DNA of 64,000 bases from Pelagimonas varians (lineage in GTDB: Bacteria; Pseudomonadota; Alphaproteobacteria; Rhodobacterales; Rhodobacteraceae). Below, piece by piece: positions 1 to 64,000 of this stretch (position 1 is the stretch's first letter; each line of letters begins with the position of its first letter). Where the stretch lies: assembly GCF_003208435.1 (NCBI RefSeq), contig NZ_QKMF01000018.1, forward strand, positions 1-64,000, written 5' to 3'. Made by a program: the position numbers and the translations under genes. Under the pieces are notes generated by a model. The model was given only the letters and a program-made list of their open reading frames with translations, searched no databases and was not told the origin of the DNA.

Positions 1-786
1 AAAACCGCACAAACAGGCCCCTCTCGGCAGATTTGTTTTGCAAATCGCCTGACGGACAATTGGAACACATGGCTGCTTCTGACAAATGCAGAAACCTGAT
101 CAAAATGTATTGCTATGCAAGAGCCATCCACACAAAATATTCGCCGCACACCAGAATGCGGGCGAAATCGGTTCATTGGGGGCGCCTGATCGGGCAGCTG
201 AGTATTTGGCTTGGCCGACGTTAGTGTGGGACTGTGCTACCGTCCAGCATTCCGGAACAGCAGGCCTCAAGAACTGAAAAGGTGCAGCTTCTGGCTGGCA
301 TATTGAAAGTATATGCTGCCAGCATTTATCGCCGGTCCTGCTCTAACAATACCAACTCGATTTCTTGAGCCTTAACGTATGAATGCCTATCGTTGGCAGC
401 GATTGAGCCTTCCAAGATGACTCTGTCTCGGTCAATTGGAACCCCATCATACATCGTTACTTGCACCGTCGCTGCGGGGCAAAAGATTGGCGTTTTCTCT
501 GGTGAATTGATGGGTATTTGGCGAAGCGGCACCGAAAAGCCGGTTGCCTTTGTTCAAAGCCAAGCGGGGCCAAGTTGGCCAAGTCCGTCTGGCGAATCCC
601 CTTCTATTACCCAACAGAAAAACTCGGATTTAATTCCGCCGCACTGCAGCGCCGTTAGCGCTTAAGATGTGATCACACGACCAGAGCCAGTGATCACAAA
701 TTAATAAAAACTCACCAATTGCGCCAAAAAACCGCGCCTCTGCGGCGGGCTGGCGCGTGACAGGCCCGTAAAAAACATTAAAACAG
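1..786. other. Gene-poor region upstream of sdhC
   Basis: I see no supportable gene here. Open frames exist on both strands (for example 393-665 on plus and 326-532 on minus), but they overlap one another, lack clear ribosome binding sites and resemble no family I know. The last 120 bases should hold the sdh promoter; two palindromes at 668-698 are listed separately. A gene entering from the left edge cannot be excluded. Confidence 0.5.
668..698. promoter_or_regulatory. Candidate tandem operator upstream of sdhC
   Basis: Two ten-base palindromes, TGTGATCACA at 668-677 and AGTGATCACA at 689-698, lie exactly 21 bp apart (about two helical turns), so they face the same side of the DNA. Together they also form a larger inverted repeat. 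They end about 115 bp before the sdhC start, a plausible place for a regulator of the sdh promoter. The cognate factor is not identifiable from sequence. Confidence 0.5.
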
Positions 787-813
787 ATGCAAGGGAACGA
801 AAAGGACATCATC

Positions 814-1197
814 ATGGCCGACGTGAACCGAGGCAACCGCCCGCTTTCGCCGCACTTGCAAATTTACCGTCCGCAGCTGACATCAATCACCTCGATCCTC
901 ACCCGTGTCACGGGCAACGCTTTGATCGTTGCCGTGATCCTTGGGGTTTGGTGGTTGCTCGCTGCCGCGACATCCCCAGAATACTATGCCATCGTGAACG
1001 GCATCGTCACCTCATGGTTCGGCGATCTGATCTTCACTTTGTCTGCATGGGCTATCTGGTACCACTATCTTGCCGGTCTGCGGCATCTGTATTTCGACGC
1101 TGGCAAAGGTCTTGATATCAAGACTGCTGAAAACCTTGGCTGGATCATCGTGATCGCTTCGGTTTTGCTGGCTTTGTTCACCGTTATCGTGGTCTGA
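814..1197 (+). CDS. sdhC: Succinate dehydrogenase cytochrome b556 subunit
   Basis: This is a membrane anchor of respiratory complex II, which passes electrons from succinate to ubiquinone. The 127-residue protein opens with the family signature RPLSPHLQIY and has three predicted membrane helices. His84, in HYLAGLRHL, corresponds to the heme b axial ligand of SdhC; Ser27 and Arg31 lie in the quinone-site segment. I chose the ATG at 814 rather than the in-frame ATG at 787 because the signature follows directly and a purine-rich GGGAACGAAAAGGA stretch lies upstream. It is the first gene of the sdh operon, 10 bases before sdhD. Confidence 0.95.
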   Translation: MADVNRGNRPLSPHLQIYRPQLTSITSILTRVTGNALIVAVILGVWWLLAAATSPEYYAIVNGIVTSWFGDLIFTLSAWAIWYHYLAGLRHLYFDAGKGLDIKTAENLGWIIVIASVLLALFTVIVV

Positions 1198-1207
1198 GGA
1201 GGCTAAC

Positions 1208-1579
1208 ATGGGTTTTCTGACTGATCGTAAACGGGCAGTGGGGCGCGGCGCGTCGCATACAGGCACCGAACATCATTGGTTTATGCAAGTGACGTCTGTC
1301 GGCCTCGCTATACTTATCCCGACCTTTATCTTTTACTTTGGCAGCGCTCTGGGCAGCACGCACGACGAAGTGCTTGCTACTTTCTCGCGTCCGTTTCCTG
1401 CGATTTTGACCGCTTTGGTTCTGGTTGTTGGTCTGCAGCACTTTAACAAAGGTGCGCAGATGATGATCGAGGATTACTTGCAAGGGTCAGCCCGCAAGGC
1501 TGCCATCATCTTTACGATCTGCCTGAGCTATACGCTGATGGGCACTGGCTTGTTCGCGCTGGCCAAGATCGCGCTGTGA
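1208..1579 (+). CDS. sdhD: Succinate dehydrogenase hydrophobic anchor subunit
   Basis: Second membrane anchor of complex II, 123 residues with three hydrophobic helices. The N-terminal segment (GRGASHTGTEHHWFMQ) matches the SdhD style in alphaproteobacteria. It pairs with SdhC to hold heme b and form the quinone site. A strong GAGGAGG ribosome binding site overlaps the end of sdhC, so the two anchors are probably made in equal amounts. The gene is followed by sdhA after 12 bases. Anchor subunits diverge quickly, so identity rests partly on position between sdhC and sdhA. Confidence 0.92.
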   Translation: MGFLTDRKRAVGRGASHTGTEHHWFMQVTSVGLAILIPTFIFYFGSALGSTHDEVLATFSRPFPAILTALVLVVGLQHFNKGAQMMIEDYLQGSARKAAIIFTICLSYTLMGTGLFALAKIAL

Positions 1580-1591
1580 GGAACCAAAGAC

Positions 1592-3394
1592 ATGGCTGAA
1601 TATGAATATGAAACCCATGACTATGATGTCGTGGTGGTTGGTGCTGGCGGCGCGGGTCTGCGCGCAACGCTCGGCATGGCCGAGCAGGGTCTGCGCACCG
1701 CCTGCGTGACCAAAGTGTTCCCGACCCGCTCGCACACTGTTGCAGCGCAGGGCGGCATTGCTGCTTCGCTGTCGAACATGGGGCCGGATAACTGGCAGTG
1801 GCATATGTATGACACTGTTAAGGGGTCTGATTGGCTTGGTGATACCGATGCGATGGAATATCTGGCCCGTGAAGCGCCCAAAGCGGTTTATGAGCTAGAG
1901 CACTATGGTGTGCCATTCTCGCGCACCGAAGAAGGCAAGATTTACCAGCGCCCGTTCGGCGGTCACACCACCGAATTCGGCGAAGGCCCCCCAGTGCAAC
2001 GGACATGTGCGGCGGCTGACCGGACTGGTCACGCGATCTTGCACACGCTTTATGGCCAGTCTCTAAAGAACAACGCGGAATTCTACATTGAATACTTCGC
2101 ACTTGATCTTCTGATGGAAGACGGTGTTTGCAAAGGCGTGCTGTGCTGGAAACTCGACGACGGAACATTCCACGTCTTTAACGCAAAGACAGTTGTTCTC
2201 GCGACCGGCGGTTATGGCCGCGCCTACTTCTCGGCGACGTCTGCCCATACCTGCACCGGCGACGGTGGCGGCATGGTGGCACGTGCAGGTCTACCGATGC
2301 AGGACATGGAATTTGTGCAATTCCATCCAACCGGCATCTATGGTTCCGGCTGCCTGATCACTGAAGGCGCACGCGGCGAAGGCGGTTATCTTACCAACTC
2401 CGAAGGCGAGCGTTTCATGGAGCGTTACGCACCGACCTACAAAGATCTCGCACCGCGTGATTATGTTTCACGTTCGATGACGATGGAAATCCGTGAAGGC
2501 CGCGGTGTTGGCGCAGAAGGTGATCACATTCACCTGAACCTGTCACACCTGCCTGCCGAAGCGCTGGCCGAGCGACTGCCTGGCATTTCGGAATCTGCGA
2601 AAATTTTTGCTGGCGTCGATGTCACCAAAGAGCCGATCCCGGTAATCCCAACTGTTCACTATAACATGGGCGGCATTCCAACCAACTATTGGGGCGAAGT
2701 GCTGAACCCGACTGCGGATGATGCCAACGCGATTGTTCCCGGCCTGATGGCTGTGGGCGAAGCAGGCTGTGCATCTGTCCATGGTGCGAACCGTCTTGGC
2801 TCGAACTCGCTGATCGACCTTGTGGTCTTTGGTCGTGCCTCTGCGATCCGCGCCGGTCAAGTGATTGACCGTGATAGTGCTATTCCGACCGCTCCAAAAG
2901 CAGAAATCGACAAAGCCTTTGACCGCTTTGATGGGCTGCGCAACGCGACGGGAGCGATCCCGACTGCTGACCTGCGTCTTGATATGCAAAAGACCATGCA
3001 GCGCGACGCTGCGGTTTTCCGCACTGCCAAGACAATGGCCGAAGGCGTTACTGCAATGACCGAGATTGCTGGCAAGCTGGATGATCTCAAAGTGACTGAC
3101 CGCTCCTTGGTTTGGAACTCGGATCTGATGGAAACATTGGAATTGACCAACCTGATGCCCAACGCATTGGCGACAATCGTTGGTGCCGAGGCCCGCAAAG
3201 AAAGCCGCGGCGCGCATGCGCACGAGGACTTCTCAACGCGTGACGATGAAAACTGGCGTGTTCACACCATCAGCCGCATTGATGGCAATAAGGTCGAGCT
3301 GTCACATCGTCCGGTTGTCAAAGATCCGCTGACCACTGAGGAACAAGGTGGCATCTCGGTTGCGACGATTGCTCCGAAAGCTCGGACGTTCTGA
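1592..3394 (+). CDS. sdhA: Succinate dehydrogenase flavoprotein subunit
   Basis: Catalytic subunit of complex II that oxidises succinate to fumarate in the TCA cycle on the cytoplasmic face of the membrane. The 600-residue length is normal. The Rossmann motif [12 protein letters not shown] lies near residues 14-25, and His48 in [11 protein letters not shown] is the covalent FAD attachment site. The substrate-site motifs [10 protein letters not shown] and [11 protein letters not shown], and a C-terminal flavoprotein domain, are all present. It is followed with a one-base overlap by a lipoprotein gene rather than directly by sdhB. Confidence 0.98.
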
Positions 3395-3831
3395 TGCGTT
3401 TATTGGCAAGCGCGGCGTGTATTTTTGGGCTGGTAGGTTGTGCCAGCACTCCGGGGGCGGACTATATTCTGTCCCTGAGTGCTGACACGCAGTTTGAAGC
3501 ACTCCGGGCTTGTCATCAGGAACTTGGTATTCAAGCTCCTCTTAACGCTCAACGGCTTGATTTGAATGATGGGCGTGTGTCGATATTCGCGGCCGACGGT
3601 GGCGGACTGACACTCAGTGATGCACGTGCAATCAATCGCTGCGCACAGCAACGCTTGCTTGCCAATCAATCGTCCAACTCCGGCCATGCCAGCGTTGCAC
3701 CGCAGCCCAATACGGCGATCGACTATCGCGCCGAATTGGAAACGCAAGCTGTGCCTCGTCAGCAATATCGCTCCGCGTATTGCCCTGCTGCAGCACCCGT
3801 ATTGTACGGAGGGACACAGATATGTCGTTGA
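3394..3831 (+). CDS. Small lipoprotein inside the sdh operon
   Basis: A 145-residue protein of unknown function. It begins with a signal peptide ending in the lipobox LVGC (Cys at about residue 16), which predicts lipid attachment and location at the periplasmic side. The rest is hydrophilic and contains five further Cys residues, including a C-terminal TQICR end. Its ATG shares one base with the sdhA stop, so translation is probably coupled. It lies between sdhA and sdhB with a second lipoprotein gene, so it may belong to assembly or anchoring of complex II, but that is inference from position only. Confidence 0.8.
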   Translation: MRLLASAACIFGLVGCASTPGADYILSLSADTQFEALRACHQELGIQAPLNAQRLDLNDGRVSIFAADGGGLTLSDARAINRCAQQRLLANQSSNSGHASVAPQPNTAIDYRAELETQAVPRQQYRSAYCPAAAPVLYGGTQICR

Positions 3832-4136
3832 TCCGTTTGCTCCCTATAGCGCTGATCTTGGCGGGCTGTTCCCAACAAGCACAAGACACCGTTGCGCGCG
3901 AAGCTGCGCGCAACGCCATCACCCCGGTTATTCAGGATAAATTTCCTGGCATCCCAGTGGAACCGGCTGTGAATTGCGTCGTCGACAATGCCAACTCAAC
4001 GCAAATTGGCGCGTTGGCCCTTGACGCTGTGACCGGTCCAACCCAATCCACCGTGGAAATTGTAACCCAGATCGTCTCCAAGCCCGAGACCCTCACATGC
4101 CTGACAGACGAAGGTCTGCCGGCGCTGCTTCGATAG
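3822..4136 (+). CDS. Second small lipoprotein inside the sdh operon
   Basis: A 104-residue predicted lipoprotein with signal peptide MSLIRLLPIALILAGC, the lipobox ending at Cys16. The ATG at 3822 overlaps the end of the previous gene by ten bases and has a GGAGGGA ribosome binding site; the longer frame from 3780 would bury the signal peptide, so I reject that start. Only two later Cys residues (CVVDNANST and LTCLTDEG) remain, which could form one disulfide. Function unknown. The pair of lipoproteins interrupts the usual sdhA-sdhB adjacency. Confidence 0.82.
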   Translation: MSLIRLLPIALILAGCSQQAQDTVAREAARNAITPVIQDKFPGIPVEPAVNCVVDNANSTQIGALALDAVTGPTQSTVEIVTQIVSKPETLTCLTDEGLPALLR

Positions 4137-4145
4137 GAGAGAGAC

Positions 4146-4928
4146 ATGGTCCAACTGACCCTCCCCAAGAACTCGACCATTCGTACGGGTAAAACTTGGC
4201 CCAAGCCCGAAGGGGCGACCAATGTTCGTCAGTTCCAGATTTATCGCTGGAACCCGGATGATGGTAAAAACCCGCAGGTTGATACCTACTTTATTGACAT
4301 GGACAGCTGCGGTCCGATGATTTTGGACGCGCTGATCAAAATCAAGAACGACGTTGACCCGACCCTGACCTTCCGCCGGTCCTGCCGTGAAGGGATTTGT
4401 GGGTCCTGTGCGATGAACGTCGACGGGATCAACACGCTGGCCTGTATCTACGGCCTCGACGAAGTTCAAAAAGACGTGGTCAAAATCTATCCGCTGCCGC
4501 ATATGCCAGTGGTCAAGGATCTTATCCCTGACCTGACGCATTTTTATGCGCAGCACGCCAGCACCATGCCGTGGCTGGAGACCAAGACCAACCGCCCTGC
4601 CAAAGAGTGGAAGCAGTCAATTGACGATCGCAAAAAGCTGGATGGTTTGTACGAGTGCGTGATGTGTGCTTGCTGCTCGACCTCGTGCCCCAGCTATTGG
4701 TGGAACGGCGATCGTTACCTAGGCCCAGCCGCGTTGCTGCATGCCTATCGCTGGATCATTGACAGCCGCGATGAGGCAACCGGAGAGCGTTTGGACGATC
4801 TTGAAGATCCTTTCAAGCTGTACCGCTGCCACACAATCATGAACTGCGCCAAGACTTGCCCCAAAGGGTTGAACCCGGCAAAGGCAATCGCGGAAATCAA
4901 AAAGATGATGATTGAACGCCACGTCTAA
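4146..4928 (+). CDS. sdhB: Succinate dehydrogenase iron-sulfur subunit
   Basis: Electron-transfer subunit of complex II linking the SdhA flavin to the quinone site. The 260-residue protein has the 2Fe-2S ligands Cys80, Cys85, Cys88 and Cys100 (CREGICGSC plus a later Cys). The C-terminal half carries [11 protein letters not shown] and [15 protein letters not shown] for the 4Fe-4S and 3Fe-4S centres. A GGAGAGAG ribosome binding site precedes the ATG. It is the last gene of the operon and is followed by a strong terminator. Confidence 0.98.
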
Positions 4929-4950
4929 GACGTTTCGACATTGAAAATGC

Positions 4951-4990
4951 AAAGACCCCGGAGTGCGAGAGCGTTTCGGGGTCTTTGTTT
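4951..4990 (+). terminator. Terminator of the sdh operon
   Basis: A perfect ten-base stem (AAAGACCCCG at 4951-4960 with CGGGGTCTTT at 4977-4986) and a 16-base loop, followed by GTTTT. It lies 22 bases after the sdhB stop. Confidence 0.9.
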
Positions 4991-5152
4991 TGGCGGGGTG
5001 TGAAACTCCCAAAAGCGACCTGGAAGATGCATCAGTCAGGTTCATATGCGCAAATCGCAATGCCCCCTTGTGAAATTGTCTGCTGCAATCTGGCAGTGTG
5101 ATCCCTACCTTGATTGACAGGGAAGAGATGCCAATTATTGAAAGGCAACCCA

Positions 5153-5284
5153 ATGGCACAGCAGGAAAAAACCAAGGCGCAGCAGGCGCTTGAAGCGCTT
5201 GAACAAGCATGGGCTTATTATACGCCAGAGCCGCGTCTGGTCTCGACTAGTCCTATCTATGAGGACATTCCGCTAGCCGCTTGA
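5153..5284 (+). CDS. 43-residue conserved-looking small protein
   Basis: A short ORF starting MAQQEKTKAQQALEALEQAW and ending at TGA 5282-5284. Support comes from a GAAAGG ribosome binding site eight bases upstream, an amphipathic helical first half, an aromatic WAYY centre and an acidic tail, and from the hairpin that follows at 5310-5332. I recognise no named domain. The isolated position after the sdh terminator suggests its own promoter within 4991-5152. It is small and soluble, and its function is unknown. Confidence 0.65.
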   Translation: MAQQEKTKAQQALEALEQAWAYYTPEPRLVSTSPIYEDIPLAA

Positions 5285-5309
5285 TCCCGATACCACTCAC
5301 GCAACGACG

Positions 5310-5332
5310 GGCCGTGCCAATTTGGTGCGGCC
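5310..5332 (+). terminator. Hairpin after the 43-residue gene
   Basis: An 11-position stem (GGCCGTGCCAA with TTGGTGCGGCC, two wobble pairs) closes on a very tight loop and is followed by a T-containing stretch (TTTCGGTT). It is probably a weak terminator. Confidence 0.5.
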
Positions 5333-5375
5333 TTTCGGTTGTGGGGGAGCCGCGAAGCGCGATAAAGGTGACGTC

Positions 5376-5561
5376 ATGTATCTGCTTCCACTCTTTGTCG
5401 TCGGCATTGTGCTGTATGGGTTGCGTGCCAATCGCAGCACCCGCGATTGCCGTTGGAGAGAGCGGCGGGGGGACATTGAAAGCACTTGGACGTGTTTGCA
5501 ATGTGGTGCTCAGACGACTGGACCCAAGGGAACACAGCCGAAAACTTGTTTGCGCGGCTAA
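5376..5561 (+). CDS. Small membrane protein with C-terminal zinc ribbon
   Basis: A 61-residue protein. Residues 1-17 form one membrane helix (MYLLPLFVVGIVLYGL), followed by a basic segment (CRWRERRGD) and a CLQC motif about 40 residues in, with a further Cys near the C-terminus, suggesting a small metal-binding ribbon or knuckle. I chose the ATG at 5376 because AAAGGTGA lies just upstream and the upstream in-frame extension is not membrane-like. No function is known to me. It lies between the 43-residue gene and the DUF1989 gene, and shares 5' spacing with neither. Confidence 0.65.
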   Translation: MYLLPLFVVGIVLYGLRANRSTRDCRWRERRGDIESTWTCLQCGAQTTGPKGTQPKTCLRG

Positions 5562-5617
5562 AGGCTTGCCAAATGGCGATGGTCAGCGTTTCCTACCGGA
5601 GAAAACAGGAGAGTGTG

Positions 5618-6463
5618 ATGACCACAGCCCCATCTGATGCAGATGCCCGCCGGGCCGTTGCTCCGGTAATTTGCTATCCAAACTCTAGCCTGCCAAAACC
5701 CGATATGGCGCTTTTTCAGCGTGTTTTGGGCGCGGCGACAGTGGTTGATACGCGTTTTGCCGCGCCAAGAGACGCCTGTACATTCGAAGTTCCTGCTGGT
5801 GGTTTTTTCAGAATTACCAGTGTTGAAGGCCCGCAAGTTGGGGATCTAAATCTTTGGAACGCTCACGATCTAACTGAGCGGTTCTATTCCGGTAAAACCC
5901 GGGCGCTGCACGGAACCCATGTGACCACCGGAGAGAGGCTTTGGTCATCCTTTCCCCATTTGCGACCCTTGGCAACGATCGTGCAAGACAGTCTTGAATG
6001 GTACGGGATCGATGAATTCGGGGGATCGGTTCATGATGTAATTGGCACACGCTGCGATCCCTATACGGGCAACCTATTGGCTGGGTCGCAGTATCACCAT
6101 TGTTGCCACTCTAACCTAACGCGGGCATTGGCAGCGCATTTAGGTGTCTCTGCGCAAGAAGCCGAGTCGCATGTGCATGATGTGCTTAATGTCTTTATGT
6201 GCACCGGATTTACGCGTGACACAGGCCAGTATTTTATGAAGTCCAGTCCCGTCCGCCCTGATGATAGTCTGACATTTTTTGCCGAAGTACCAATACTGGG
6301 CGCTCTTAGCGCTTGCCCGGGCGGGGACTGCTCTTCGGAACACAGCTCTGATGAGGCGGCCTGCTATCCGCTCAAAGTCGAAGTGCTTGTTGCTGAAGCT
6401 GGGAACCTGCAAGGGTGGTCGAGCCCGCCGAAGAACGGATACGATCAAAGTCACGGGCTTTAG
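5618..6463 (+). CDS. DUF1989 (urea carboxylase-associated) family protein
   Basis: A 281-residue protein with the hallmark blocks of the DUF1989 family: GDLNLWNAHDLTERF, CDPYTGNLLAGSQYHHCCHS, HDVLNVFMCTGF and ACPGGDCS. The conserved Cys and His residues fit a metal site. Family members linked to urea or guanidine carboxylase act as carboxyguanidine deiminase subunits; others stand alone with unknown substrates. Here no carboxylase gene is nearby and only one copy is present, so substrate assignment is not possible. The start at 5618 has an ACAGGAGAG ribosome binding site; the longer frame from 5486 overlaps the zinc-ribbon gene and is less likely. Confidence 0.85.
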   Translation: MTTAPSDADARRAVAPVICYPNSSLPKPDMALFQRVLGAATVVDTRFAAPRDACTFEVPAGGFFRITSVEGPQVGDLNLWNAHDLTERFYSGKTRALHGTHVTTGERLWSSFPHLRPLATIVQDSLEWYGIDEFGGSVHDVIGTRCDPYTGNLLAGSQYHHCCHSNLTRALAAHLGVSAQEAESHVHDVLNVFMCTGFTRDTGQYFMKSSPVRPDDSLTFFAEVPILGALSACPGGDCSSEHSSDEAACYPLKVEVLVAEAGNLQGWSSPPKNGYDQSHGL

Positions 6464-6472
6464 GTTGGGAAA

Positions 6473-6487
6473 GGGCGGAGTCCGCCC
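6473..6487. terminator. Short hairpin between convergent genes
   Basis: A six-base GC stem (GGGCGG with CCGCCC) and three-base loop between the DUF1989 gene and deoD, which converge. No strong T-run follows on either strand, so termination is only possible. Confidence 0.4.
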
Positions 6488-6500
6488 TAACCCTTGGGTT

Positions 6501-7211
6501 CTATGTGCTGGGAAAGGCTGCTTCCAAAGCGATTTCCACCATGTCCCCGAAAGAGGTTTCACGGTCAGCTGATGGCAGCGCTTCGCCGGTTTTCAAGTGG
6601 TCGGATACGGTCAAAACCGCCAATGCTCGAACGCCATAACGCGCCGCGAGAATGTAGAGCTCAGCGGCTTCCATCTCAACACCAAGGGTGCCGTGACGCT
6701 CCATTTCATTGGTCAGATCCGGACGTTCGTCATAGAAAACGTCGGATGAGTATATGCCGCCAACATGATAAGAAACACCGCGCGACTTTGCCGAAGCGAC
6801 TGCAGTTTCAAGAAGGCTATAATCCGCGCAGGGAGCATAGTTTAGTTCTTTGAAAATACCGCGTGACGGCGTCGATACGGTCGAAGCTGTCATCGCAATG
6901 ATCACATCGCGAAGTTTCACCGAATCCTGCATTCCGCCGCAAGACCCAATACGAATAAGCGTTTTGGCTCTATAGTCGCGGATCAGCTCATTGGCGTAAA
7001 TAGACAGGGACGGCATTCCCATGCCCGACCCATGGATCGTCACCCGATTGCCGCGCCACGTGCCAGTAAAGCCAAGCATACCGCGGACTTTGTTCACGCA
7101 TACAACGTCGCTGAGAAACTTGTTGGCTGCCCATTCGGCACGATAAGGGTCGCCGGGTAGCAACACTGTTTCTGCAATTTGGCCTTGTTCAGCCCCGATA
7201 TGAACGGTCAC
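6501..7211 (-). CDS. deoD: Purine-nucleoside phosphorylase (DeoD type)
   Basis: Cytosolic enzyme that cleaves purine (deoxy)ribonucleosides with phosphate to the base and (deoxy)ribose-1-phosphate in purine salvage. The 236 residues match the length of the hexameric DeoD family. Visible motifs are [12 protein letters not shown] at the N-terminus, [10 protein letters not shown] in the phosphate site, [10 protein letters not shown] in the nucleoside site and [10 protein letters not shown] near the end, which holds the catalytic Asp. Translation starts at GTG, one base after the stop of the H-NS-like gene, so the two are almost certainly co-transcribed. Confidence 0.95.
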
Positions 7212-7212
7212 T

Positions 7213-7521
7213 TTAGATTTCCAGATCTTCGACGGTTTTGCCGGAGTTCAGTGCTTCGATCACCCAATTCGGTTTGCGGCCACGACCTGTCCAAGTTTGG
7301 GACGCATTGTCTGGATTCGCATATTTAGGAGCACCTTTTGTGGTCTTGCCGCCAGTCGCCAGGATTTCGTCCAATGAATAGCCAAATTCTTTGACGGCTT
7401 TTTCAGCGGCCAGTTTTGCTTCCGCTTTACGGCGGATATCGACTGATTTCAGCGCCTTGGTGGCGTCCGAAATCAATTTGGTCAACTCGTCGCGCGACAT
7501 GTTTTCCAGATTGATTTGCAT
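7213..7521 (-). CDS. H-NS family nucleoid protein (HvrA-like)
   Basis: A 102-residue DNA-binding protein. The N-terminal half (about residues 1-55) is charged and helical and should form the oligomerisation coiled coil. The C-terminal half ends with the H-NS DNA-binding signature [11 protein letters not shown] at about residues 76-86. Rhodobacter HvrA, which tunes photosynthesis and nitrogen genes, is of this type, but many paralogues exist, so I give no symbol. It is first in a two-gene unit with deoD, an unexpected partner for a nucleoid protein. Confidence 0.9.
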
Positions 7522-7615
7522 TTTATTCTCCCATTTCTGTGGGCACCTAAGTCAATAATTATTAAAAAAATGACAAGATGGATATTTGTGTCAATGAAAA
7601 ACAGGCGCAAAAAGG

Positions 7616-7650
7616 AAAAGGCCGATCAATCAGGTGATGAACGGCCTTTT
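7616..7650 (-). terminator. Terminator of ethylmalonyl-CoA mutase gene
   Basis: A perfect nine-base stem, AAAAGGCCG at 7616-7624 with CGGCCTTTT at 7642-7650. On the minus strand it is followed by a T-rich run (CCTTTTTG). It lies about 40 bases after the mutase stop. Confidence 0.85.
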
Positions 7651-7688
7651 CATTCTGTGACTCGAATGGGTGACAGATCTGGAGGATC

Positions 7689-9659
7689 TTATTCTGCTGC
7701 AGTCTTTTCTGGGTCAACCAATGAAACGATATCGCGCATAATGGTATTCAGTTCGAAATCCTTCGGGGTGTAAACACGGGCGACACCCATCGCACGCAAA
7801 CGTTCGGCGTCTTCGTCGGGAATAATCCCGCCAACGGTCACTGGAATGTGCCCAAGGTCCGCGTCTTGCATGCGTTTCATAACGTCTTCGACCAGTGGAA
7901 TGTGGCTTCCCGATAGGATTGAAAGGCCAACCACATGAACGCCCTCGCGGGCGGCTTCGACAATTTGCTCAGGTGTCAGGCGAATACCTTCGTAGTCGAT
8001 TTCCATTCCGCAGTCGCGGGCGCGGAAGGCAATTTGTTCTGCTCCGTTTGAATGGCCGTCCAATCCGGGTTTGCCGACCAAAAAGCGCAGCCTCTTGCCC
8101 AATTTGTCAGAGACAAGATCGACGGCTGAACGGATGTCTTCTAAGCCTTCGGTTTTGTTGCTGACAGATTGGGAAACGCCTGTTGGGCCGCGGTATTCTC
8201 CATGCACAGCGCGCATTTGCGACGCCCATTCACCCGTGGTGACGCCGACTTTGGCGCATGCGATTGAAGCAGGCATAATGTTTTCGCCGGCCACCGAAGC
8301 TGCACGCAAAGTGGCCAAGGCGCTTTGGACAGCATCGTTGTCTCGGGCGGATCGCCACTCGGCAAGGCGGGAAATCTGTTCTTGCTCAACTGCTGGATCG
8401 ACGACCATGATGCCGCCGTCTTCGCCAACCAATGGAGAGGGCTCGCCCTCAGTCCATTTGTTGACGCCAACCACAATTGTTTCATTGCGTTCAATACGGC
8501 TCAGGCGGTCCGCATTGGATTCAACCAAACGGCCTTTCATATAGTCGATTGACCCAATCGCTCCGCTCATTGAATCAATATTGGCAAGCTCGGCTCGCGC
8601 ACCATCCTTGAGCGCTTCGACTTTCCGGTCCACAGCCGGATTTCCTTCGAAAAGGTCTTCGTATTCCAAAAGATCGGTTTCATAGGCCAGAATTTGTTGC
8701 ATACGCATCGACCATTGCTGATCCCAAGGGCGCGGAAGGCCCAATGCTTCGTTCCAAGCAGGCAATTGCACTGCACGAGCGCGCGCGTTTTTCGAAAGGG
8801 TGACCGCAAGCATTTCGATCAAAATTCGATATACGTTGTTTTCGGGTTGTTGTTCGGTAAGCCCAAGCGAGTTTACCTGCACGCCATACCGGAACCGTCG
8901 GAATTTAGGGTTTTCGACGCCGTATCGCGTCAACAGGATTTCGTCCCAAAGATCGACGAAGGCCCGCATTTTGCACATTTCAGTGACAAACCGGATACCC
9001 GCATTGACGAAAAACGAAATACGTCCGCAAAGAGCAGGGAAATCTTCTTCGGCAACCCGGGGTTTCAATTCGTCCAGCACGGCAATTGCAGTGGCAAGGG
9101 CGAACGACAACTCTTGCTCCGGCGTCGCACCCGCTTCTTGCAAGTGATAGGAACACACGTTCATCGGGTTCCATTTAGGCACATGTTTATAGCAATACTC
9201 TGCTACATCGCCGATCATCTTGAGACTGGGCTTGGGCGGGCAGATATAGGTGCCGCGCGACAAGTATTCTTTAATAAGGTCGTTTTGAACGGTGCCCTGA
9301 AGCTTGGAGACATCTGCGCCTTGTTCTTCGGCGGCGGCGATGTAAAGCGACAAAAGCCATGGAGCCGTGGCGTTGATCGTCATTGAGGTGTTCATTTGCT
9401 CAAGCGGAATATCCGCGAACAAGGTTCGCATGTCACCCAGATGACAGACCGGAACGCCAACCTTGCCGACTTCGCCCCGTGCCAGAATATGGTCGCTATC
9501 ATATCCGGTTTGGGTCGGTAGGTCGAAGGCTACCGAAAGTCCAGTTTGCCCTTTGGCCAAGTTGTTGCGGTACAGGGCGTTGGATGCCTCGGCCGTGGAG
9601 TGGCCAGCATAGGTGCGGATAAGCCATGGGCGGTCGCGCTGTGTTTCGGTCTCGGTCAT
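7689..9659 (-). CDS. ecm: Ethylmalonyl-CoA mutase (adenosylcobalamin-dependent)
   Basis: A 656-residue single-chain mutase, known as MeaA or Ecm, that converts (2R)-ethylmalonyl-CoA to methylsuccinyl-CoA in the ethylmalonyl-CoA pathway of acetate assimilation. The N-terminal barrel contains GLSVAFDLPTQTGYDSD and the substrate-site segment MNTSMTINATAPW. The C-terminal cobalamin domain has the base-off His motif GLDGHSNGAEQ, then GLSILSGSH and VTVGGIIP. The alternative, a methylmalonyl-CoA mutase large subunit, is less likely because the chain is shorter and ccrA is a near neighbour. It is divergent from the acyltransferase gene. Confidence 0.92.
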   Translation of the reverse strand: MTETETQRDRPWLIRTYAGHSTAEASNALYRNNLAKGQTGLSVAFDLPTQTGYDSDHILARGEVGKVGVPVCHLGDMRTLFADIPLEQMNTSMTINATAPWLLSLYIAAAEEQGADVSKLQGTVQNDLIKEYLSRGTYICPPKPSLKMIGDVAEYCYKHVPKWNPMNVCSYHLQEAGATPEQELSFALATAIAVLDELKPRVAEEDFPALCGRISFFVNAGIRFVTEMCKMRAFVDLWDEILLTRYGVENPKFRRFRYGVQVNSLGLTEQQPENNVYRILIEMLAVTLSKNARARAVQLPAWNEALGLPRPWDQQWSMRMQQILAYETDLLEYEDLFEGNPAVDRKVEALKDGARAELANIDSMSGAIGSIDYMKGRLVESNADRLSRIERNETIVVGVNKWTEGEPSPLVGEDGGIMVVDPAVEQEQISRLAEWRSARDNDAVQSALATLRAASVAGENIMPASIACAKVGVTTGEWASQMRAVHGEYRGPTGVSQSVSNKTEGLEDIRSAVDLVSDKLGKRLRFLVGKPGLDGHSNGAEQIAFRARDCGMEIDYEGIRLTPEQIVEAAREGVHVVGLSILSGSHIPLVEDVMKRMQDADLGHIPVTVGGIIPDEDAERLRAMGVARVYTPKDFELNTIMRDIVSLVDPEKTAAE

Positions 9660-9907
9660 CGGGGCCTCCGGTGGCTTGAATCAATCATGCAATCTTCTTG
9701 CGTTCAGCGATGGATACGCGAAATATTATGTCGCGTCAATTCGCTGCAACGCAGCTGTGCAGGTGCAGAATAATCGTGTTTTTGCAGGGCTGGCAGTGGG
9801 TATTCTGACGCAACAGGCCGCAATTCCCGCAAAAGCAGCGATTCTGCGATGCGGCGCTCCGGTTTGTGAACTTGATTGCGCGTCGGTGGCCTGTCACGCT
9901 CATGCCT

Positions 9908-11251
9908 ATGACGACGCCCGTAACCCTGCCGCTTTGGTTGTTTTTGTTGATCCTGCTTTTTGCGGCGGTCACCTTTGCCTCGCATTTTTTGTTCCCGTCG
10001 GTGAGGTGGTTCTTTCGACGGCGGATGCAGCGGGCTGTCAATCGTCTGAACAAAAGGTTGCAAAGGCCGATCGAACCTTTTCGCCTTTTGCGCCGCTACG
10101 ACTTGATTCAGAGGCTGGTCTACGATCCTGAAGTGACACGGGCGATTGTTGAAAACGCCCGCGAAACAGGGGATCGCGAAGATGTGGTTTTCCAGCGCGC
10201 CCGCACATATGCGGGTGAAATTGTGCCCTCCTTTTCAGCGTTCGCTTATTTTGGTTGGGGGGTGCGCGGCGCGCGGATCTTGTCCAACGCATTGTACCGG
10301 GTCCGGGTGGGGCGTCATGATCCGGCAACACTTGCCACTATAGATCCCGAAGCGACGGTGGTCTTTGTGATGAATCACCGGTCAAACATGGATTATGTTT
10401 TGGTAACCCACTTGGTCGCCAACAGATCGGCCTTATCATACGCGGTGGGGGAATGGGCGCAGGTTTGGCCTTTGTCGCAATTGATCCGGTCAATGGGGGC
10501 TTATTTCATCCGGCGAAAGTCGCGTGATGGCCTGTATCGCAAAGTATTAAGGCAATATGTAGGAATGGCGACACGCGGGGGCGTGACCCAGGCGATCTTT
10601 CCTGAAGGAGGGCTTAGTCTGGATGGGGCGTTGGCACCCGCGCGATTGGGCCTGCTGAGTTATATGACGGGGGCGGTGGATCTGAACGAGCGCGATGTCA
10701 TCTTCATTCCTGTTGGCCTAAACTATGATCGTGTTCTGGAAGACCGCATTTTGATAGAGGCGGAGCAGGGCGAGGGACGCCGTTTTAACGCCAAGATATC
10801 GACGGTCATGGCCGCGCTGTCCAAGCAGGTTTGGCTGCGCCTGACGGGGCGATTCCATCGGTTTGGCTATGCTGCCGTTGGGTTCGGTGATCCGGTGTCC
10901 TTGCGGGAGAACGCAGAGCTTTTGGCAAATCCGCAGGATCTGGCTGATACGCTGATGGCGCGCGTCTCGGCAGTTGTTCCGGTGTTGCCAGTCCCGTTGG
11001 TGGCGTATGTGTTGCTGGAAGGTGCCCACAGTATACCAACCTTGCAAGCCTCGTTTGACGCCGCAGCCCGCAAATTGGACAAAGCCCATGTTTATGTTCC
11101 GCGCGATGATCCGTCCTATACCGTAGAAGTTGGACTGCGTGCGTTGGTCGAGCGCGGTCTGGTTCAAGAAAACGACGGGGTGGTTTCGGTTTCGCCCGGT
11201 TCGGAACCTGTTGTCAGATTTTATGCAAACTCCATCCGGCATTTGTTTTGA
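9908..11251 (+). CDS. PlsB/PlsC-like phospholipid acyltransferase
   Basis: A protein of about 447 residues with one N-terminal membrane helix (LPLWLFLLILLFAAVTF). The acyltransferase block NHRSNMDYVL supplies the catalytic His-x4-Asp, followed by the substrate motif FPEGG. These mark glycerol-3-phosphate or lysophosphatidate acyltransferases acting at the inner membrane. The long C-terminal part exceeds a typical PlsC and is closer to PlsB-like proteins. The start is uncertain: ATGs at 9866, 9902 and 9908 are in frame and none has a strong ribosome binding site. I chose 9908 because the membrane helix follows at the usual distance. Confidence 0.8.
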   Translation: MTTPVTLPLWLFLLILLFAAVTFASHFLFPSVRWFFRRRMQRAVNRLNKRLQRPIEPFRLLRRYDLIQRLVYDPEVTRAIVENARETGDREDVVFQRARTYAGEIVPSFSAFAYFGWGVRGARILSNALYRVRVGRHDPATLATIDPEATVVFVMNHRSNMDYVLVTHLVANRSALSYAVGEWAQVWPLSQLIRSMGAYFIRRKSRDGLYRKVLRQYVGMATRGGVTQAIFPEGGLSLDGALAPARLGLLSYMTGAVDLNERDVIFIPVGLNYDRVLEDRILIEAEQGEGRRFNAKISTVMAALSKQVWLRLTGRFHRFGYAAVGFGDPVSLRENAELLANPQDLADTLMARVSAVVPVLPVPLVAYVLLEGAHSIPTLQASFDAAARKLDKAHVYVPRDDPSYTVEVGLRALVERGLVQENDGVVSVSPGSEPVVRFYANSIRHLF

Positions 11252-11258
11252 TTGGGTT

Positions 11259-11389
11259 TTCTGCGTCTGCGAGGGGAATTCTGCATCTGCTCGGTTATAA
11301 AATTACAAAATATGCAGTTGCTGTGGTTGCATTGTTGCGCGGGCTTGGGTATTTCCAAGGTCAAGCCCCGCGATTCTGCACTGCAGAGG
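11259..11389 (+). promoter_or_regulatory. Repeated TTCTGC motif upstream of ccrA
   Basis: Two related 16-mers, TTCTGCGTCTGCGAGG at 11259-11274 and TTCTGCATCTGCTCGG at 11279-11294, share 13 of 16 bases with a 20-bp period. A third, TTCTGCACTGCAGAGG, is at 11374-11389. A hairpin (GCGGGCTTG from 11339 with CAAGCCCCGC to 11371, one bulge) lies between them. They are candidate operator sites for ccrA; the regulator is unknown. Confidence 0.45.
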
Positions 11390-11424
11390 GGAAGTAGTTA
11401 ACCTTTGGACGACAGGAGGCCATC

Positions 11425-12711
11425 ATGGCTTTGGATCAAGAGACCGGCATCGCCCAGTACGACGCACCCGAAAAAGACCTGTATGAAATTGGGGAAATGC
11501 CCCCGATGGGTTATGTTCCCAAGAAAATGTATGCTTGGGCCATCCGCCGTGACCGCCATGGTGAACCCCTTCAGTCTTTCCAGCAAGAAGTGGTCGACAC
11601 TTGGGTTGTAGACAGCCACGAAGTGTTGGTTCTCGTTATGGCGGCCGGTGTAAACTATAATGGTGTTTGGGCCGGTCTTGGTCAGCCAATCAGCCCGTTT
11701 GACGTGCATAAGCAGGACTTTCACATCGCTGGTTCCGACTGTTCCGGTATCGTTTGGGCTGTTGGCGACAAAGTAAAGAACTGGAAAGTTGGCGACGAAG
11801 TTGTGGTTCACTGTAACCAAGACGACGGCGACGACGAAGAGTGCAACGGCGGCGACCCCATGTTTTCGCCCACTCAGCGGATTTGGGGCTATGAAACCGG
11901 CGACGGATCGTTTTCTCAGTTCACACGGGTTCAAGCACAGCAGTTGATGCCGCGCCCCAAGCATCTGACGTGGGAAGAAAGCGCCTGCTATACGCTGACA
12001 CTGGCCACAGCCTATCGCATGCTCTTCGGTCACCACCCACACGAACTTAAGCCAGGTCAGAACGTTCTGGTTTGGGGCGCGTCGGGCGGATTGGGATCCT
12101 ATGCGATCCAGCTGGCGAACACAGCCGGCGCTAACGCAATTGGCGTCATTTCAGACGAGAGCAAGCGCGATTTTGTTCTGAGCCAAGGTGCCAAGGGTGT
12201 TATCAACCGCAAAGACTTTGATTGCTGGGGTCAGCTGCCCACGGTGAATAGCCCCGAGTATAACGCGTGGCTTAAAGAAGCCCGCAAGTTCGGCAAAGCG
12301 ATCTGGGAAATCACTGGTAAAGGTGTGAGCGTCGACATGGTGTTCGAACACCCGGGCGAGGCAACCTTCCCTGTGTCCACTTTGATCGTGAAAAAGGGTG
12401 GCATGGTTGTGATCTGCGCCGGTACATCCGGTTTCAACACGACCTTTGACGTGCGTTACATGTGGATGCACCAGAAGCGTTTGCAGGGCTCGCACTTTGC
12501 GAACCTGAAGCAGGCCGCATCTGCCAACCGTCTGATGTGCGAGCGTCGCCTTGACCCCTGCATGTCCGAAGTCTTCCCTTGGGCTGAAATTCCAGAAGCC
12601 CATATGAAGATGCTGCGCAACGAGCACAAGCCCGGCAATATGTCCGTTCTTGTACAGGCACCCACAACCGGATTGCGTACTTTGGAAGACGCACTGGAAG
12701 CCCGCAGCTAA
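11425..12711 (+). CDS. ccrA: Crotonyl-CoA carboxylase/reductase
   Basis: Committed enzyme of the ethylmalonyl-CoA pathway: it reduces crotonyl-CoA with NADPH and fixes CO2 to make (2S)-ethylmalonyl-CoA. The 428-residue protein has the long N-terminal extension, the GroES-like domain (GVNYNGVWAGLG) and the cofactor motif VLVWGASGGLGSYAIQLA that mark CCRs among medium-chain reductases. HCNQDDGDDEECNGGDP is typical of this branch. An AGGAGG site precedes the ATG. A perfect terminator follows, so it is probably monocistronic. With the mutase at 7689-9659, it indicates that acetyl-CoA assimilation runs by this route. Confidence 0.97.
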   Translation: MALDQETGIAQYDAPEKDLYEIGEMPPMGYVPKKMYAWAIRRDRHGEPLQSFQQEVVDTWVVDSHEVLVLVMAAGVNYNGVWAGLGQPISPFDVHKQDFHIAGSDCSGIVWAVGDKVKNWKVGDEVVVHCNQDDGDDEECNGGDPMFSPTQRIWGYETGDGSFSQFTRVQAQQLMPRPKHLTWEESACYTLTLATAYRMLFGHHPHELKPGQNVLVWGASGGLGSYAIQLANTAGANAIGVISDESKRDFVLSQGAKGVINRKDFDCWGQLPTVNSPEYNAWLKEARKFGKAIWEITGKGVSVDMVFEHPGEATFPVSTLIVKKGGMVVICAGTSGFNTTFDVRYMWMHQKRLQGSHFANLKQAASANRLMCERRLDPCMSEVFPWAEIPEAHMKMLRNEHKPGNMSVLVQAPTTGLRTLEDALEARS

Positions 12712-12734
12712 GCACACTTCCTTCGACAGTTCTG

Positions 12735-12773
12735 AAACGCCCGCGAATCACCCATTTGGGTCGCGGGCGTTTT
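12735..12773 (+). terminator. Terminator of ccrA
   Basis: A perfect 12-base stem (AAACGCCCGCGA at 12735-12746 with TCGCGGGCGTTT at 12761-12772), with an inner CCCA/TGGG pairing and a closing T-run. Confidence 0.92.
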
Positions 12774-12923
12774 GCTGTGCTGAGTGCGCAAATTTAAAAC
12801 AATCACTTGGCGAAACGCCCCCTCGCAGTTTCTGGGGAGTAGGATTCCGTGAATATTAACCGTGATGAGGTCATGCTAGGGTTGATTTAATGGATCATTA
12901 ACCTGCTATAAGGGAAAACGGAT

Positions 12924-13130
12924 ATGGGACAAGATTGGATACTCGACGTACTGACCGACCTGAAAACATTTGCGCGTGCCAATGGAATGCCATCCCTCGC
13001 CGCGCAACTGGATGATGCAACATTTGTTGCTCAGGCCGAGCTTGCGTCTCTCGCCGAGGAAAACGGGGTTGGGATTTTTGGACAAGGTGCCACGGCTGGA
13101 AGCTCTGATCGAACGATTGGAATCCGCTGA
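12924..13130 (+). CDS. Small protein overlapping luxR
   Basis: A 68-residue ORF beginning MGQDWILDVLTDLKTFARAN, with an AAGGGAAAA ribosome binding site. The first 45 residues look like two amphipathic helices; the tail, which overlaps luxR, is low in structure. The frame overlaps the inferred luxR start by 62 bases in another frame, and the luxR ribosome binding site lies inside it, so luxR translation may depend on translation of this ORF. I recognise no named family. It may be a leader peptide or a small partner of the regulator. Confidence 0.65.
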   Translation: MGQDWILDVLTDLKTFARANGMPSLAAQLDDATFVAQAELASLAEENGVGIFGQGATAGSSDRTIGIR

Positions 13131-13797
13131 GGGATTAGAAGACCTTCAAAATGTGATCGAAGAGCTGCGCGACAGCTTTGGTGTCGATCATATGATTTAC
13201 CATTGGGTAAATAGCAAAGGCGATCAATACGGGTGTGGTACGTACGACTTGGAATGGGTCAACCGATATGTCCAAAAGGGGTATCTAAGGGTTGATCCGG
13301 TAATTGTTGGGTGTTTTCAACGCTTCCACCCCGTTGATTGGAAACGCTTCGACTGGTCAAGCAAAGCCGCACGCGCCTTCATGCAAGACGCTATCGAGCA
13401 CGGAGTTGGCAATCAGGGCTATTCTATCCCGATACGGGGCCCCAACGGTCAATTCGCCCACTTTACGTTAAGCCACAATTGCAACGACGAGGACTGGCAA
13501 ACGTTTACAGACAAAAACCGCCGCGATCTGATCTTGATTTCGCATAGCTTTAACCAAAAAGCCTTGGAATTTCAGCCGGGCAGAACGCCAGAATCTTCTC
13601 AATCCTTGTCCCCACGTGAGATTGAGGCAATGACACTACTGGCAACCGGATTGAGCAGGGCGCAAGCTGCGGATCAACTGTCCATATCGGAGCATACGCT
13701 TCGGGTTTACGTTGAAAGCGCCCGTCATAAACTGGGCGCCTTGAATACAACACATGCAGTCGCGCGGGCCTTAAACCGCGGGCTGATTGTCATATGA
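13069..13797 (+). CDS. luxR: LuxR-family acyl-homoserine-lactone regulator
   Basis: Cytosolic quorum-sensing regulator of 242 residues. The N-terminal autoinducer-binding domain shows the typical aromatic pattern and Asp-Pro (YHWVNSKG, then GYLRVDPVI and WKRFDW), and a later GNQGYSIPI. The C-terminal helix-turn-helix is LSPREIEAMTLLATGLS followed by SISEHTLRVYVESARHKLG. I chose TTG at 13069 because GAGGA lies eight bases upstream and the resulting length is standard; the in-frame ATG at 12970 would add 33 non-conserved residues. It is followed by luxI, its probable signal synthase. Confidence 0.92.
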   Translation: MGFLDKVPRLEALIERLESAEGLEDLQNVIEELRDSFGVDHMIYHWVNSKGDQYGCGTYDLEWVNRYVQKGYLRVDPVIVGCFQRFHPVDWKRFDWSSKAARAFMQDAIEHGVGNQGYSIPIRGPNGQFAHFTLSHNCNDEDWQTFTDKNRRDLILISHSFNQKALEFQPGRTPESSQSLSPREIEAMTLLATGLSRAQAADQLSISEHTLRVYVESARHKLGALNTTHAVARALNRGLIVI

Positions 13798-13802
13798 TCT
13801 GA

Positions 13803-13834
13803 CGCGCTGGTAATTTTTCGTTTACCACGGCGCG
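13803..13834. promoter_or_regulatory. Dyad between luxR and luxI: lux-box-like or terminator
   Basis: A 20-base dyad (TGGTAA at 13808-13813 with TTACCA at 13822-13827) is extended by CGCGC/GCGCG arms with a two-base bulge. It lies just after the luxR stop and 86 bp before luxI (dyad centre). The 20-bp size matches a lux box, but the bases do not match the classic CTG-N10-CAG pattern, so it could equally end the luxR transcript. Confidence 0.4.
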
Positions 13835-13903
13835 CGGTTGGTTTGTGTCCCGTTAACCGGGAAATCCCAAAGTAGTCCCATCAAGTTCACGAGGGGCTAC
13901 ACC

Positions 13904-14569
13904 ATGATCCGTTACATTTACGCTGAAGATCTTCACAATTTCCCGAAACTGGCGCGCACCATGTTTCAAGACCGCGCCATGCAGTTCAAGACCCGCCATG
14001 ACTGGGATGTCACCGTGGATCAGGACGGTTTCGAGCGTGATGAATATGACCGAGAAAACCCCCTTTATATAATCTGGGAAAACGCTGATGGCAGCCATGG
14101 TGGCTCTTTGCGTCTGATGCCAACCGTAGGCAAGACCATGGTCAACGACCACTTTTTGAACCTGACTGACGGCGTTCGTATCGAAAGCCCTTTGATCTGG
14201 GAATGCACACGGTTTTGCCTTGCAAAAGGGGCTCGCCCCGGTGTTGCAGCGGCCTTGATGCTTGCGGGCGGCGAGGTGATGAAAGAATTCGGCGTTGACC
14301 ATTTTGTCGGAGTTATCTTCGCCCATATGGTGCGTGTGTTCCGTCGGATCGGATCGACTCCAGAGGTGTTGGGCACCGAAGGTGAGGGCCGCGAGGCAAT
14401 TAGCGTGGCGATTTGGGAGTTTACCGAAGAAACCCAAGCGGCCGTTGCCAAAGCGGCTGGTGTTACCCCAGAGCTATCCAAGCGTTGGTTTGAACTGTCT
14501 TTTGGCACTCCGGCCCGCATGGACAGCATGCCCAACCCGTTTTTGGCCTTTGCAGACCAAGCGGCCTAG
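13904..14569 (+). CDS. luxI: Acyl-homoserine-lactone synthase (LuxI family)
   Basis: Makes the N-acyl-homoserine-lactone signal from S-adenosylmethionine and an acyl carrier. The 221-residue protein has the family residues in order: ARTMFQDRA with Arg and Phe, HDWDV with Trp, GFERDEYD with the acidic pocket, GGSLRLMPT and ECTRFCLA. GAGGGG precedes the ATG at 13904; the longer frame from 13838 is not conserved. The paired luxR lies upstream in the same direction. Acyl-chain length cannot be read from the sequence. Confidence 0.96.
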   Translation: MIRYIYAEDLHNFPKLARTMFQDRAMQFKTRHDWDVTVDQDGFERDEYDRENPLYIIWENADGSHGGSLRLMPTVGKTMVNDHFLNLTDGVRIESPLIWECTRFCLAKGARPGVAAALMLAGGEVMKEFGVDHFVGVIFAHMVRVFRRIGSTPEVLGTEGEGREAISVAIWEFTEETQAAVAKAAGVTPELSKRWFELSFGTPARMDSMPNPFLAFADQAA

Positions 14570-14701
14570 TTGATCGACAGTAACGAGTGCCCCTCAAAAG
14601 GGCGTGCGGCCGGATCTCTGCACGTCGCTTTAACCACCGCTTGCGGCAATCAGGCTCGCTTTCAACTGGCACCGGGGCTTGCGTCCAGATAGGGTGCGTC
14701 C

Positions 14702-16240
14702 ATGACCGCGCCAGCTATTGTTTTCTCCGAAGATCAAGCCCTTGCTCATGACCGCGTTGCGCAGATGTTGCGCGATGCCGGAGTGGATTTGGACGACGGA
14801 ATTTGCCTTCCGGCCAGCGATGGCCCCAGTCAGGTGATGGCCCTTATGGGCAAGGCCGGCAGTGGCAAGACACTGCTTTTGGCTGAATTGGTGAAATCCT
14901 TGGAAGCAGCTGGCGTTGAAATCGTCTCTGGCGATTTTGAATCCAAGCGGCGCAAAGAAAAGCGTTCGCTTGCGGTGCTGGCTCCGACCAACAAAGCCGC
15001 CTTTGTTTTGCGAACGCGCGGCGTGCCCGCCACCACAATTCACCGTATTTTGTACACGCCGGTTTACGATCCCGAATATGAACGGGTCGCTGAATGGTTG
15101 ATGGGCAACGACGAAAAACCCGAAATCGAAGGTTTGCATATCGAAGCTTTGGATCGGGCCAAAGCCACATATGATCTCCATAAATCGATTCCGGCTGCAT
15201 TGGCTGCCGCGGGTCTAAAGGGATCGGACTTTATCACCGGATGGAAACGGCGCGAAGAACCGTTGGACATTGGGTTCGTTGACGAATCTTCGATGCTGGA
15301 TGATCGGCAGTTCGAAGACCTCAAAGAGATCTTTCCGAATCTATTATTGTTTGGGGATCCCGCGCAGCTGCCACCGGTCAATCAGTCCGGCGAAATGGTG
15401 TTTGAGAAGCTGCCCGCTGATCAAAGGATGGAATTGCACCGCATCCATCGCCAGCAGGCGGACAACCCGATTCTTGATCTGGCGCATGCTTTGGCTGATC
15501 CTCAGCTTAGTTTTGACGATTTCGAACGCATGATCGAAGAGGCATCCCGCAAAGATGATCGCGTGGTCTATGCGCAAAGGGTCGAAGTCGATTTGATGGC
15601 CCGCTCGCCCGTCTTGGTATGGCGCAATGCGACGCGAATTCGCCTAATCAATGCGTTTAGGGCTGTGCATGGCGCACCCGACACTGAACTTTTGCCCGGT
15701 GAACCCTTGATCTGCGACGGCATTGAGCTGCCGTTAAAGCATCGTAAAAAGCGTCTCGATCTTGAGGCGCGCGGTCTGATCAAAGGCGCGCAGGTTGTTT
15801 ACCTTGGGCCAGGGCGCAAACCCGGATTTTCACGTCTTCATGTGATGGGTGCGATTGAGCCGCAAGTGTCGGCGGCATCAATTGTGAAGATCGAAAAACC
15901 TGAGGAAGCAGAACCCTTTATCCCTTTTGCCGCGCGGATGGGGGCAACGTTTTTGCACGGGGCTGCGGTCACGATTCACAAGTCGCAGGGCAGTCAATGG
16001 AGCGATGTGCAGGTCTTTGCGCCTGATCTGTATGCGGCTGCGCGGATGGGGCGATCAGAGGCCGGACAGCCCCTCTGGAAACGCCTTGCCTATGTTGCAA
16101 TCACCCGCGCGTCAGAGCGTCTGTATTGGGTTGTACGCAACCGTCTATCGAAACCGACCGGCGTTTTGCGAGTAGATGATTTGGGCGGAACTCCAGCACC
16201 CTTGGCACTGGAGCCCCAAAGCGAGCTCGACGGGTTATAG
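14702..16240 (+). CDS. RecD-like ATP-dependent DNA helicase
   Basis: A 512-residue superfamily 1 helicase. Motifs in order are Walker A GKAGSGKT (about residue 51), Ia LAPTNKAA, Walker B DESSM, motif III GDPAQLPPV, motif V TIHKSQGSQW and motif VI YVAITRASERLYW. The order and TIHKSQG block place it with exonuclease V alpha/RecD2-like enzymes that unwind DNA 5' to 3'. It has no nuclease domain. No recB or recC lies nearby, so it acts alone or with distant partners. Its 3' end overlaps the convergent CurA-like gene by six bases. Confidence 0.88.
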   Translation: MTAPAIVFSEDQALAHDRVAQMLRDAGVDLDDGICLPASDGPSQVMALMGKAGSGKTLLLAELVKSLEAAGVEIVSGDFESKRRKEKRSLAVLAPTNKAAFVLRTRGVPATTIHRILYTPVYDPEYERVAEWLMGNDEKPEIEGLHIEALDRAKATYDLHKSIPAALAAAGLKGSDFITGWKRREEPLDIGFVDESSMLDDRQFEDLKEIFPNLLLFGDPAQLPPVNQSGEMVFEKLPADQRMELHRIHRQQADNPILDLAHALADPQLSFDDFERMIEEASRKDDRVVYAQRVEVDLMARSPVLVWRNATRIRLINAFRAVHGAPDTELLPGEPLICDGIELPLKHRKKRLDLEARGLIKGAQVVYLGPGRKPGFSRLHVMGAIEPQVSAASIVKIEKPEEAEPFIPFAARMGATFLHGAAVTIHKSQGSQWSDVQVFAPDLYAAARMGRSEAGQPLWKRLAYVAITRASERLYWVVRNRLSKPTGVLRVDDLGGTPAPLALEPQSELDGL

Positions 16241-17248
16241 CGCGACGATTTGCTTGCCGGTGTTGCCGCCCTTAAGCATCGAAATGAAGGCTTCGGGGGC
16301 TGCTGCCAACCCCTGTGCAACATCTTCTAAATACTTTATTTCCCCTGACAAAACTTTCGGGGCGACCTCTGCAAGGAACGCCGGGTAGTCATCCCAGTGG
16401 TCAAAGATGATAAGGCCCGACACATGTAGGCGCTTGACGAGAATAGAGCGCCACATACTCGGCAAACGGTCTTGCGATTCCTCGGCTCCGCCGTACCAGG
16501 AAATCATGCCGCACACAGGAATGCGCCCACCGACATTCATCAAAGGCATGACGGCCTCAAGCACCTTACCGGCGACGTTTTCCCAATAAATATCAACGCC
16601 ATCGGGTGCGACATCTGCCAGGGCATTGCGCAACGCACCTGCGTCTTCATAGGCGCGATGATCAAGCGCCTCGTCAAACCCGAACTGTTCTTTTGCGATA
16701 GCGCATTTTTCTGCCCCGCCGGCGATGGCGATGGTGCGCAGGCCAGCTGCCTTTGCCAACTGTCCGACCATTGCCCCAACGGGGCCAGTTGCTGCGGCAA
16801 TGACCAGTGTTTCACCTGCTTGTGGCCGGCAATATTTGCGCAATCCGGTCCATGCGGTAAAGCCCGGCATACCCAAGACCCCCAAAGCCAAAGACGGCTT
16901 GAGGTTGGTATCAAGCTTACGGGCCTCGGTTGCCTTGAGGGCTGCATGGCTGGCCCAGCCGGTCATTCCGGTCGCCAGATCTCCGACCTCGAATCCGGCT
17001 GCGTTTGAGGCAATCACCCGGCCAACCCCTTGGCCTGTCATCGTTTCCCCCAGATTAACCGATGGCGCATAGCTTTTGACGTCGTCCATGCGGCCACGCA
17101 TATAGGGATCGAGTGAGAGATGGCTGACCTCGACTACGATCTCACCTTGGCTGGGCTGCGGGATCGGTCCTGTGGTCAGCGCGAAATCCTGCGGAACCGG
17201 TGCGCCGCTTGGGCGCCGTGCCAATGTGATGCTTTGCATATCGGACAT
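16235..17248 (-). CDS. NADP-dependent oxidoreductase (CurA/PTGR-like)
   Basis: A zinc-independent medium-chain reductase of 337 residues that probably reduces the double bond of alpha,beta-unsaturated ketones or aldehydes with NADPH. Seen motifs are MTGQGVGRVIASNAAGF, AAATGPVGAMVGQLAK for NADPH binding and IYWENVAGKVLEAV, as in curcumin reductase CurA and prostaglandin reductases. No zinc-binding Cys lobe is present. It is divergent from the acyl-CoA ligase operon with about 110 bp between them, so a shared promoter region and a shared pathway for oxidised lipids are possible. Confidence 0.88.
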   Translation of the reverse strand: MSDMQSITLARRPSGAPVPQDFALTTGPIPQPSQGEIVVEVSHLSLDPYMRGRMDDVKSYAPSVNLGETMTGQGVGRVIASNAAGFEVGDLATGMTGWASHAALKATEARKLDTNLKPSLALGVLGMPGFTAWTGLRKYCRPQAGETLVIAAATGPVGAMVGQLAKAAGLRTIAIAGGAEKCAIAKEQFGFDEALDHRAYEDAGALRNALADVAPDGVDIYWENVAGKVLEAVMPLMNVGGRIPVCGMISWYGGAEESQDRLPSMWRSILVKRLHVSGLIIFDHWDDYPAFLAEVAPKVLSGEIKYLEDVAQGLAAAPEAFISMLKGGNTGKQIVAL

Positions 17249-17356
17249 AAAGTCCCCCTACGTCATTTTTGTGGTTTGCGTGGAATACAGGTTGCGCGAT
17301 GCACCCCAATTTTGCCACTCTGTCTAAAGAGATAGCAGATGGCAGGGGAGGGCTGG

Positions 17357-18994
17357 ATGCAAGGCAAGATGATGCAAATGCCGCTACGTATTATTGATAT
17401 CCTTCAATACGCGAGCGAAGTTCACCCGGATGGAGAAGTCGTTTCGGCGCGTGTCGAAGGCGATATTCATCGCGAAACCTATGTTCAGGCCTTTGAGCGC
17501 AGTGCGCAATTGGCTCATGGTCTAAAGGGGCTTGGGATCGGCGATGGTGACCGCGTTGCGACGCTGGCTTGGAACGGGTACCGTCATTTCGAACTGTATT
17601 ACGCGATATCGGGCATGGGGGCGGTGTGCCATACCATCAACCCGCGCCTGTCGGCGGAACAGATGCTCTATATCATCGGCCATGCCGAGGATCAGATCCT
17701 GTTTACCGATCTGACATTTGTGCCAATTCTAGAAGCGCTGGCAGATCAACTGCCGTCGGGCCTCAAGTTCGTAGCGATGACTGATCGGGCTCATATGCCC
17801 GAGAGCAAGCTAGACCTGTTGTGCTATGAGGAACTGTTGGACGGGCAACCTCTTCGCTATGACTGGCCTCTGATCGATGAAAATGAGGCGTCGGGTTTGT
17901 GCTACACGTCGGGCACCACCGGCCATCCCAAAGGGGCACTATATTCGCACCGCTCGACTGTTTTACATGCCTTGATGTCGGCGGTTTCAGTACCGAAATC
18001 CTTGAACGAAGGGGCGCGGATTCTTCCTGTGGTGCCGATGTTCCACGTTAATTCTTGGGGGTTGCCATACTCGGCACCGCTCACTGGGGCGTCTCTGATC
18101 ATGCCGGGGCCGCATCTGGATGGGGCTTCGCTGTTTGACCTGATGGAGAATGAGCTTGTGACCGCCAGCTGGGGTGTCCCAACTGTCTGGATGGGCCTGC
18201 GCGCGGAAATGGCAGCGCGGGATGCGGTTCCAGCTAGTTTGACACAGCTGGTCGTCGGGGGATCGGCCGCCGCGCGTGAAATGATTGAGTTTTTCGAAGG
18301 CAAAGGTATCGATGTCTGCCATGCATGGGGCATGACCGAGATGAGCCCGCTTGGCACACAAGCGCAGGTCTCCAAATCGATGCAAGATCTGCCCAAAGAT
18401 GTTCAGATCGACTACAAGAGCAAGCAGGGGCGTCGTGTATTCGGCGTCGATCTGAAGATCGTCGATGAGGAGGGCAAACGTCTTCCGCATGATGGCGAAG
18501 CCGTAGGGGAGCTGTTTGTTCGCGGCAATGCGGTTGTATCGGGCTATTTCAACAACGAAGAAGCCTCGGCCGCCGCCATGGATGCCGAAGGATGGTTTGG
18601 CACTGGCGACGTTGCCCACATCGACAAACAAGGGTTCCTAAGCCTGCAGGATCGGTCCAAGGATCTGATCAAATCCGGCGGCGAATGGATCAGTTCTATC
18701 GATCTGGAAAATATCGCGTTGGGGCACCCCAAGGTCTCCAATTGCGCTGTGATCGCCATTGCGCATCCGAAATGGGAAGAACGCCCTTTGTTGGTGGTTG
18801 TTCCGGCTGATCCTGCAGATCCGCCTGTGCTGTCAGAATTGCATGACATGATGTTGGAGCATGTGGCGCGTTGGCAATTGCCAGATGACATGGTTTTTGC
18901 AGAGGCTTTGCCACTGACGGCAACAGGCAAAGTGTCCAAGCTGACCTTGCGCAAAACCTATGGCGACCATGTGTTGCCTGATGCCGCCGGATGA
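17357..18994 (+). CDS. Acyl-CoA synthetase (AMP-forming)
   Basis: Activates a medium- or long-chain carboxylate to its CoA thioester via an acyl-adenylate. The 545-residue ANL enzyme shows the AMP motif LCYTSGTTGHPKGALYSH, then WGMTEMSP, FGTGDVAH (a GTGD-type A7 motif) and a C-terminal lysine block TGKVSKLTLRK. The N-terminal MQGKMMQMPL style and LAWNGYRHFELYY resemble the group containing DmdB, so a methylmercaptopropionate ligase is an alternative. I chose ATG 17357 for its GGGGAGG site; another ATG is at 17339. It is first in a five-gene operon and overlaps the next gene by four bases. Confidence 0.88.
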   Translation: MQGKMMQMPLRIIDILQYASEVHPDGEVVSARVEGDIHRETYVQAFERSAQLAHGLKGLGIGDGDRVATLAWNGYRHFELYYAISGMGAVCHTINPRLSAEQMLYIIGHAEDQILFTDLTFVPILEALADQLPSGLKFVAMTDRAHMPESKLDLLCYEELLDGQPLRYDWPLIDENEASGLCYTSGTTGHPKGALYSHRSTVLHALMSAVSVPKSLNEGARILPVVPMFHVNSWGLPYSAPLTGASLIMPGPHLDGASLFDLMENELVTASWGVPTVWMGLRAEMAARDAVPASLTQLVVGGSAAAREMIEFFEGKGIDVCHAWGMTEMSPLGTQAQVSKSMQDLPKDVQIDYKSKQGRRVFGVDLKIVDEEGKRLPHDGEAVGELFVRGNAVVSGYFNNEEASAAAMDAEGWFGTGDVAHIDKQGFLSLQDRSKDLIKSGGEWISSIDLENIALGHPKVSNCAVIAIAHPKWEERPLLVVVPADPADPPVLSELHDMMLEHVARWQLPDDMVFAEALPLTATGKVSKLTLRKTYGDHVLPDAAG

Positions 18995-19434
18995 TCGTTG
19001 ACGATCTGCGGGCCTTGCCCGAACAACTGTCGGACTGGGTGTTGTTGGATGCGGCAAAGGTCAAAGCCTTTGCCGATTCAACCGAAGATTGGCAGTTCAT
19101 TCACCTGGATGACGCGCGCGCTGCGGCTGAAACGCCGTTTGGCGGCGCAATTGCCCATGGGTTTTTGACGCTCTCCCTGCTGTCGATGATGTCCTATCAG
19201 ATTATGCCAAAGTTCCCCGGCCTGCGGGCCAGTATTAACTACGGCTTTGATCGCATTCGCTTTGTGTCGCCGGTACGGGTTGGTGCGCGGGTACGTGGAC
19301 GTTTTGCCGTGGCTTCCGTTGACGAAGGTGATGGCTGGCTTGGCGTTCACTGGGACGTCACCATTGAAATAGAAGACAGCGCTCGCCCGGCTTTGGCGGC
19401 GCAGTGGATTACCCGTCTGGAATTGGAGACATAA
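18991..19434 (+). CDS. MaoC-like enoyl-CoA hydratase
   Basis: A 147-residue single hotdog protein that should add water to enoyl-CoA to give (R)-3-hydroxyacyl-CoA. The hydratase-2 signature is clear: DWQFIHLDDARA supplies the catalytic Asp/His pair, followed by FGGAIAHGFLTLSLL. It starts in an ATGA overlap with the ligase stop and ends one base before the dehydrogenase gene, so it is tightly co-translated. In the proposed pathway it would act on the enoyl-CoA produced by the neighbouring dehydrogenase. Confidence 0.9.
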   Translation: MIVDDLRALPEQLSDWVLLDAAKVKAFADSTEDWQFIHLDDARAAAETPFGGAIAHGFLTLSLLSMMSYQIMPKFPGLRASINYGFDRIRFVSPVRVGARVRGRFAVASVDEGDGWLGVHWDVTIEIEDSARPALAAQWITRLELET

Positions 19435-19435
19435 G

Positions 19436-20671
19436 ATGGATCTTGGTGTAACAGATCGGGTGCGCCCATTGATCGAGGCCGTACGCCGCATGGTTGAAGA
19501 TGACATTGCGCCGCTGGATGCGGAATTTCACGCCGAAGTGGGCAAACACCCATCGGGCGACCGGTTCCAGCACACAGCGCGCCAGCTCGAAATCTTGGAT
19601 GGTCTCAAGGCTTTGGCCCGCGAACGCGGTCTGTGGAACTTTTGGCTGACCGGCAGTGATCGCGGTTATGGCTTGTCGACAGTTGAATACGCATATTTGG
19701 CCGAAGAAATGGGCAAGGTCGGTATCGCGGCAGAGGTGTTCAACTGTAATGCCCCCGACACCGGGAATATGGAAGTGCTGGAACGCTACGGCGAAGACTG
19801 GATGAAAGAGCGCTGGCTAACTGATTTGCTGAATGGTGAAATCCGTTCAGCCTATGTGATGACCGAACCGGATGTGGCGTCTTCTGATGCTGCGCAATTG
19901 GTGTTCGAAGCCAAACGCGACGGCGACGACTATGTTTTGAACGGCGAAAAGTGGTGGATCAGTGGGGCAGGCGATCCGCGTTGCAAAGTCTATATCCTAA
20001 TGGCCTGTACGGACCCGGGGGCTGCCAAACACAGCCGTCACACGATGTTTGTCATGGATGCCGACACGCCGGGGATCGACATCTTGCGCCCGATGCAAGT
20101 CTTTGGACAGGACGATGCCCCGCACGGCCATATGCATCTGCGGTTCACCAATGTCCGGATACCCGCCCGAAATGTGGTGCTGGGTGAGGCACGCGGATTT
20201 GAAGTGGCGCAAGGCCGACTTGGCCCTGGCCGCATTCACCACTGCATGCGCGCCATCGGGCAGGCGGAAAAAGCGCTGGATATGATGTGCAAACGGGGCC
20301 TCGAACGCGAAGCCTTTGGCAAGCAGATCATCGATTTGGGGGCGAATTACGACATTATCGCCAATGCGCGGATGGATATCGAAATGGCTCGGCTCTTATG
20401 CCTCAAGGCGGCATGGATGATGGACACCGCCGGAGTGCGCGCAGCGCAGCCGTGGATTTCCAAGATTAAGGTGATCGCGCCTTTGATGGCCGGACGGGTC
20501 ATTGACGAAGCCATGCAGCTCCACGGCGCGGCAGGCATTTCGCAAGACACCTCACTTGCCTCGATGTGGACGCATGTCCGCACCCTGCGCTTTGCCGATG
20601 GCCCTGATGCAGTGCATCGCCGCCAAGTCGCCCGCGCCGAGTTGCGCAAGCATTCAAACAAAGCAGGCTGA
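19436..20671 (+). CDS. Acyl-CoA dehydrogenase, ACAD10/11-like
   Basis: A 411-residue FAD enzyme of the acyl-CoA dehydrogenase superfamily. Recognisable blocks are YVMTEPDVASSDA for flavin/substrate binding, GEKWWISGAGDP, GPGRIHHCMRAIGQAE and the C-terminal HGAAGISQDTSLASMW. In the position where classical enzymes have the catalytic base in YEGT, this one reads LRFADGPDAVH, as I recall for the ACAD10/ACAD11 branch. That branch works with a kinase domain to remove a 4-phosphate group from acyl-CoA. The kinase-like gene follows three bases later. Confidence 0.9.
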   Translation: MDLGVTDRVRPLIEAVRRMVEDDIAPLDAEFHAEVGKHPSGDRFQHTARQLEILDGLKALARERGLWNFWLTGSDRGYGLSTVEYAYLAEEMGKVGIAAEVFNCNAPDTGNMEVLERYGEDWMKERWLTDLLNGEIRSAYVMTEPDVASSDAAQLVFEAKRDGDDYVLNGEKWWISGAGDPRCKVYILMACTDPGAAKHSRHTMFVMDADTPGIDILRPMQVFGQDDAPHGHMHLRFTNVRIPARNVVLGEARGFEVAQGRLGPGRIHHCMRAIGQAEKALDMMCKRGLEREAFGKQIIDLGANYDIIANARMDIEMARLLCLKAAWMMDTAGVRAAQPWISKIKVIAPLMAGRVIDEAMQLHGAAGISQDTSLASMWTHVRTLRFADGPDAVHRRQVARAELRKHSNKAG

Positions 20672-20674
20672 GCC

Positions 20675-21697
20675 ATGACCCCAGTTGAGCTGGACCATGT
20701 TTGCGCTTGGATGAACGCGCATGTGGCCGGGTTTACGGGCCCGATAACCGCAACCAAATTCGACGTCGGCCAATCGAACCCGACGTACCGGTTGGATAGC
20801 CCGTCGGGCTGCTATGTTTTACGGCGCAAACCACCGGGCGTTTTGCTGAAATCGGCTCATGCTGTTGACCGGGAGTTTAAAGTTCAAAAAGCGCTGGCCG
20901 GGTGCGAAGTGCCGGTGCCAAAAATGCTGGGCCTATGCGAAGATGAAACGGTACTAGGCACCCAGTTTTATGTGATGGAGCACATCGAAGGCCGCAATCT
21001 GGTTGATCCTTCAATGCCAGATGCGACGCCGACCGAGCGCGCGGCCGTTATCAAGGAAATGAGCCGAGTATTGGCTGCCATCCATTCGGTGGATTTGGTC
21101 GCTGCTGGTTTGACAGAATACGGCCCGCCCGGTCACTATTTTGAACGCCAGTTGGCCCGTTGGTCAAAGCAGTATCGTGCCTCGGAGACTGAAAATATTC
21201 CGGCGATGGAACAGTTGATCACATGGCTTACTGACAATATGCCCGCGGATGATGGCCAACGTACTTTGGTTCATGGTGACTACCGGATCGACAACATGCT
21301 ATTCGCAACCGATCGCCCAAAATGCCTTGCGGTTTTGGATTGGGAATTGTCGACCCTCGGCCACCCCTATGCAGATTTGGCGGGTGTCATCATGCAGTGG
21401 CAGCTTCCTCCGGGCGGTGAAGGTCGCGGGCTGGCCGGAGTAGACCGCGAACAAACGGGCCTTCCTAGCGATGGCGCATTCATAGCCGACTATTGTCAGC
21501 GCCGCGGCGTTCCCGAAATCGAGAATTTTGGCTTCTATCTTGCCTTCGCTTTTTTCCGCATGGCCGCCATCTTGCAAGGCGTCAAAAAGCGCGCTCTTGA
21601 CGGCAATGCTGCCAACCCGGAAAAGGGTCTAAAACTGGGGGCATTTGTCCCCCATTTTGCTGAATTGGGAATAGGGGCTACGGATTGGCATGGATGA
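20675..21697 (+). CDS. APH-fold kinase, ACAD10/11 N-domain-like
   Basis: A 340-residue phosphotransferase of the aminoglycoside phosphotransferase/choline kinase fold. It has a glycine-rich GQSNPTYRL loop (about residue 30), a VLRRKPPG Lys strand, the catalytic LVHGDYRIDNMLF and the metal-binding AVLDWELSTLGHPYADLAG. The last two blocks are what I know from the kinase half of ACAD10 and ACAD11 and from levulinate-pathway LvaA. The likely substrate is a 4-hydroxyacyl-CoA; antibiotic resistance is unlikely given the operon. It is flanked by the dehydrogenase and a thioesterase gene. Confidence 0.9.
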   Translation: MTPVELDHVCAWMNAHVAGFTGPITATKFDVGQSNPTYRLDSPSGCYVLRRKPPGVLLKSAHAVDREFKVQKALAGCEVPVPKMLGLCEDETVLGTQFYVMEHIEGRNLVDPSMPDATPTERAAVIKEMSRVLAAIHSVDLVAAGLTEYGPPGHYFERQLARWSKQYRASETENIPAMEQLITWLTDNMPADDGQRTLVHGDYRIDNMLFATDRPKCLAVLDWELSTLGHPYADLAGVIMQWQLPPGGEGRGLAGVDREQTGLPSDGAFIADYCQRRGVPEIENFGFYLAFAFFRMAAILQGVKKRALDGNAANPEKGLKLGAFVPHFAELGIGATDWHG

Positions 21698-22091
21698 ACG
21701 TCTTCGAGAAAAATCATATGCTTATGCCAGACATCTCGGGTTTGAGATGGTAGATTGGCGCGACGGATACTCGAAATTCCAATTGCCGCTTGAACCGCAT
21801 ATCATGAACCGTCACGGCAGCCCGCATGGCGGCTCTCATGCCTCATTGCTGGACACAGTCATGGGGTTTGCAGGGTGTTTCACGGGGGACCCTGACAACC
21901 GCCAAATGTGTTGGACGCTCAGCCTGAATGTCCAATACCTCTCACGCCCACGGGGCGAAATGTTTATCGCTGAAGGCTTCAAAACCGGCGGCGGCAAATC
22001 CACTTTCTTTGCCGAAGGTACGATCAAAGATGAAACCGGTAAAGTGATAGCCAAAGGCACAGGGACCTTTCGCTACCGTAAATCCGGCTAG
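21690..22091 (+). CDS. PaaI-type hotdog thioesterase
   Basis: A 133-residue acyl-CoA thioesterase with the hotdog signature NRHGSPHGGSHASLLDTVMGFA, in which the acidic residue of the long helix (Asp) and the HGG turn form the active site. It overlaps the kinase gene by eight bases and is the last gene of the operon. It probably hydrolyses stalled or excess CoA esters to free CoA; specificity cannot be read from the sequence. A tandem-hairpin repeat follows. Confidence 0.88.
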   Translation: MDERLREKSYAYARHLGFEMVDWRDGYSKFQLPLEPHIMNRHGSPHGGSHASLLDTVMGFAGCFTGDPDNRQMCWTLSLNVQYLSRPRGEMFIAEGFKTGGGKSTFFAEGTIKDETGKVIAKGTGTFRYRKSG

Positions 22092-22112
22092 CAGTCCCCA
22101 GCCTTCATCTTG

Positions 22113-22155
22113 CCAAATAAACTCCGGGGGGCCGCAGGCGGGGGCAGCGCCCCCT
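22113..22155. repeat. Intergenic tandem-hairpin repeat, copy 1
   Basis: This element reads AAATAAACTCCGGGGG, a short GCC-GCA-GGC hairpin, then GGGGGCAGCGCCCC. The same architecture recurs at 32336-32386. I know similar elements as common intergenic repeats in Rhodobacteraceae. It lies between the convergent thioesterase and rpe genes and could end both transcripts. Confidence 0.75.
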
Positions 22156-22163
22156 CTGGGTCA

Positions 22164-22844
22164 TCACCCTGCGACAGAGGCCTTGATTGCGCGGATGTTT
22201 TCACCGTAAGGCGCGGGGTTTTCAACGGACCCACCACGGAACACTGCAGATCCGGCGACCAAGACATCCGCGCCAGCAGCAACAACCAACGGTGCCGTGG
22301 TCGGATCAACGCCGCCATCAATCTCGATATGTACCGGCCGGTCACCGATCATCTCACGTAGCTTCTTGACCTTTGCGGTCATATCTATGAATTTCTGACC
22401 GCCAAAGCCGGGGTTTACAGTCATCACGCAAACCAGATCGGTCAGATCAAGCAAATGCTCCACCGCTTCTGCCGGGGTGCCCGGGTTCAAGGCGATACCT
22501 GATTTCATGCCTGCACCGCGAATGGCTTGCATTGTACGATGCGAATGTGGCCCCGCCTCGACATGTGCGGTCAAGATGTCCGTGCCTGCATCCGCATAGG
22601 CATCGATATAGGCATCCACAGGCGAGATCATCAAATGGACATCCATCACCGTTTTCACGTGCTTGCGAAATGCTTTAACGGCGGGCGGACCAAATGTCAG
22701 GTTTGGCACAAAATGCCCGTCCATAACATCGACGTGAATCCAGTCGGCACCTTGCGCTTCGATGGCCTGAATTTCGCGACCAAAATCGGCGAAATCGGCA
22801 GACAGGATGGATGGGGCAATCTTGACGCTGCGGTCGAAAGTCAT
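22164..22844 (-). CDS. rpe: Ribulose-phosphate 3-epimerase
   Basis: Interconverts ribulose-5-phosphate and xylulose-5-phosphate in the pentose phosphate pathway (cytosolic TIM barrel, 226 residues). Family motifs are present: KIAPSILSADF, WIHVDVMDGHFVPNLTFGP with metal-binding His/Asp, MDVHLMI, VNPGFGGQKF and EIDGGVDPTTA with a metal/catalytic Asp. It is the last gene of the long leftward mre/rod operon, 36 bases after the dehydrogenase gene. Confidence 0.96.
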   Translation of the reverse strand: MTFDRSVKIAPSILSADFADFGREIQAIEAQGADWIHVDVMDGHFVPNLTFGPPAVKAFRKHVKTVMDVHLMISPVDAYIDAYADAGTDILTAHVEAGPHSHRTMQAIRGAGMKSGIALNPGTPAEAVEHLLDLTDLVCVMTVNPGFGGQKFIDMTAKVKKLREMIGDRPVHIEIDGGVDPTTAPLVVAAGADVLVAGSAVFRGGSVENPAPYGENIRAIKASVAG

Positions 22845-22880
22845 GGCTGAATCCTATTGTGGCAAGCAGATGAGCACGGC

Positions 22881-23816
22881 TTAATAGCCCACACTGCGGT
22901 CGACAAGGTGTAACATGGGCTCACTTTGCTCAGAGCGGGCGATGTTGGCGGCGATAACACGGGCAGCGGTAGACGGGCGGGTAAAGGACGCGATATGCGG
23001 CGTTACCGTGACGTTAGGATGGGGCCAATAGGGGTGATCTTGGGGCAGGGGTTCGACCCGAAACACATCCAGAGTTGCATGCGCGACCTGTCCGCTGTCC
23101 AAAGCATCCAACAAGTCATTATCATCAATCAATGTGCCGCGCCCTGGATTGATAATGAAGGCCCCCGGTGCCAACAACGCCAACCGCGCTGCATTCAAGG
23201 TGTTTTCGGTCGCTGGTGTGTTGGGCAGCAAAAGCACAACGATTTGTGCGCCGCTCAATGCGTCGTCCAATCCATCTGCTCCGGAAAAGCAGGTGATGCC
23301 CGACAGGTCTTTGGCAGAGCGGCTCCAACCAGAGACCGGAAATCCCAAGTGTGCCAATGATTGCGCGCAGGCCAAGCCCAAAGCTCCAAGTCCCAACACC
23401 GTAACGGGTCGGTCTTGTGCGATTGCGGGCGGTGTGCAATCCCAGCGCTGATCCGGATTCACGATATGGGCATCCATCCCCAAATGATGGCGCAATGTGT
23501 GGCCGGTAACCCATTCGACCATGCCTTGGGTCAACCCGTCTTCGTCAACCATTCGGGCCAGTGGTACGCGCAAGCTGGCATTTCCGACAACGTCTTCGAC
23601 CCCGGCCCAAAGGCACAAAACAGCTTTCAATCGAGGGAACAGGCCGAAATCCGTCAGTCCGGAATTGGGCGCATAGATGATGTATTCGACCTGCTCGGCT
23701 TGCATGTCACAGTCCAGAACATAGTCCAAACCGGCCGCATCCAGCGTTTCTCGCAGTGGTGCTTCATAGTCTGACCAACTTTCAACTTTGGCGGCGAATA
23801 AGATGTGGACTGTCAT
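22881..23816 (-). CDS. ghrA: 2-hydroxyacid dehydrogenase, GhrA-like
   Basis: A 311-residue D-2-hydroxyacid dehydrogenase that most resembles glyoxylate/hydroxypyruvate reductase A. The NAD(P) loop is TVLGLGALGLACAQ, an Arg-containing NPGRGTLIDD follows, and the C-terminal catalytic His is in TPHIASFT. FRVEPLPQDHPYW is a GhrA-style block. It would reduce glyoxylate or hydroxypyruvate with NADPH. The start shares one base with the rodA stop, so it is translated with the cell-shape genes, though no functional link is evident. Confidence 0.88.
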   Translation of the reverse strand: MTVHILFAAKVESWSDYEAPLRETLDAAGLDYVLDCDMQAEQVEYIIYAPNSGLTDFGLFPRLKAVLCLWAGVEDVVGNASLRVPLARMVDEDGLTQGMVEWVTGHTLRHHLGMDAHIVNPDQRWDCTPPAIAQDRPVTVLGLGALGLACAQSLAHLGFPVSGWSRSAKDLSGITCFSGADGLDDALSGAQIVVLLLPNTPATENTLNAARLALLAPGAFIINPGRGTLIDDNDLLDALDSGQVAHATLDVFRVEPLPQDHPYWPHPNVTVTPHIASFTRPSTAARVIAANIARSEQSEPMLHLVDRSVGY

Positions 23817-24955
23817 TAGCGAGGCCTATGAATATGTGCGCTTTGAACCAGCCCGAAGGCGAGCATCAATACCAACATGGCTGAGCCGCCAAAGCTGACC
23901 ATTGGCAAGGGAACACCCACAACCGGAGCCAACCCCATGACCATCGACATGTTGACGGCAAAGAACAAAAAGAATGTCAAACCGACCCCGAGGATCAGCA
24001 AGGAGGAAAAGCGATCTTTGTTTTGCAGCGCCGAAATGGTGCAGAACATCAAGATCAGAACATAGAGTACCAAAAGGGAAAACCCGCCGACAAAGCCGAA
24101 CTCTTCGGCCAGCGTGTTAAAGATAAAGTCGGTTTGTTTTTCCGGTAAAAAGTTCAGGCGCGACTGCGTCCCTTGCATGAAACCGCGGCCGGTCCAGCCG
24201 CCGGACCCCATAGCGATTTTGGCCTGCGTGATGTGATACCCTGCCCCCAGTGGGTCAGAACTGGGATCAAGGAACGTATCGATCCGCTTGTACTGATAGT
24301 CTTTGAGCAGCTGCCAATCTGTGCCCCTGCTTTGAAAGACCGCCCAGATCGTACCAAAGCCCGCGCCGATCACGGTAGCAAAATAAAGCCAATGGACCCC
24401 GGCCAAAAACATCATCACACCGCCAGCAATCATCAGCAGCAAAGCGGTGCCGAGATCAGGTTGCGATACCACCAAAGCCGTAGGCAGAAGGATGAGAATG
24501 ACCGGAGGCATCACCCAAAGCGGCCGCGAGGTTTTTTGAATTGGGAGCCAGTCGTAATAGGCCGCAATCAACATCACGAGGGCGATTTTCATCACCTCCG
24601 AGGGCTGCAACCGCATAAACCCCAGGTCAATCCACCGCTGCGCACCCATGCCGACTTCGCCAAAAAGTTCCACCATCACCAACAAGGTCAGCCCGATGCC
24701 ATAGGCGACCACTGCCATGTTGCGCCAGAACCAGATCGGCACGAGTGCAACAACGAACATGGCGACAAGGCCAAGGATAAACCGTTTGATCTGCGGTTCG
24801 GCCCAAGGGGTCAGCGACCCTCCGGCGACCGAATACAGCATCAAAAAGCCCATAGACGCGACGGCGCAGAGCAACACAACCAGCGCCCAGTTGAGATGCA
24901 GTATTTTGCGCCAGCCAGATGGGACGCTTTTGATATTGTGTTCAAGATAGGTCAC
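23816..24955 (-). CDS. rodA: Peptidoglycan glycosyltransferase RodA (SEDS)
   Basis: Inner-membrane SEDS polymerase that extends glycan strands in the elongasome with PBP2. The 379-residue protein has about ten membrane helices and the SEDS blocks RWIDLGFMRLQPSE, QPDLGTALL (catalytic Asp) and GLAPVVGVPLPMVSFGGSAM. It overlaps mrdA by four bases, which places it with its cognate transpeptidase, as usual. Confidence 0.97.
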   Translation of the reverse strand: MTYLEHNIKSVPSGWRKILHLNWALVVLLCAVASMGFLMLYSVAGGSLTPWAEPQIKRFILGLVAMFVVALVPIWFWRNMAVVAYGIGLTLLVMVELFGEVGMGAQRWIDLGFMRLQPSEVMKIALVMLIAAYYDWLPIQKTSRPLWVMPPVILILLPTALVVSQPDLGTALLLMIAGGVMMFLAGVHWLYFATVIGAGFGTIWAVFQSRGTDWQLLKDYQYKRIDTFLDPSSDPLGAGYHITQAKIAMGSGGWTGRGFMQGTQSRLNFLPEKQTDFIFNTLAEEFGFVGGFSLLVLYVLILMFCTISALQNKDRFSSLLILGVGLTFFLFFAVNMSMVMGLAPVVGVPLPMVSFGGSAMLVLMLAFGLVQSAHIHRPR

Positions 24956-26871
24956 GCCTGAGAGCTCCGCGCCGCTTTGCGGTCTTCGCGTTCCCGGAAA
25001 AGGCGGGCTTGCAGCTCTTTGATGTGGGGCCTGTCTTTCTTGGGGTAGGCTTCAAGCGGGGGGTCACCGCCATAGAGCGCCTGCAATGTCACGTCCCGCG
25101 CGATGGGCGCCGCAGCGGTTGAGCCGCCGCCGCCATGCTCCACAATGACCGCAACGGCGATTTTTGGATCATCCCACGGGGCAAAATTCACAAACAGTGC
25201 ATGGTCGCGTTTTTCCCAAGCAACCGCTTTGTTGTCGACCACCGTTGAGGACACCTGCGCGGTTCCGGTTTTGCCAGCCATGCGGTTACCCTCGGCGATG
25301 ATGCGCGATTTGTAGGCTGTGCCGCGCCGGTTGTTGCTGACCGAATACATGGCACGGTGGATTTGCAGCAGATGATTTGGATTAAGCCCCAAATCCTGTC
25401 CCGCCTGCGAAGGTGTGTCCTCATTACCTACCCGCTTGACCAAGCGCGGCGAAATGCTGCGACCGGTGGCAATGCGCGCCGCCATTACGGCCAACTGCAT
25501 CGGTGATGTCAAAACAAAGCCCTGTCCGATCGAAGCATTGACGGAGTCGCCAATCACCCAGTCCTGGCCTTGTTGGCGCTTTTTCCACGCTTTGTCGGGA
25601 ACGAGACCGCTGGTGACAGCTGACATCGGAACGTCAAAGGCTTCACCAAGGCCCAGCCGCCGCGCCATGGCCGCAATCCGTTCGATCCCGACCTTGAGCG
25701 CAAGATCATAGTAATAGACATCGCAGCTGTGACGCAGGCTTTGCTCAAGGTTAATGTTGCCGTGGCCCGAGCGCTTCCAACAATGAAATCTACGCCCGCT
25801 GACTTCCAAATGACCGGGGCAATAGACGGTTTCATCTGGCGCAATCAAACCTGCATCCAAACCCGCGAGAGCAGTGACCATTTTGAACGTCGATCCGGGC
25901 GGGTAAGCGTCTTGCACTGTCTTTGAAGCCAATGGACGGTGGTCATTGTCGCGCAAGATTGAATAGTCGGCAGTGGAAATGCCCCGGACGAATTTGTTGG
26001 GGTCGTAGCTGGGGGCGGAGACAATGGCCTTAAGGTCACCATGTTCCAGATCCATCACCACGACAGATGCTGATTCTTCGCCCAAACGGGCAGTGATATA
26101 ATCTTGAAGCTCGGTATCGACGGTCAGTTGCAGGTCATCACCGGCCTTGCCTTCGCGGCGATCCAATTCGCGCATCACCCGGTTGGCCGAGTTCACTTCG
26201 ACGCGTTTGGCACCGGCTTCGCCGCGAAGAAGGTCTTCGTATTTGGCTTCGATGCCGACCTGTCCAAACTGAAACCCCGGTAGGCTCAGGACAGCTGGCG
26301 GATCTTCGTAGCGGCGCAGGTTGCGTTCTTGAACCTTGGCAACATACCCGGCCACATGCGCGTATAGGTTTGTTTGTGGATAGGTGCGCGACTGGCCAAC
26401 TTCGGTGGAAACCCCTGGTAGGGCAGGCGCATTGGCCGCGACACGGCTGATGTCCTCCCAACTGACGCGATCCGCTATGGTGACCGGATCAAAGGGGCGG
26501 GAGTTTTGTATTGCGGTCAAGGCGCGGTTCAGGTCATTTTCGTCCAGCTCTACCAGCATTGACAGGCGGGAAATGACATCTTGGACGTCATGGGCATCTT
26601 CGGGGACCAGGATGATGCGATAGGTCGGTTCATTTTCGGCAATGACCGTGCCATTTCGATCAAAGATGCGGCCACGGGTCGGCGGAATAAAGCGGATGCT
26701 GATCCGGTTTTCTTCGGCAAGCAGGCGAAATTCATCTGCTTGGTCCACTTGCAAGTGACGCATACGCAGGGCCAGCAGCCCGGCAAAGCCCAGCTGACCC
26801 GCCCCCAACAAAAGACCGCGCCGCGAAATACGGCGGGCGCTTTCGGCGGTTTCGCGTGCTGTGCGTCTCAT
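24952..26871 (-). CDS. mrdA: Penicillin-binding protein 2
   Basis: Elongasome transpeptidase of 639 residues: one N-terminal membrane helix, a pedestal domain starting at RGRIFDRNG, and the penicillin-binding domain. Active-site motifs are STFK in PPGSTFKM (nucleophilic Ser), SCD in RHSCDVYYYDLA, and KTG in MAGKTGTAQ. It cross-links peptidoglycan in the lateral wall together with RodA. It overlaps mreD and rodA by four bases each. Confidence 0.97.
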   Translation of the reverse strand: MRRTARETAESARRISRRGLLLGAGQLGFAGLLALRMRHLQVDQADEFRLLAEENRISIRFIPPTRGRIFDRNGTVIAENEPTYRIILVPEDAHDVQDVISRLSMLVELDENDLNRALTAIQNSRPFDPVTIADRVSWEDISRVAANAPALPGVSTEVGQSRTYPQTNLYAHVAGYVAKVQERNLRRYEDPPAVLSLPGFQFGQVGIEAKYEDLLRGEAGAKRVEVNSANRVMRELDRREGKAGDDLQLTVDTELQDYITARLGEESASVVVMDLEHGDLKAIVSAPSYDPNKFVRGISTADYSILRDNDHRPLASKTVQDAYPPGSTFKMVTALAGLDAGLIAPDETVYCPGHLEVSGRRFHCWKRSGHGNINLEQSLRHSCDVYYYDLALKVGIERIAAMARRLGLGEAFDVPMSAVTSGLVPDKAWKKRQQGQDWVIGDSVNASIGQGFVLTSPMQLAVMAARIATGRSISPRLVKRVGNEDTPSQAGQDLGLNPNHLLQIHRAMYSVSNNRRGTAYKSRIIAEGNRMAGKTGTAQVSSTVVDNKAVAWEKRDHALFVNFAPWDDPKIAVAVIVEHGGGGSTAAAPIARDVTLQALYGGDPPLEAYPKKDRPHIKELQARLFREREDRKAARSSQA

Positions 26872-27410
26872 AACTTGCGCCCTGTTTTGTCGAATTCACC
26901 CTGCTTGCCGCGCCGCGATCCAAAGGCCAGAAAGCTGGCCCCGGCGATCAGCGGATAGACGAGCATTGTCATACCATATTGCATCATAGACAATGAAAGC
27001 GCCCCTGGCGACACAATCAAGAGCCCCAGAACGATGCGATAGGTCAGGGTGGCAAGAAACAGCGTAGTGGCCACCGTCAGCCATTCCGCAACAAAGGTGT
27101 TTTCCCGCAAAGTCCTGTCCCGCGATTTTAACCACTCGGTCGAAAACAACATCAGCAAGGCCCAAAGGCCCGGTGGGCGTTGCAGCAGTAAATCCGCCAG
27201 CAACATGGTCAAAGCCACCAGCAACATCGGCACATATTGCGGGCGCCGCAGCGCCCACGCAAAGGTCAGCGCAACCAAAAGGTCAGGCCCGGCAAAGCGG
27301 GTCGGCGTGGTCTCCAGCGGCAAAAGATGGGCGATCAGAATCACCAGCGCAATGCCAAGATAGACAAAGCGCATAAGCCAGACTTTGGCCGGACTTCGCT
27401 CAGCCATCAT
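26868..27410 (-). CDS. mreD: Rod-shape-determining protein MreD
   Basis: A 180-residue inner-membrane protein with five or six hydrophobic segments and little sequence identity to other families. The call relies on the membrane pattern (IALVILIAHLLPL, LVALTFAWALRRPQYVP, LLVALTMLLADLLLQRP) and position between mreC and mrdA. It links MreB/MreC to the synthesis enzymes. The start overlaps the mreC end by 11 bases. Confidence 0.9.
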   Translation of the reverse strand: MMAERSPAKVWLMRFVYLGIALVILIAHLLPLETTPTRFAGPDLLVALTFAWALRRPQYVPMLLVALTMLLADLLLQRPPGLWALLMLFSTEWLKSRDRTLRENTFVAEWLTVATTLFLATLTYRIVLGLLIVSPGALSLSMMQYGMTMLVYPLIAGASFLAFGSRRGKQGEFDKTGRKL

Positions 27411-28314
27411 TCGGCTCGGCGGGGGCTGGCAGCAGTGCGTCCGATCCAGGGAGATCTTGCGGAAGGATCAACCCGCTTGGCTGCGTCACGCGGCGGGCCC
27501 CATGGTCGCGAAGCACACGCAAAAACTCGAGCCGTTCATAGTCCGCCGCCAAGCGGGCACGCAGCCGTCCACCGGGGTCTTGGGTGACTTTGCCGATCAA
27601 CAGACCTGGGGGGAAGACTTCGCCGTCGCCGGTTGTGACGATGCTGTCACCGGGGCGTACTTGATCCGGGTTTTCCAGAAAATCGATGGGCGGGGCTGCG
27701 GTGTTGTCACCGGCAATCAAAACCCGCTGGCCAGAAGGCAGAATTTCAGCGGGTATGCGGGACGCAGTATCGGTCAACAAAATGACACGGCTGGTATTTG
27801 GGCCGACCCCGGCAATCCGGCCAACCAACCCGATCCCGTCCATTGTCGCCCATCCGTCTACGATACCATCGCGAGAGCCGACATTGATCAGGACCGATTG
27901 GCGAAAAGGGGATCCAGAATCGGCCATGACCACGCCAGTGACAAAGGTCAGACGCGGATCAAGCCGGACATTGTTTAAGTCGCGAAGCCGCGCATTTTCT
28001 TGCCGCAGCTGCAACGCGGCTTCCTTCCAAGCAGTCATTTTGCGCAATTCGCTGCGCAGCTCTTGGTTTTGTTCGTGAATGCTTTGGTAGCTTTGGAAAT
28101 TGCGCAAAATGCGCACGGTTGCCGTGACCGGTGCCATGGCCCAATCCATGCGCGGCACAACACTGTCTACAATTTGCGCGCGAAACCGTTCCACCCGAGG
28201 GGAGTCGATGCGCCAAACCAAAAACAATGAAATAAAGCATAAGGCCAAGACAACCAAAAGGAGCCGCTTGAGCGGGCGGGTGAAATCCTCGCTTGATCCG
28301 CGGTCCTGAGCCAA
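27400..28314 (-). CDS. mreC: Rod-shape-determining protein MreC
   Basis: Bitopic scaffold of the elongasome, 304 residues. One membrane helix near residues 17-35 (LLLVVLALCFISLFLVW) is followed by a helical coiled-coil stretch (roughly 70-105) and then the beta-barrel domain (RLTFVTGVVMADSGSPFRQ, VLINVGSRDGI, GRIAGVGPNTSRVILLTD). The 115-base space to mreB holds two hairpins, so it may have its own promoter or be expressed at a lower level than mreB. Confidence 0.93.
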   Translation of the reverse strand: MAQDRGSSEDFTRPLKRLLLVVLALCFISLFLVWRIDSPRVERFRAQIVDSVVPRMDWAMAPVTATVRILRNFQSYQSIHEQNQELRSELRKMTAWKEAALQLRQENARLRDLNNVRLDPRLTFVTGVVMADSGSPFRQSVLINVGSRDGIVDGWATMDGIGLVGRIAGVGPNTSRVILLTDTASRIPAEILPSGQRVLIAGDNTAAPPIDFLENPDQVRPGDSIVTTGDGEVFPPGLLIGKVTQDPGGRLRARLAADYERLEFLRVLRDHGARRVTQPSGLILPQDLPGSDALLPAPAEPNDG

Positions 28315-28374
28315 GCGGCCTCCGTCCTTTGGTGTGTCGTTTAAACAGTTGTGGGACCTTGCGGCGCGCGCAGC

Positions 28375-28416
28375 AAGATTTTTTCAAAAATCTTAAAAAT
28401 TCCGTTTACGGAATTT
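28375..28416 (-). terminator. Double hairpin between mreB and mreC
   Basis: Two adjacent perfect dyads: AAATTCCG/CGGAATTT with a four-base loop at 28397-28416, and AAGATTTTT/AAAAATCTT at 28375-28394. Read on the minus strand after mreB, the first hairpin is followed by TTTTTAAG, as in an intrinsic terminator. Confidence 0.75.
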
Positions 28417-28429
28417 GGGTGCGTCTGGG

Positions 28430-29815
<1,386 letters not shown>

Positions 29816-32323
29816 ATGAAAACCCAAGTCAAAGCTCTTGTCGTCGGTGGCGGTGCCATCGGTACTTCGATCGCATATCATCTGGCCAAAGCGGGCTGGG
29901 ATGATGTGATGCTGATCGAGAGGGACGAGTTGACCTCAGGCTCGACATGGCATGCCGCGGGTCTGCTGCCGTTGTTCAACATGTCGTATGCGACGACACA
30001 CATCCACAAATACTCGGTCGATTTCTATAAGGGGCTTGAAGAGGAAACCGGATTGAACGCCGGATTCGCAGTGGTTGGCAACTTGCGTATGGCGCAAACG
30101 GATGCGCGTATGGATGAATACATGCTGTACGCCTCTACGGCAGAAACTTGTGATGTGCCTTACGAATGGCTCACCCCGGATGAGATCAAGGCCCGCTGGC
30201 CGCTGATCCGTACCGATGACCTCAAGGGCGCTTTGTACCACAACTCAGACGGATATATTAATCCGGCGGACGTGACCCAGGCGATGGCCAAAGGGGCACG
30301 CCAGCACGGAGCGGAGATTGTTCGCCGGTTGCAAGCTGACAGCTTTGAATGGACCGGAACCCATTGGAATGTGACTTGCACCAAAATGGTGGAAAAGGGC
30401 GGTAATTTGGTGCCCGGCGACGAACAGGTTGTGATCACCGCTGAACATGTCGTGACCGCATCTGGAAACCACGCACAGCGTACGGCGAAAATGCTCGGGA
30501 TTAAAATTCCTGCCATTCCGGTTGAACACCAGTTTATCGTTATGGACCAAGATCCTGCCTTGGTTGAATACCGCAAAGAGGGCGGTGCCGAGCATCCGGT
30601 GATACGCGACGCAGATTCGCAAAGCTACGTCCGCGAGGAGCGGGGCGGCTGGATCTTGGGCGTCTATGAAAAGAACGCTCCGGCTTGCTTTGAACACGGT
30701 GTGCCGGACAGTTTCCGCGCTGACCTTTTCCCGCTGGCGCTCGACCGGATCGAAGAGCAGTACATGGCGATGATCCACCGCATTCCGACCTGCGAGGAAA
30801 GCGGCCTTAAGGATGATTTCAACGGCCCGATTTGCTACACACCTGACGGCAACCCGCTTGTCGGCCCTGCACCGGGGTTGCGCAACATGTGGCTGGCTGA
30901 AGGGTTCTCGTTCGGGATCACTGCGGCAGGCGGCACTGGCTATTACCTTGCACAGATGATGGTTGAGGGAGAGGCCGAGATTGACATGGCCTCGCTCGAC
31001 CCGAAACGCTATGCGCAAAACTGGATGACCACCGAATTCGCGGCGCGCAAAAACGAAGAATGCTACGACCACGTCTATATTCTACACCACCCTGACGAAG
31101 AACGCCCCGCGTGCCGTCCTTTGCGCACTGGGCCAGTTTATGATCGCCAAAAAGCGCTGGGCGCTCAGTTCGGTTGGGTCAACGGATGGGAACGTCCCAA
31201 CTACTACGGCCCGCTTGATGCTGCTACAACGTTTGACGAAGAAAGCCGCAGCTTCCGGCGCGGAAAGTGGTGGGAGTACGCCGTCGAAGAGGCCAAGGCG
31301 ATCCGCAATGGTGTTGGCCTTGTCGATGCCTCTGCCTTTACCAAGCACGTGATCAAAGGGCCGGGCGCTACTGAATTCCTCGATTGGTTCACCTGCAACA
31401 AGCTGCCCAAAGTCGGCCGGATCAATCTGACCTATGCGCTGACCGCTGCTGGCACAACCCGCACGGAATACACCATCGTCCGGATGAAAGAGCACGAATA
31501 CTACATCGTCTCGGCCGGTGCGTGGACAGCCTATGACGCTGATTTCCTCCGCAAAGCCGCCGAGGACAAGATGGAAAGTTTTGGCTACATCGAAATTCAG
31601 GATGTCACCACTCAGTGGGGGGTTTTTGCCATAGCGGGGCCAAAATCGCGTGAGGTATTAAACGAGTTGGTCGTAGATGCGGATCCGGACACCGTACTGA
31701 GCAACAAGCGTTTCCCATGGCTAACCGCGCGCCAGATCGAACTGGGCATGTGTCCGGTGAACGCCATTCGTGTCGCCTATACTGGCGAGTTGGGTTGGGA
31801 GCTGCATCACCCGATCGAGATGCAAACCTACCTGTGGGACCAGTTGATGACGGCTGGCGAAAAGCACGGCATGAAACTGGTGGGCGCACGCGCGCAAAAC
31901 TGGCTGCGTCAGGAAAAATCCTACCGCGCCTTTGGCAATGAATTGGGCCGCGACGCAACACCTGCCGAGGCCGACTTGCCACGCTTTATTGACTTGTCCA
32001 AGGACTTCCACGGCAAAGAGGCGATGCAGGCCACCGGAGTGCGCGCCAAATGCTGCACGCTGCTGATCGACGGGCCGGAAGATGCCGATCCATGGGGACG
32101 CGAAGTGCTCTATACCCATGATGGCATCCGCGTTGGTCGCCTGACGTCTGGTGGTTTTTCGGTCGCCTTTGGCCAAAGCATTGGCATGGGCTATGTGACG
32201 CCCGATCTGGCGGTCGAAGGCACCAAGCTAAAGGTCAAAATGCAAAACAAACTGTGGGATGCCACCGTCACCTGTGACAGCCCCTATGATCCAAGTAACG
32301 CGGCGATCCGGAAGGACGGCTAA
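29816..32323 (+). CDS. Dimethylglycine/sarcosine dehydrogenase-like fusion
   Basis: An 835-residue enzyme of the DMGDH/SARDH family. The N-terminal FAD domain has the GGGAIGTSIAYHLAKAG loop, and SGSTWHAAGLLP contains the His that binds FAD covalently in known members. The oxidase domain continues to about residue 400 (CYTPDGNPLVGPAPGLRNMWLAEGF), and the second half is a GcvT-like aminomethyltransferase domain that passes formaldehyde to tetrahydrofolate (TGELGWELHHPIE). Substrate is probably an N-methylated glycine or a related osmolyte product. GGAG precedes the ATG. It appears monocistronic. Confidence 0.85.
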   Translation: MKTQVKALVVGGGAIGTSIAYHLAKAGWDDVMLIERDELTSGSTWHAAGLLPLFNMSYATTHIHKYSVDFYKGLEEETGLNAGFAVVGNLRMAQTDARMDEYMLYASTAETCDVPYEWLTPDEIKARWPLIRTDDLKGALYHNSDGYINPADVTQAMAKGARQHGAEIVRRLQADSFEWTGTHWNVTCTKMVEKGGNLVPGDEQVVITAEHVVTASGNHAQRTAKMLGIKIPAIPVEHQFIVMDQDPALVEYRKEGGAEHPVIRDADSQSYVREERGGWILGVYEKNAPACFEHGVPDSFRADLFPLALDRIEEQYMAMIHRIPTCEESGLKDDFNGPICYTPDGNPLVGPAPGLRNMWLAEGFSFGITAAGGTGYYLAQMMVEGEAEIDMASLDPKRYAQNWMTTEFAARKNEECYDHVYILHHPDEERPACRPLRTGPVYDRQKALGAQFGWVNGWERPNYYGPLDAATTFDEESRSFRRGKWWEYAVEEAKAIRNGVGLVDASAFTKHVIKGPGATEFLDWFTCNKLPKVGRINLTYALTAAGTTRTEYTIVRMKEHEYYIVSAGAWTAYDADFLRKAAEDKMESFGYIEIQDVTTQWGVFAIAGPKSREVLNELVVDADPDTVLSNKRFPWLTARQIELGMCPVNAIRVAYTGELGWELHHPIEMQTYLWDQLMTAGEKHGMKLVGARAQNWLRQEKSYRAFGNELGRDATPAEADLPRFIDLSKDFHGKEAMQATGVRAKCCTLLIDGPEDADPWGREVLYTHDGIRVGRLTSGGFSVAFGQSIGMGYVTPDLAVEGTKLKVKMQNKLWDATVTCDSPYDPSNAAIRKDG

Positions 32324-32335
32324 CGGCTTCTTCTG

Positions 32336-32386
32336 TCTGAAAATATCCCGGGGGAAGCCACCAAAGGTGGCGGGGGCAGCGCCCCA
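32336..32386. repeat. Intergenic tandem-hairpin repeat, copy 2
   Basis: Same structure as the element at 22113-22155: AAATATCCCGGGGG, a GCCACC/GGTGGC hairpin, then GGGGGCAGCGCCCC. It lies 13 bases after the stop of the DMGDH-like gene. Confidence 0.75.
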
Positions 32387-32403
32387 ATTCCCCCATTGGT
32401 CTC

Positions 32404-32452
32404 AAAGCGCCGATTGGCTATGGTCTCCTCGATCCGCGCCAATCGGCGCTTT
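32404..32452 (+). terminator. Perfect 15-bp hairpin before ytoQ
   Basis: AAAGCGCCGATTGGC at 32404-32418 pairs perfectly with GCCAATCGGCGCTTT at 32438-32452, with a 19-base loop. It ends only 18 bases before the ytoQ start codon. It may terminate upstream transcription or regulate ytoQ. Confidence 0.6.
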
Positions 32453-32470
32453 AACATTAAAGAGGCCACA

Positions 32471-32923
32471 ATGACTTTCCACGTATACCTGTCCGGAGAA
32501 ATCCACACTGATTGGCGCGAGCAGATCATCGCCGGTGCCGAAGGTTTGGATGTCGTGTTTTCCGCCCCGAATACTGATCACGCCTCAAGTGACGATTGCG
32601 GGGTCGCGATTTTGGGGGCCGAGGACAACAAGTTCTGGCACGATCACAAGGGCGCGCAGATGAATGCCATCCGGACGCGCAAGTTGATCGAAGAGGCGGA
32701 TGTTGTTGTAGTGCGATTTGGCGAAAAATACCGCCAATGGAATGCCGCATTTGACGCCGGATATGCCAGCGCACTGGGCAAATCTCTGATCATTTTGCAG
32801 CAGCCCGAGCACGACCACCCGCTCAAGGAAGTTGACGCAGCCGCACTTGCCGTTGCCCGCACGCCAGAGCAGGTCGTGCAAATCCTGCGTTATGTTCAAA
32901 CCGGGGATCTGCCAGTGGGCTGA
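32471..32923 (+). CDS. YtoQ family protein
   Basis: A 150-residue soluble protein starting [16 protein letters not shown]. The YLSGEIH opening, the [21 protein letters not shown] stretch and [19 protein letters not shown] match the YtoQ family, which is related in fold to nucleoside 2-deoxyribosyltransferases; its reaction is not established. AAAGAGG precedes the ATG at 32471; the longer frame from 32396 runs through a 15-bp hairpin and I reject it. The nearest strong hairpin precedes it, so expression may be conditional. Confidence 0.82.
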
Positions 32924-33051
32924 GTTTCCCATCGGGGAAACCTATATCTAGTTTCCCACTTTTATTGCCAGTGCCCCCATGCGCAAACTTAACGCGAGTT
33001 AACAATGTGGGCGATGGGCCCATACAGCGAAAAAAAACGGGGAAGTGGGAC

Positions 33052-33474
33052 ATGCTTCAAGAATTCAAAGATTTTATTGCCAAGGGCAACGTCATGGATA
33101 TGGCGGTGGGTATCATCATTGGTGCAGCCTTTACGGCCATTGTCAGCTCGCTTGTTGGCGATCTGATCAATCCGATCATCGGGCTGTTCATGGGCGGTGT
33201 TGATTTTACTGAATGGTACTACGCGCTTGATGGAAATGAATATGCCGCCCTTGCAGCGGCAGAAGAAGCCGGCGCGCCTGTCTTTGCTGTTGGCCGCTTT
33301 GTTATGGCCATCATCAATTTCCTGATCATCGCCTTTGTGGTCTTTATGCTGGTGAAAATGGTCAACAAGGCCAAAGCCGCGACAGAAGAACCAGAAGCCC
33401 CGAAGGAAGAGGCACCAAAAGGCCCCACCGAACTGGATATTTTGATGGAAATCCGCGACTCTTTGCAGAAATAA
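33052..33474 (+). CDS. mscL: Large-conductance mechanosensitive channel
   Basis: A 140-residue inner-membrane channel that opens under osmotic downshock. The first helix [19 protein letters not shown] and the pore helix [20 protein letters not shown] carry the family signature, a second helix ([17 protein letters not shown]) follows, and the C-terminal bundle ends [15 protein letters not shown] 33052 has GGAAGTGGGA upstream; the frame from 32965 is longer but not conserved. A strong bidirectional terminator follows. Confidence 0.96.
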
Positions 33475-33493
33475 GCACCTGCAAAGCGTAGTG

Positions 33494-33520
33494 AAAAGGG
33501 GCCCTGTCGGGGCCCCTTTT
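33494..33520. terminator. Bidirectional terminator after mscL
   Basis: A perfect 11-base stem (AAAAGGGGCCC with GGGCCCCTTTT) and five-base loop, followed by TT on the plus strand and preceded by A-rich sequence. It serves mscL and the convergent peroxiredoxin-like gene. Confidence 0.93.
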
Positions 33521-33525
33521 TTGGT

Positions 33526-34062
33526 TTAGACCTCGCCGGTGTATTCGCCGCGTGCGGGATAGTTGTTGGCGATAGCAAAATCCAGTGCACCAACCAGTTC
33601 CGAAAAATGTGGACGCATAAACGGCATGGTCTGGACCGAACCAAAGTACAAAGTCTGGTCGGGGCTGACCAAAAACAGACCCGGTTCGGAAAACAGGGCT
33701 GGTTCTTCGATCCCGATGGATGTTTTCCCGCGTGAGGTGGAAATATAAAGTCCCCAATCGCGCGCAACTTGCAGCGGCAAATCATAGGCTATTGGCAGGC
33801 TCTTGGCTTCGATCTTGTCTGCCATCAGGCGACTGCGCTCTTCGTTGTCAGAGCTGACAGCAACAACATTCACGCCGCGCTCTGCGAACTTGTCCTGAAG
33901 CTTTTGCAGCTCAATCAGGTAGTTGGCGCAGACGGGGCAGTGAAGGCCGCGGAAAAAGCAGACAATTGTGCCACGCTCAGGTGTCTGAGAGGCGAGATCA
34001 AATTCGCCGTGGTCCAGTGTTGGAAGTGTCAGACCGGGAGTCTTTTGGCGGGGCATCAACAT
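33526..34062 (-). CDS. Peroxiredoxin-like (AhpC/TSA family) protein
   Basis: A 178-residue thioredoxin-fold protein. Cys near residue 41-44 lies in FFRGLHCPVCANYL, where the first Cys is the probable peroxidatic residue and the CxxC pair may form a disulfide. The block VVAVSSDNEERSR is typical of thiol-specific antioxidant proteins. It probably reduces peroxides in the cytosol. I chose ATG 34062 for the AGGAAAAC site; 34113 would add a low-complexity tail. It is divergent from an AraC regulator, which may control it. Confidence 0.82.
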   Translation of the reverse strand: MLMPRQKTPGLTLPTLDHGEFDLASQTPERGTIVCFFRGLHCPVCANYLIELQKLQDKFAERGVNVVAVSSDNEERSRLMADKIEAKSLPIAYDLPLQVARDWGLYISTSRGKTSIGIEEPALFSEPGLFLVSPDQTLYFGSVQTMPFMRPHFSELVGALDFAIANNYPARGEYTGEV

Positions 34063-34080
34063 GTGTGTTTTCCTATTTGA

Positions 34081-34115
34081 GCTTGACGATTTGGCCATAT
34101 TGCGCAATTTCAAGC
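34081..34115. promoter_or_regulatory. Candidate operator between peroxiredoxin-like and araC genes
   Basis: GCTTGA at 34081-34086 pairs with TCAAGC at 34110-34115, enclosing the palindrome ATTGCGCAAT at 34099-34108. It occupies an 89-bp divergent promoter region, a natural site for the AraC protein. Confidence 0.35.
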
Positions 34116-34151
34116 AAGATAAATCCGATTAACCTAACAGTATGGCCGATA

Positions 34152-34916
34152 ATGTCTGAAAAACCCAATGCTGACAGACCCAGACCAGATAGGCTTGCCG
34201 ATTTGATTGAGCGGTTTGACCTGACAATTACGCCTGTCACAAACCGGCCCGCCAACCTGATAGTGTTGGGCGATCCCGACGGAGCCCCAAAAACCGTTTT
34301 GTTTCTCAAGCAAGGAGAGATCGTTGCAGATGCGCAGTTTGCGGCCCAAGTGGGCTGGGGCGGCGCTGACAATCCGCTCGATTCCGGGATGCCGTCGCGG
34401 ATTGAAATGCCTATCGGCAGCCCGGATTTGCAGGGGCTTGCGGTTGCTCTGAAATGGGAGGCAGATGCCCATCGGTGCGGGGTTGCGTCTGTTTTGCGGC
34501 GGCTGTCCGAAGTGATGATTGTTCGGTTATTGCGGTTCCAGTTTGATTCAGGCTGCACCGAAATCGGTGTATTGGCCGGATTGACCGATCTACGCCTGTC
34601 GCGAGCCATCGTTGCGATCCACAACCGGCCAGGGCATGGATGGACCAGTGGTGATTTGGCGGTCGAAGCAGGCCTGTCATCGTCCCGGTTCTCGGAACTT
34701 TTCTCGCAAAAGGTCGGCCTATCACCGATGGCCTATTTGCGGCAATGGCGGCTAACGGTGGCGCGCCAAGACCTGACACATGGCCAAAGGGTTGAGGCCG
34801 TGTCGCGCCGCTACGGGTATGGATCACCCGAAGCGTTCACGCGGGCATTCCGGCAGAAATACGGGGTGCCGCCCCTTGCCATTCGGGCGCGGGCGGGGGC
34901 GACACTGGGGGCTTAG
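34152..34916 (+). CDS. AraC family transcriptional regulator
   Basis: A 254-residue regulator. The N-terminal part fits the cupin_6 AraC group; the middle block SRAIVAIHNRPGHGWT precedes two helix-turn-helix motifs (GDLAVEAGLSSSRFSELFSQ and AVSRRYGYGSPEAFTRAFRQ). It should bind the divergent promoter shared with the peroxiredoxin-like gene at 33526-34062. I chose ATG 34152; an upstream extension to 33966 is not conserved-looking and would cross that promoter. The inducer is unknown. Confidence 0.85.
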   Translation: MSEKPNADRPRPDRLADLIERFDLTITPVTNRPANLIVLGDPDGAPKTVLFLKQGEIVADAQFAAQVGWGGADNPLDSGMPSRIEMPIGSPDLQGLAVALKWEADAHRCGVASVLRRLSEVMIVRLLRFQFDSGCTEIGVLAGLTDLRLSRAIVAIHNRPGHGWTSGDLAVEAGLSSSRFSELFSQKVGLSPMAYLRQWRLTVARQDLTHGQRVEAVSRRYGYGSPEAFTRAFRQKYGVPPLAIRARAGATLGA

Positions 34917-34923
34917 GAGCGGC

Positions 34924-36045
34924 TTATGCCACCTTCAGGGCCAATTGAGGCGACGTCACGTCGATCCCCAAGGCTTTGCCAACCGCGAAATACGTCAGTT
35001 TTCCGGCATGAACATTCAGCCCGTTCAACAGATGTGGATCGTCAGCGCAGGCTTGACGCCAACCTTTGTCAGCAAGCGCCAACATGAACGGCATGGTCGC
35101 GTTGCCAAGTGCAATGGTAGAGGTCCGGGCAACTGCGCCGGGCATGTTGGCGACGCAATAGTGCATGATGCCATCAACATCATAGATCGGGTCCGCATGG
35201 GTGGTGGCCTTTGATGTCTCAAAGCAGCCGCCTTGATCAATCGCGACATCAACCAGTGCTGCCCCGGGCTTCATCGTTGCCAGTTGGGCGCGTGAAATCA
35301 GCATGGGGGCCGCCGCACCGGGAATCAGCACCGCACCAATCACCATATCTGCCTGTTGGATCAGCTCTGCCGTGGCCCCGACCGAGGAGTACTGGTTCTT
35401 AAACGTGCCGCCAAAGACATCATCCAAATAGCGCAAACGGGGCAGAGACCGGTCCAGAACAGTGACATCAGCGCCCATGCCCGCGGCAATTTTGGCCGCA
35501 TGGGTTCCAACGACACCGCCGCCGATAACCACCACCTTGGCCGGACCTACGCCAGGAACGCCGCCCATCAAAACACCGCGCCCGCCATTGGCTTTTTGCA
35601 AGGTCCATGATCCGACTTGGGGTGCCAATCGGCCCGCAACCTCTGACATCGGGGCCAATAGCGGCAGGCCGCCGCGATCGTCGGTGACCGTCTCATAGGC
35701 AATCGCCGTACAGCCGGATTCAAGCAGATCGTGGGTTTGAGCCGGGTCCGGAGCAAGATGCAGATAGGTGAACAACAGCTGACCTTGGCGCAGCATTTTG
35801 CGTTCAACGGCCTGTGGTTCTTTGACCTTCACGATCATGTCGGCCGAGGCAAAAATTTCCTCGGCAGTATCAATGAGCGCGGCGCCTGCTGCGGCATAGT
35901 CTTCGTCCGTGAACCCAGCACCAATTCCAGCCCCTTTTTGGACGAGGACTTGATGGCCATGGCTGACCGCTTCTTGGGCCGCATTGGGCGTCAGTCCGAC
36001 GCGAAACTCTTGGGGTTTGATTTCCGTCGGGCAACCGATTTTCAT
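34924..36045 (-). CDS. ald: Alanine dehydrogenase
   Basis: Converts L-alanine to pyruvate and ammonia with NAD+. From ATG 36045 the protein has 373 residues, the family norm. Visible are MKIGCPTEIKPQEFRVGLTP, VKVKEPQ with the substrate-site Lys, FTYLHLAPD with a catalytic His, the Rossmann motif VVVIGGGVVGTHAAKIA and VDVAIDQGGCFETSK with the catalytic Asp. An AGGAGGAAAA site precedes this ATG, so the long frame to 36225 is not the start. It is divergent from an Lrp-type regulator. Confidence 0.96.
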   Translation of the reverse strand: MKIGCPTEIKPQEFRVGLTPNAAQEAVSHGHQVLVQKGAGIGAGFTDEDYAAAGAALIDTAEEIFASADMIVKVKEPQAVERKMLRQGQLLFTYLHLAPDPAQTHDLLESGCTAIAYETVTDDRGGLPLLAPMSEVAGRLAPQVGSWTLQKANGGRGVLMGGVPGVGPAKVVVIGGGVVGTHAAKIAAGMGADVTVLDRSLPRLRYLDDVFGGTFKNQYSSVGATAELIQQADMVIGAVLIPGAAAPMLISRAQLATMKPGAALVDVAIDQGGCFETSKATTHADPIYDVDGIMHYCVANMPGAVARTSTIALGNATMPFMLALADKGWRQACADDPHLLNGLNVHAGKLTYFAVGKALGIDVTSPQLALKVA

Positions 36046-36130
36046 GGCGTTTTCCTCCTGCCTATTTAATGAGCATGGCGGAAAGTGCTTGCAATTTTTG
36101 TTCGGATTTGATGCGTGGTTAGCGTCAACA

Positions 36131-36147
36131 TTCGAAGAATCTTCGAA
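36131..36147. promoter_or_regulatory. Candidate Lrp/AldR operator
   Basis: TTCGAAG at 36131-36137 and CTTCGAA at 36141-36147 form a perfect 17-bp inverted repeat with centre AAT. It lies in the 135-bp space between ald and the Lrp-like gene. Confidence 0.6.
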
Positions 36148-36180
36148 GGTGATGGCAAGATATGAAGAAAGTAAGCGCAT

Positions 36181-36639
36181 ATGGCTTTGGACGAGACAGA
36201 TCGACGTATTCTGCGAGTGATTCAACGCAAGGGGCGGATATCCAACGCGGAGCTGTCAGATGCGGTGAATTTGTCCGCCTCGGCCTGTCACCGCAGGGTG
36301 CAACGGTTGGAGCTGGATGGCTATGTGCGTGACTATGTTGCGCTGCTTGATGCCCGAAAAATGGGGTTTCCGACCACAGTGTTTGTTGAGATCAAGTTGA
36401 GCGCGCAGGCAGATGAAGTGCTTGAGGCCTTTGAAAAAGCCGTGGCTCGGGTGCCGGATGTGCTGGAATGCCATTTGATGGCGGGCACAGCGGATTACAT
36501 CCTCAAGATTGTTGCCGAAGACACAGAAGACTTTGCACGCATTCACCGTCAGTATTTGACCAGACTGCCGGGGGTGGCGCAGATGCAGTCCAGTTTTGCC
36601 CTGCGCACCGTATTCAAAACAACGGCCCTGCCAGTTTAA
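36181..36639 (+). CDS. Lrp/AsnC family regulator of ald
   Basis: A 152-residue regulator with an N-terminal winged helix (LDETDRRILRVIQRKGRISNAEL, then LSASACHRRVQRLELDGYVRDY) and a C-terminal RAM ligand domain (VLECHLMAGTADYILKIVAEDTEDF). Divergent placement next to ald and a perfect palindrome between the two suggest it senses alanine or another amino acid and controls ald, as AldR/AlaR do elsewhere. Ligand not readable from the sequence. Confidence 0.92.
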   Translation: MALDETDRRILRVIQRKGRISNAELSDAVNLSASACHRRVQRLELDGYVRDYVALLDARKMGFPTTVFVEIKLSAQADEVLEAFEKAVARVPDVLECHLMAGTADYILKIVAEDTEDFARIHRQYLTRLPGVAQMQSSFALRTVFKTTALPV

Positions 36640-36679
36640 TCCAGCAAGGCGCTGTCAGTCGTTTTGAAATCCAGACAGG

Positions 36680-36838
36680 TCAGCTCTTTGGTTTGTCGTC
36701 GTAATCGCCGGACAATATGCGCTGTGCATCGCCTTCGGGGTCGTCGTATTGGTTGGACCGCAGGGTGTAGATAAAGAACGCAAGCCCCGCGCAACCGAGG
36801 ATCAATGAGATCGGGATCAGATAGGTCAGGATGTTCAC
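36680..36838 (-). CDS. ccoS: cbb3 oxidase maturation protein CcoS
   Basis: A 52-residue protein. It starts with GTG at 36838 and reads MNILTYLIPISLILGCAGL, one membrane helix, followed by FFIYTLRSNQYDDPEGDAQR, the CcoS signature, then a hydrophilic end. It lies five bases after ccoI and has a GAGG site in the ccoI end. CcoS is required for cofactor insertion in cytochrome cbb3 oxidase. It completes the ccoGHIS set. Confidence 0.92.
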   Translation of the reverse strand: MNILTYLIPISLILGCAGLAFFIYTLRSNQYDDPEGDAQRILSGDYDDKPKS

Positions 36839-36843
36839 AGGGG

Positions 36844-39036
36844 CTACCTCAGACGCAGGGCGTTAAGTGATACAGTAATCGAACTGGCTGACATCGCCAA
36901 TGCCGCGATCAACGGAGAGCACAGGCCAGCGATGGCCAAGGGCACGGCAATCAGGTTGTACCATGTCGCAATGGTAAAGTTTTCGCGGATACGGCGGGTG
37001 GCTTTGCGGGCAGTTGTGATTGCGTCCGGGATCGGGGCAAGCGTGCCGCCCAACAAGACGATATCAGAGGCCACGCGGGCAGCATCCAACGCCGATGCCG
37101 GAGAGATCGAGGCATGTGCCGCGCTCAGCGCTGCGGTGTCATTCAGACCGTCGCCAACCATCAGCACCTTGGCCCCTTTGGCGGTCAGGTCTTGGATACG
37201 CGCAGATTTGTCTTCGGGGAGGGCTTCGGCCAGCCATTGGTCAATGCCCAGTTTGTCTGCCATGCTTTCAACAGCTTGGGTGGTGTCGCCTGACATCAAG
37301 ATCACCTTGTGTCCTGCCGCCTGAAGATCGCGCACTGCCTCTGCGGCCCCATCGCGAAGACGATCGGTAAAGGTGAAGGCATGGGCGGAGCCGGACCCAA
37401 CCCGCAACCAGGCAGAGGTCATGGTCTGACCGTTTCCGCCAACCCAAGCGGCGCGGCCCAAACGTACCAATTGTCCGTTCCACGTGCCTTGGGTCCCGTG
37501 ACCGGGAACCTCTTGGATATCGGTGACATTGGCGGCCACAATTCCGGCAGCGCGGGCAGAAGCCGTCAGCGAGATCGATAAGGGATGCGCAGATCCTTCA
37601 GCCAGAGCCAAAGCAATCTCCAGATCGGCACGGGTGAAATCATCTTTGTTGGTCAGCTCCGGCGTGCCTGCGGTCAATGTTCCGGTTTTGTCGAAAACCA
37701 CAGTGTCGACCTGCGCCAGCCGTTCAAGTGCGGTGGCATCTTTGATAAGCAGCCCTTGCTTGAACAATCGACCCGAGGCCGCAGTGGTCACGGCCGGCAC
37801 CGCAAGCCCAAGGGCGCAAGGGCAGGTGATAATCAACACGGCGGCCGCGATGTTAAGGGCAATCCGCAGATCACCAGAATACAAAAGCCAGCCCAAAAAT
37901 GCCAAGGCTGACAGGATGTGAACACCGGGTGCATACAGCTTGGCAGCTTTGTCGGCCAAAGAAGTATAGCGCGATCGACCGGATTCAGCGATGGCCACCA
38001 GATCTGCCATGCGGTGCAGGGATGTGTCGCGGCCAACAGCAGAGGCGCGCACCGTCAGCGGGCCGGTCAAATTAACCTCGCCTGCACTGACACCTGTGCC
38101 CGGCTGGGCAAATACGGGCAGCGTTTCGCCAGTCAGCAAGGATCGGTCGAGTTCCGACGACCCTTCGGTGATTTCACCGTCAACTGGCATGCGGCCGCCA
38201 GGGCGGACATGCAAAAGGTCTCCGACCCGCAGCTCGGAGACGTTGACCTGCTCTTCGCCTGCATCGGTGACACGCCAAGCGCGCGGAACTTCCAGCGCGG
38301 CCAATTCCTCGGCGGCGGATCTGGCGACAGATCTTGTGCGGTGATCCAGATACCGACCGGTCAGTAAAAAGAAGGTCAGCGTCATCGCGGCATCAAAATA
38401 AGCATGTTCGCCGGACAGGGTGGTTTCCCAAAGCGACGTCGCCAATGCCAACAAGATGGCCAAAGAAATGGGCACATCCATATTCAAATGGCGGGCCTTG
38501 AGCGCGGTCCATGCATTTCGGAAAAACGGTTGCGCGGAAAAGGCAATGGCAGGGATGACAATCCCTGCAGAGATCCAATGAAACATATCACGGGTCGGGC
38601 CTTCGGCACCGGACCAAACCGCTACAGACAGCAGCATCACATTCATCGCCGCGAATCCGGCCACGGCCAGCCGCATCAATAAATCGCGTCCGGCCCGATC
38701 CGTCTGGGTCGATGAAATGGCCGTGGTATCAAGTTCATGCGCCTCGTAACCGGCAGCTTCGACCATGGGGATAACGTCTTGGGCGGTCAGCTCCGGCTCA
38801 GCCTCGATGCTGACGCGCTTCATTGTCAGGTTCACCCGCGCCGAGCGGATGGAGGCCGATGCGTTCAGAGCCTGCTCAACGGTAGACATGCAAGCTGAGC
38901 AGTGAATGGTTGGCAAAGACAGAACGATATGGGCTTCTGTTGGCTCCGCGGCGGCGGCCAACGCCTCTGCCGCGGGGGCGGCAGAGCAAGCAGGGCAGGC
39001 CGAGGCCTGAGGGCGTAAAACAGCGGTCATGTTCAA
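36844..39036 (-). CDS. ccoI: Copper P-type ATPase for cbb3 assembly (CcoI)
   Basis: A 730-residue P1B-type ATPase that moves copper for the CuB centre of cbb3 oxidase. The N-terminus has a Cys-rich ACPACSA stretch, and an HMA-like domain with IHCSACMS (about residue 45). Membrane helices carry the CPC transport site in ITCPCALGLAVPA; the phosphorylation motif is FDKTGTLT and the hinge is VGDGLNDTAAL. It overlaps ccoH by four bases and precedes ccoS, the usual ccoGHIS order. Confidence 0.95.
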   Translation of the reverse strand: MNMTAVLRPQASACPACSAAPAAEALAAAAEPTEAHIVLSLPTIHCSACMSTVEQALNASASIRSARVNLTMKRVSIEAEPELTAQDVIPMVEAAGYEAHELDTTAISSTQTDRAGRDLLMRLAVAGFAAMNVMLLSVAVWSGAEGPTRDMFHWISAGIVIPAIAFSAQPFFRNAWTALKARHLNMDVPISLAILLALATSLWETTLSGEHAYFDAAMTLTFFLLTGRYLDHRTRSVARSAAEELAALEVPRAWRVTDAGEEQVNVSELRVGDLLHVRPGGRMPVDGEITEGSSELDRSLLTGETLPVFAQPGTGVSAGEVNLTGPLTVRASAVGRDTSLHRMADLVAIAESGRSRYTSLADKAAKLYAPGVHILSALAFLGWLLYSGDLRIALNIAAAVLIITCPCALGLAVPAVTTAASGRLFKQGLLIKDATALERLAQVDTVVFDKTGTLTAGTPELTNKDDFTRADLEIALALAEGSAHPLSISLTASARAAGIVAANVTDIQEVPGHGTQGTWNGQLVRLGRAAWVGGNGQTMTSAWLRVGSGSAHAFTFTDRLRDGAAEAVRDLQAAGHKVILMSGDTTQAVESMADKLGIDQWLAEALPEDKSARIQDLTAKGAKVLMVGDGLNDTAALSAAHASISPASALDAARVASDIVLLGGTLAPIPDAITTARKATRRIRENFTIATWYNLIAVPLAIAGLCSPLIAALAMSASSITVSLNALRLR

Positions 39037-39497
39037 TCCTTGACGGTGAAAACAACGCGCTGTTCAAAAGGCGTGCCATCAAGGGCAGTGGCCTTCATGC
39101 GGATGTTCCAATTGCCAGCGGCCAGTGTTTCGCGGGCAACATAAGACCGCCCGTCAAATTGAAAATCGGGTGTCAGATCGTCTTTGACATGGGTTGGGCG
39201 ACCGACAGTTGCCTCAAGCTTTCCGACCTGTACCGGAGAACCATCCGGCTTTGTGATCGAAAGCCTTAGTTCATCCCCGACTTGCTGTGCCGAAACGGTC
39301 CAGCCAAGGGCTTCTTGGGCTTCGCGCCTGTCATCGAAGGTTTGGCTGGCGACATAGGAATTCGAGGTCTCTAACCCCGGAAATGTCCGCACGGCGCTGA
39401 AGGCCAAAAAGAGGTTCACCGCGATGATGACACCAAAGGCCCCACCGAATATGGCAAAGACATGCCATCCCGTTAGTTTTTTCTCGGCTTTGATCAT
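39033..39497 (-). CDS. ccoH: FixH/CcoH family cbb3 assembly protein
   Basis: A 154-residue bitopic membrane protein with an N-terminal helix (VFAIFGGAFGVIIAVNLFLAF) and a periplasmic beta domain rich in conserved-looking polar strands (GWTVSAQQVGDELRLSI). It is typical of FixH, needed for cbb3 oxidase assembly. Overlaps ccoG and ccoI by four bases each. Confidence 0.93.
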   Translation of the reverse strand: MIKAEKKLTGWHVFAIFGGAFGVIIAVNLFLAFSAVRTFPGLETSNSYVASQTFDDRREAQEALGWTVSAQQVGDELRLSITKPDGSPVQVGKLEATVGRPTHVKDDLTPDFQFDGRSYVARETLAAGNWNIRMKATALDGTPFEQRVVFTVKD

Positions 39498-40930
39498 TTG
39501 TTTGTCCGCCCGTTGAAGATTGTATCGTTATGGGCTCTTTCATGTGTGGTCAAATCCTCAACCCAAATCCGAACGTCAACACGTTCTGCGTCGGCAGGGG
39601 CTGAATGGCGCGGCGCAATGATATGCAGCTTTTGTAGCTTGGTTTCATTGGCTTTGACGGTCACGGTTTCGTATGGCGTGCCTTCGAGCTGCATATACAG
39701 CGACGGATCGCCTTTGATCGTCAACCGGAACGGGCGATCTTCGCCGTGTTTGTTCAGCAACCGGACGTCATAGGTGTTGCGGATAGACCCGTCGGACATG
39801 GTCACAAAGGTCGGATTCCGCAGGGGGGCAACCGTCATTTCGATCTCGGGTCGGATGAACAAGGCAAAGACCAAACCTACGCCGACCAGCGACCAAAGGC
39901 CGGTATACATCATCGTGCGGAACCGGAAGATATGGGCCCAGACGGGGCGGGGGGGGTTGCCCTCACGTTCGCGTGGTTCATCAGAAAAGGCCAGATAGTC
40001 GATCAGGCCACGCGGCTTGCCGATCTTGTCCATGATGTCGTCACACGCATCGATACACAGTGCACAGGTGATACATTCCATCTGCTGGCCGTCGCGAATG
40101 TCGATCCCCATGGGGCAGACGTTGACGCAGGCCATACAGTCAATGCAATCACCCAGCTCTTTTGCGTCATCGCCTTTGCGGTGCTTGCCGCGCGGTTCTC
40201 CGCGCCATTCGCGGTAGCCAACGGTTAGTGTATCTTCATCCATCATAGCGGCCTGAATGCGTGGCCAAGGACAGGCGTAGATACAAATTTGTTCTCGGGC
40301 GAAACCGCCAAAAAAGAACGTGGTGAAAGTCAAAACCAACATGGTGGTATAGGCGACAGGGTGTGCCTGACCGGTGACCAAATCAACCAGCAGTGTTGGC
40401 GCGTCGGAGAAATAGAAAACCCAAGCGCCGCCTGTGGCCAAACCAATCCCGAACCATGCGATCCATTTCGTGGCAACCAGACGGGCTTTGCGGAAATCCA
40501 TCTTTTTCTGGCGGTGCAAGCGCAAGCGGGCGTTTCTGTCGCCTTCGATCCAGCGTTCGACCAGAATAAACAGGTCGGTCCAAACGGTTTGTGGACATGT
40601 GTACCCGCACCAGACCCGGCCCAAAGCGGATGTGAACAAGAACAGGCCAAGGCCTGCCATAATCAACAATCCGGCGACAAAGTAGAATTCGTGCGACCAG
40701 ATTTCGATCCAGAAGAAATAGAAGCGGCGGTTGGCCAGATCGATCAACACTGCCTGATCCGGCAACAACGATCCACGGTCCCAGCGAATCCACGGCGTCA
40801 GGTAATAAATCCCCAACGTGAAGGCCATTATGATCCACTTCAGGTTTCTAAAAGCACCGGTCACACGCTTCGGAAAAATCGGTTCGCGTGAGGCGTATAA
40901 GGATGGGGCGGGGGTATTGTTGTCGGACAC
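39494..40930 (-). CDS. ccoG: cbb3 maturation ferredoxin-like protein CcoG
   Basis: A 478-residue membrane protein (RdxA/FixG family) with about five helices and two 4Fe-4S motifs, CIDCMACVNVCPMGID and CITCALCIDACDDIMD. It reduces copper for cbb3 assembly in known systems. It starts with GTG at 40930 (MSDNNTPAP) behind GGAGCG. An FNR-type box centred 72 bases upstream implies activation under low oxygen. Confidence 0.95.
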   Translation of the reverse strand: MSDNNTPAPSLYASREPIFPKRVTGAFRNLKWIIMAFTLGIYYLTPWIRWDRGSLLPDQAVLIDLANRRFYFFWIEIWSHEFYFVAGLLIMAGLGLFLFTSALGRVWCGYTCPQTVWTDLFILVERWIEGDRNARLRLHRQKKMDFRKARLVATKWIAWFGIGLATGGAWVFYFSDAPTLLVDLVTGQAHPVAYTTMLVLTFTTFFFGGFAREQICIYACPWPRIQAAMMDEDTLTVGYREWRGEPRGKHRKGDDAKELGDCIDCMACVNVCPMGIDIRDGQQMECITCALCIDACDDIMDKIGKPRGLIDYLAFSDEPREREGNPPRPVWAHIFRFRTMMYTGLWSLVGVGLVFALFIRPEIEMTVAPLRNPTFVTMSDGSIRNTYDVRLLNKHGEDRPFRLTIKGDPSLYMQLEGTPYETVTVKANETKLQKLHIIAPRHSAPADAERVDVRIWVEDLTTHERAHNDTIFNGRTNK

Positions 40931-40995
40931 GGCGGAATCGCTCCGTTAAAGGTCAGTTTCAGATGTGGTTTTCCCAACTGGGAGCAGCAATAGCA

Positions 40996-41009
40996 TTGAC
41001 CTGCATCAA
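40996..41009 (-). promoter_or_regulatory. FNR box of the ccoGHIS operon
   Basis: TTGACCTGCATCAA matches the FNR/FnrL consensus TTGAY-N4-RTCAA. Its centre is about 72 bases upstream of the ccoG start, so a start of transcription 41 bases away leaves a normal leader. Confidence 0.88.
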
Positions 41010-41250
41010 ATACTGAATCTTTGATTTAGCTTTTTGAGAGAGTAGAGCGAGACAACGTTGGAACATAGTCCCCAACTGCGATCATCCGCCACATAAGAAA
41101 GAAAAATGCGCCGGCACCCCAGGAAACGCGCGAACAGGACGGGGCACCAGCGCAATATGCCTCGACCCGAAAGCTGAGGTATATTTGTGAATCGGGGGGA
41201 GGGCCCCAATGTCTATGCAGGTACTTTCCCAGAAACCGGGCGGGGTTACC

Positions 41251-41264
41251 TTGATATGTGTCAA
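41251..41264. promoter_or_regulatory. FNR box without an obvious target gene
   Basis: TTGATATGTGTCAA fits the FNR consensus. It lies 320 bases from ccoG and between the ccoP terminator and the ccoG promoter. Confidence 0.75.
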
Positions 41265-41345
41265 GCGCGGCAGACTAAGTGCAGTCTTGACCGGATATCT
41301 GGTCTGATGGCCTTGTCAGAAACGCCACGGTCTAAACAAACAAAA

Positions 41346-41371
41346 GCCCCGCCTTATTTAAAAGGCGGGGC
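41346..41371 (-). terminator. Terminator of the ccoNOQP operon
   Basis: A perfect ten-base stem (GCCCCGCCTT with AAGGCGGGGC), six-base loop, and a minus-strand T-run CTTTTGTTTG immediately after it. Confidence 0.93.
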
Positions 41372-41401
41372 CAGTGCTGGAATTTACGCGTCTAAACTGC
41401 G

Positions 41402-42280
41402 TTACTCAGAGGCTTCGCCGCCGCCCAGACCGTGCACATAGACTGCAACGGCGCGGATCTCGGCTTCGCTCAAACGATCAGTCCATGGCGGCATAACACC
41501 AAAGCGGGCGTTGTTAACCGTTTCAAGGATTGTGTCGTAATCGCCGCCGTAGAGCCACAAGGCATCCGTCAGGTTAGGAGCACCTTGGCTGCGATCGCCG
41601 CTGCCGTCTTCGGCATGGCAGGACGAACAGTTGTCGGCAAACAACTCCTCACCCGCAGCTGCGGCAGCCGCATCATTGGGTGTTTCGCCGGACAAGGTTT
41701 GGACATAGTTGACGACCTGAACGATCTCTTCTTTTTCCAACAGCTCGTCACGCCCAAAGGCTGGCATTTCAGAGTACCGCGCATCGTCGTCGGTCTCGTT
41801 GCGGATACCATGGCTGATTGTGAGGTGGATGTCCTCGATGGAACCACCCCAAAGCCAAGCATCATCGCGCAGGTTGGGATAGCCAACTGCGCCGCCAGCA
41901 CCAGAACCGTGACACTGTGCGCACCAGGTTTTGAACACAGCACTGCCAGCGTTATTGGCGTAACCGGCCAATTCCGCATCCGCAGCAATTTCAGTCAACT
42001 CGGTCGCGGCCAGTTTGGCGTTGATCGCTGAATTTGCCTCTTCAACACGGGCGATGTCTTCGGCAACCTCACCGCGGGTCGAGAACCCGAGCAAGCCCGG
42101 AGTCGCACCGTTGATCAGCGGCCAAGCCGGATAGGCGATGGCATAGCCAACACCCCAAACGATACAGGCGTAAAAGGTCCACACCCACCACTTTGGAAGT
42201 GGTTTGTTGTATTCCTTGATACCATCCCACGAATGGCCGGTTGTCTCATAGTCGAGATCGTCTTTTTTCTTATCACTCAT
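41402..42280 (-). CDS. ccoP: cbb3 oxidase diheme cytochrome c subunit
   Basis: A 292-residue membrane-anchored cytochrome c that feeds electrons into cbb3 oxidase. A membrane helix near residues 31-52 ([25 protein letters not shown] in part) precedes two heme c motifs, CAQCH and CSSCH, each with a downstream Met ligand region (SEMPAFG, GVMPPW). Overlaps ccoQ by four bases (ATGA) and is last in ccoNOQP. Confidence 0.97.
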
Positions 42281-42489
42281 GTCTTCCTCGCCTCCTTACT
42301 TGTGGCGGGGTCGCCCGAAACGGACGCCAGCGGTTTGTCGTCGTGCCGGAAGGGAATGTTGGCGGTGTCATTGTGCATTGCACGGCTTCCTGGCCGGAAC
42401 GCCCAAAGGACGATTCCGACAAAGACGCTAAACATGGCCAGCAAAGCCCAGCTATCGGCAAGTTCACGTAGAAGGGAATAGGATTCCAT
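42277..42489 (-). CDS. ccoQ: cbb3 oxidase small subunit CcoQ
   Basis: A 70-residue protein with a single membrane helix ([16 protein letters not shown]) followed by [17 protein letters not shown], the CcoQ/FixQ signature. Located 11 bases after ccoO and overlapping ccoP. It stabilises the cbb3 complex. Confidence 0.92.
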
Positions 42490-42500
42490 ATTCGTCCTCC

Positions 42501-43229
42501 TTAGCGGCTTGCGTCAGGCGTGAAGGTCGAAAAATCGACCAGAGTGCCCAGCATTTGCAGATAAGCTACCAGCGCGTCGGCTTCGGAGATGCCTGCTGCG
42601 CCATCGAAGTTACGCACATTTACGTTTTCACCGTAACGCTCAAGCAGCCCGTCGTAATCGCTGTCGGGGTCGGCTTGTGCGGCAAAATCGGCCTGTGCGG
42701 CTTCGATCATTTCGCTTGTGTAGGGAACGCCAACAAGCTTGTGGGTGCTCATCAGGTCCGCAACATATTTTCCGTCGATCATTGTGTCCTCGAGGAAGCC
42801 ATATTTTGGCATCACCGATTCAGGCACAACAGATTGCGGGCTGCGAAGGTGGTCGATCTGCCAATCATCCGAATAACGGCCGCCCACACGGGCCAGGTCA
42901 GGACCTGTCCGCTTGGAGCCCCATTGGAACGGATGATCGTATTTTGATTCTGCAGCCAGTGAATAATGACCGTAGCGCTCTACTTCGTCGCGCATCGGGC
43001 GGATCATCTGACTGTGGCAGACGTAGCAGCCTTCGCGGACGTAAACATCACGTCCGGTCAGTTCGAGAGGCGTGTAGGGGCGCATGCCCTCTACATCCTC
43101 GATCGTGTTTTCGAGATAGAAGAGTGGCACAATCTGCACCAATCCCCCGATCGTTACGATGAGAAAGGCAAAGATTGCCAACAGCGTAACATTTTTCTCT
43201 AGGACACCATGCTTGTCGAGAATTGACAT
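42501..43229 (-). CDS. ccoO: cbb3 oxidase monoheme cytochrome c subunit
   Basis: A 242-residue membrane-anchored cytochrome. The N-terminal helix ([21 protein letters not shown]) precedes the single heme c site CYVCH in [14 protein letters not shown] and the distal Met region. [14 protein letters not shown] is diagnostic for CcoO/FixO. It follows ccoN after 14 bases. Confidence 0.97.
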
Positions 43230-43243
43230 ATATCCGGTCCTCC

Positions 43244-44857
43244 TTATTCGGCCGGTGTGGCGTGCGCGACGGCGGCTTCGGCATCAACTGCCGGTGCTGC
43301 TTTTGCGGTCATCCACAAGTTGTAGACCATGATCAAGGAACCAGCGACGAACATCACGCCACCAAGACCACGTACCACGAGCATTGGGAATTTAGCTGCC
43401 ACGGTGTCGGCAAAGCTCCAGACAAGGAAACCGTCTGCATCAACTTCGCGCCACATTAGGCCTTCCATGATACCGGTCACCCACATGGATGCCGCGTAAA
43501 GCACGATACCGATTGTCGCGAGCCAGAAGTGCCAGGACACCAACTGAAGCGAATACAGGCGTTCGCGGTTCCACAGTTTTGGCACCAGATAGTAAAGCGC
43601 ACCAAATGTGATCATGCCGTTCCAACCAAGCGCACCGGAATGCACGTGACCAATGGTCCAGTCAGTATAATGCGACAGCGAGTTCACAGCGCGGATCGAC
43701 ATCATCGGACCTTCGAAGGTCGACATGCCGTAAAAACCGATCGAGATAACCATCATACGGATAACCGGGTCGGTGCGCAGTTTGTCCCATGCACCAGACA
43801 GGGTCATCAGACCGTTGATCATACCGCCCCAGCTCGGCATCCAAAGGATGATCGAGAACACCATACCAAGGGTCGAAGCCCAGTCAGGCAGCGCGGTGTA
43901 ATGCAGGTGGTGTGGACCAGCCCAGATATAAAGGAAGATCAGTGCCCAAAAGTGGATGATCGACAGCTTGTACGAAAAGACAGGGCGTTCGGCTTGCTTT
44001 GGCACAAAATAGTACATCATGCCCAAGAAACCCGCAGTCAGGAAGAAGCCAACGGCGTTATGGCCGTACCACCACTGAACCATGGCGTCTTGTACGCCCG
44101 AGAAAACCTGAACCGACTTAGAGCCCCAGATCGAAACCGGAATGCTGAGGTTGTTAACCACATGCAGCATCGCAACGGTGATGATGAAGGACAAGAAGAA
44201 CCAGTTTGCCACGTAGATATGCGGCTCTTTGCGCTTGACGATCGTACCGACGAAAACCGCCAGATAGGCCAGCCAAACAACTGTTAGCCACAGGTCAACA
44301 TACCATTCAGGTTCTGCATATTCTTTCGACTGTGTGCCGCCCAGCAAATAGCCGGTTGCCGCCAGTACGATAAACAGCTGGTAGCCCCAGAACACGAACC
44401 AAGCCGTGTTGCCGCCCCAAAGCCGTGCGGCCGAGGTGCGCTGGACCACGTAAAATGAGGTTGCGATCAAAGCATTGCCGCCAAACGCGAAAATCACCGC
44501 ACTTGTGTGCAGTGGGCGCAAGCGACCAAAGTTTGCGTAGCCCTCGGCCCATTCAAAGTTGAGCGCCGGAAAGGCAAGTTGGAAGGCGATGAACGTCCCT
44601 GCAGCAAAGCCGACAACCCCCCAAAAAGAGGTGGCGATCACGCCGGCGCGGATCACGCCGTCCATGTATTCATTTTGCGGTGCAACGGCAGCCGCGGGTT
44701 CGTCGGTGTGGCGCAAGGTCCAGATAAACAATCCGGCAGAAACTGCCAAAATGAGAATCGCATGAACCTGATATGCCACGTCCCGTGCGTAGCTGGCTGC
44801 AATCATCGCAAAGATCGCTACCAGACCAAGCACGATCAGCTTGATATAGTTTAACAT
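43244..44857 (-). CDS. ccoN: cbb3-type cytochrome c oxidase subunit I
   Basis: Catalytic heme-copper subunit of 537 residues with about twelve helices. His ligands are in [21 protein letters not shown] and WAGPHHLHY for heme and CuB, and [14 protein letters not shown] near the C-terminus. The enzyme has high oxygen affinity and serves micro-oxic respiration. ATG 44857 has GAAGGGACG upstream; the longer frame to 44965 would run into the FNR box and I reject it. It is first in ccoNOQP. Confidence 0.97.
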
Positions 44858-44951
44858 TTTTCGTCCCTTCGTCTGACCCACGCGATTCGCAATGCCGCGT
44901 GAGCGGTTTTTTAGACTGGCCCGTTTCTGCAAGTTTGGGTGCAGGCGGACA

Positions 44952-44965
44952 TTGATCTGTATCAA
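44952..44965 (-). promoter_or_regulatory. FNR box for ccoN
   Basis: TTGATCTGTATCAA is a perfect FNR dyad. Its centre is 101 bases before the ccoN start, so class II activation would give a leader of about 60 bases. Confidence 0.9.
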
Positions 44966-44983
44966 GAGAACTGCCCAATCGCC

Positions 44984-44997
44984 TTGACGCTCGTCAA
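44984..44997 (+). promoter_or_regulatory. FNR box for uspA-like gene
   Basis: TTGACGCTCGTCAA fits the FNR consensus. Its centre is 63 bases before the stress-protein start, so the transcript would begin about 22 bases before the codon; a TAGAGT -10-like hexamer is at 45025-45030. Confidence 0.82.
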
Positions 44998-45053
44998 GGT
45001 GCGACGATCCGCTCCGGTTTAGGCTAGAGTAGAGTTTGGATCAGGGGGAGCCA

Positions 45054-45893
45054 ATGGCCTTCAAATCAATTTATACAGTTATCACGGATGAAAATCTTGC
45101 GCAAAGCACGTTAGAGCGTGCTTCGACGCTGGCAGCTGGGTTTGACGCACATCTTGATGCGGTATGTTTCGGAGTAGACCGGTCACAAACCGGATACTAT
45201 TACGCCGGTGCCAACGCTATGGTGCTTCAGGAAACTTTGAGCCGCGCCAATAGTGAAGCCGATCATCTGGCGGAAAAAGCCCGGGAGCAGTTGGGAAAAA
45301 CCGATTGTCGCTGGGCAGTAGAAAGCGGCGTGGCGCAATTGGCCGATATTGGTCGCCATGTGGCCACGCGTGCAAGGTTTTCCGACCTTGTCGTTCTGCC
45401 GAAGCCTTACGGCGCGGATCGGGGGGTGGAGTTGGAGCCCATTTTGGAAGGGGCTTTGTTTGAAGGGCAAGTGCCTGTGTTGGTCGTGCCCGAGAATGTA
45501 GAGCCCCCCGCCAAGCCCAAGCGTATTGTGATTGGCTGGAATGAAAGCGCGGAAGCCCTGCGTGCGGTGCGAGCGGCGATGCCGTTGTTGATCGGAGCAG
45601 ATGCGGTGCATGTGCTGGTGATTGATCCGCCGCAGCACGGCCCCAATCGGTCAGATCCGGGCGGAATGCTATCGCAGTTTTTGGCGCGCCACGGTGTGAA
45701 AGCTGAAATCGACGTTTTGGCAAAAGCTTTGCCAAAGGTCGCTGATATCGTGCAGCGTCATGTTAACGATGTGAATGCAGATATGGTTGTGATGGGGGCC
45801 TATGGCCATTCGCGGTTCCGCGAAGCGATTTTGGGCGGCGCGACCCGCAATATGCTGGAACGTGCTGAAGTGACCACGTTTATGGCGCACTAA
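45054..45893 (+). CDS. Tandem universal stress protein
   Basis: A 279-residue protein with two Usp folds. The first ends around residue 135 (VVLPKPYGAD), the second begins RIVIGWNESAEALRAVRAAMP and ends with the ATP-site motif MGAYGHSRFREAILGG. GGGGGAG precedes ATG 45054. It is divergent from ccoN and has its own FNR box, consistent with a role in survival under low oxygen; partners are unknown. Confidence 0.93.
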   Translation: MAFKSIYTVITDENLAQSTLERASTLAAGFDAHLDAVCFGVDRSQTGYYYAGANAMVLQETLSRANSEADHLAEKAREQLGKTDCRWAVESGVAQLADIGRHVATRARFSDLVVLPKPYGADRGVELEPILEGALFEGQVPVLVVPENVEPPAKPKRIVIGWNESAEALRAVRAAMPLLIGADAVHVLVIDPPQHGPNRSDPGGMLSQFLARHGVKAEIDVLAKALPKVADIVQRHVNDVNADMVVMGAYGHSRFREAILGGATRNMLERAEVTTFMAH

Positions 45894-45913
45894 GCTGGCC
45901 AAATAGCTGGTCT

Positions 45914-45967
45914 GGTGGGACGTCGCTTGTGCTCCGGGCTTTGCCCGGGCACGTCGCCCCGCCCACC
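45914..45967. repeat. 54-bp hairpin between uspA-like and fnrL genes
   Basis: GGTGGG at 45914-45919 and CCCACC at 45962-45967 enclose a second dyad, CCGGGC-TTT-GCCCGG, near 45934-45949. The element lies between convergent genes and could be an intergenic repeat or a bidirectional terminator. Confidence 0.6.
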
Positions 45968-46133
45968 ATCCCATTGCTCCGAACGGTTTGGGGCGGCTCA
46001 GAAATGTGTCGCTAGCCTTGTTTGGTCGTTGTGTTGTACCCATGCGGCTTAACAAAAACCCGGGGAATCTACGAAACGTCTTGGGGCTTCCTGCGAAGGT
46101 AACCTGAAATTCAAAGCGGCTCAGGCTACGGTT

Positions 46134-46880
46134 TTAGGCAAACACACCGCCGTCTGCATCATCGCCTGCTTCTTCCAGCAGACGATACATGTCAGGAATC
46201 GTGACGTGGCGTTTGCCTTCAAGTTCAATCACACCATCACGTTTAAGCGCCGATATTTGGCGGCTGACCGTTTCCAATGTCAAACCAAGATAGTCTGCCA
46301 TCGCCTCTCGGGTGAGGGGCAAATCAAATACAACAGTGTTTTTGAATCCTGTTCCGCCCGAAGTCGCATTGCGTCTGGCAATAATCGACAAAAGGGACGC
46401 AATTTTTTCACGCGCAGTTTTGCGGCCAAGGACGAGCATCCATTCGCGGGCGGCATCCAGTTCGTCCAGTGTCATTTCCAGCAAGCGCTGTGCAATATGT
46501 GGCGTCTTGCTCATCAAGTCTTCGAAAGGGGTTTTGCGGAAGCAGCACATCACCAAATCTGTTGTTGCAACAACGTCGTAGGCCGCAGTGCCGCGCCCGG
46601 GCCGACCTACAAAATCTGACGGCAGCAACAGGCCAACCATCTGAGTGCGCCCGTCTTCCATGGTTTGTGTCAGCGATGCGATGCCCGAAACGACAGAGCC
46701 GACAAAATCCATCCTGTCCCCAGACCAAATAACAGTCTGACCGGCTTCAAATTTGCGATAGTACTTAATCTCTTCGAGGCGCTCCAACTCATTGCCGTCA
46801 CATCTTGCACAGACGGCACGGTGCTTGATCGGGCAATTTGCACATTCTTGCGATACTGCAAGGCTACGGTCGTTCAACAT
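46134..46880 (-). CDS. fnrL: FNR-type oxygen-sensing regulator FnrL
   Basis: A 248-residue Crp/Fnr regulator that binds DNA through a 4Fe-4S cluster in the absence of oxygen. N-terminal Cys ligands are in CANCPIKHRAVCARC and the central Cys is in LVMCCFRK. The helix-turn-helix is LTREAMADYLGLTLETVSRQISALKRDG, matching the TTGAT half-site specificity of FNR. I use ATG 46880, which has GCGGTGAT upstream; the GTG at 46889 and ATG at 46886 are alternatives. An FNR box sits 16 bases upstream of it, shared with hemN. Confidence 0.96.
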   Translation of the reverse strand: MLNDRSLAVSQECANCPIKHRAVCARCDGNELERLEEIKYYRKFEAGQTVIWSGDRMDFVGSVVSGIASLTQTMEDGRTQMVGLLLPSDFVGRPGRGTAAYDVVATTDLVMCCFRKTPFEDLMSKTPHIAQRLLEMTLDELDAAREWMLVLGRKTAREKIASLLSIIARRNATSGGTGFKNTVVFDLPLTREAMADYLGLTLETVSRQISALKRDGVIELEGKRHVTIPDMYRLLEEAGDDADGGVFA

Positions 46881-46895
46881 TTGCATCACCGCGTA

Positions 46896-46909
46896 TTGAT
46901 CTGGGTCAA
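46896..46909. promoter_or_regulatory. Shared FNR box of fnrL and hemN
   Basis: TTGATCTGGGTCAA fits the FNR consensus. Its centre (46902.5) is 42 bases before the hemN ATG and 22 bases before the fnrL ATG, so it should activate hemN and probably repress fnrL. Confidence 0.9.
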
Positions 46910-46944
46910 AGTACTGCTTTCTTAACGTCTCTAACTCTACCTAA

Positions 46945-48300
46945 ATGGTGGATAGAACACAACTCGCACGGCTGGGCCTTTTCGACGCGAAAGTCCCAAG
47001 ATATACCTCATATCCGACGGCACCACATTTTGCTGGTGGCGTAGGGCCGGACCGCTTCGTGGAATGGATCGAATCTATTCCAGAGTATGGCAACATATCT
47101 CTTTACTTGCATGTACCCTTTTGCCGCAGGCTGTGTTGGTTTTGTGCCTGCCGTACGCAGGGCACGGCAACGCTGTCCCCGGTCGAGGCCTATGTGGGAA
47201 CTTTGCTGCAAGAATTAGCAATGCTGCGCAAGCATTTACCCAAAGGGGTAAAGCTGTCTCGCTTGCACTGGGGGGGGGGCACACCGACGCTTTTGACTCC
47301 TGACATGATGACGCGTTTGATTGCCGGAATTCGCGAAACAGCGGACTTTGCCGATAATGCCGAGTTCTCTGTTGAAATTGACCCGAATGAAATTGACGCA
47401 GATCGACTCAAGGCGCTGGCCGCAGGCGGAATGAATCGTGCTTCCATCGGAGTTCAGGATTTCGACGAGCAAATCCAAGAAACCATCGGACGTCCTCAAA
47501 GCTATGATTTGACCAAGCAAGCGGTCGAAATGATCCGCGAAACCGGCGTGACCAGCCTGAATGCGGATATTTTGTTCGGCCTGCCACATCAAACCAATGC
47601 AAAAATCACTGAAACAGTTCAAAAATTGCTCAGCTTTACGCCAGACCGCGTTGCGCTTTACGGCTATGCCCACGTGCCCTGGATGGCGAAACGCCAACAG
47701 CTGATCCCATCAGAAGCGCTGCCAGCACCGGATGAGCGGCTTGCTCTGTTTGAAACTGCGCGAAAACTGTTCATGTGGGACGGGTATGATGAAATCGGCA
47801 TCGACCATTTTGCGATCAAATCCGACGGGCTTTCGGTGGCACAAAAAACCGGCCATCTGCGCCGAAACTTCCAAGGCTATACCGACGATACTGCAGATGT
47901 GCTTATCGGCCTTGGCGCATCGTCGATTTCCAAATTCCCACAAGGGTTTGCTCAAAATGCGTCAGCGACGTCAGAGCATACAGGCAAGATTCGCGATGGC
48001 GTGTTCTCAACGGCCCGCGGTCATGCCTTTAGCCAAGATGACATGTTGCGCAGTCGCTTGATCGAGGCGATCATGTGCGACTTCCGTATTGAAGCGGCTG
48101 AAATCATCAACACGTTCGACATATCGCGCGCGGCACTATTCGACATGTTGAATGCGGCTAACTCCCAGTTCGAAGGGATTTTGGAAGTTACAGAAGACGG
48201 GTTGTTTGTACCGCAAAATGCGCGGGTTCTGACCCGCCTCATTGCGCGGTCCTTTGATGCTTACGACTTGTCAAAGGCTGGACACAGCTCAGCAATTTGA
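46945..48300 (+). CDS. hemN: Oxygen-independent coproporphyrinogen III oxidase
   Basis: A 451-residue radical-SAM enzyme of heme biosynthesis that works without oxygen. The cluster motif is HVPFCRRLCWFCACRTQG (CxxxCxxC) near residue 55-70, with the SAM loop HWGGGTPTLLTP. The C-terminal HemN domain is present (SDGLSVAQKTGHLRRNFQGYT). No ribosome binding site precedes the ATG at 46945, and the FNR box spacing suggests a leaderless transcript. Divergent from fnrL. Confidence 0.96.
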   Translation: MVDRTQLARLGLFDAKVPRYTSYPTAPHFAGGVGPDRFVEWIESIPEYGNISLYLHVPFCRRLCWFCACRTQGTATLSPVEAYVGTLLQELAMLRKHLPKGVKLSRLHWGGGTPTLLTPDMMTRLIAGIRETADFADNAEFSVEIDPNEIDADRLKALAAGGMNRASIGVQDFDEQIQETIGRPQSYDLTKQAVEMIRETGVTSLNADILFGLPHQTNAKITETVQKLLSFTPDRVALYGYAHVPWMAKRQQLIPSEALPAPDERLALFETARKLFMWDGYDEIGIDHFAIKSDGLSVAQKTGHLRRNFQGYTDDTADVLIGLGASSISKFPQGFAQNASATSEHTGKIRDGVFSTARGHAFSQDDMLRSRLIEAIMCDFRIEAAEIINTFDISRAALFDMLNAANSQFEGILEVTEDGLFVPQNARVLTRLIARSFDAYDLSKAGHSSAI

Positions 48301-48324
48301 GCAGTCAAACCGTGTGAATATTTC

Positions 48325-48358
48325 TGAAAGAGCGCAGCCCGTTGGTCGCGCTCTTTCA
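48325..48358. terminator. Terminator between hemN and yejF
   Basis: A perfect 11-base stem (TGAAAGAGCGC with GCGCTCTTTCA) with a 12-base loop in the space between convergent genes. Confidence 0.85.
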
Positions 48359-48388
48359 CGTTAGAAGGGAATCAAACCCTTCGTTAGC

Positions 48389-49978
48389 CTATACTGCCAG
48401 ATCAAATGCCGCGCTTAACAAGGCGCGGGTGTATTCGGTTTCAGGGTTTTCAAAGATATCCTTGGCGGTGCCGATTTCGACCACATCCCCCTGTTTCATA
48501 ACCATAACTTTATGGCTCATGGCTCGGACAACTTTCAGATCATGACTAATGAACAAATAAGCCAAATCATGTTTGCGTTGCAGGTCGCGCAGTAGGTCGA
48601 CGATTTGAACCTGAACAGTCATGTCCAAAGCAGAGGTTGGTTCGTCCAACACCACGAGTTTTGGCCGCAATACCATTGCCCGTGCGATTGCAATACGTTG
48701 GCGTTGCCCGCCCGAAAACTCATGCGGATAGCGGTGCATACTTGCGGGATCTAGGCCAACTTCTTCCATCACTTCGATCACCAAATCGCGGTTGGACCGC
48801 CCATCCGGACTCCCGTGAACAGTCAAGCCCTCAGCGATGATCTGCTCGCAAGTCATTCGGGGAGACAGTGATCCAAAGGGGTCTTGAAAAACGATTTGTA
48901 TTTCAGACCGCAACCGGCGCAATTCGTTAACGGACCACTTTCGGACATCTTCACCGCGATAGGTAATCCCACCTTCGGAGGCGATGAGGCGCATAATCGC
49001 CAAGGCCAGTGTGGTTTTCCCAGAACCGGATTCGCCTACAATTCCAACGGTTTCACCTGCGCGAACCGAGATGCTGGCATCGTTGACCGCTTTGACATAG
49101 CCATGCGTGCGCTTGAACAGGCCTTTGTAAATCGGGAACCAGATTTTGAGGTTCTCGGTCCGGGCGATTTCAACCGCATCTTCGGCAACGGGCTCCGGAC
49201 TTCCGGTGCTTTCAGCCGACAAAAGCATTTGGGTGTAGGGGTGCCTGGGGTTCTCAAAAATCTCAGCTGTAGGTCCGTGTTCGACGATTTCGCCATCTTT
49301 CATCACGCAGACCCGATCTGCGATTTTTCGCACGATTCCAAGATCATGGGTGATGAACAACAGGCTCATGTCTTCGGATTTCTTCAGATCGGCCAGCAAA
49401 TCCAGAATTTGGGCCTGAATGGTGACATCCAATGCGGTTGTAGGCTCATCTGCGATCAATAGATCGGGTTTGTTCGCCAGTGCCATGGCAATCATCACCC
49501 GTTGCCTTTGACCGCCGGACAATTCATGGGGGTAAGAGTTAAGCCGCGTTTCCGCATCGCGAATACCGACCTTTTTGAGCAATTCCAAAATCCGGACGCG
49601 GACATCTGTTCCCACCAGTCCTTGATGCAATTCAATGCTTTCGGCCAGCTGCTTTTGCAAAGTGTGCAACGGGTTAAGCGAGGTCATAGGCTCTTGGAAG
49701 ATAAAGCTGATGTCGTTGCCGCGTACCTTGTGCAGCAGCTGTTTGTTGGCTCCGATCATCTCTTGACCCTCATACCGAACAGAGCCTTCAGTCGTCGCGG
49801 AATCGCCCAAAAGCGAGACTGTCGACAAGGCCGTGACCGATTTTCCAGAGCCGGACTCCCCCACCAGTGCGACGGTTTCCCCGCGTGCAATGTCAAAGCT
49901 TACACCTTTGACGGCCGCGTTCACTTTACCGTCCTGACGAAAGTTGACGTGCAGATCTTTGACTTCGAGAATGTTCAT
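48389..49978 (-). CDS. yejF: Peptide ABC transporter ATP-binding protein (YejF-like)
   Basis: A 529-residue double ATPase of an oligopeptide importer. Walker A GESGSGKS occurs twice (first and second halves), signature HELSGGQRQRVMIAMALA and HEFSGGQRQRIAIARAM, and Walker B LLIADEPTTALD and LVVLDEPTSALD. The fused form is typical of YejF. It overlaps yejE by four bases and powers the YejABE transporter. Confidence 0.93.
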   Translation of the reverse strand: MNILEVKDLHVNFRQDGKVNAAVKGVSFDIARGETVALVGESGSGKSVTALSTVSLLGDSATTEGSVRYEGQEMIGANKQLLHKVRGNDISFIFQEPMTSLNPLHTLQKQLAESIELHQGLVGTDVRVRILELLKKVGIRDAETRLNSYPHELSGGQRQRVMIAMALANKPDLLIADEPTTALDVTIQAQILDLLADLKKSEDMSLLFITHDLGIVRKIADRVCVMKDGEIVEHGPTAEIFENPRHPYTQMLLSAESTGSPEPVAEDAVEIARTENLKIWFPIYKGLFKRTHGYVKAVNDASISVRAGETVGIVGESGSGKTTLALAIMRLIASEGGITYRGEDVRKWSVNELRRLRSEIQIVFQDPFGSLSPRMTCEQIIAEGLTVHGSPDGRSNRDLVIEVMEEVGLDPASMHRYPHEFSGGQRQRIAIARAMVLRPKLVVLDEPTSALDMTVQVQIVDLLRDLQRKHDLAYLFISHDLKVVRAMSHKVMVMKQGDVVEIGTAKDIFENPETEYTRALLSAAFDLAV

Positions 49979-51114
49979 GAGAAAGTTTTCCTCGGGTCAA
50001 ATGCGTCGCGCACACCTTCAAAAATGAAAACGAGTAGCGATAGCATCACCGCAAAAACGGTAAATGCGGTGAAGGCAAGCCAAGGTGCTTGCAAGTTCTG
50101 TTTGGCTTGCAAAGTCATTTCGCCCAAGGACGGGGCGGACGAAGGCAGCCCAAATCCCAAAAAGTCGAGACCAGCCAAAGTGCTGATCGTTCCGGTCACG
50201 ATAAAGGGCATGAAGGTCAATGTCGCGACCATGGCATTGGGCAGCATGTGCCGGAACATAATGGTCCAGTTTGAAACCCCAAGGGCACGGGCGGCACGAA
50301 CATACTCCAGATTGCGGGCACGCAAGAATTCCGCCCGAACCAGACCGACAAGGCCCATCCATCCAAAGAGCACCATCAAAACGACCAAAAGCCAGAAACT
50401 TCGCCCTAATATGGCAAATAGGATAATAATAACATAGAGTTGCGGTGTCGATGCCCAGATTTCGATGATCCTTTGAAAGATCAAGTCAACCCAGCCGCCA
50501 AAATATCCCTGCAAAGCTCCGGCAATCACTCCGATAATGGATGAGCTGAGCGTGACAATCAGGGTAAACAGAATGGACAAGCGGAAGCCATAGATCACCC
50601 GCGCTACGACGTCCCGTTTGGTGTCATCCGTCCCAAGCAGGTTCTGCTCGTTCGGGGGGAGGGGGGCCGCACCGGGGCGATCCACAGGCGTGTTGAAGCT
50701 GTAGGGGATCGGTGGCCAAATCATCCAGCCTTGGCTGAATTCGGGGCCAAGTTCGGAGCCTTGACCGGCCTCAATCTGTTCGATCAGACCTTCTGGGTCA
50801 TCCAGGCAGTCTTCGATGCCGCCGGTTCGGATCAGGCATTTCACCTCGATGTCTCGGTAGGCGGCTTCGCTTTTGAATTCACCGCCATAGGCCGTTTCAG
50901 GATAAAAACTGAAGATCGGCATCCGGTATTCACCGCGATAGTTGATCAAGATCGGTTTGTCGTTGGCCAAAAATTCAGCAAACATCGACAGGCCGAAGAG
51001 CAAGGAGAACAGCCAAAGCGACCAAAACGCCCGCCGGTTGCGTTTAAAGTTGCTCCAGCGGCGCTGATTGAGCGGAGACAGTGAAAAGCGCTTGCGTGAT
51101 TGTTCCATGCTCAC
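49975..51114 (-). CDS. yejE: Peptide ABC transporter permease (YejE-like)
   Basis: A 379-residue inner-membrane permease with an N-terminal helix, a long periplasmic loop (about residues 55-165) and five further helices, as in YejE. The EAA-type coupling loop is near [20 protein letters not shown]. It pairs with YejB. Confidence 0.92.
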
Positions 51115-52187
51115 CCCTCGCGCTTTTCAAAATCGATACGCGGATCGACAAAGACGTACATAAGGTCAGACAAAATCCCAATCGCAAGCCCGATGAGCGA
51201 GCTGATAAACAAGGTGCCGAAAATCACCGGATAGTCACGTTCAACCGCCGCTTTGAAGCCAAGCCGACCAAGCCCGTCGAGCGAAAAGATCGTCTCGATA
51301 ATGATCGAACTTCCGAAGAAGACGCTGATAAAGACGCCGGGCAAGCCCGCAATCACAATCAACATCGCGTTGCGGAAAATATGCCCGTAAAGCACCCGGT
51401 TTTCGCTGAGCCCCTTGGCGCGTGCGGTGATCACATATTGCTTTTTGATCTCATCCAGAAAGCTGTTTTTGGTCAACAAAGTCAGTGTGGCAAAGGCCGC
51501 GATCGTGGAGGCCAAAACCGGCAATGTGATGTGCCACAGATAGTCTTTTACTTTTCCGAATGCGGATAGATCGTCGTAGTATTCCGATGTCAGACCTCGG
51601 AGCGGGAAGATTTGCCAATAGCTGCCGCCGGCAAACAAAACCAACAGCAAAATCGCAAACAAAAAGCCCGGAATGGCATAGGCGACGATAATCACACCTG
51701 AGGTCCAGGTGTCAAAAGAGGTCCCATCCGCCACGGCTTTGCGAATGCCCAGCGGAATCGAAATCAGATAGGCGATGATCGTTGACCACAACCCCAGTGA
51801 AATTGACACTGGCATCTTCTCTAGCACCAGATCAATCACCGAAATCGATCTGAAATAGCTCTCACCGAAGTCGAGACGCATGTAGTTCCAGAGCATATTC
51901 AAAAACCGCTCCAAGGGCGGTTTGTCGAAACCGAACTGGCGTTCTAGTTCCTTGATGTATTCTTCGGGCAAACCGCGCCGCCCGACACCATCTTCACCGC
52001 CACCAGAGGCGATTTCACCCCCACCGCCAGCAAAGCCGGAAAAGGCGTCGCCCTCGCCCTCGATCTGGGCGAGGATTTGCTCGACAGGGCCACCGGGTAC
52101 AAATTGCACCAAGGTGAAGTTGATGATCATAATCCCAAGCAGGGTTGGAATGATCAGCAATAAACGTCTGAGAAGATAGGCACCCAT
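51111..52187 (-). CDS. yejB: Peptide ABC transporter permease (YejB-like)
   Basis: A 358-residue permease. The start [24 protein letters not shown] is typical of the DppB/OppB type. A long Gly-rich insert (about residues 45-70) follows the first helix, and the coupling loop is [20 protein letters not shown]. It overlaps yejE by four bases and begins six bases after the yejA stop. Confidence 0.93.
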
Positions 52188-52193
52188 AGCGGA

Positions 52194-54116
52194 TCAGAGC
52201 GCCCCGGCGTCGCGCAATTTTTGCGCTTTGTCTTCATCCCACCACCAGATTGAGCTTTCGCCCAATGACAAAGGTGGCGGTGTGTCGCCGTAGGGGCGGC
52301 CAAAGACATCACGATATGCCACTTGGTGGGTTCCTTTGTACCATTGCGGCACCCAGATGTGCATGGCGCGCAATACCCGGTCAAGGGCCTGAACGGCGGT
52401 GTCCAACTCCTCGCGGCTTTTAGCGTCCGCGATAATGCGGATCAGCCTATCGACACCCTCGTTGCTAAGGCCGGCGATATTCACTGACCCCGGTGTGCTC
52501 ACGGTTTGCGACCCGAAGATGTGTTTCAGTTCATCTCCGGGGGTTTGAGACATCGAGAACCGCTGGGTAACCATGTCATAGTCAAAGTTCTTTTCGCGTT
52601 CTTGCGATTCTGCGGCATCAACCCGATTTGAAACAGCCGCAATCCCTAGGCGCTTCAGGTTTTCAACGAATGGATTGATCACGCGATCAAAGCTGGGGGA
52701 ATCGTTGAGAATCTCCAGCTGTAGCTGCTGGCCCTCTTTGTAACGCAGACCGTCATCTGCAATCTCCCAACCTGCTGCATCCAGCAGCTTGCCAGCGCGG
52801 CGTAAAACCCGGCGATCAGCTAGGTCCGAGGATTTGGAAACCGGAGGTGTGTAGGCTTCGTCCGTAAAGACAGTTTCGGGAAAATACGCGCGTAGCGGTT
52901 CCAAAATCGCCAATTCAGCGTCACTTGGCATGCCCGAAGCTTGCAAAGTGTCCGAGTTTTCCCAAAAACTATCGGTTCGGCCATAGAGACCATAAAACAG
53001 GGATTCGTTGGACCATTCGAAGTTGAAGGCCAATGCAACCGCTTCACGCACCTTTGGATCTGCAAATTTGTCACGGCGCAAATTGAACCAGAACCCTTGG
53101 GTGCCAGCGGGGCGGCCATCGGCAAGCGTTTCCTTGATGACATATCCTGCGTCCAGGGCTGGGAAATCGTATCCGGTCGCCCAAGTCTTGGAGGAAAACT
53201 CCTCTCGGAACGCATAGGCCCCGCCCTTGAAGGCTTCAAAGGCGGCCAGATAGTCCCCAAAGTATTCGTGTTTTATGACGTCAAAGTTGTTCTGCCCAAG
53301 GTTGACCGGCAAGTCTTTGGCCCAGTAATCATCGCGGCGCTTGTACGCGATTGACCGTCCCGGATCAACGGAATGCAAATCGAACGGGCCAGAGCCCATC
53401 GGCGGCTCCAGGCTGCTTTCTTCGAAGTCCACGGTCTCATAGTAGGCTTTGGACAAGACTGGGATGCCGCCAGCTGTCATCAACAGCTCGCGCAGCGGTC
53501 CTTCGGGTTTGAAGGTGAATTTGACCGTTAGGTCATCAATCGCTTCAACCGAGGCAAAGTGTTCAAATGTGGCTTTGAAACTGGGGCGCCCTTTGTCTTG
53601 CAAGATCTCATAAGAAAACACGACATCCTGCGCCGTGACCGGAGTGCCATCGCGAAATTTCGCTTCGGGGCGCATGTAAAAGATCACCCATTCGCGGTTC
53701 TCGGGGTATTCTAGGGTGTGGGCCAATAGGCCGTAACTTGCATCCGGTTCTTCCAAGTTTCCCGTCAACAAAGTGTCGTAAAATACCCCGGCCCCGATGG
53801 CTGCGTTGCCCTTGAGAATGTAAGGCGTCAGGCTGTCAAAAGTGCCAAACGCCCAAGACGAAAATTCACCGCCTTTGGGGGCGTCGGGGTTAACATAGTC
53901 GAAATGCGAAAAATCAGCCGAATATTTCAATTCGCCAAAGGTAGAAACACCATGCGATTTGATAACCCCCTCATCGGCCCAAGAGACCGTAGCGGCAAAT
54001 GCGACCCCCAAGGCCAGCAAGGCTCCGGTTACGATCGGTTTGAGTGGCAGGGTTTGTGCCTGCATTGCCGCAGTGTTGCGAGTGTGGGTGATGGATTTGG
54101 CGGTGGGTCGGTGCAT
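52194..54116 (-). CDS. yejA: Peptide-binding protein (YejA-like)
   Basis: A 640-residue periplasmic solute-binding protein of family 5. A signal peptide (PIVTGALLALGVAFAATVSWAD, with part cleaved after SWA) precedes the mature domain, and the family blocks YVNPDAPKGGEFSSWAFG and FRDGTPVTAQDVVFSYEIL follow. It captures peptides for YejBEF; YejA-type systems import microcin C in Escherichia coli. AAGGGGAG precedes ATG 54116. Confidence 0.92.
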   Translation of the reverse strand: MHRPTAKSITHTRNTAAMQAQTLPLKPIVTGALLALGVAFAATVSWADEGVIKSHGVSTFGELKYSADFSHFDYVNPDAPKGGEFSSWAFGTFDSLTPYILKGNAAIGAGVFYDTLLTGNLEEPDASYGLLAHTLEYPENREWVIFYMRPEAKFRDGTPVTAQDVVFSYEILQDKGRPSFKATFEHFASVEAIDDLTVKFTFKPEGPLRELLMTAGGIPVLSKAYYETVDFEESSLEPPMGSGPFDLHSVDPGRSIAYKRRDDYWAKDLPVNLGQNNFDVIKHEYFGDYLAAFEAFKGGAYAFREEFSSKTWATGYDFPALDAGYVIKETLADGRPAGTQGFWFNLRRDKFADPKVREAVALAFNFEWSNESLFYGLYGRTDSFWENSDTLQASGMPSDAELAILEPLRAYFPETVFTDEAYTPPVSKSSDLADRRVLRRAGKLLDAAGWEIADDGLRYKEGQQLQLEILNDSPSFDRVINPFVENLKRLGIAAVSNRVDAAESQEREKNFDYDMVTQRFSMSQTPGDELKHIFGSQTVSTPGSVNIAGLSNEGVDRLIRIIADAKSREELDTAVQALDRVLRAMHIWVPQWYKGTHQVAYRDVFGRPYGDTPPPLSLGESSIWWWDEDKAQKLRDAGAL

Positions 54117-54279
54117 GTGATCTCCCCTTCTATGGCCAGCTTTGACGGTGCAGCCATTTCACGTTCATTTTGGTTAATTAATAGCTAAGAGCAGCGGGGG
54201 CTGACATTCAAGTTGAGATTCCGTGATGTTACGAGAATTCGCTAGTTGGGTATCAGAGCATCTAGGGCATTTGCGCGCA

Positions 54280-54311
54280 AAAAAAAAGCCGCGCCCCAAA
54301 GGGACGCGGCC
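54280..54311 (-). terminator. Terminator of cytochrome c gene
   Basis: A ten-position stem (GCCGCGCCCC with GGGACGCGGC, one wobble) and AAA loop; on the minus strand it is followed by a run of eight or more T. Confidence 0.92.
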
Positions 54312-54334
54312 TAATTTTGTCGCTGGTTGGGCGA

Positions 54335-54865
54335 TTAGCCGCCCAAGCTTGCCAAGTAGGCAATCACATCGGCGCGATCAGCCGGTTTTGGGTAGCCTTT
54401 GAAGCTCATCTTGTTGCCCGGCGCATATGCTTTTGGGTTTTCCAGGAAAGCAAAAAGGTTTTCCGGGGTCCAAACATCCGCCGCGGCGCTGAGGCTGCCG
54501 GAATAACCGCCAAAACCTTCGGCTGTGCCGACAGCGCGGCCTACAACACCATAAAGATATGGGCCAGTACCGTTGGCACCGTCGTCAACCTTGTGACAGC
54601 TGCCACATTTTTTCTTAAAGTCTTTACCACCTTCAACCGCATCGCCTGCGGCCAAAACTGCTGCAACGTCGATTTCTACAACTTCTTTGTCGCCGTGATC
54701 GTCGCCGTCGCCTGTGTCAATCACATAGGCCGCTTGCGCGTGGTCGCCATGACCGCCGCCACCGGTGTGGTACAGCGTTTCCGCGGCCCATTTGCCCAAT
54801 AGAAGGACAAGCAGCGATCCGCAGACGCCGCCTACAACTTTGGTCATGGTCATTGTGTCAAACAT
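54335..54865 (-). CDS. Membrane-anchored monoheme cytochrome c
   Basis: A 176-residue protein with one N-terminal helix (VVGGVCGSLLVLLLGKW), a His/Asp-rich linker, and a class I cytochrome c domain with heme site CGSCH (about residue 85) and Met ligand in GNKMSFKGYP. It resembles the membrane-bound cytochrome c552/CycM type that shuttles electrons from bc1 to oxidases. I chose ATG 54865; the frame start at 54889 adds eight residues. Confidence 0.9.
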   Translation of the reverse strand: MFDTMTMTKVVGGVCGSLLVLLLGKWAAETLYHTGGGGHGDHAQAAYVIDTGDGDDHGDKEVVEIDVAAVLAAGDAVEGGKDFKKKCGSCHKVDDGANGTGPYLYGVVGRAVGTAEGFGGYSGSLSAAADVWTPENLFAFLENPKAYAPGNKMSFKGYPKPADRADVIAYLASLGG

Positions 54866-55018
54866 GGGGTGCCCTGTCGCTATTCGCATTCGCTATCGTC
54901 GGGCGCGTGTCTATTGCTTCCCTTTGCGTATGGCAAGATATAGAAGGCGCGACCAAACGCCCGCCCCCAACTTTTCACCTCGGGTTGGATGGGGCCAAAT
55001 TGATAGGAAACCGTTCAT

Positions 55019-55852
55019 ATGACCCAGCGCATTGCCTTCCAAGGAGAGCTCGGAGCCTATTCACATGAAGCGTGTCGTGACGCCCGTCCCGATATGGAAG
55101 CCCTGCCGTGCAACAGTTTTGAGGACGTTTTGGCTGCTGTACGCTCAAAAAAGGCGGATTTGGCAATGTTGCCGGTGGAAAATACCACCTACGGCCGTGT
55201 GGCGGATATTCACCGGATGCTGCCCGAAAGCGGATTGCGCATCATCGACGAAGCTTTTGTGCGGGTGCACATCAGTCTGATGGCCATGCCGGGCGTGCAG
55301 ATCGAAGACCTGAAACTGGTGCGTGCGCATCCGGTTTTGATTCCCCAAGCCGAAGAATTTTTGTCGCGATATGGAATCAAGGGCGAATCTGCGGCGGACA
55401 GCGCGGGGGCAGCCGCAGACATTGCCGCTAAAAAAGAAATGACCGTTGGCGCGCTGGCGTCAGATCTGGCCGCTGAAATCAACGGGTTGCACATTCTTGC
55501 GCGCCACATCGAAGATCACGCCCACAACACAACACGCTTCCTTATCATGTCGCGGGATGCGGAGCATGACCGCCGCGGTGATCATGGCATGATGACCACC
55601 TTTGTGTTTCAGGTCCGCAACATCCCGTCGGCTTTGTACAAGGCCATGGGCGGTTTCGCGACCAATGGCGTCAACATGACGAAACTCGAAAGTTATATGG
55701 TCGGCGGGTCGTTTTCGGCCACGCAGTTCTATGCTGATATCGAGGGCCATCCAGATGATCCTGCGGTGCAGCGCGCGCTAGAAGAACTGGATTACTTCAC
55801 TGATATGCTTGAAATTCTGGGCACTTATCCGCGTGATCCACGGCGTGACTAG
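55019..55852 (+). CDS. pheA: Prephenate dehydratase
   Basis: Converts prephenate to phenylpyruvate in phenylalanine synthesis. The 277-residue protein has the dehydratase domain (IAFQGELGAYSHEA, LPVENTTYGRV, HNTTRFLIMSRD) and a C-terminal ACT domain (TTFVFQVRNIPSALYKAMGGFA, NMTKLESYMVGG) that gives feedback control by phenylalanine. It has no chorismate mutase domain. The end overlaps the convergent ogt gene by four bases. Confidence 0.96.
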   Translation: MTQRIAFQGELGAYSHEACRDARPDMEALPCNSFEDVLAAVRSKKADLAMLPVENTTYGRVADIHRMLPESGLRIIDEAFVRVHISLMAMPGVQIEDLKLVRAHPVLIPQAEEFLSRYGIKGESAADSAGAAADIAAKKEMTVGALASDLAAEINGLHILARHIEDHAHNTTRFLIMSRDAEHDRRGDHGMMTTFVFQVRNIPSALYKAMGGFATNGVNMTKLESYMVGGSFSATQFYADIEGHPDDPAVQRALEELDYFTDMLEILGTYPRDPRRD

Positions 55853-56304
55853 ATCAAAAGACTTGCCGCGCCTTCATGGCGCAGCAAGGCCACCTTGGTT
55901 TCTACGCCGTGGCTGCCTGAAAATCCGCCAAGTCCGGTTGCGGCCAAAACCCGATGGCATGGGATAATCAGGGGAATCGGATTGCCACCGCAGCCGCCAC
56001 CGACGGCTTGGGCAGACACCCCGATATCTTTGGCCAAATCGCCGTATCGACGGGTTTCGCCAAATGGAATCGCATAGATCGCGTCACAGACCTTTTTCTG
56101 AAAATCGCTTCCCCGCACTGACAGCGGCAGGTCAAAAACACGCAAAGTGCCAGCGAAATATGCATCAATTTGCGCTTGCGCCTCTTTCAACAATGGCGTG
56201 GTTTCGCTGTTTCCATATTCTGCCCACTCAACGCGGACAATTGCGTCATCCTTTTGCACAATCTGCATGGGGCCGGTCGGTGTATTTATAAACAAGGTGG
56301 GCAT
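55849..56304 (-). CDS. ogt: O6-methylguanine-DNA methyltransferase
   Basis: A 151-residue suicide DNA-repair enzyme that removes alkyl groups from O6-guanine. The acceptor Cys lies in LIIPCHRVLAATGLGGFSG; the preceding FQKKVCDAIYAIPFGETRRYGDLA and DIGVSAQAVGGGCGGNP blocks are also typical of the family. It has no regulatory Ada domain. It is convergent with pheA and divergent from the HIBADH-like gene. Confidence 0.95.
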   Translation of the reverse strand: MPTLFINTPTGPMQIVQKDDAIVRVEWAEYGNSETTPLLKEAQAQIDAYFAGTLRVFDLPLSVRGSDFQKKVCDAIYAIPFGETRRYGDLAKDIGVSAQAVGGGCGGNPIPLIIPCHRVLAATGLGGFSGSHGVETKVALLRHEGAASLLI

Positions 56305-56409
56305 TGACGCAGGCTAGGGCGCGCGGAGGATTTTGACAACGTGGATGTCGCAAACGGACTCGACAGTCCGCGCGGGTGCAGACACCCTGCGGTCAAACAG
56401 GAGTTTATA

Positions 56410-57354
56410 ATGAAGACAGGTTTCATTGGCCTTGGGGCTGTGGGCGGCAAACTGGCCGGTAACTTAATAAATAACGGCGTGGCTCTGACGGTGTTTGATT
56501 TGGATGCAGATAGGGTCCAAATGTTTGTTGAGAAGGGCGCTACCAGCGCGCAATCTGCGGCAAACATCATGCGCGATTGCGATGTAGTGATCACCTCTTT
56601 GCCCAGCCCTGCCGCGTCCGAGGCGGTGTTGGCGCAAATGTTGCCGGAAATGGACGCGGGCAAAATCTGGGTCGAGATGTCGACCACAGACCCCGTTATG
56701 ATCGCTGAACAATCCGAACGCGTTGCGGCAACAGGGGCAGTCACTGTTGAATCTCCGGTTTCCGGTGGATGCCATCGGGCCGCAACCGGCAACATTTCTA
56801 TTTTTGCGGGCGGTGATCGTGACGCGTTTGAAAAGGTGCTGCCCTTACTGACGATTCTAGGCCGCAACGTGCTGCATACCGGAGAGATCGGCAGCGCATC
56901 CAAATTGAAGGTTATGACCAACTATTTGGCAACTGCGAACTTGCTGACGGTTTGTGAAGCGCTGACCACGATGAAGGCCGCTGGCTTGGATCTGGCGACG
57001 ACCTATGAGGCGATCCGCATCAGTTCCGGCAATTCGTTTGTGCATGAAACCGAAAGCCAGTTGATCCTGTCCGGGTCGCGTGATGTCGATTTTGCCATGG
57101 ATCTTGTGCAAAAGGATATCGGACTGTTTCAGCAATTGGCCGAGGCCCATGATGTGCCGCTGGAAATATCCCCCCAGATCATTGCGATGATCAAAGACGG
57201 GCAGGCGCGCTATGGGCAATCGGCCCAATCGGACCGGATGATTGAACGGCTGGAAGAGGCCACGGGCCTAAGTGTGCGCGCCGATGGCTTCCCGATGGAG
57301 CTGGTGGACGAAAAGCCGCCCGCACGCGGTGCCGAAGTTATACTGAATCGCTAA
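56410..57354 (+). CDS. Beta-hydroxyacid dehydrogenase (HIBADH-like)
   Basis: A 314-residue NAD(P) enzyme of the 3-hydroxyisobutyrate dehydrogenase family. Motifs are MKTGFIGLGAVGGKLAGNL (cofactor), ESPVSGGCHRAATG (substrate) and GSASKLKVMTNYL with the catalytic Lys. Substrate could be 3-hydroxyisobutyrate or a related beta-hydroxyacid. ATG 56410 has AACAGGAG; the longer frame is not conserved. A hairpin separates it from the P450 gene in the same direction. Confidence 0.88.
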   Translation: MKTGFIGLGAVGGKLAGNLINNGVALTVFDLDADRVQMFVEKGATSAQSAANIMRDCDVVITSLPSPAASEAVLAQMLPEMDAGKIWVEMSTTDPVMIAEQSERVAATGAVTVESPVSGGCHRAATGNISIFAGGDRDAFEKVLPLLTILGRNVLHTGEIGSASKLKVMTNYLATANLLTVCEALTTMKAAGLDLATTYEAIRISSGNSFVHETESQLILSGSRDVDFAMDLVQKDIGLFQQLAEAHDVPLEISPQIIAMIKDGQARYGQSAQSDRMIERLEEATGLSVRADGFPMELVDEKPPARGAEVILNR

Positions 57355-57367
57355 AACGCCATTGAGA

Positions 57368-57394
57368 GACCGGTCTTTTCGTTTTAGATCGGTC
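57368..57394 (+). terminator. Hairpin between HIBADH-like and P450 genes
   Basis: A nine-base stem (GACCGGTCT with AGATCGGTC, one wobble) and nine-base loop, followed by CCTTG rather than a T-run. It may attenuate rather than end transcription. Confidence 0.5.
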
Positions 57395-57423
57395 CCTTGA
57401 ACCAAAATGGGACGGACTGGGCA

Positions 57424-58656
57424 ATGACATCCGAGCAGATCATCTTTGACCCGCGATCCGCCGAATTCGCCGCTGACCCTTATCCGGTCTACGCCGCGCT
57501 GCGCCAGCTTGAGACCCCGTATTACTATGAGGATGTTGATAGCTGGATGTTGACCAAAATGGCCGATGTAGAGGCGGTCGCCTCTGACCGGTCCATGGTG
57601 CGCAGTCTGGACGATCAGCTGTCCGAGGCAGAGCGTAAAGCCGCCCAGCGCAAGATTAACTGGCATGAAATGCCGTTTCATGAACGGTTTGTGCAAACAA
57701 ATTTGCTCGAAAGCGAAGGGGCAGTGCACCACCGGCTGCGCACCGTTGTGTTTCGGGAATTCACCAAGAGCATGATCGCCCGTCAACGCGAAGCGATCCA
57801 AAGTTTTGTGGACGGGAAGTTGGAAGCGCTAACCGATCTGGGTGAATTTGATTTCATTGAGGATTTTGCGGCCCATGTACCGGGGCACATTATTGGCCGG
57901 CTGCTGGGTGTGCCGGATGAGCATTGCCCCCAGTTGCGCATTTGGTCGGAAAATGTGGTGCGCTTTTTTGATATCGGCCGCGATGACACGGACAAAGCGA
58001 TTGCCGAACAAGCCACCAAGGAATTCTACCTGTTTTTGATGGATCTGGTGGCCGAACGCCGAAAGAATCCCCAAGAAGACCTGTTGTCCCAGATGATGCT
58101 GCACCGAGAAGCGGGCCGCCTGTCCGAAGATGAATTGATCGCTACGGCGATGTTGATTTTGATGGCCGGGCATGGGTCGACCATCGATGTGTTGGGATCG
58201 GGGATGCATGCCTTACTGCGCTTTCCCGGTCAGCATCAAAAACTACGCGCGGATCCGGCGTTGGTCGGAACAGCGGTCCAGGAAATGTTCCGCTATGAGG
58301 CCCCTTTGCCGTATTTCCACCGCTTCGCCACCAAGGATTGCGAGATCGGCGGGCGATCATTCAAGGCTGGCACACGTTTCGGGCTGCTGTATGGGGCGGC
58401 CAACCGTGATCCGGCGCGCTTCGAACTTCCTGACATGTTTGATATTACCCGTAGCCCGAACCGTCACATTGCATTTGGCAAAGGGGCGCATCTGTGTCTG
58501 GGAAACCATCTTGCGGCGCTGGATATGGATGTGATTTTTTCAACCCTGAACCAGCGTTTCGCCAAGATTGAACTGGCCGGCGGGCCGCCAGAATATAAAC
58601 GCGGGTTGTCTGTGCGCGGTCCCAAGTCGCTCCGGATCGCTGTTACCCCTGTCTAA
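57424..58656 (+). CDS. Cytochrome P450
   Basis: A 410-residue soluble heme monooxygenase of bacterial class I. The ExxR motif is EMFR, and the heme loop is FGKGAHLCLG with its Cys ligand. In the I-helix, the usual AGxET or AGxDT reads AGHGST, so the acidic residue is Gly. Redox partners are not nearby. The substrate is unknown. I start at 57424 (GGGCA before it); a longer start at 57397 is possible. Confidence 0.93.
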   Translation: MTSEQIIFDPRSAEFAADPYPVYAALRQLETPYYYEDVDSWMLTKMADVEAVASDRSMVRSLDDQLSEAERKAAQRKINWHEMPFHERFVQTNLLESEGAVHHRLRTVVFREFTKSMIARQREAIQSFVDGKLEALTDLGEFDFIEDFAAHVPGHIIGRLLGVPDEHCPQLRIWSENVVRFFDIGRDDTDKAIAEQATKEFYLFLMDLVAERRKNPQEDLLSQMMLHREAGRLSEDELIATAMLILMAGHGSTIDVLGSGMHALLRFPGQHQKLRADPALVGTAVQEMFRYEAPLPYFHRFATKDCEIGGRSFKAGTRFGLLYGAANRDPARFELPDMFDITRSPNRHIAFGKGAHLCLGNHLAALDMDVIFSTLNQRFAKIELAGGPPEYKRGLSVRGPKSLRIAVTPV

Positions 58657-58717
58657 GCCGCTTTCCCCGCGCGGGTTTTGCGCGTATTGGGCAATGCAGG
58701 GACATTGAGGGACCGAC

Positions 58718-59197
58718 ATGAGCGATACTGAACTGGCATATATCAAAGCATCCGCACCGCGCCGGGTGATTGGCGCAGGGGCGATGGTCGGCCTTGGTGC
58801 AATGATGCTGTATCTGGCCTTTGCCGCGCCGCCGGAAAACCCGTTTTGGCTGGTGTTTTTGATCGGATGCGGGCTGTTTGCCCTTTGGGTGTCACAGGTG
58901 CTTTGGCAATCTACAGCGCGTAAACTGATCCTGACCGAAGATGCGCTTATGGATGATCAGGGGGTCTTGGTCGCCAAGCTGGACCAGATCGAAAAGGTGG
59001 ATCGGGGTGCCTTTGCGATGAAGCCTTCGAACGGTTTTGTCATTTTTCTCAAGGAACCTTTGCCGCGCGCATGGTATCCGGGCCTGTGGTGGCGGATCGG
59101 CAAACGGGTTGCTGTCGGCGGTGTGACATCGGGCGGTGAAACAAAACCGGTGGCGGATATTATCACCCTAAAAATTTCCAAAGTTCTGGAAGACTAA
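58718..59197 (+). CDS. Small membrane protein with two helices
   Basis: A 159-residue protein of unknown function. Two hydrophobic helices near residues 18-36 (VIGAGAMVGLGAMMLYLAF) and 43-62 (FWLVFLIGCGLFALWVSQV) are followed by a soluble domain with alternating strands (KLILTEDALMDDQGVLVAKL), which could be a PH-like fold. It lies about 60 bases after the P450 gene in the same direction, with a strong terminator after it. Confidence 0.75.
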   Translation: MSDTELAYIKASAPRRVIGAGAMVGLGAMMLYLAFAAPPENPFWLVFLIGCGLFALWVSQVLWQSTARKLILTEDALMDDQGVLVAKLDQIEKVDRGAFAMKPSNGFVIFLKEPLPRAWYPGLWWRIGKRVAVGGVTSGGETKPVADIITLKISKVLED

Positions 59198-59203
59198 AGC
59201 GAC

Positions 59204-59233
59204 ATGGCCGCGCCCGTCACGGGGCGCGGCCAT
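59204..59233. terminator. Terminator between convergent genes at 59.2 kb
   Basis: A perfect 12-base stem (ATGGCCGCGCCC with GGGCGCGGCCAT) and six-base loop. It is located seven bases after the small membrane protein gene and before the pilus genes' 3' end. Confidence 0.85.
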
Positions 59234-59281
59234 TGCCAAAGTCCTGCAAAGGGGTTCGCAAGGCTTTAACAATTTCGCGAT

Positions 59282-59836
59282 TTAGAGGTTTGAAAACACG
59301 ACCTGAGGTGTATAGCGCGGCCGGGTAAAGCTGTATGTCATGATCTCAAAGTCGCTGAGACCGACATCAAAGATTGGTTCATGCAGGTCCCAAGTTTCGA
59401 CCAAAATCAACTGATCGCCACTGTTTGCGGCGGGAAGCCGTGTCGTGAAATCGTCCATATCGCTGTTGCGCAGCACCGACTGATTGCCGCGCCGTTTGGA
59501 CCAAACCACAGACCACGCACCGTCATCTGAATCATATTGCACGACGGTCACCCGCAAGTCGCTGTCAGTGCCGGATGTTTTGGTCAACTCACGCAGCAAT
59601 CTGCGGGCGTTAGAGATGTAAACGCCGCTAATCGGATCAGTCTCGCGTGAAATCATATCGCCAATCACGTAGTTGGCTTTCTGGCTCACGCTTTGTTGGC
59701 GAAAGGCGTCAAAATACACCCATCCCGCGCCGAACAGCCACAGCAAAACGGGTAGGACAATCAACGCTTCGAGGGTGATGTAACCCCGTGTGTCGGCGGA
59801 AAAACGGCGCAGACGCGAAGTCAGAATACCTGTCAT
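59282..59836 (-). CDS. TadE/TadF-like pseudopilin
   Basis: A 184-residue protein with a short basic N-terminus, then the pseudopilin-like helix GYITLEALIVLPVLLWLFGAG with Glu at position +5 from the likely prepilin-type cleavage. The remainder is a beta-rich extracellular domain. AAGGAAAGG precedes ATG 59836; the longer frame is not conserved. It lies 14 bases after the TadE-like gene in a three-gene unit. Confidence 0.82.
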   Translation of the reverse strand: MTGILTSRLRRFSADTRGYITLEALIVLPVLLWLFGAGWVYFDAFRQQSVSQKANYVIGDMISRETDPISGVYISNARRLLRELTKTSGTDSDLRVTVVQYDSDDGAWSVVWSKRRGNQSVLRNSDMDDFTTRLPAANSGDQLILVETWDLHEPIFDVGLSDFEIMTYSFTRPRYTPQVVFSNL

Positions 59837-59850
59837 GATCTGTCCTTTCC

Positions 59851-60381
59851 TTAAGATGGTTCGTGAACAAAGGCCGTGCTGACGACGAGAGCGGTATAGC
59901 CCTCGGAGTCTTTGGCCAAACTTGAACTGATCGTTCCCGCTGGCGTTATCGGCTGGTACTTGTAGCAGACGCGCAGCAGCATCATTTCGTTGGTCCCGCC
60001 GTTCTGGAATGACCGGTGCGGCGTGACATTCAGCGTGGTGTCTGCGCAATCTGCGGCATCGATGATGCCATCCCAGTCTCGCATATCCAGCGATACCATT
60101 TCCAGATGCAGTGTGCTCATACAGCCCGGCAGAACCGCGGCCCCATCGCAAATCGCCTGCTTGATTTCATCAGGATCGGACACTGATCCCAGACGGATGT
60201 CGCGGACTGTGTCGTCCAGGGCGCGTTCTAGCGCTGTTTGGCGAATGGTCACAGTGCCCAACTCAATGGAGGACAAGATCAAAATCAAAAAGACCGGTGT
60301 CCAAAGGGCAAAGGGAATTACCATTGAACCGCGTTCTTCGCGGGTGAAGGTTTTGATGCGGGATCGCAAGGAACGGATCAT
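59851..60381 (-). CDS. TadE-like pseudopilin
   Basis: A 176-residue protein with the segment REERGSMVIPFALWTPVFLILILSS, typical of TadE-like pseudopilins (charged lead, hydrophobic helix), and a Cys-containing extracellular domain. It overlaps the TadG-like gene by four bases. Confidence 0.82.
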   Translation of the reverse strand: MIRSLRSRIKTFTREERGSMVIPFALWTPVFLILILSSIELGTVTIRQTALERALDDTVRDIRLGSVSDPDEIKQAICDGAAVLPGCMSTLHLEMVSLDMRDWDGIIDAADCADTTLNVTPHRSFQNGGTNEMMLLRVCYKYQPITPAGTISSSLAKDSEGYTALVVSTAFVHEPS

Positions 60382-62030
60382 TGGGTCAACCTCAGCATTT
60401 GGAGGGAGCGGGCAATTGAAGAAAAAGTGTCGTTTAGATCCTCTCCATCAACGTCAAAATAATGGGCGGTAGAGGAGGCGCAGTCTTGCATAGCCTCTAG
60501 CCCTGCTGTGGGGGCTTCGACGCCAATCGCATAGACAACAACGCCATTGTCGCGTGCTGCCTGGCAGACCGTCGACAGGTTTGTATCTGCGCTGGATCCG
60601 TTCACAGTTGATCCATATGCGTAATAGGCATCGTAATAGTCGCTATATGGAAGATAGCCGTTTGAATAGGGCGGATAAAAGAACTGGGATGCCACTGCGG
60701 CCGTGCTAAAGCGTGAATACAGCTCAGCATTGGTCATTTGATACAGCTGCGAAGCGCTGGCACCGCTAGGACCGTCAGGTTCGCTTTGGTATTTTGACGA
60801 AGTGTATCCACCGGCCATGCGCAACCAATAATAGGTGTCATTGTTGGTGCCGGAATTGTCGGTCACCCTAAGCGAGTAGCGGTCATCGCTGCGGCTTGTT
60901 GTACCGCGTGTATCAACCCAAGCTTCGGACATGCCGTATTTGAAATCTGACTTAAGGTCGTATTGCGTGGTGTTCTGGCCGTCCGTCATGACCACAACAA
61001 ACTTGAGCGTTTCATAGTCCGCATATTCAGCAGGGCGGTTGGCGTGATCTTCCGCGACATACCCTGCGGCAGACAAGGCTTGAACCGCAGGGCGTGCTGC
61101 CGGATCGAGCAGGGCCGCCCCCCACTTCATCCCAAGATCGATTGCGGTGTTGCCACCTGCATCCAGCGTGTCGATATGTGCTTTGATTGTAGTCGCGTTT
61201 GAACTGTGGGCGATGACCGCGCTGGTTTCACCTGTTGCACACCAAGGTCTGGAAATCGTGCCGCTGCTGGTGCTTGAGTTGTAGGGATCAAAATGGGCAA
61301 GTCGCGACAGTTCGGTTGATGTGCTAACCGCTGTTGCGAGAAAGTCATCGGTCCCAAATGTTGCGCAGCTGGAATAGGCGTGAACGTCTTCGAGATTGAA
61401 ATACTGGCCCACGTTGTCGCCAAGGTTAACGGTCGCATTATAAGGTATCACCGAAATAGACACCATATCCGACCCGTTGTCGGGCAGCATCAAGTCAACA
61501 AAGCCCTTGGCGGCGGTTTGCAGTTGGTCAATTTTGTCACCGCCCATCGATCCGGATATGTCCAGAACCAGAGAGATTTCGATCTTGGTCAACCCGTGTT
61601 CTGCTGCCGCATGGCCAGCTGCTTGCAAGTTGTTCACTCCGATCAAACTCATAAAGTTTGATGGCATTGTTACATGACCGTCTGCGGTTACACGCTTGAA
61701 GTTCAGGCTTTGGTCCACTGTCACACTGCTAAGTGCGTCGGGCATATTCATCGCGCGAAAGTATTCTTCAACGACAAATTCCGGATCCAGGAAGTTTTCC
61801 ATACTGGCCGCTGCCAACACAGCGCGGTCGAGCGTGTTTTGCACTTTGTTGCGTTTCAATTCAGCGTGGATCATATCGATACCAATGCCGCCAAACACCA
61901 TCATGACCAATGCACCGGTGACGGCTATGTAGGACATGGCACCATCTTGGGTCCGCCAAAAGCGGCCCAGAAACGCACTGGTTTTTGACTGAGGCATGGC
62001 TTGTGCGCTCTTCTCTAATGTGATCCGCAT
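60378..62030 (-). CDS. TadG-like protein with von Willebrand A domain
   Basis: A 550-residue surface or secretion protein. The N-terminal Tad helix (AMSYIAVTGALVMMVFGGIG) is followed at about residue 155 by a VWA domain whose MIDAS is DISGSMGG, with a late MTDGQNT block. The C-terminal part is Tyr-rich (FFYPPYSNG, YDAYYAYGS). GGAAGGAAGG precedes ATG 62030. TadG proteins aid Flp pilus or adhesion; no other tad genes are in the window. Confidence 0.85.
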   Translation of the reverse strand: MRITLEKSAQAMPQSKTSAFLGRFWRTQDGAMSYIAVTGALVMMVFGGIGIDMIHAELKRNKVQNTLDRAVLAAASMENFLDPEFVVEEYFRAMNMPDALSSVTVDQSLNFKRVTADGHVTMPSNFMSLIGVNNLQAAGHAAAEHGLTKIEISLVLDISGSMGGDKIDQLQTAAKGFVDLMLPDNGSDMVSISVIPYNATVNLGDNVGQYFNLEDVHAYSSCATFGTDDFLATAVSTSTELSRLAHFDPYNSSTSSGTISRPWCATGETSAVIAHSSNATTIKAHIDTLDAGGNTAIDLGMKWGAALLDPAARPAVQALSAAGYVAEDHANRPAEYADYETLKFVVVMTDGQNTTQYDLKSDFKYGMSEAWVDTRGTTSRSDDRYSLRVTDNSGTNNDTYYWLRMAGGYTSSKYQSEPDGPSGASASQLYQMTNAELYSRFSTAAVASQFFYPPYSNGYLPYSDYYDAYYAYGSTVNGSSADTNLSTVCQAARDNGVVVYAIGVEAPTAGLEAMQDCASSTAHYFDVDGEDLNDTFSSIARSLQMLRLTQ

Positions 62031-62371
62031 CCTGTACCTTCCTTCCGGTCCGTCCGGGAAATAACACATGCAACTAAACGATTTATTGCCTGACTTATGA
62101 CAGGCTAAGATGGCCAAATTTTGGCGTTTTGAACGGCAATTTTAGAGATTTTTATCTATAATTCAGGACATTACACATAGGTTTGAGTGCTTTGTTTCCC
62201 GTGCGTGGACAACGATTGGCGATTGGGCAGGGGGGCGCGGGCCAATTGCGGCGAAAAAAAGGTGAGAAAAAAACCTTTGTGGCGTTAACGTGATTCTCAT
62301 GGCGGCCTTTTTAGGGTGAGCCAACTGACCGGCATTTCGGTTGGTGCCAAATTTTTGCTAGGAGGGCCTTC
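62031..62371. other. 341-bp divergent region (TadG-like / glutamate dehydrogenase)
   Basis: No gene is supported. It should hold both promoters. I see AAAGGT/ACCTTT pairing near 62260-62277 and an imperfect CCAA/TTGG dyad near 62322-62345 just before the dehydrogenase ribosome binding site. Neither is assigned. Confidence 0.5.
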
Positions 62372-63808
62372 ATGTCCGCTGCGCCAGTGAATGAACCGAC
62401 GTTTCGCGAATCCGTCGACCTAATGTATAATCGCGCAGTTGCGTTGATGGACTTGCCGCCCGGCCTTGAGGAAAAAATCAGGGTTTGCAACGCAACCTAT
62501 ATGGTGCGCTTCGGCGTGCGCCTGCGTGGCCAAATTCAGACTTTTGTGGGTTACCGATCAGTTCATTCCGAACATATGGAACCTGTGAAAGGTGGCATTC
62601 GCTATGCTTCGGCAGTGGATCAGGACGAGGTTGAGGCGCTTGCTGCGCTAATGACGTTCAAGTGTGCCTTGGTTGAGGCACCTTTTGGTGGCTCCAAGGG
62701 CGGCTTGTGCCTCGATCCACGCCAATATGACCAGCATGAGCTGGAACAAATCACACGGCGCTTTGCATATGAGTTGATTAAGCGCGACTTGATCCACCCG
62801 TCGCAAAACGTTCCGGCCCCCGACATGGGAACCGGTGAACGCGAGATGGCTTGGATCGCGGATCAATATGCGCGGATGAACACCACGGATATCAATGCAC
62901 GTGCCTGTGTAACGGGCAAACCGCTGAACGCGGGCGGCATTGCGGGCCGGGTCGAAGCGACGGGCAGGGGGGTTCAATACGCGCTGCGCGAGTTTTTCCG
63001 CCACCCCGAAGACATTGCGGCGGCCGGGTTAGAAGGGTCGCTGGATGGCAAGCGGGTCATCGTTCAAGGATTGGGCAATGTGGGCTATCACGCTGCGAAA
63101 TTCCTGCAAAGTGAAGATGGCTGCAAGATTACGGGTATTATCGAACATGATGGCGCACTCTTTAGTTCCGGCGGACTGGATGTGGAGAAAGTGCGGAACT
63201 GGATAATCTCGCATGGTGGAATCACCGGGTATCCGGATGCCAATCACACTGCCGAAGGAACCGCGGTTCTCGAAGAAGAATGTGACATCTTGATCCCTGC
63301 GGCGCTTGAGGGGGTCATAAACCTTTCCAATGCCGACCAGATAAAAGCCAAGCTGATCATCGAGGCGGCGAACGGTCCGGTAACTGCTGGGGCTGATGAC
63401 ATCTTGCGTGACAAGGGCGTTGTGATCATTCCTGACATGTATGCAAATGCAGGCGGGGTAACGGTTTCCTATTTCGAATGGGTCAAAAACCTTAGCCACA
63501 TCCGGTTTGGCCGCATGCAACGCCGCCAAGAAGAAGCGCGCCATCAATTGGTTGTCGATGAGTTGGAGCGGATCGATGAGGCTATGGGGGAAAATTGGAA
63601 CCTGAGCCCGTCGTTTAAGGACAAATACTTAAAAGGGGCGGATGAGCTGGAATTGGTGCGTTCGGGTCTCGATGATACAATGCGGACAGCCTATCAATCT
63701 ATGCGAGAGGTGTGGCACAGCCGCGCCGACGTGAAGGATTTGCGCACTGCGGCCTTCATTGTGGCCATTGAAAAGGTTGCCAAAAGCTATCAGGCCAAGG
63801 GGCTTTAA
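62372..63808 (+). CDS. gdhA: Glutamate dehydrogenase family protein
   Basis: A 478-residue amino-acid dehydrogenase of the Glu/Leu/Phe/Val family. The substrate pocket has GGIRYASAVDQDEVEALAALM, PFGGSKGGLCLDP with the catalytic Lys, and PAPDMGTGEREMAWI. The Rossmann motif is VIVQGLGNVGYHAAKFL. It most likely interconverts glutamate and 2-oxoglutarate with NAD(P). AGGAGGG precedes the ATG. A GC hairpin follows. Confidence 0.92.
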   Translation: MSAAPVNEPTFRESVDLMYNRAVALMDLPPGLEEKIRVCNATYMVRFGVRLRGQIQTFVGYRSVHSEHMEPVKGGIRYASAVDQDEVEALAALMTFKCALVEAPFGGSKGGLCLDPRQYDQHELEQITRRFAYELIKRDLIHPSQNVPAPDMGTGEREMAWIADQYARMNTTDINARACVTGKPLNAGGIAGRVEATGRGVQYALREFFRHPEDIAAAGLEGSLDGKRVIVQGLGNVGYHAAKFLQSEDGCKITGIIEHDGALFSSGGLDVEKVRNWIISHGGITGYPDANHTAEGTAVLEEECDILIPAALEGVINLSNADQIKAKLIIEAANGPVTAGADDILRDKGVVIIPDMYANAGGVTVSYFEWVKNLSHIRFGRMQRRQEEARHQLVVDELERIDEAMGENWNLSPSFKDKYLKGADELELVRSGLDDTMRTAYQSMREVWHSRADVKDLRTAAFIVAIEKVAKSYQAKGL

Positions 63809-63828
63809 GGGAATTACCACGCTTTTGA

Positions 63829-63851
63829 GGGTGCCCGGCGTTCGGGCACCC
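63829..63851 (+). terminator. Hairpin after gdhA
   Basis: A perfect nine-base stem (GGGTGCCCG with CGGGCACCC) and five-base loop, without a T-run. Probably part of a weak terminator. Confidence 0.55.
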
Positions 63852-64000
63852 ACTGACCTTGCAGCAAAAGACATGCCAGTGCGTTTTATCGAATTCGATA
63901 TAGACGCCGCTATTTCGCCACATTTTGATCTGCTTCGTAACCAGAACAGTAACTATTCCTAATTCCTGAAATCGCATGCCCAATAGCGGGCTTGCGGAGC

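What the first reader, a model, noticed from the sequence alone, without database searches (positions are those of the whole stretch)
16235..22091. Candidate 4-hydroxyacyl-CoA catabolic cluster with kinase and dehydrogenase as separate genes
Seen: acyl-CoA ligase, MaoC hydratase, acyl-CoA dehydrogenase, APH-fold kinase and hotdog thioesterase overlap or sit within a few bases of one another, and a CurA/PTGR-like enone reductase is divergent. Known: in ACAD10/ACAD11 and in the levulinate (lva) pathway, a kinase of this fold phosphorylates 4-hydroxyacyl-CoA and a dehydrogenase of this branch removes the phosphate to give an enoyl-CoA. Inferred: this operon activates a 4-hydroxy acid, phosphorylates and isomerises it, and feeds the product to beta-oxidation. 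The PTGR-like reductase suggests that oxidised lipids or 4-hydroxyalkenal products are the source.
Basis: partly seen in the sequence, partly recalled or inferred. Interest (0 to 1): 0.75.

Follow-up and report, generated by a model that had tools for sequence, protein, structure and literature searches.

The report
Bacterial 4-hydroxy-acid breakdown gene cluster
A marine bacterium carries, as separate neighbouring genes, close relatives of the two halves of the mammalian enzymes ACAD10/11 that make 4-hydroxy fatty acids digestible, with a set of partner genes that travels with them in many related ocean bacteria.

Summary
In detail: six intact ORFs, five packed head to tail and one divergent. 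The core interpretation is well supported by sequence. P0005 is an ACAD10/11-type kinase (142 of 326 aligned residues identical to mouse ACAD11), P0004 an ACAD11/LvaC-type dehydrogenase (186 of 386). P0004 has the three residues that bind the 4-phosphate in ACAD11 and its special catalytic Asp; the five nearest own paralogs lack the trio. Of 149 sampled family genomes, 86 have the kinase and 82 of these the dehydrogenase; none of the other 63 has it at the thresholds used. The ligase occurs only with the kinase (34 of 34), the CurA-like type nearly so (48 of 50). Of the 80 best relatives 27 keep the order; others hold the genes in two loci. Separate kinase and dehydrogenase genes are already known (lva; a Burkholderia pair). 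It is not a strict levulinate operon: no LvaB or LvaD in the cluster. New is the conserved partner set (ligase, MaoC, thioesterase, CurA). The substrate, including oxidised lipids, is unproven. Nothing was assayed.

The parts
16235..17248 (-). CurA/PTGR-like NADPH enone reductase (P0001), divergent
   Evidence: NCBIfam CurA model 402 bits, below its cutoff of 440; PDB 5zxu E 2e-96, leukotriene B4 12-HD 1v3t 3e-59; the >=53% identity type is in 50 of 149 genomes, 48 of them with the kinase
17339..18994 (+). acyl-CoA ligase (P0002)
   Evidence: PDB 6ihk 550 bits, Thermus long-chain FACS 1ult 508 bits; 34 of 34 carrier genomes also have the kinase
18991..19434 (+). MaoC-type enoyl-CoA hydratase (P0003), Rv0130-like
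   Evidence: PDB 2c2i E 1e-29; the D..H pair of the motif is aligned (that these are the catalytic residues is recalled)
19436..20671 (+). ACAD11/LvaC-type acyl-CoA dehydrogenase (P0004), proposed 4-phosphoacyl-CoA eliminase
   Evidence: ACAD11 E 1e-116; H232 R261 R266 H269 R272 D388 match H597 R626 R631 H634 R637 D753
20675..21697 (+). ACAD10/11-type kinase (P0005), proposed 4-hydroxyacyl-CoA kinase
   Evidence: PDB 3dxp E 3e-107, ACAD11 E 1e-83; R158 D202 N207 match R176 D220 N225; only match in the genome at E<=0.001
21690..22091 (+). hotdog (PaaI/4HBT) thioesterase (P0006)
   Evidence: TIGR00369 59.8 bits, cutoff 36.6; HGG..D motif aligned with PA5202 1zki

Best explanation
The cluster activates a 4-hydroxy carboxylic acid to its CoA thioester (ligase), phosphorylates the 4-OH with ATP (kinase), and lets the ACAD11-type flavoenzyme remove the phosphate to give a 2-enoyl-CoA. 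The MaoC enzyme probably hydrates this to a 3-hydroxyacyl-CoA for beta-oxidation. The thioesterase probably frees CoA from stalled thioesters. The CurA-like reductase probably saturates an enone or enal precursor upstream. Shown by sequence: families, diagnostic residues, conservation, co-occurrence. Inferred: every reaction in this organism, the roles of MaoC, thioesterase and CurA, and the substrate, most likely medium-chain 4-hydroxy acids (gamma-lactones, oxidised lipids).
For: Match to the mouse ACAD11 kinase and dehydrogenase halves. All six checked ACAD11 dehydrogenase positions conserved (residues from the paper section read), and in 116 of 116 collected relatives at >=60% identity (one search shows 117 rows, one being the window itself), against 0 of 5 own paralogs for the R/H/R trio. 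Kinase residues conserved in 173 of 173 collected relatives. Co-occurrence in 149 family genomes: 82 of 82 dehydrogenase carriers have the kinase, 34 of 34 ligase carriers, 48 of 50 carriers of the CurA type; of 23 genomes with only a lower-identity CurA paralog, 11. Of 26 relatives without a kinase beside the dehydrogenase, 21 have one elsewhere, there often with thioesterase and CurA (15 and 9 of 21). A Burkholderia kinase and dehydrogenase each replaced the matching ACAD10 part in vitro (PMC11342911, passages).
Against: No assay. 5 of 26 genomes with the dehydrogenase gave no kinase; all five are single-cell or metagenome assemblies of unknown completeness. 4 of 86 kinase genomes gave no dehydrogenase at the threshold. 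52 of 86 kinase genomes gave no ligase of this type at E<=1e-170 and 38 of 86 no CurA of this type, so neither is obligatory in the family. Co-occurrence is not corrected for shared ancestry; the CurA identity cut was set after seeing the table, though cuts from 50 to 60% leave only 1 or 2 kinase-less carriers. The paper's kinase residue R86 could not be matched by number. The ligase scores similarly with long-chain FACS and 6ihk, so chain length is open. The closest named relative, Pelagimonas phthalicica, shows no CurA at this place.
Confidence: 0.83

Rival explanations
1. It is a levulinate (lva) operon: ligase, reductase, kinase and eliminase for levulinate or 4-hydroxyvalerate specifically.
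For: Same kinase and dehydrogenase families; the P. citronellolis lva cluster also has no lvaB and has a histidine phosphatase by its kinase (PMC6692424, passages), a pairing found directly upstream in 27 of 58 kinase loci of this family.
Against: No SDR (LvaD) among the six genes and no room for an LvaB-sized gene between the five plus-strand genes. The partner set differs (MaoC, thioesterase, CurA). LvaB, LvaD and LvaR homologs elsewhere in the genome were not searched for.
Confidence: 0.07
2. It is an ordinary fatty-acid beta-oxidation operon; the dehydrogenase oxidises acyl-CoAs and the kinase acts on something else.
For: Ligase, dehydrogenase, hydratase and thioesterase fit ordinary beta-oxidation.
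Against: Phosphate-binding R/H/R present here and absent from the five nearest own paralogs; the kinase co-occurs with this dehydrogenase type. ACAD10/11 showed no activity on plain C6-C22 acyl-CoAs (PMC12440821, passage).
Confidence: 0.05
3. It serves DMSP demethylation: the ligase is DmdB, the dehydrogenase DmdC.
For: Best NCBIfam ligase model is 3-methylthiopropionyl-CoA ligase, 751.5 bits against a cutoff of 822; 6ihk, recalled to be a DmdB, is the best solved match; roseobacters are known DMSP users (recalled).
Against: Model score below its cutoff; the dehydrogenase is ACAD11-type (none of its 46 listed PDB sequences is named DmdC, but many bear generic names, so that is weak); a kinase has no place in that pathway (recalled).
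Confidence: 0.03
4. It is an accessory of the ethylmalonyl-CoA pathway, since ccr ends 4.6 kb before the ligase.
For: ccr lies upstream of the ligase-dehydrogenase pair in many of the 80 relatives.
Against: P0004 (411 aa) resembles ACAD11 (393 bits) far more than 6es9 (551 aa, recalled to be a methylsuccinyl-CoA dehydrogenase; 105.8 bits); MaoC is 147 aa, too short for the double-domain mesaconyl-CoA hydratase (recalled).
Confidence: 0.02

Closest known systems
Mammalian ACAD10/ACAD11
   Same: Kinase fold and dehydrogenase branch; dehydrogenase H597 R626 R631 H634 R637 D753 and kinase R176 D220 N225 conserved
   Different: Two genes instead of one fused protein; cluster with ligase, MaoC and thioesterase; 44% (kinase) and 48% (dehydrogenase) identical to mouse ACAD11 over aligned residues
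P. putida lva operon (LvaA, LvaC, with LvaB, LvaD, LvaE)
   Same: Separate kinase and dehydrogenase genes with an acyl-CoA ligase
   Different: No LvaB or LvaD in the cluster; MaoC, hotdog thioesterase and CurA-like gene instead. LvaA and LvaC sequences were not obtained, so identities were not measured
Burkholderia LvaA/LvaC orthologs that replace ACAD10 parts in vitro (PMC11342911, passages)
   Same: Separate ACAD10-like proteins without fusion
   Different: Sequences not fetched and gene context not compared
P. citronellolis lva cluster (PMC6692424, passages)
   Same: Kinase and LvaC homolog; histidine phosphatase by the kinase, as in many relatives of the window
   Different: The window cluster has no histidine phosphatase; the only match in the genome to a relative's phosphatase is 32% identical, on another contig

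Membership tests
ACAD10/11-LvaC type dehydrogenase | Catalytic Asp (D753) | tested here: met
   P0004 D388
ACAD10/11-LvaC type dehydrogenase | 4-phosphate-binding R626, H634, R637 | tested here: met
   P0004 R261, H269, R272; trio absent from the 5 own paralogs found at E<=1e-20
ACAD10/11-LvaC type dehydrogenase | Nearer to ACAD11 than to conventional solved dehydrogenases | tested here: met
   393 bits against 152 for the best medium-chain enzyme; only 4hr3, of untested function, scores higher (429)
ACAD10/11-type kinase | Catalytic D220, its partner N225 and CoA-contact R176 | tested here: met
   P0005 D202, N207, R158
ACAD10/11-type kinase | CoA-contact R86 beside the alpha-C Glu | tested here: inconclusive
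   By my numbering the position is Phe in both proteins; an Arg-Glu pair (R66 E67) is present and conserved in 173 of 173 relatives
ACAD10/11-type kinase | ATP-dependent phosphorylation of 4-hydroxyacyl-CoA | not testable with these tools
   needs an assay
lva (levulinate) operon | LvaB small partner of the kinase in the operon | tested here: not met
   No room for such a gene between the plus-strand cluster ORFs; rest of the genome not searched
lva (levulinate) operon | LvaD-type SDR in the operon | tested here: not met
   No SDR among the six genes
lva (levulinate) operon | LvaA/LvaC sequence orthology | not tested
   LvaA/LvaC sequences not obtained
DMSP demethylation (DmdB/DmdC) | Ligase passes the curated methylthiopropionyl-CoA ligase cutoff | tested here: not met
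   751.5 against 822 bits

The most novel reading that the evidence does not exclude
The six-gene set is a bacterial counterpart of the mammalian disposal route for lipid-peroxidation enals and oxylipins: the CurA-like enzyme saturates a 4-hydroxy- or 4-oxo-2-alkenal or enone, the acid is activated by the ligase, and the ACAD11-type pair moves the 4-hydroxy group into beta-oxidation. Marine roseobacters would use it to consume or detoxify oxidised algal or own lipids.
Probability: 0.27. Interest if true: 0.62.

Novelty: new variant of a known kind. Interest (0 to 1): 0.43.

Why it matters
The chemistry was assigned in mammals only in 2024-2025 and in bacteria is described mainly for levulinate, as far as the papers seen show. 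A compact set with its own ligase, hydratase, thioesterase and enone reductase, whose four-gene core keeps its order in 12 named Rhodobacterales genera and is split over two loci in others, gives testable partner enzymes and suggests that many marine bacteria consume 4-hydroxy acids. The co-occurring CurA-like gene makes a link to oxidised-lipid turnover directly testable.

Tried and rejected
Rejected: ethylmalonyl-CoA, DMSP and plain beta-oxidation readings (see rivals). A first, greedy ORF caller picked antisense ORFs in GC-rich genomes and was followed by tblastn and a codon-based caller. The codon caller missed the window's own thioesterase, so the gene counts reported rest on tblastn. The first negative control translated three own paralogs on the wrong strand and was redone. 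My first CurA count (47 of 49, lower paralog 12 of 24) left out one genome at 53% identity; one search corrects it to 48 of 50 and 11 of 23. The promoter and terminator scan was uninformative. No structure prediction was run, because solved relatives are close. Literature: no listed paper described this pathway in roseobacters by title or abstract start; only searches used a Phaeobacter or roseobacter term, and searches listed 20 of 881, 10 of 84 and 10 of 41 papers. One search (CurA and 4-hydroxynonenal; 10 of 982 listed) gave nothing useful by listing.

Limits: kinase E<=1e-40, dehydrogenase <=1e-60, ligase <=1e-170, CurA >=53% identity (chosen after seeing the table). The genome search scores only the best candidates per genome (up to 12 for the dehydrogenase, 9 for the ligase, 14 for CurA). 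G002, one of four kinase genomes without a dehydrogenase, has a 33% identical one beside the kinase, below the threshold. Unnamed family genomes and these relatives overlap, so searches count some species twice.
Full report
What is there. The window lies on contig 18 of a 4.93 Mb genome and holds the six ORFs as described. The nearest relative by the dehydrogenase is Pelagimonas phthalicica, 94% identical (records very near the window may be left out there). Pfam and NCBIfam assign MDR/CurA reductase, AMP-binding ligase, MaoC, acyl-CoA dehydrogenase, APH kinase and 4HBT/PaaI-type thioesterase.

Kinase and dehydrogenase. Among solved structures P0005 matches 3dxp best (E 3e-107), then mouse ACAD11 (1e-83). 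P0004 matches 4hr3 (2e-127) and ACAD11 (1e-116); the best medium-chain dehydrogenase scores 152 bits against 393 for ACAD11. By the ACAD11 paper (PMC12440821; section 7 read whole, outline and abstract, other passages), R626, H634 and R637 bind the 4-phosphate, R631 is common to the family, D753 is the catalytic Asp, and loss of H597 only partly reduces activity. All six are in P0004, at R261, H269, R272, R266, D388 and H232. Kinase R176, D220 and N225 are R158, D202 and N207 of P0005. The paper's R86 does not fall on an Arg by my numbering; an Arg-Glu pair is present nearby. The five own paralogs found with P0004 at E<=1e-20 lack the R/H/R trio. In the collected relatives the six-residue dehydrogenase signature is complete in 116 of 116 at >=60% identity (the call's 117 rows include the window), 7 of 10 at 42-60% (the other 3 differ only at H597) and 15 of 18 below 42%; the five checked kinase residues are identical in 173 of 173 (some species counted twice).

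Co-occurrence. In 149 genomes drawn from the family (the window's own included), 86 have the kinase at E<=1e-40 and 82 the dehydrogenase at <=1e-60; all 82 are kinase genomes. The four kinase genomes without it are G002, G004, G083 and G102; G002 has a weaker one beside its kinase. The ligase at <=1e-170 is in 34 genomes, all with the kinase, while 52 kinase genomes lack it. The CurA type at >=53% identity is in 50, of which 48 have the kinase, while 38 kinase genomes lack it; 23 genomes have only a lower-identity CurA paralog, 11 with and 12 without the kinase, which serves as an internal control. These counts are not corrected for shared ancestry.

Arrangement. Of the 80 best relatives by dehydrogenase identity, 27 have ligase, dehydrogenase, kinase and thioesterase together, all 27 in the same order and strand; 16 of the 27 have all six genes, and in 19 a CurA-type gene stands divergent before the ligase. 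By content, 13 have dehydrogenase and kinase only, 24 ligase and dehydrogenase only, and the remaining 16 other combinations (some contigs are cut short). Named genera with the four-gene set are Pelagimonas, Antarctobacter, Primorskyibacter, Pseudoprimorskyibacter, Thalassococcus, Sagittula, Thetidibacter, Mameliella, Roseivivax, Puniceibacterium, Marinovum and Maliponia. On a quick kinase tree of 128 rows (no bootstrap) most operon kinases form a group of 31 rows, 29 of them labelled operon, out of 32 such rows in all (SH-aLRT 96). Of the 26 relatives without a kinase beside the dehydrogenase, 21 have one elsewhere (in L180, L196 and L221 the contig ends within 300 bases after the dehydrogenase, but their kinases lie beside other genes). 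In these 21 kinase loci, held with at most about 1.5 kb of flank, a thioesterase is found in 15, a histidine phosphatase in 14, MaoC in 13 and the CurA type in 9. So much of the same set exists merged (window type) or split. In Cognatishimia sp. F0-27 (L174) the operon runs from dehydrogenase to thioesterase with no kinase recognisable between, and a kinase outside the operon group lies on another contig. The five genomes with no kinase found (G155, G160, G167, G169, G173) are single-cell or metagenome assemblies.

Larger neighbourhood in relatives. In the kinase-selected sample (58 loci at >=56% identity) a histidine phosphatase gene is directly upstream in 27, the ACAD11-type dehydrogenase in 19, and the thioesterase directly downstream in 17 (within 250 bp, same strand). 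Many of these kinases sit in a long beta-oxidation cluster with a pair of acyl-CoA dehydrogenases (best models PimC/PimD, far below cutoff), SDRs, thiolase, a nitronate monooxygenase-like protein, an IclR regulator and a Liv-type ABC transporter, one of them on a Sulfitobacter pontiacus plasmid. A phosphatase by the kinase was noted before in P. citronellolis lva (PMC6692424, passages).

How it probably works. Ligase: 4-hydroxy acid to CoA ester. Kinase: 4-phosphorylation; ACAD10/11 did not phosphorylate the free acid. Dehydrogenase: phosphate elimination with redox-active FAD and no net oxidation. MaoC: hydration. Thioesterase: rescue of CoA. CurA type: saturation of an enone or enal precursor. 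Kinase and dehydrogenase rest on close relatives and residues, the ligase on family and co-occurrence; the rest is inference from family and linkage.

Against known systems. It works like ACAD10/11 and lva. The two enzymes meet each ACAD10/11 sequence feature that I could test, except one residue number that could not be matched. The cluster is not an lva operon in the strict sense: no LvaB and no LvaD in it. 'Separate genes' is not new. New, as far as the listed searches show (listings partly capped), is the conserved Rhodobacterales partner set and its merged and split forms. Levulinate-operon details come from passages of PMC6692424 and the two ACAD papers (PMC11342911 in passages); the original paper was not held.

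Verdict. A real, conserved cluster; the core chemical interpretation is about 0.83 likely; the substrate is open.

Noticed in passing
window 11425-16240: ccr, a LuxR-type regulator, a LuxI-type synthase and a RecD2-like helicase ORF (names recalled from the translations) stand upstream; this order is shared with many relatives, also where only ligase and dehydrogenase follow.
   Followed up: partly
window 16235-16240: The helicase-like ORF and the CurA-like gene converge and overlap by 6 bases.
   Followed up: no
L061 and similar loci (e.g. L046, L049, L050, L053-L060, L062, L066, L068, L073, L074, L079; unnamed family genomes) and L274 (Sulfitobacter pontiacus plasmid): Kinases 63-67% identical to P0005 sit in a long beta-oxidation cluster with histidine phosphatase, two acyl-CoA dehydrogenases, thiolase, SDRs, IclR regulator and Liv-type transporter, not every part in each locus; the substrate is unknown.
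   Followed up: partly
L174 (Cognatishimia sp. F0-27), about 9.2-9.5 kb: The operon has CurA, ligase, MaoC, dehydrogenase and thioesterase but no recognisable kinase; a kinase outside the operon group of the tree lies elsewhere in the genome.
   Followed up: yes
L268 (Rhodobacteraceae bacterium HIMB11): The kinase matches as two overlapping pieces in different frames, either a frameshift or a sequencing error.
   Followed up: no
PDB 3dxp: A protein of 359 residues, of which 26-350 align to the kinase P0005, is deposited as putative acyl-CoA dehydrogenase, perhaps a label carried over from the fused ACAD10/11.
   Followed up: no
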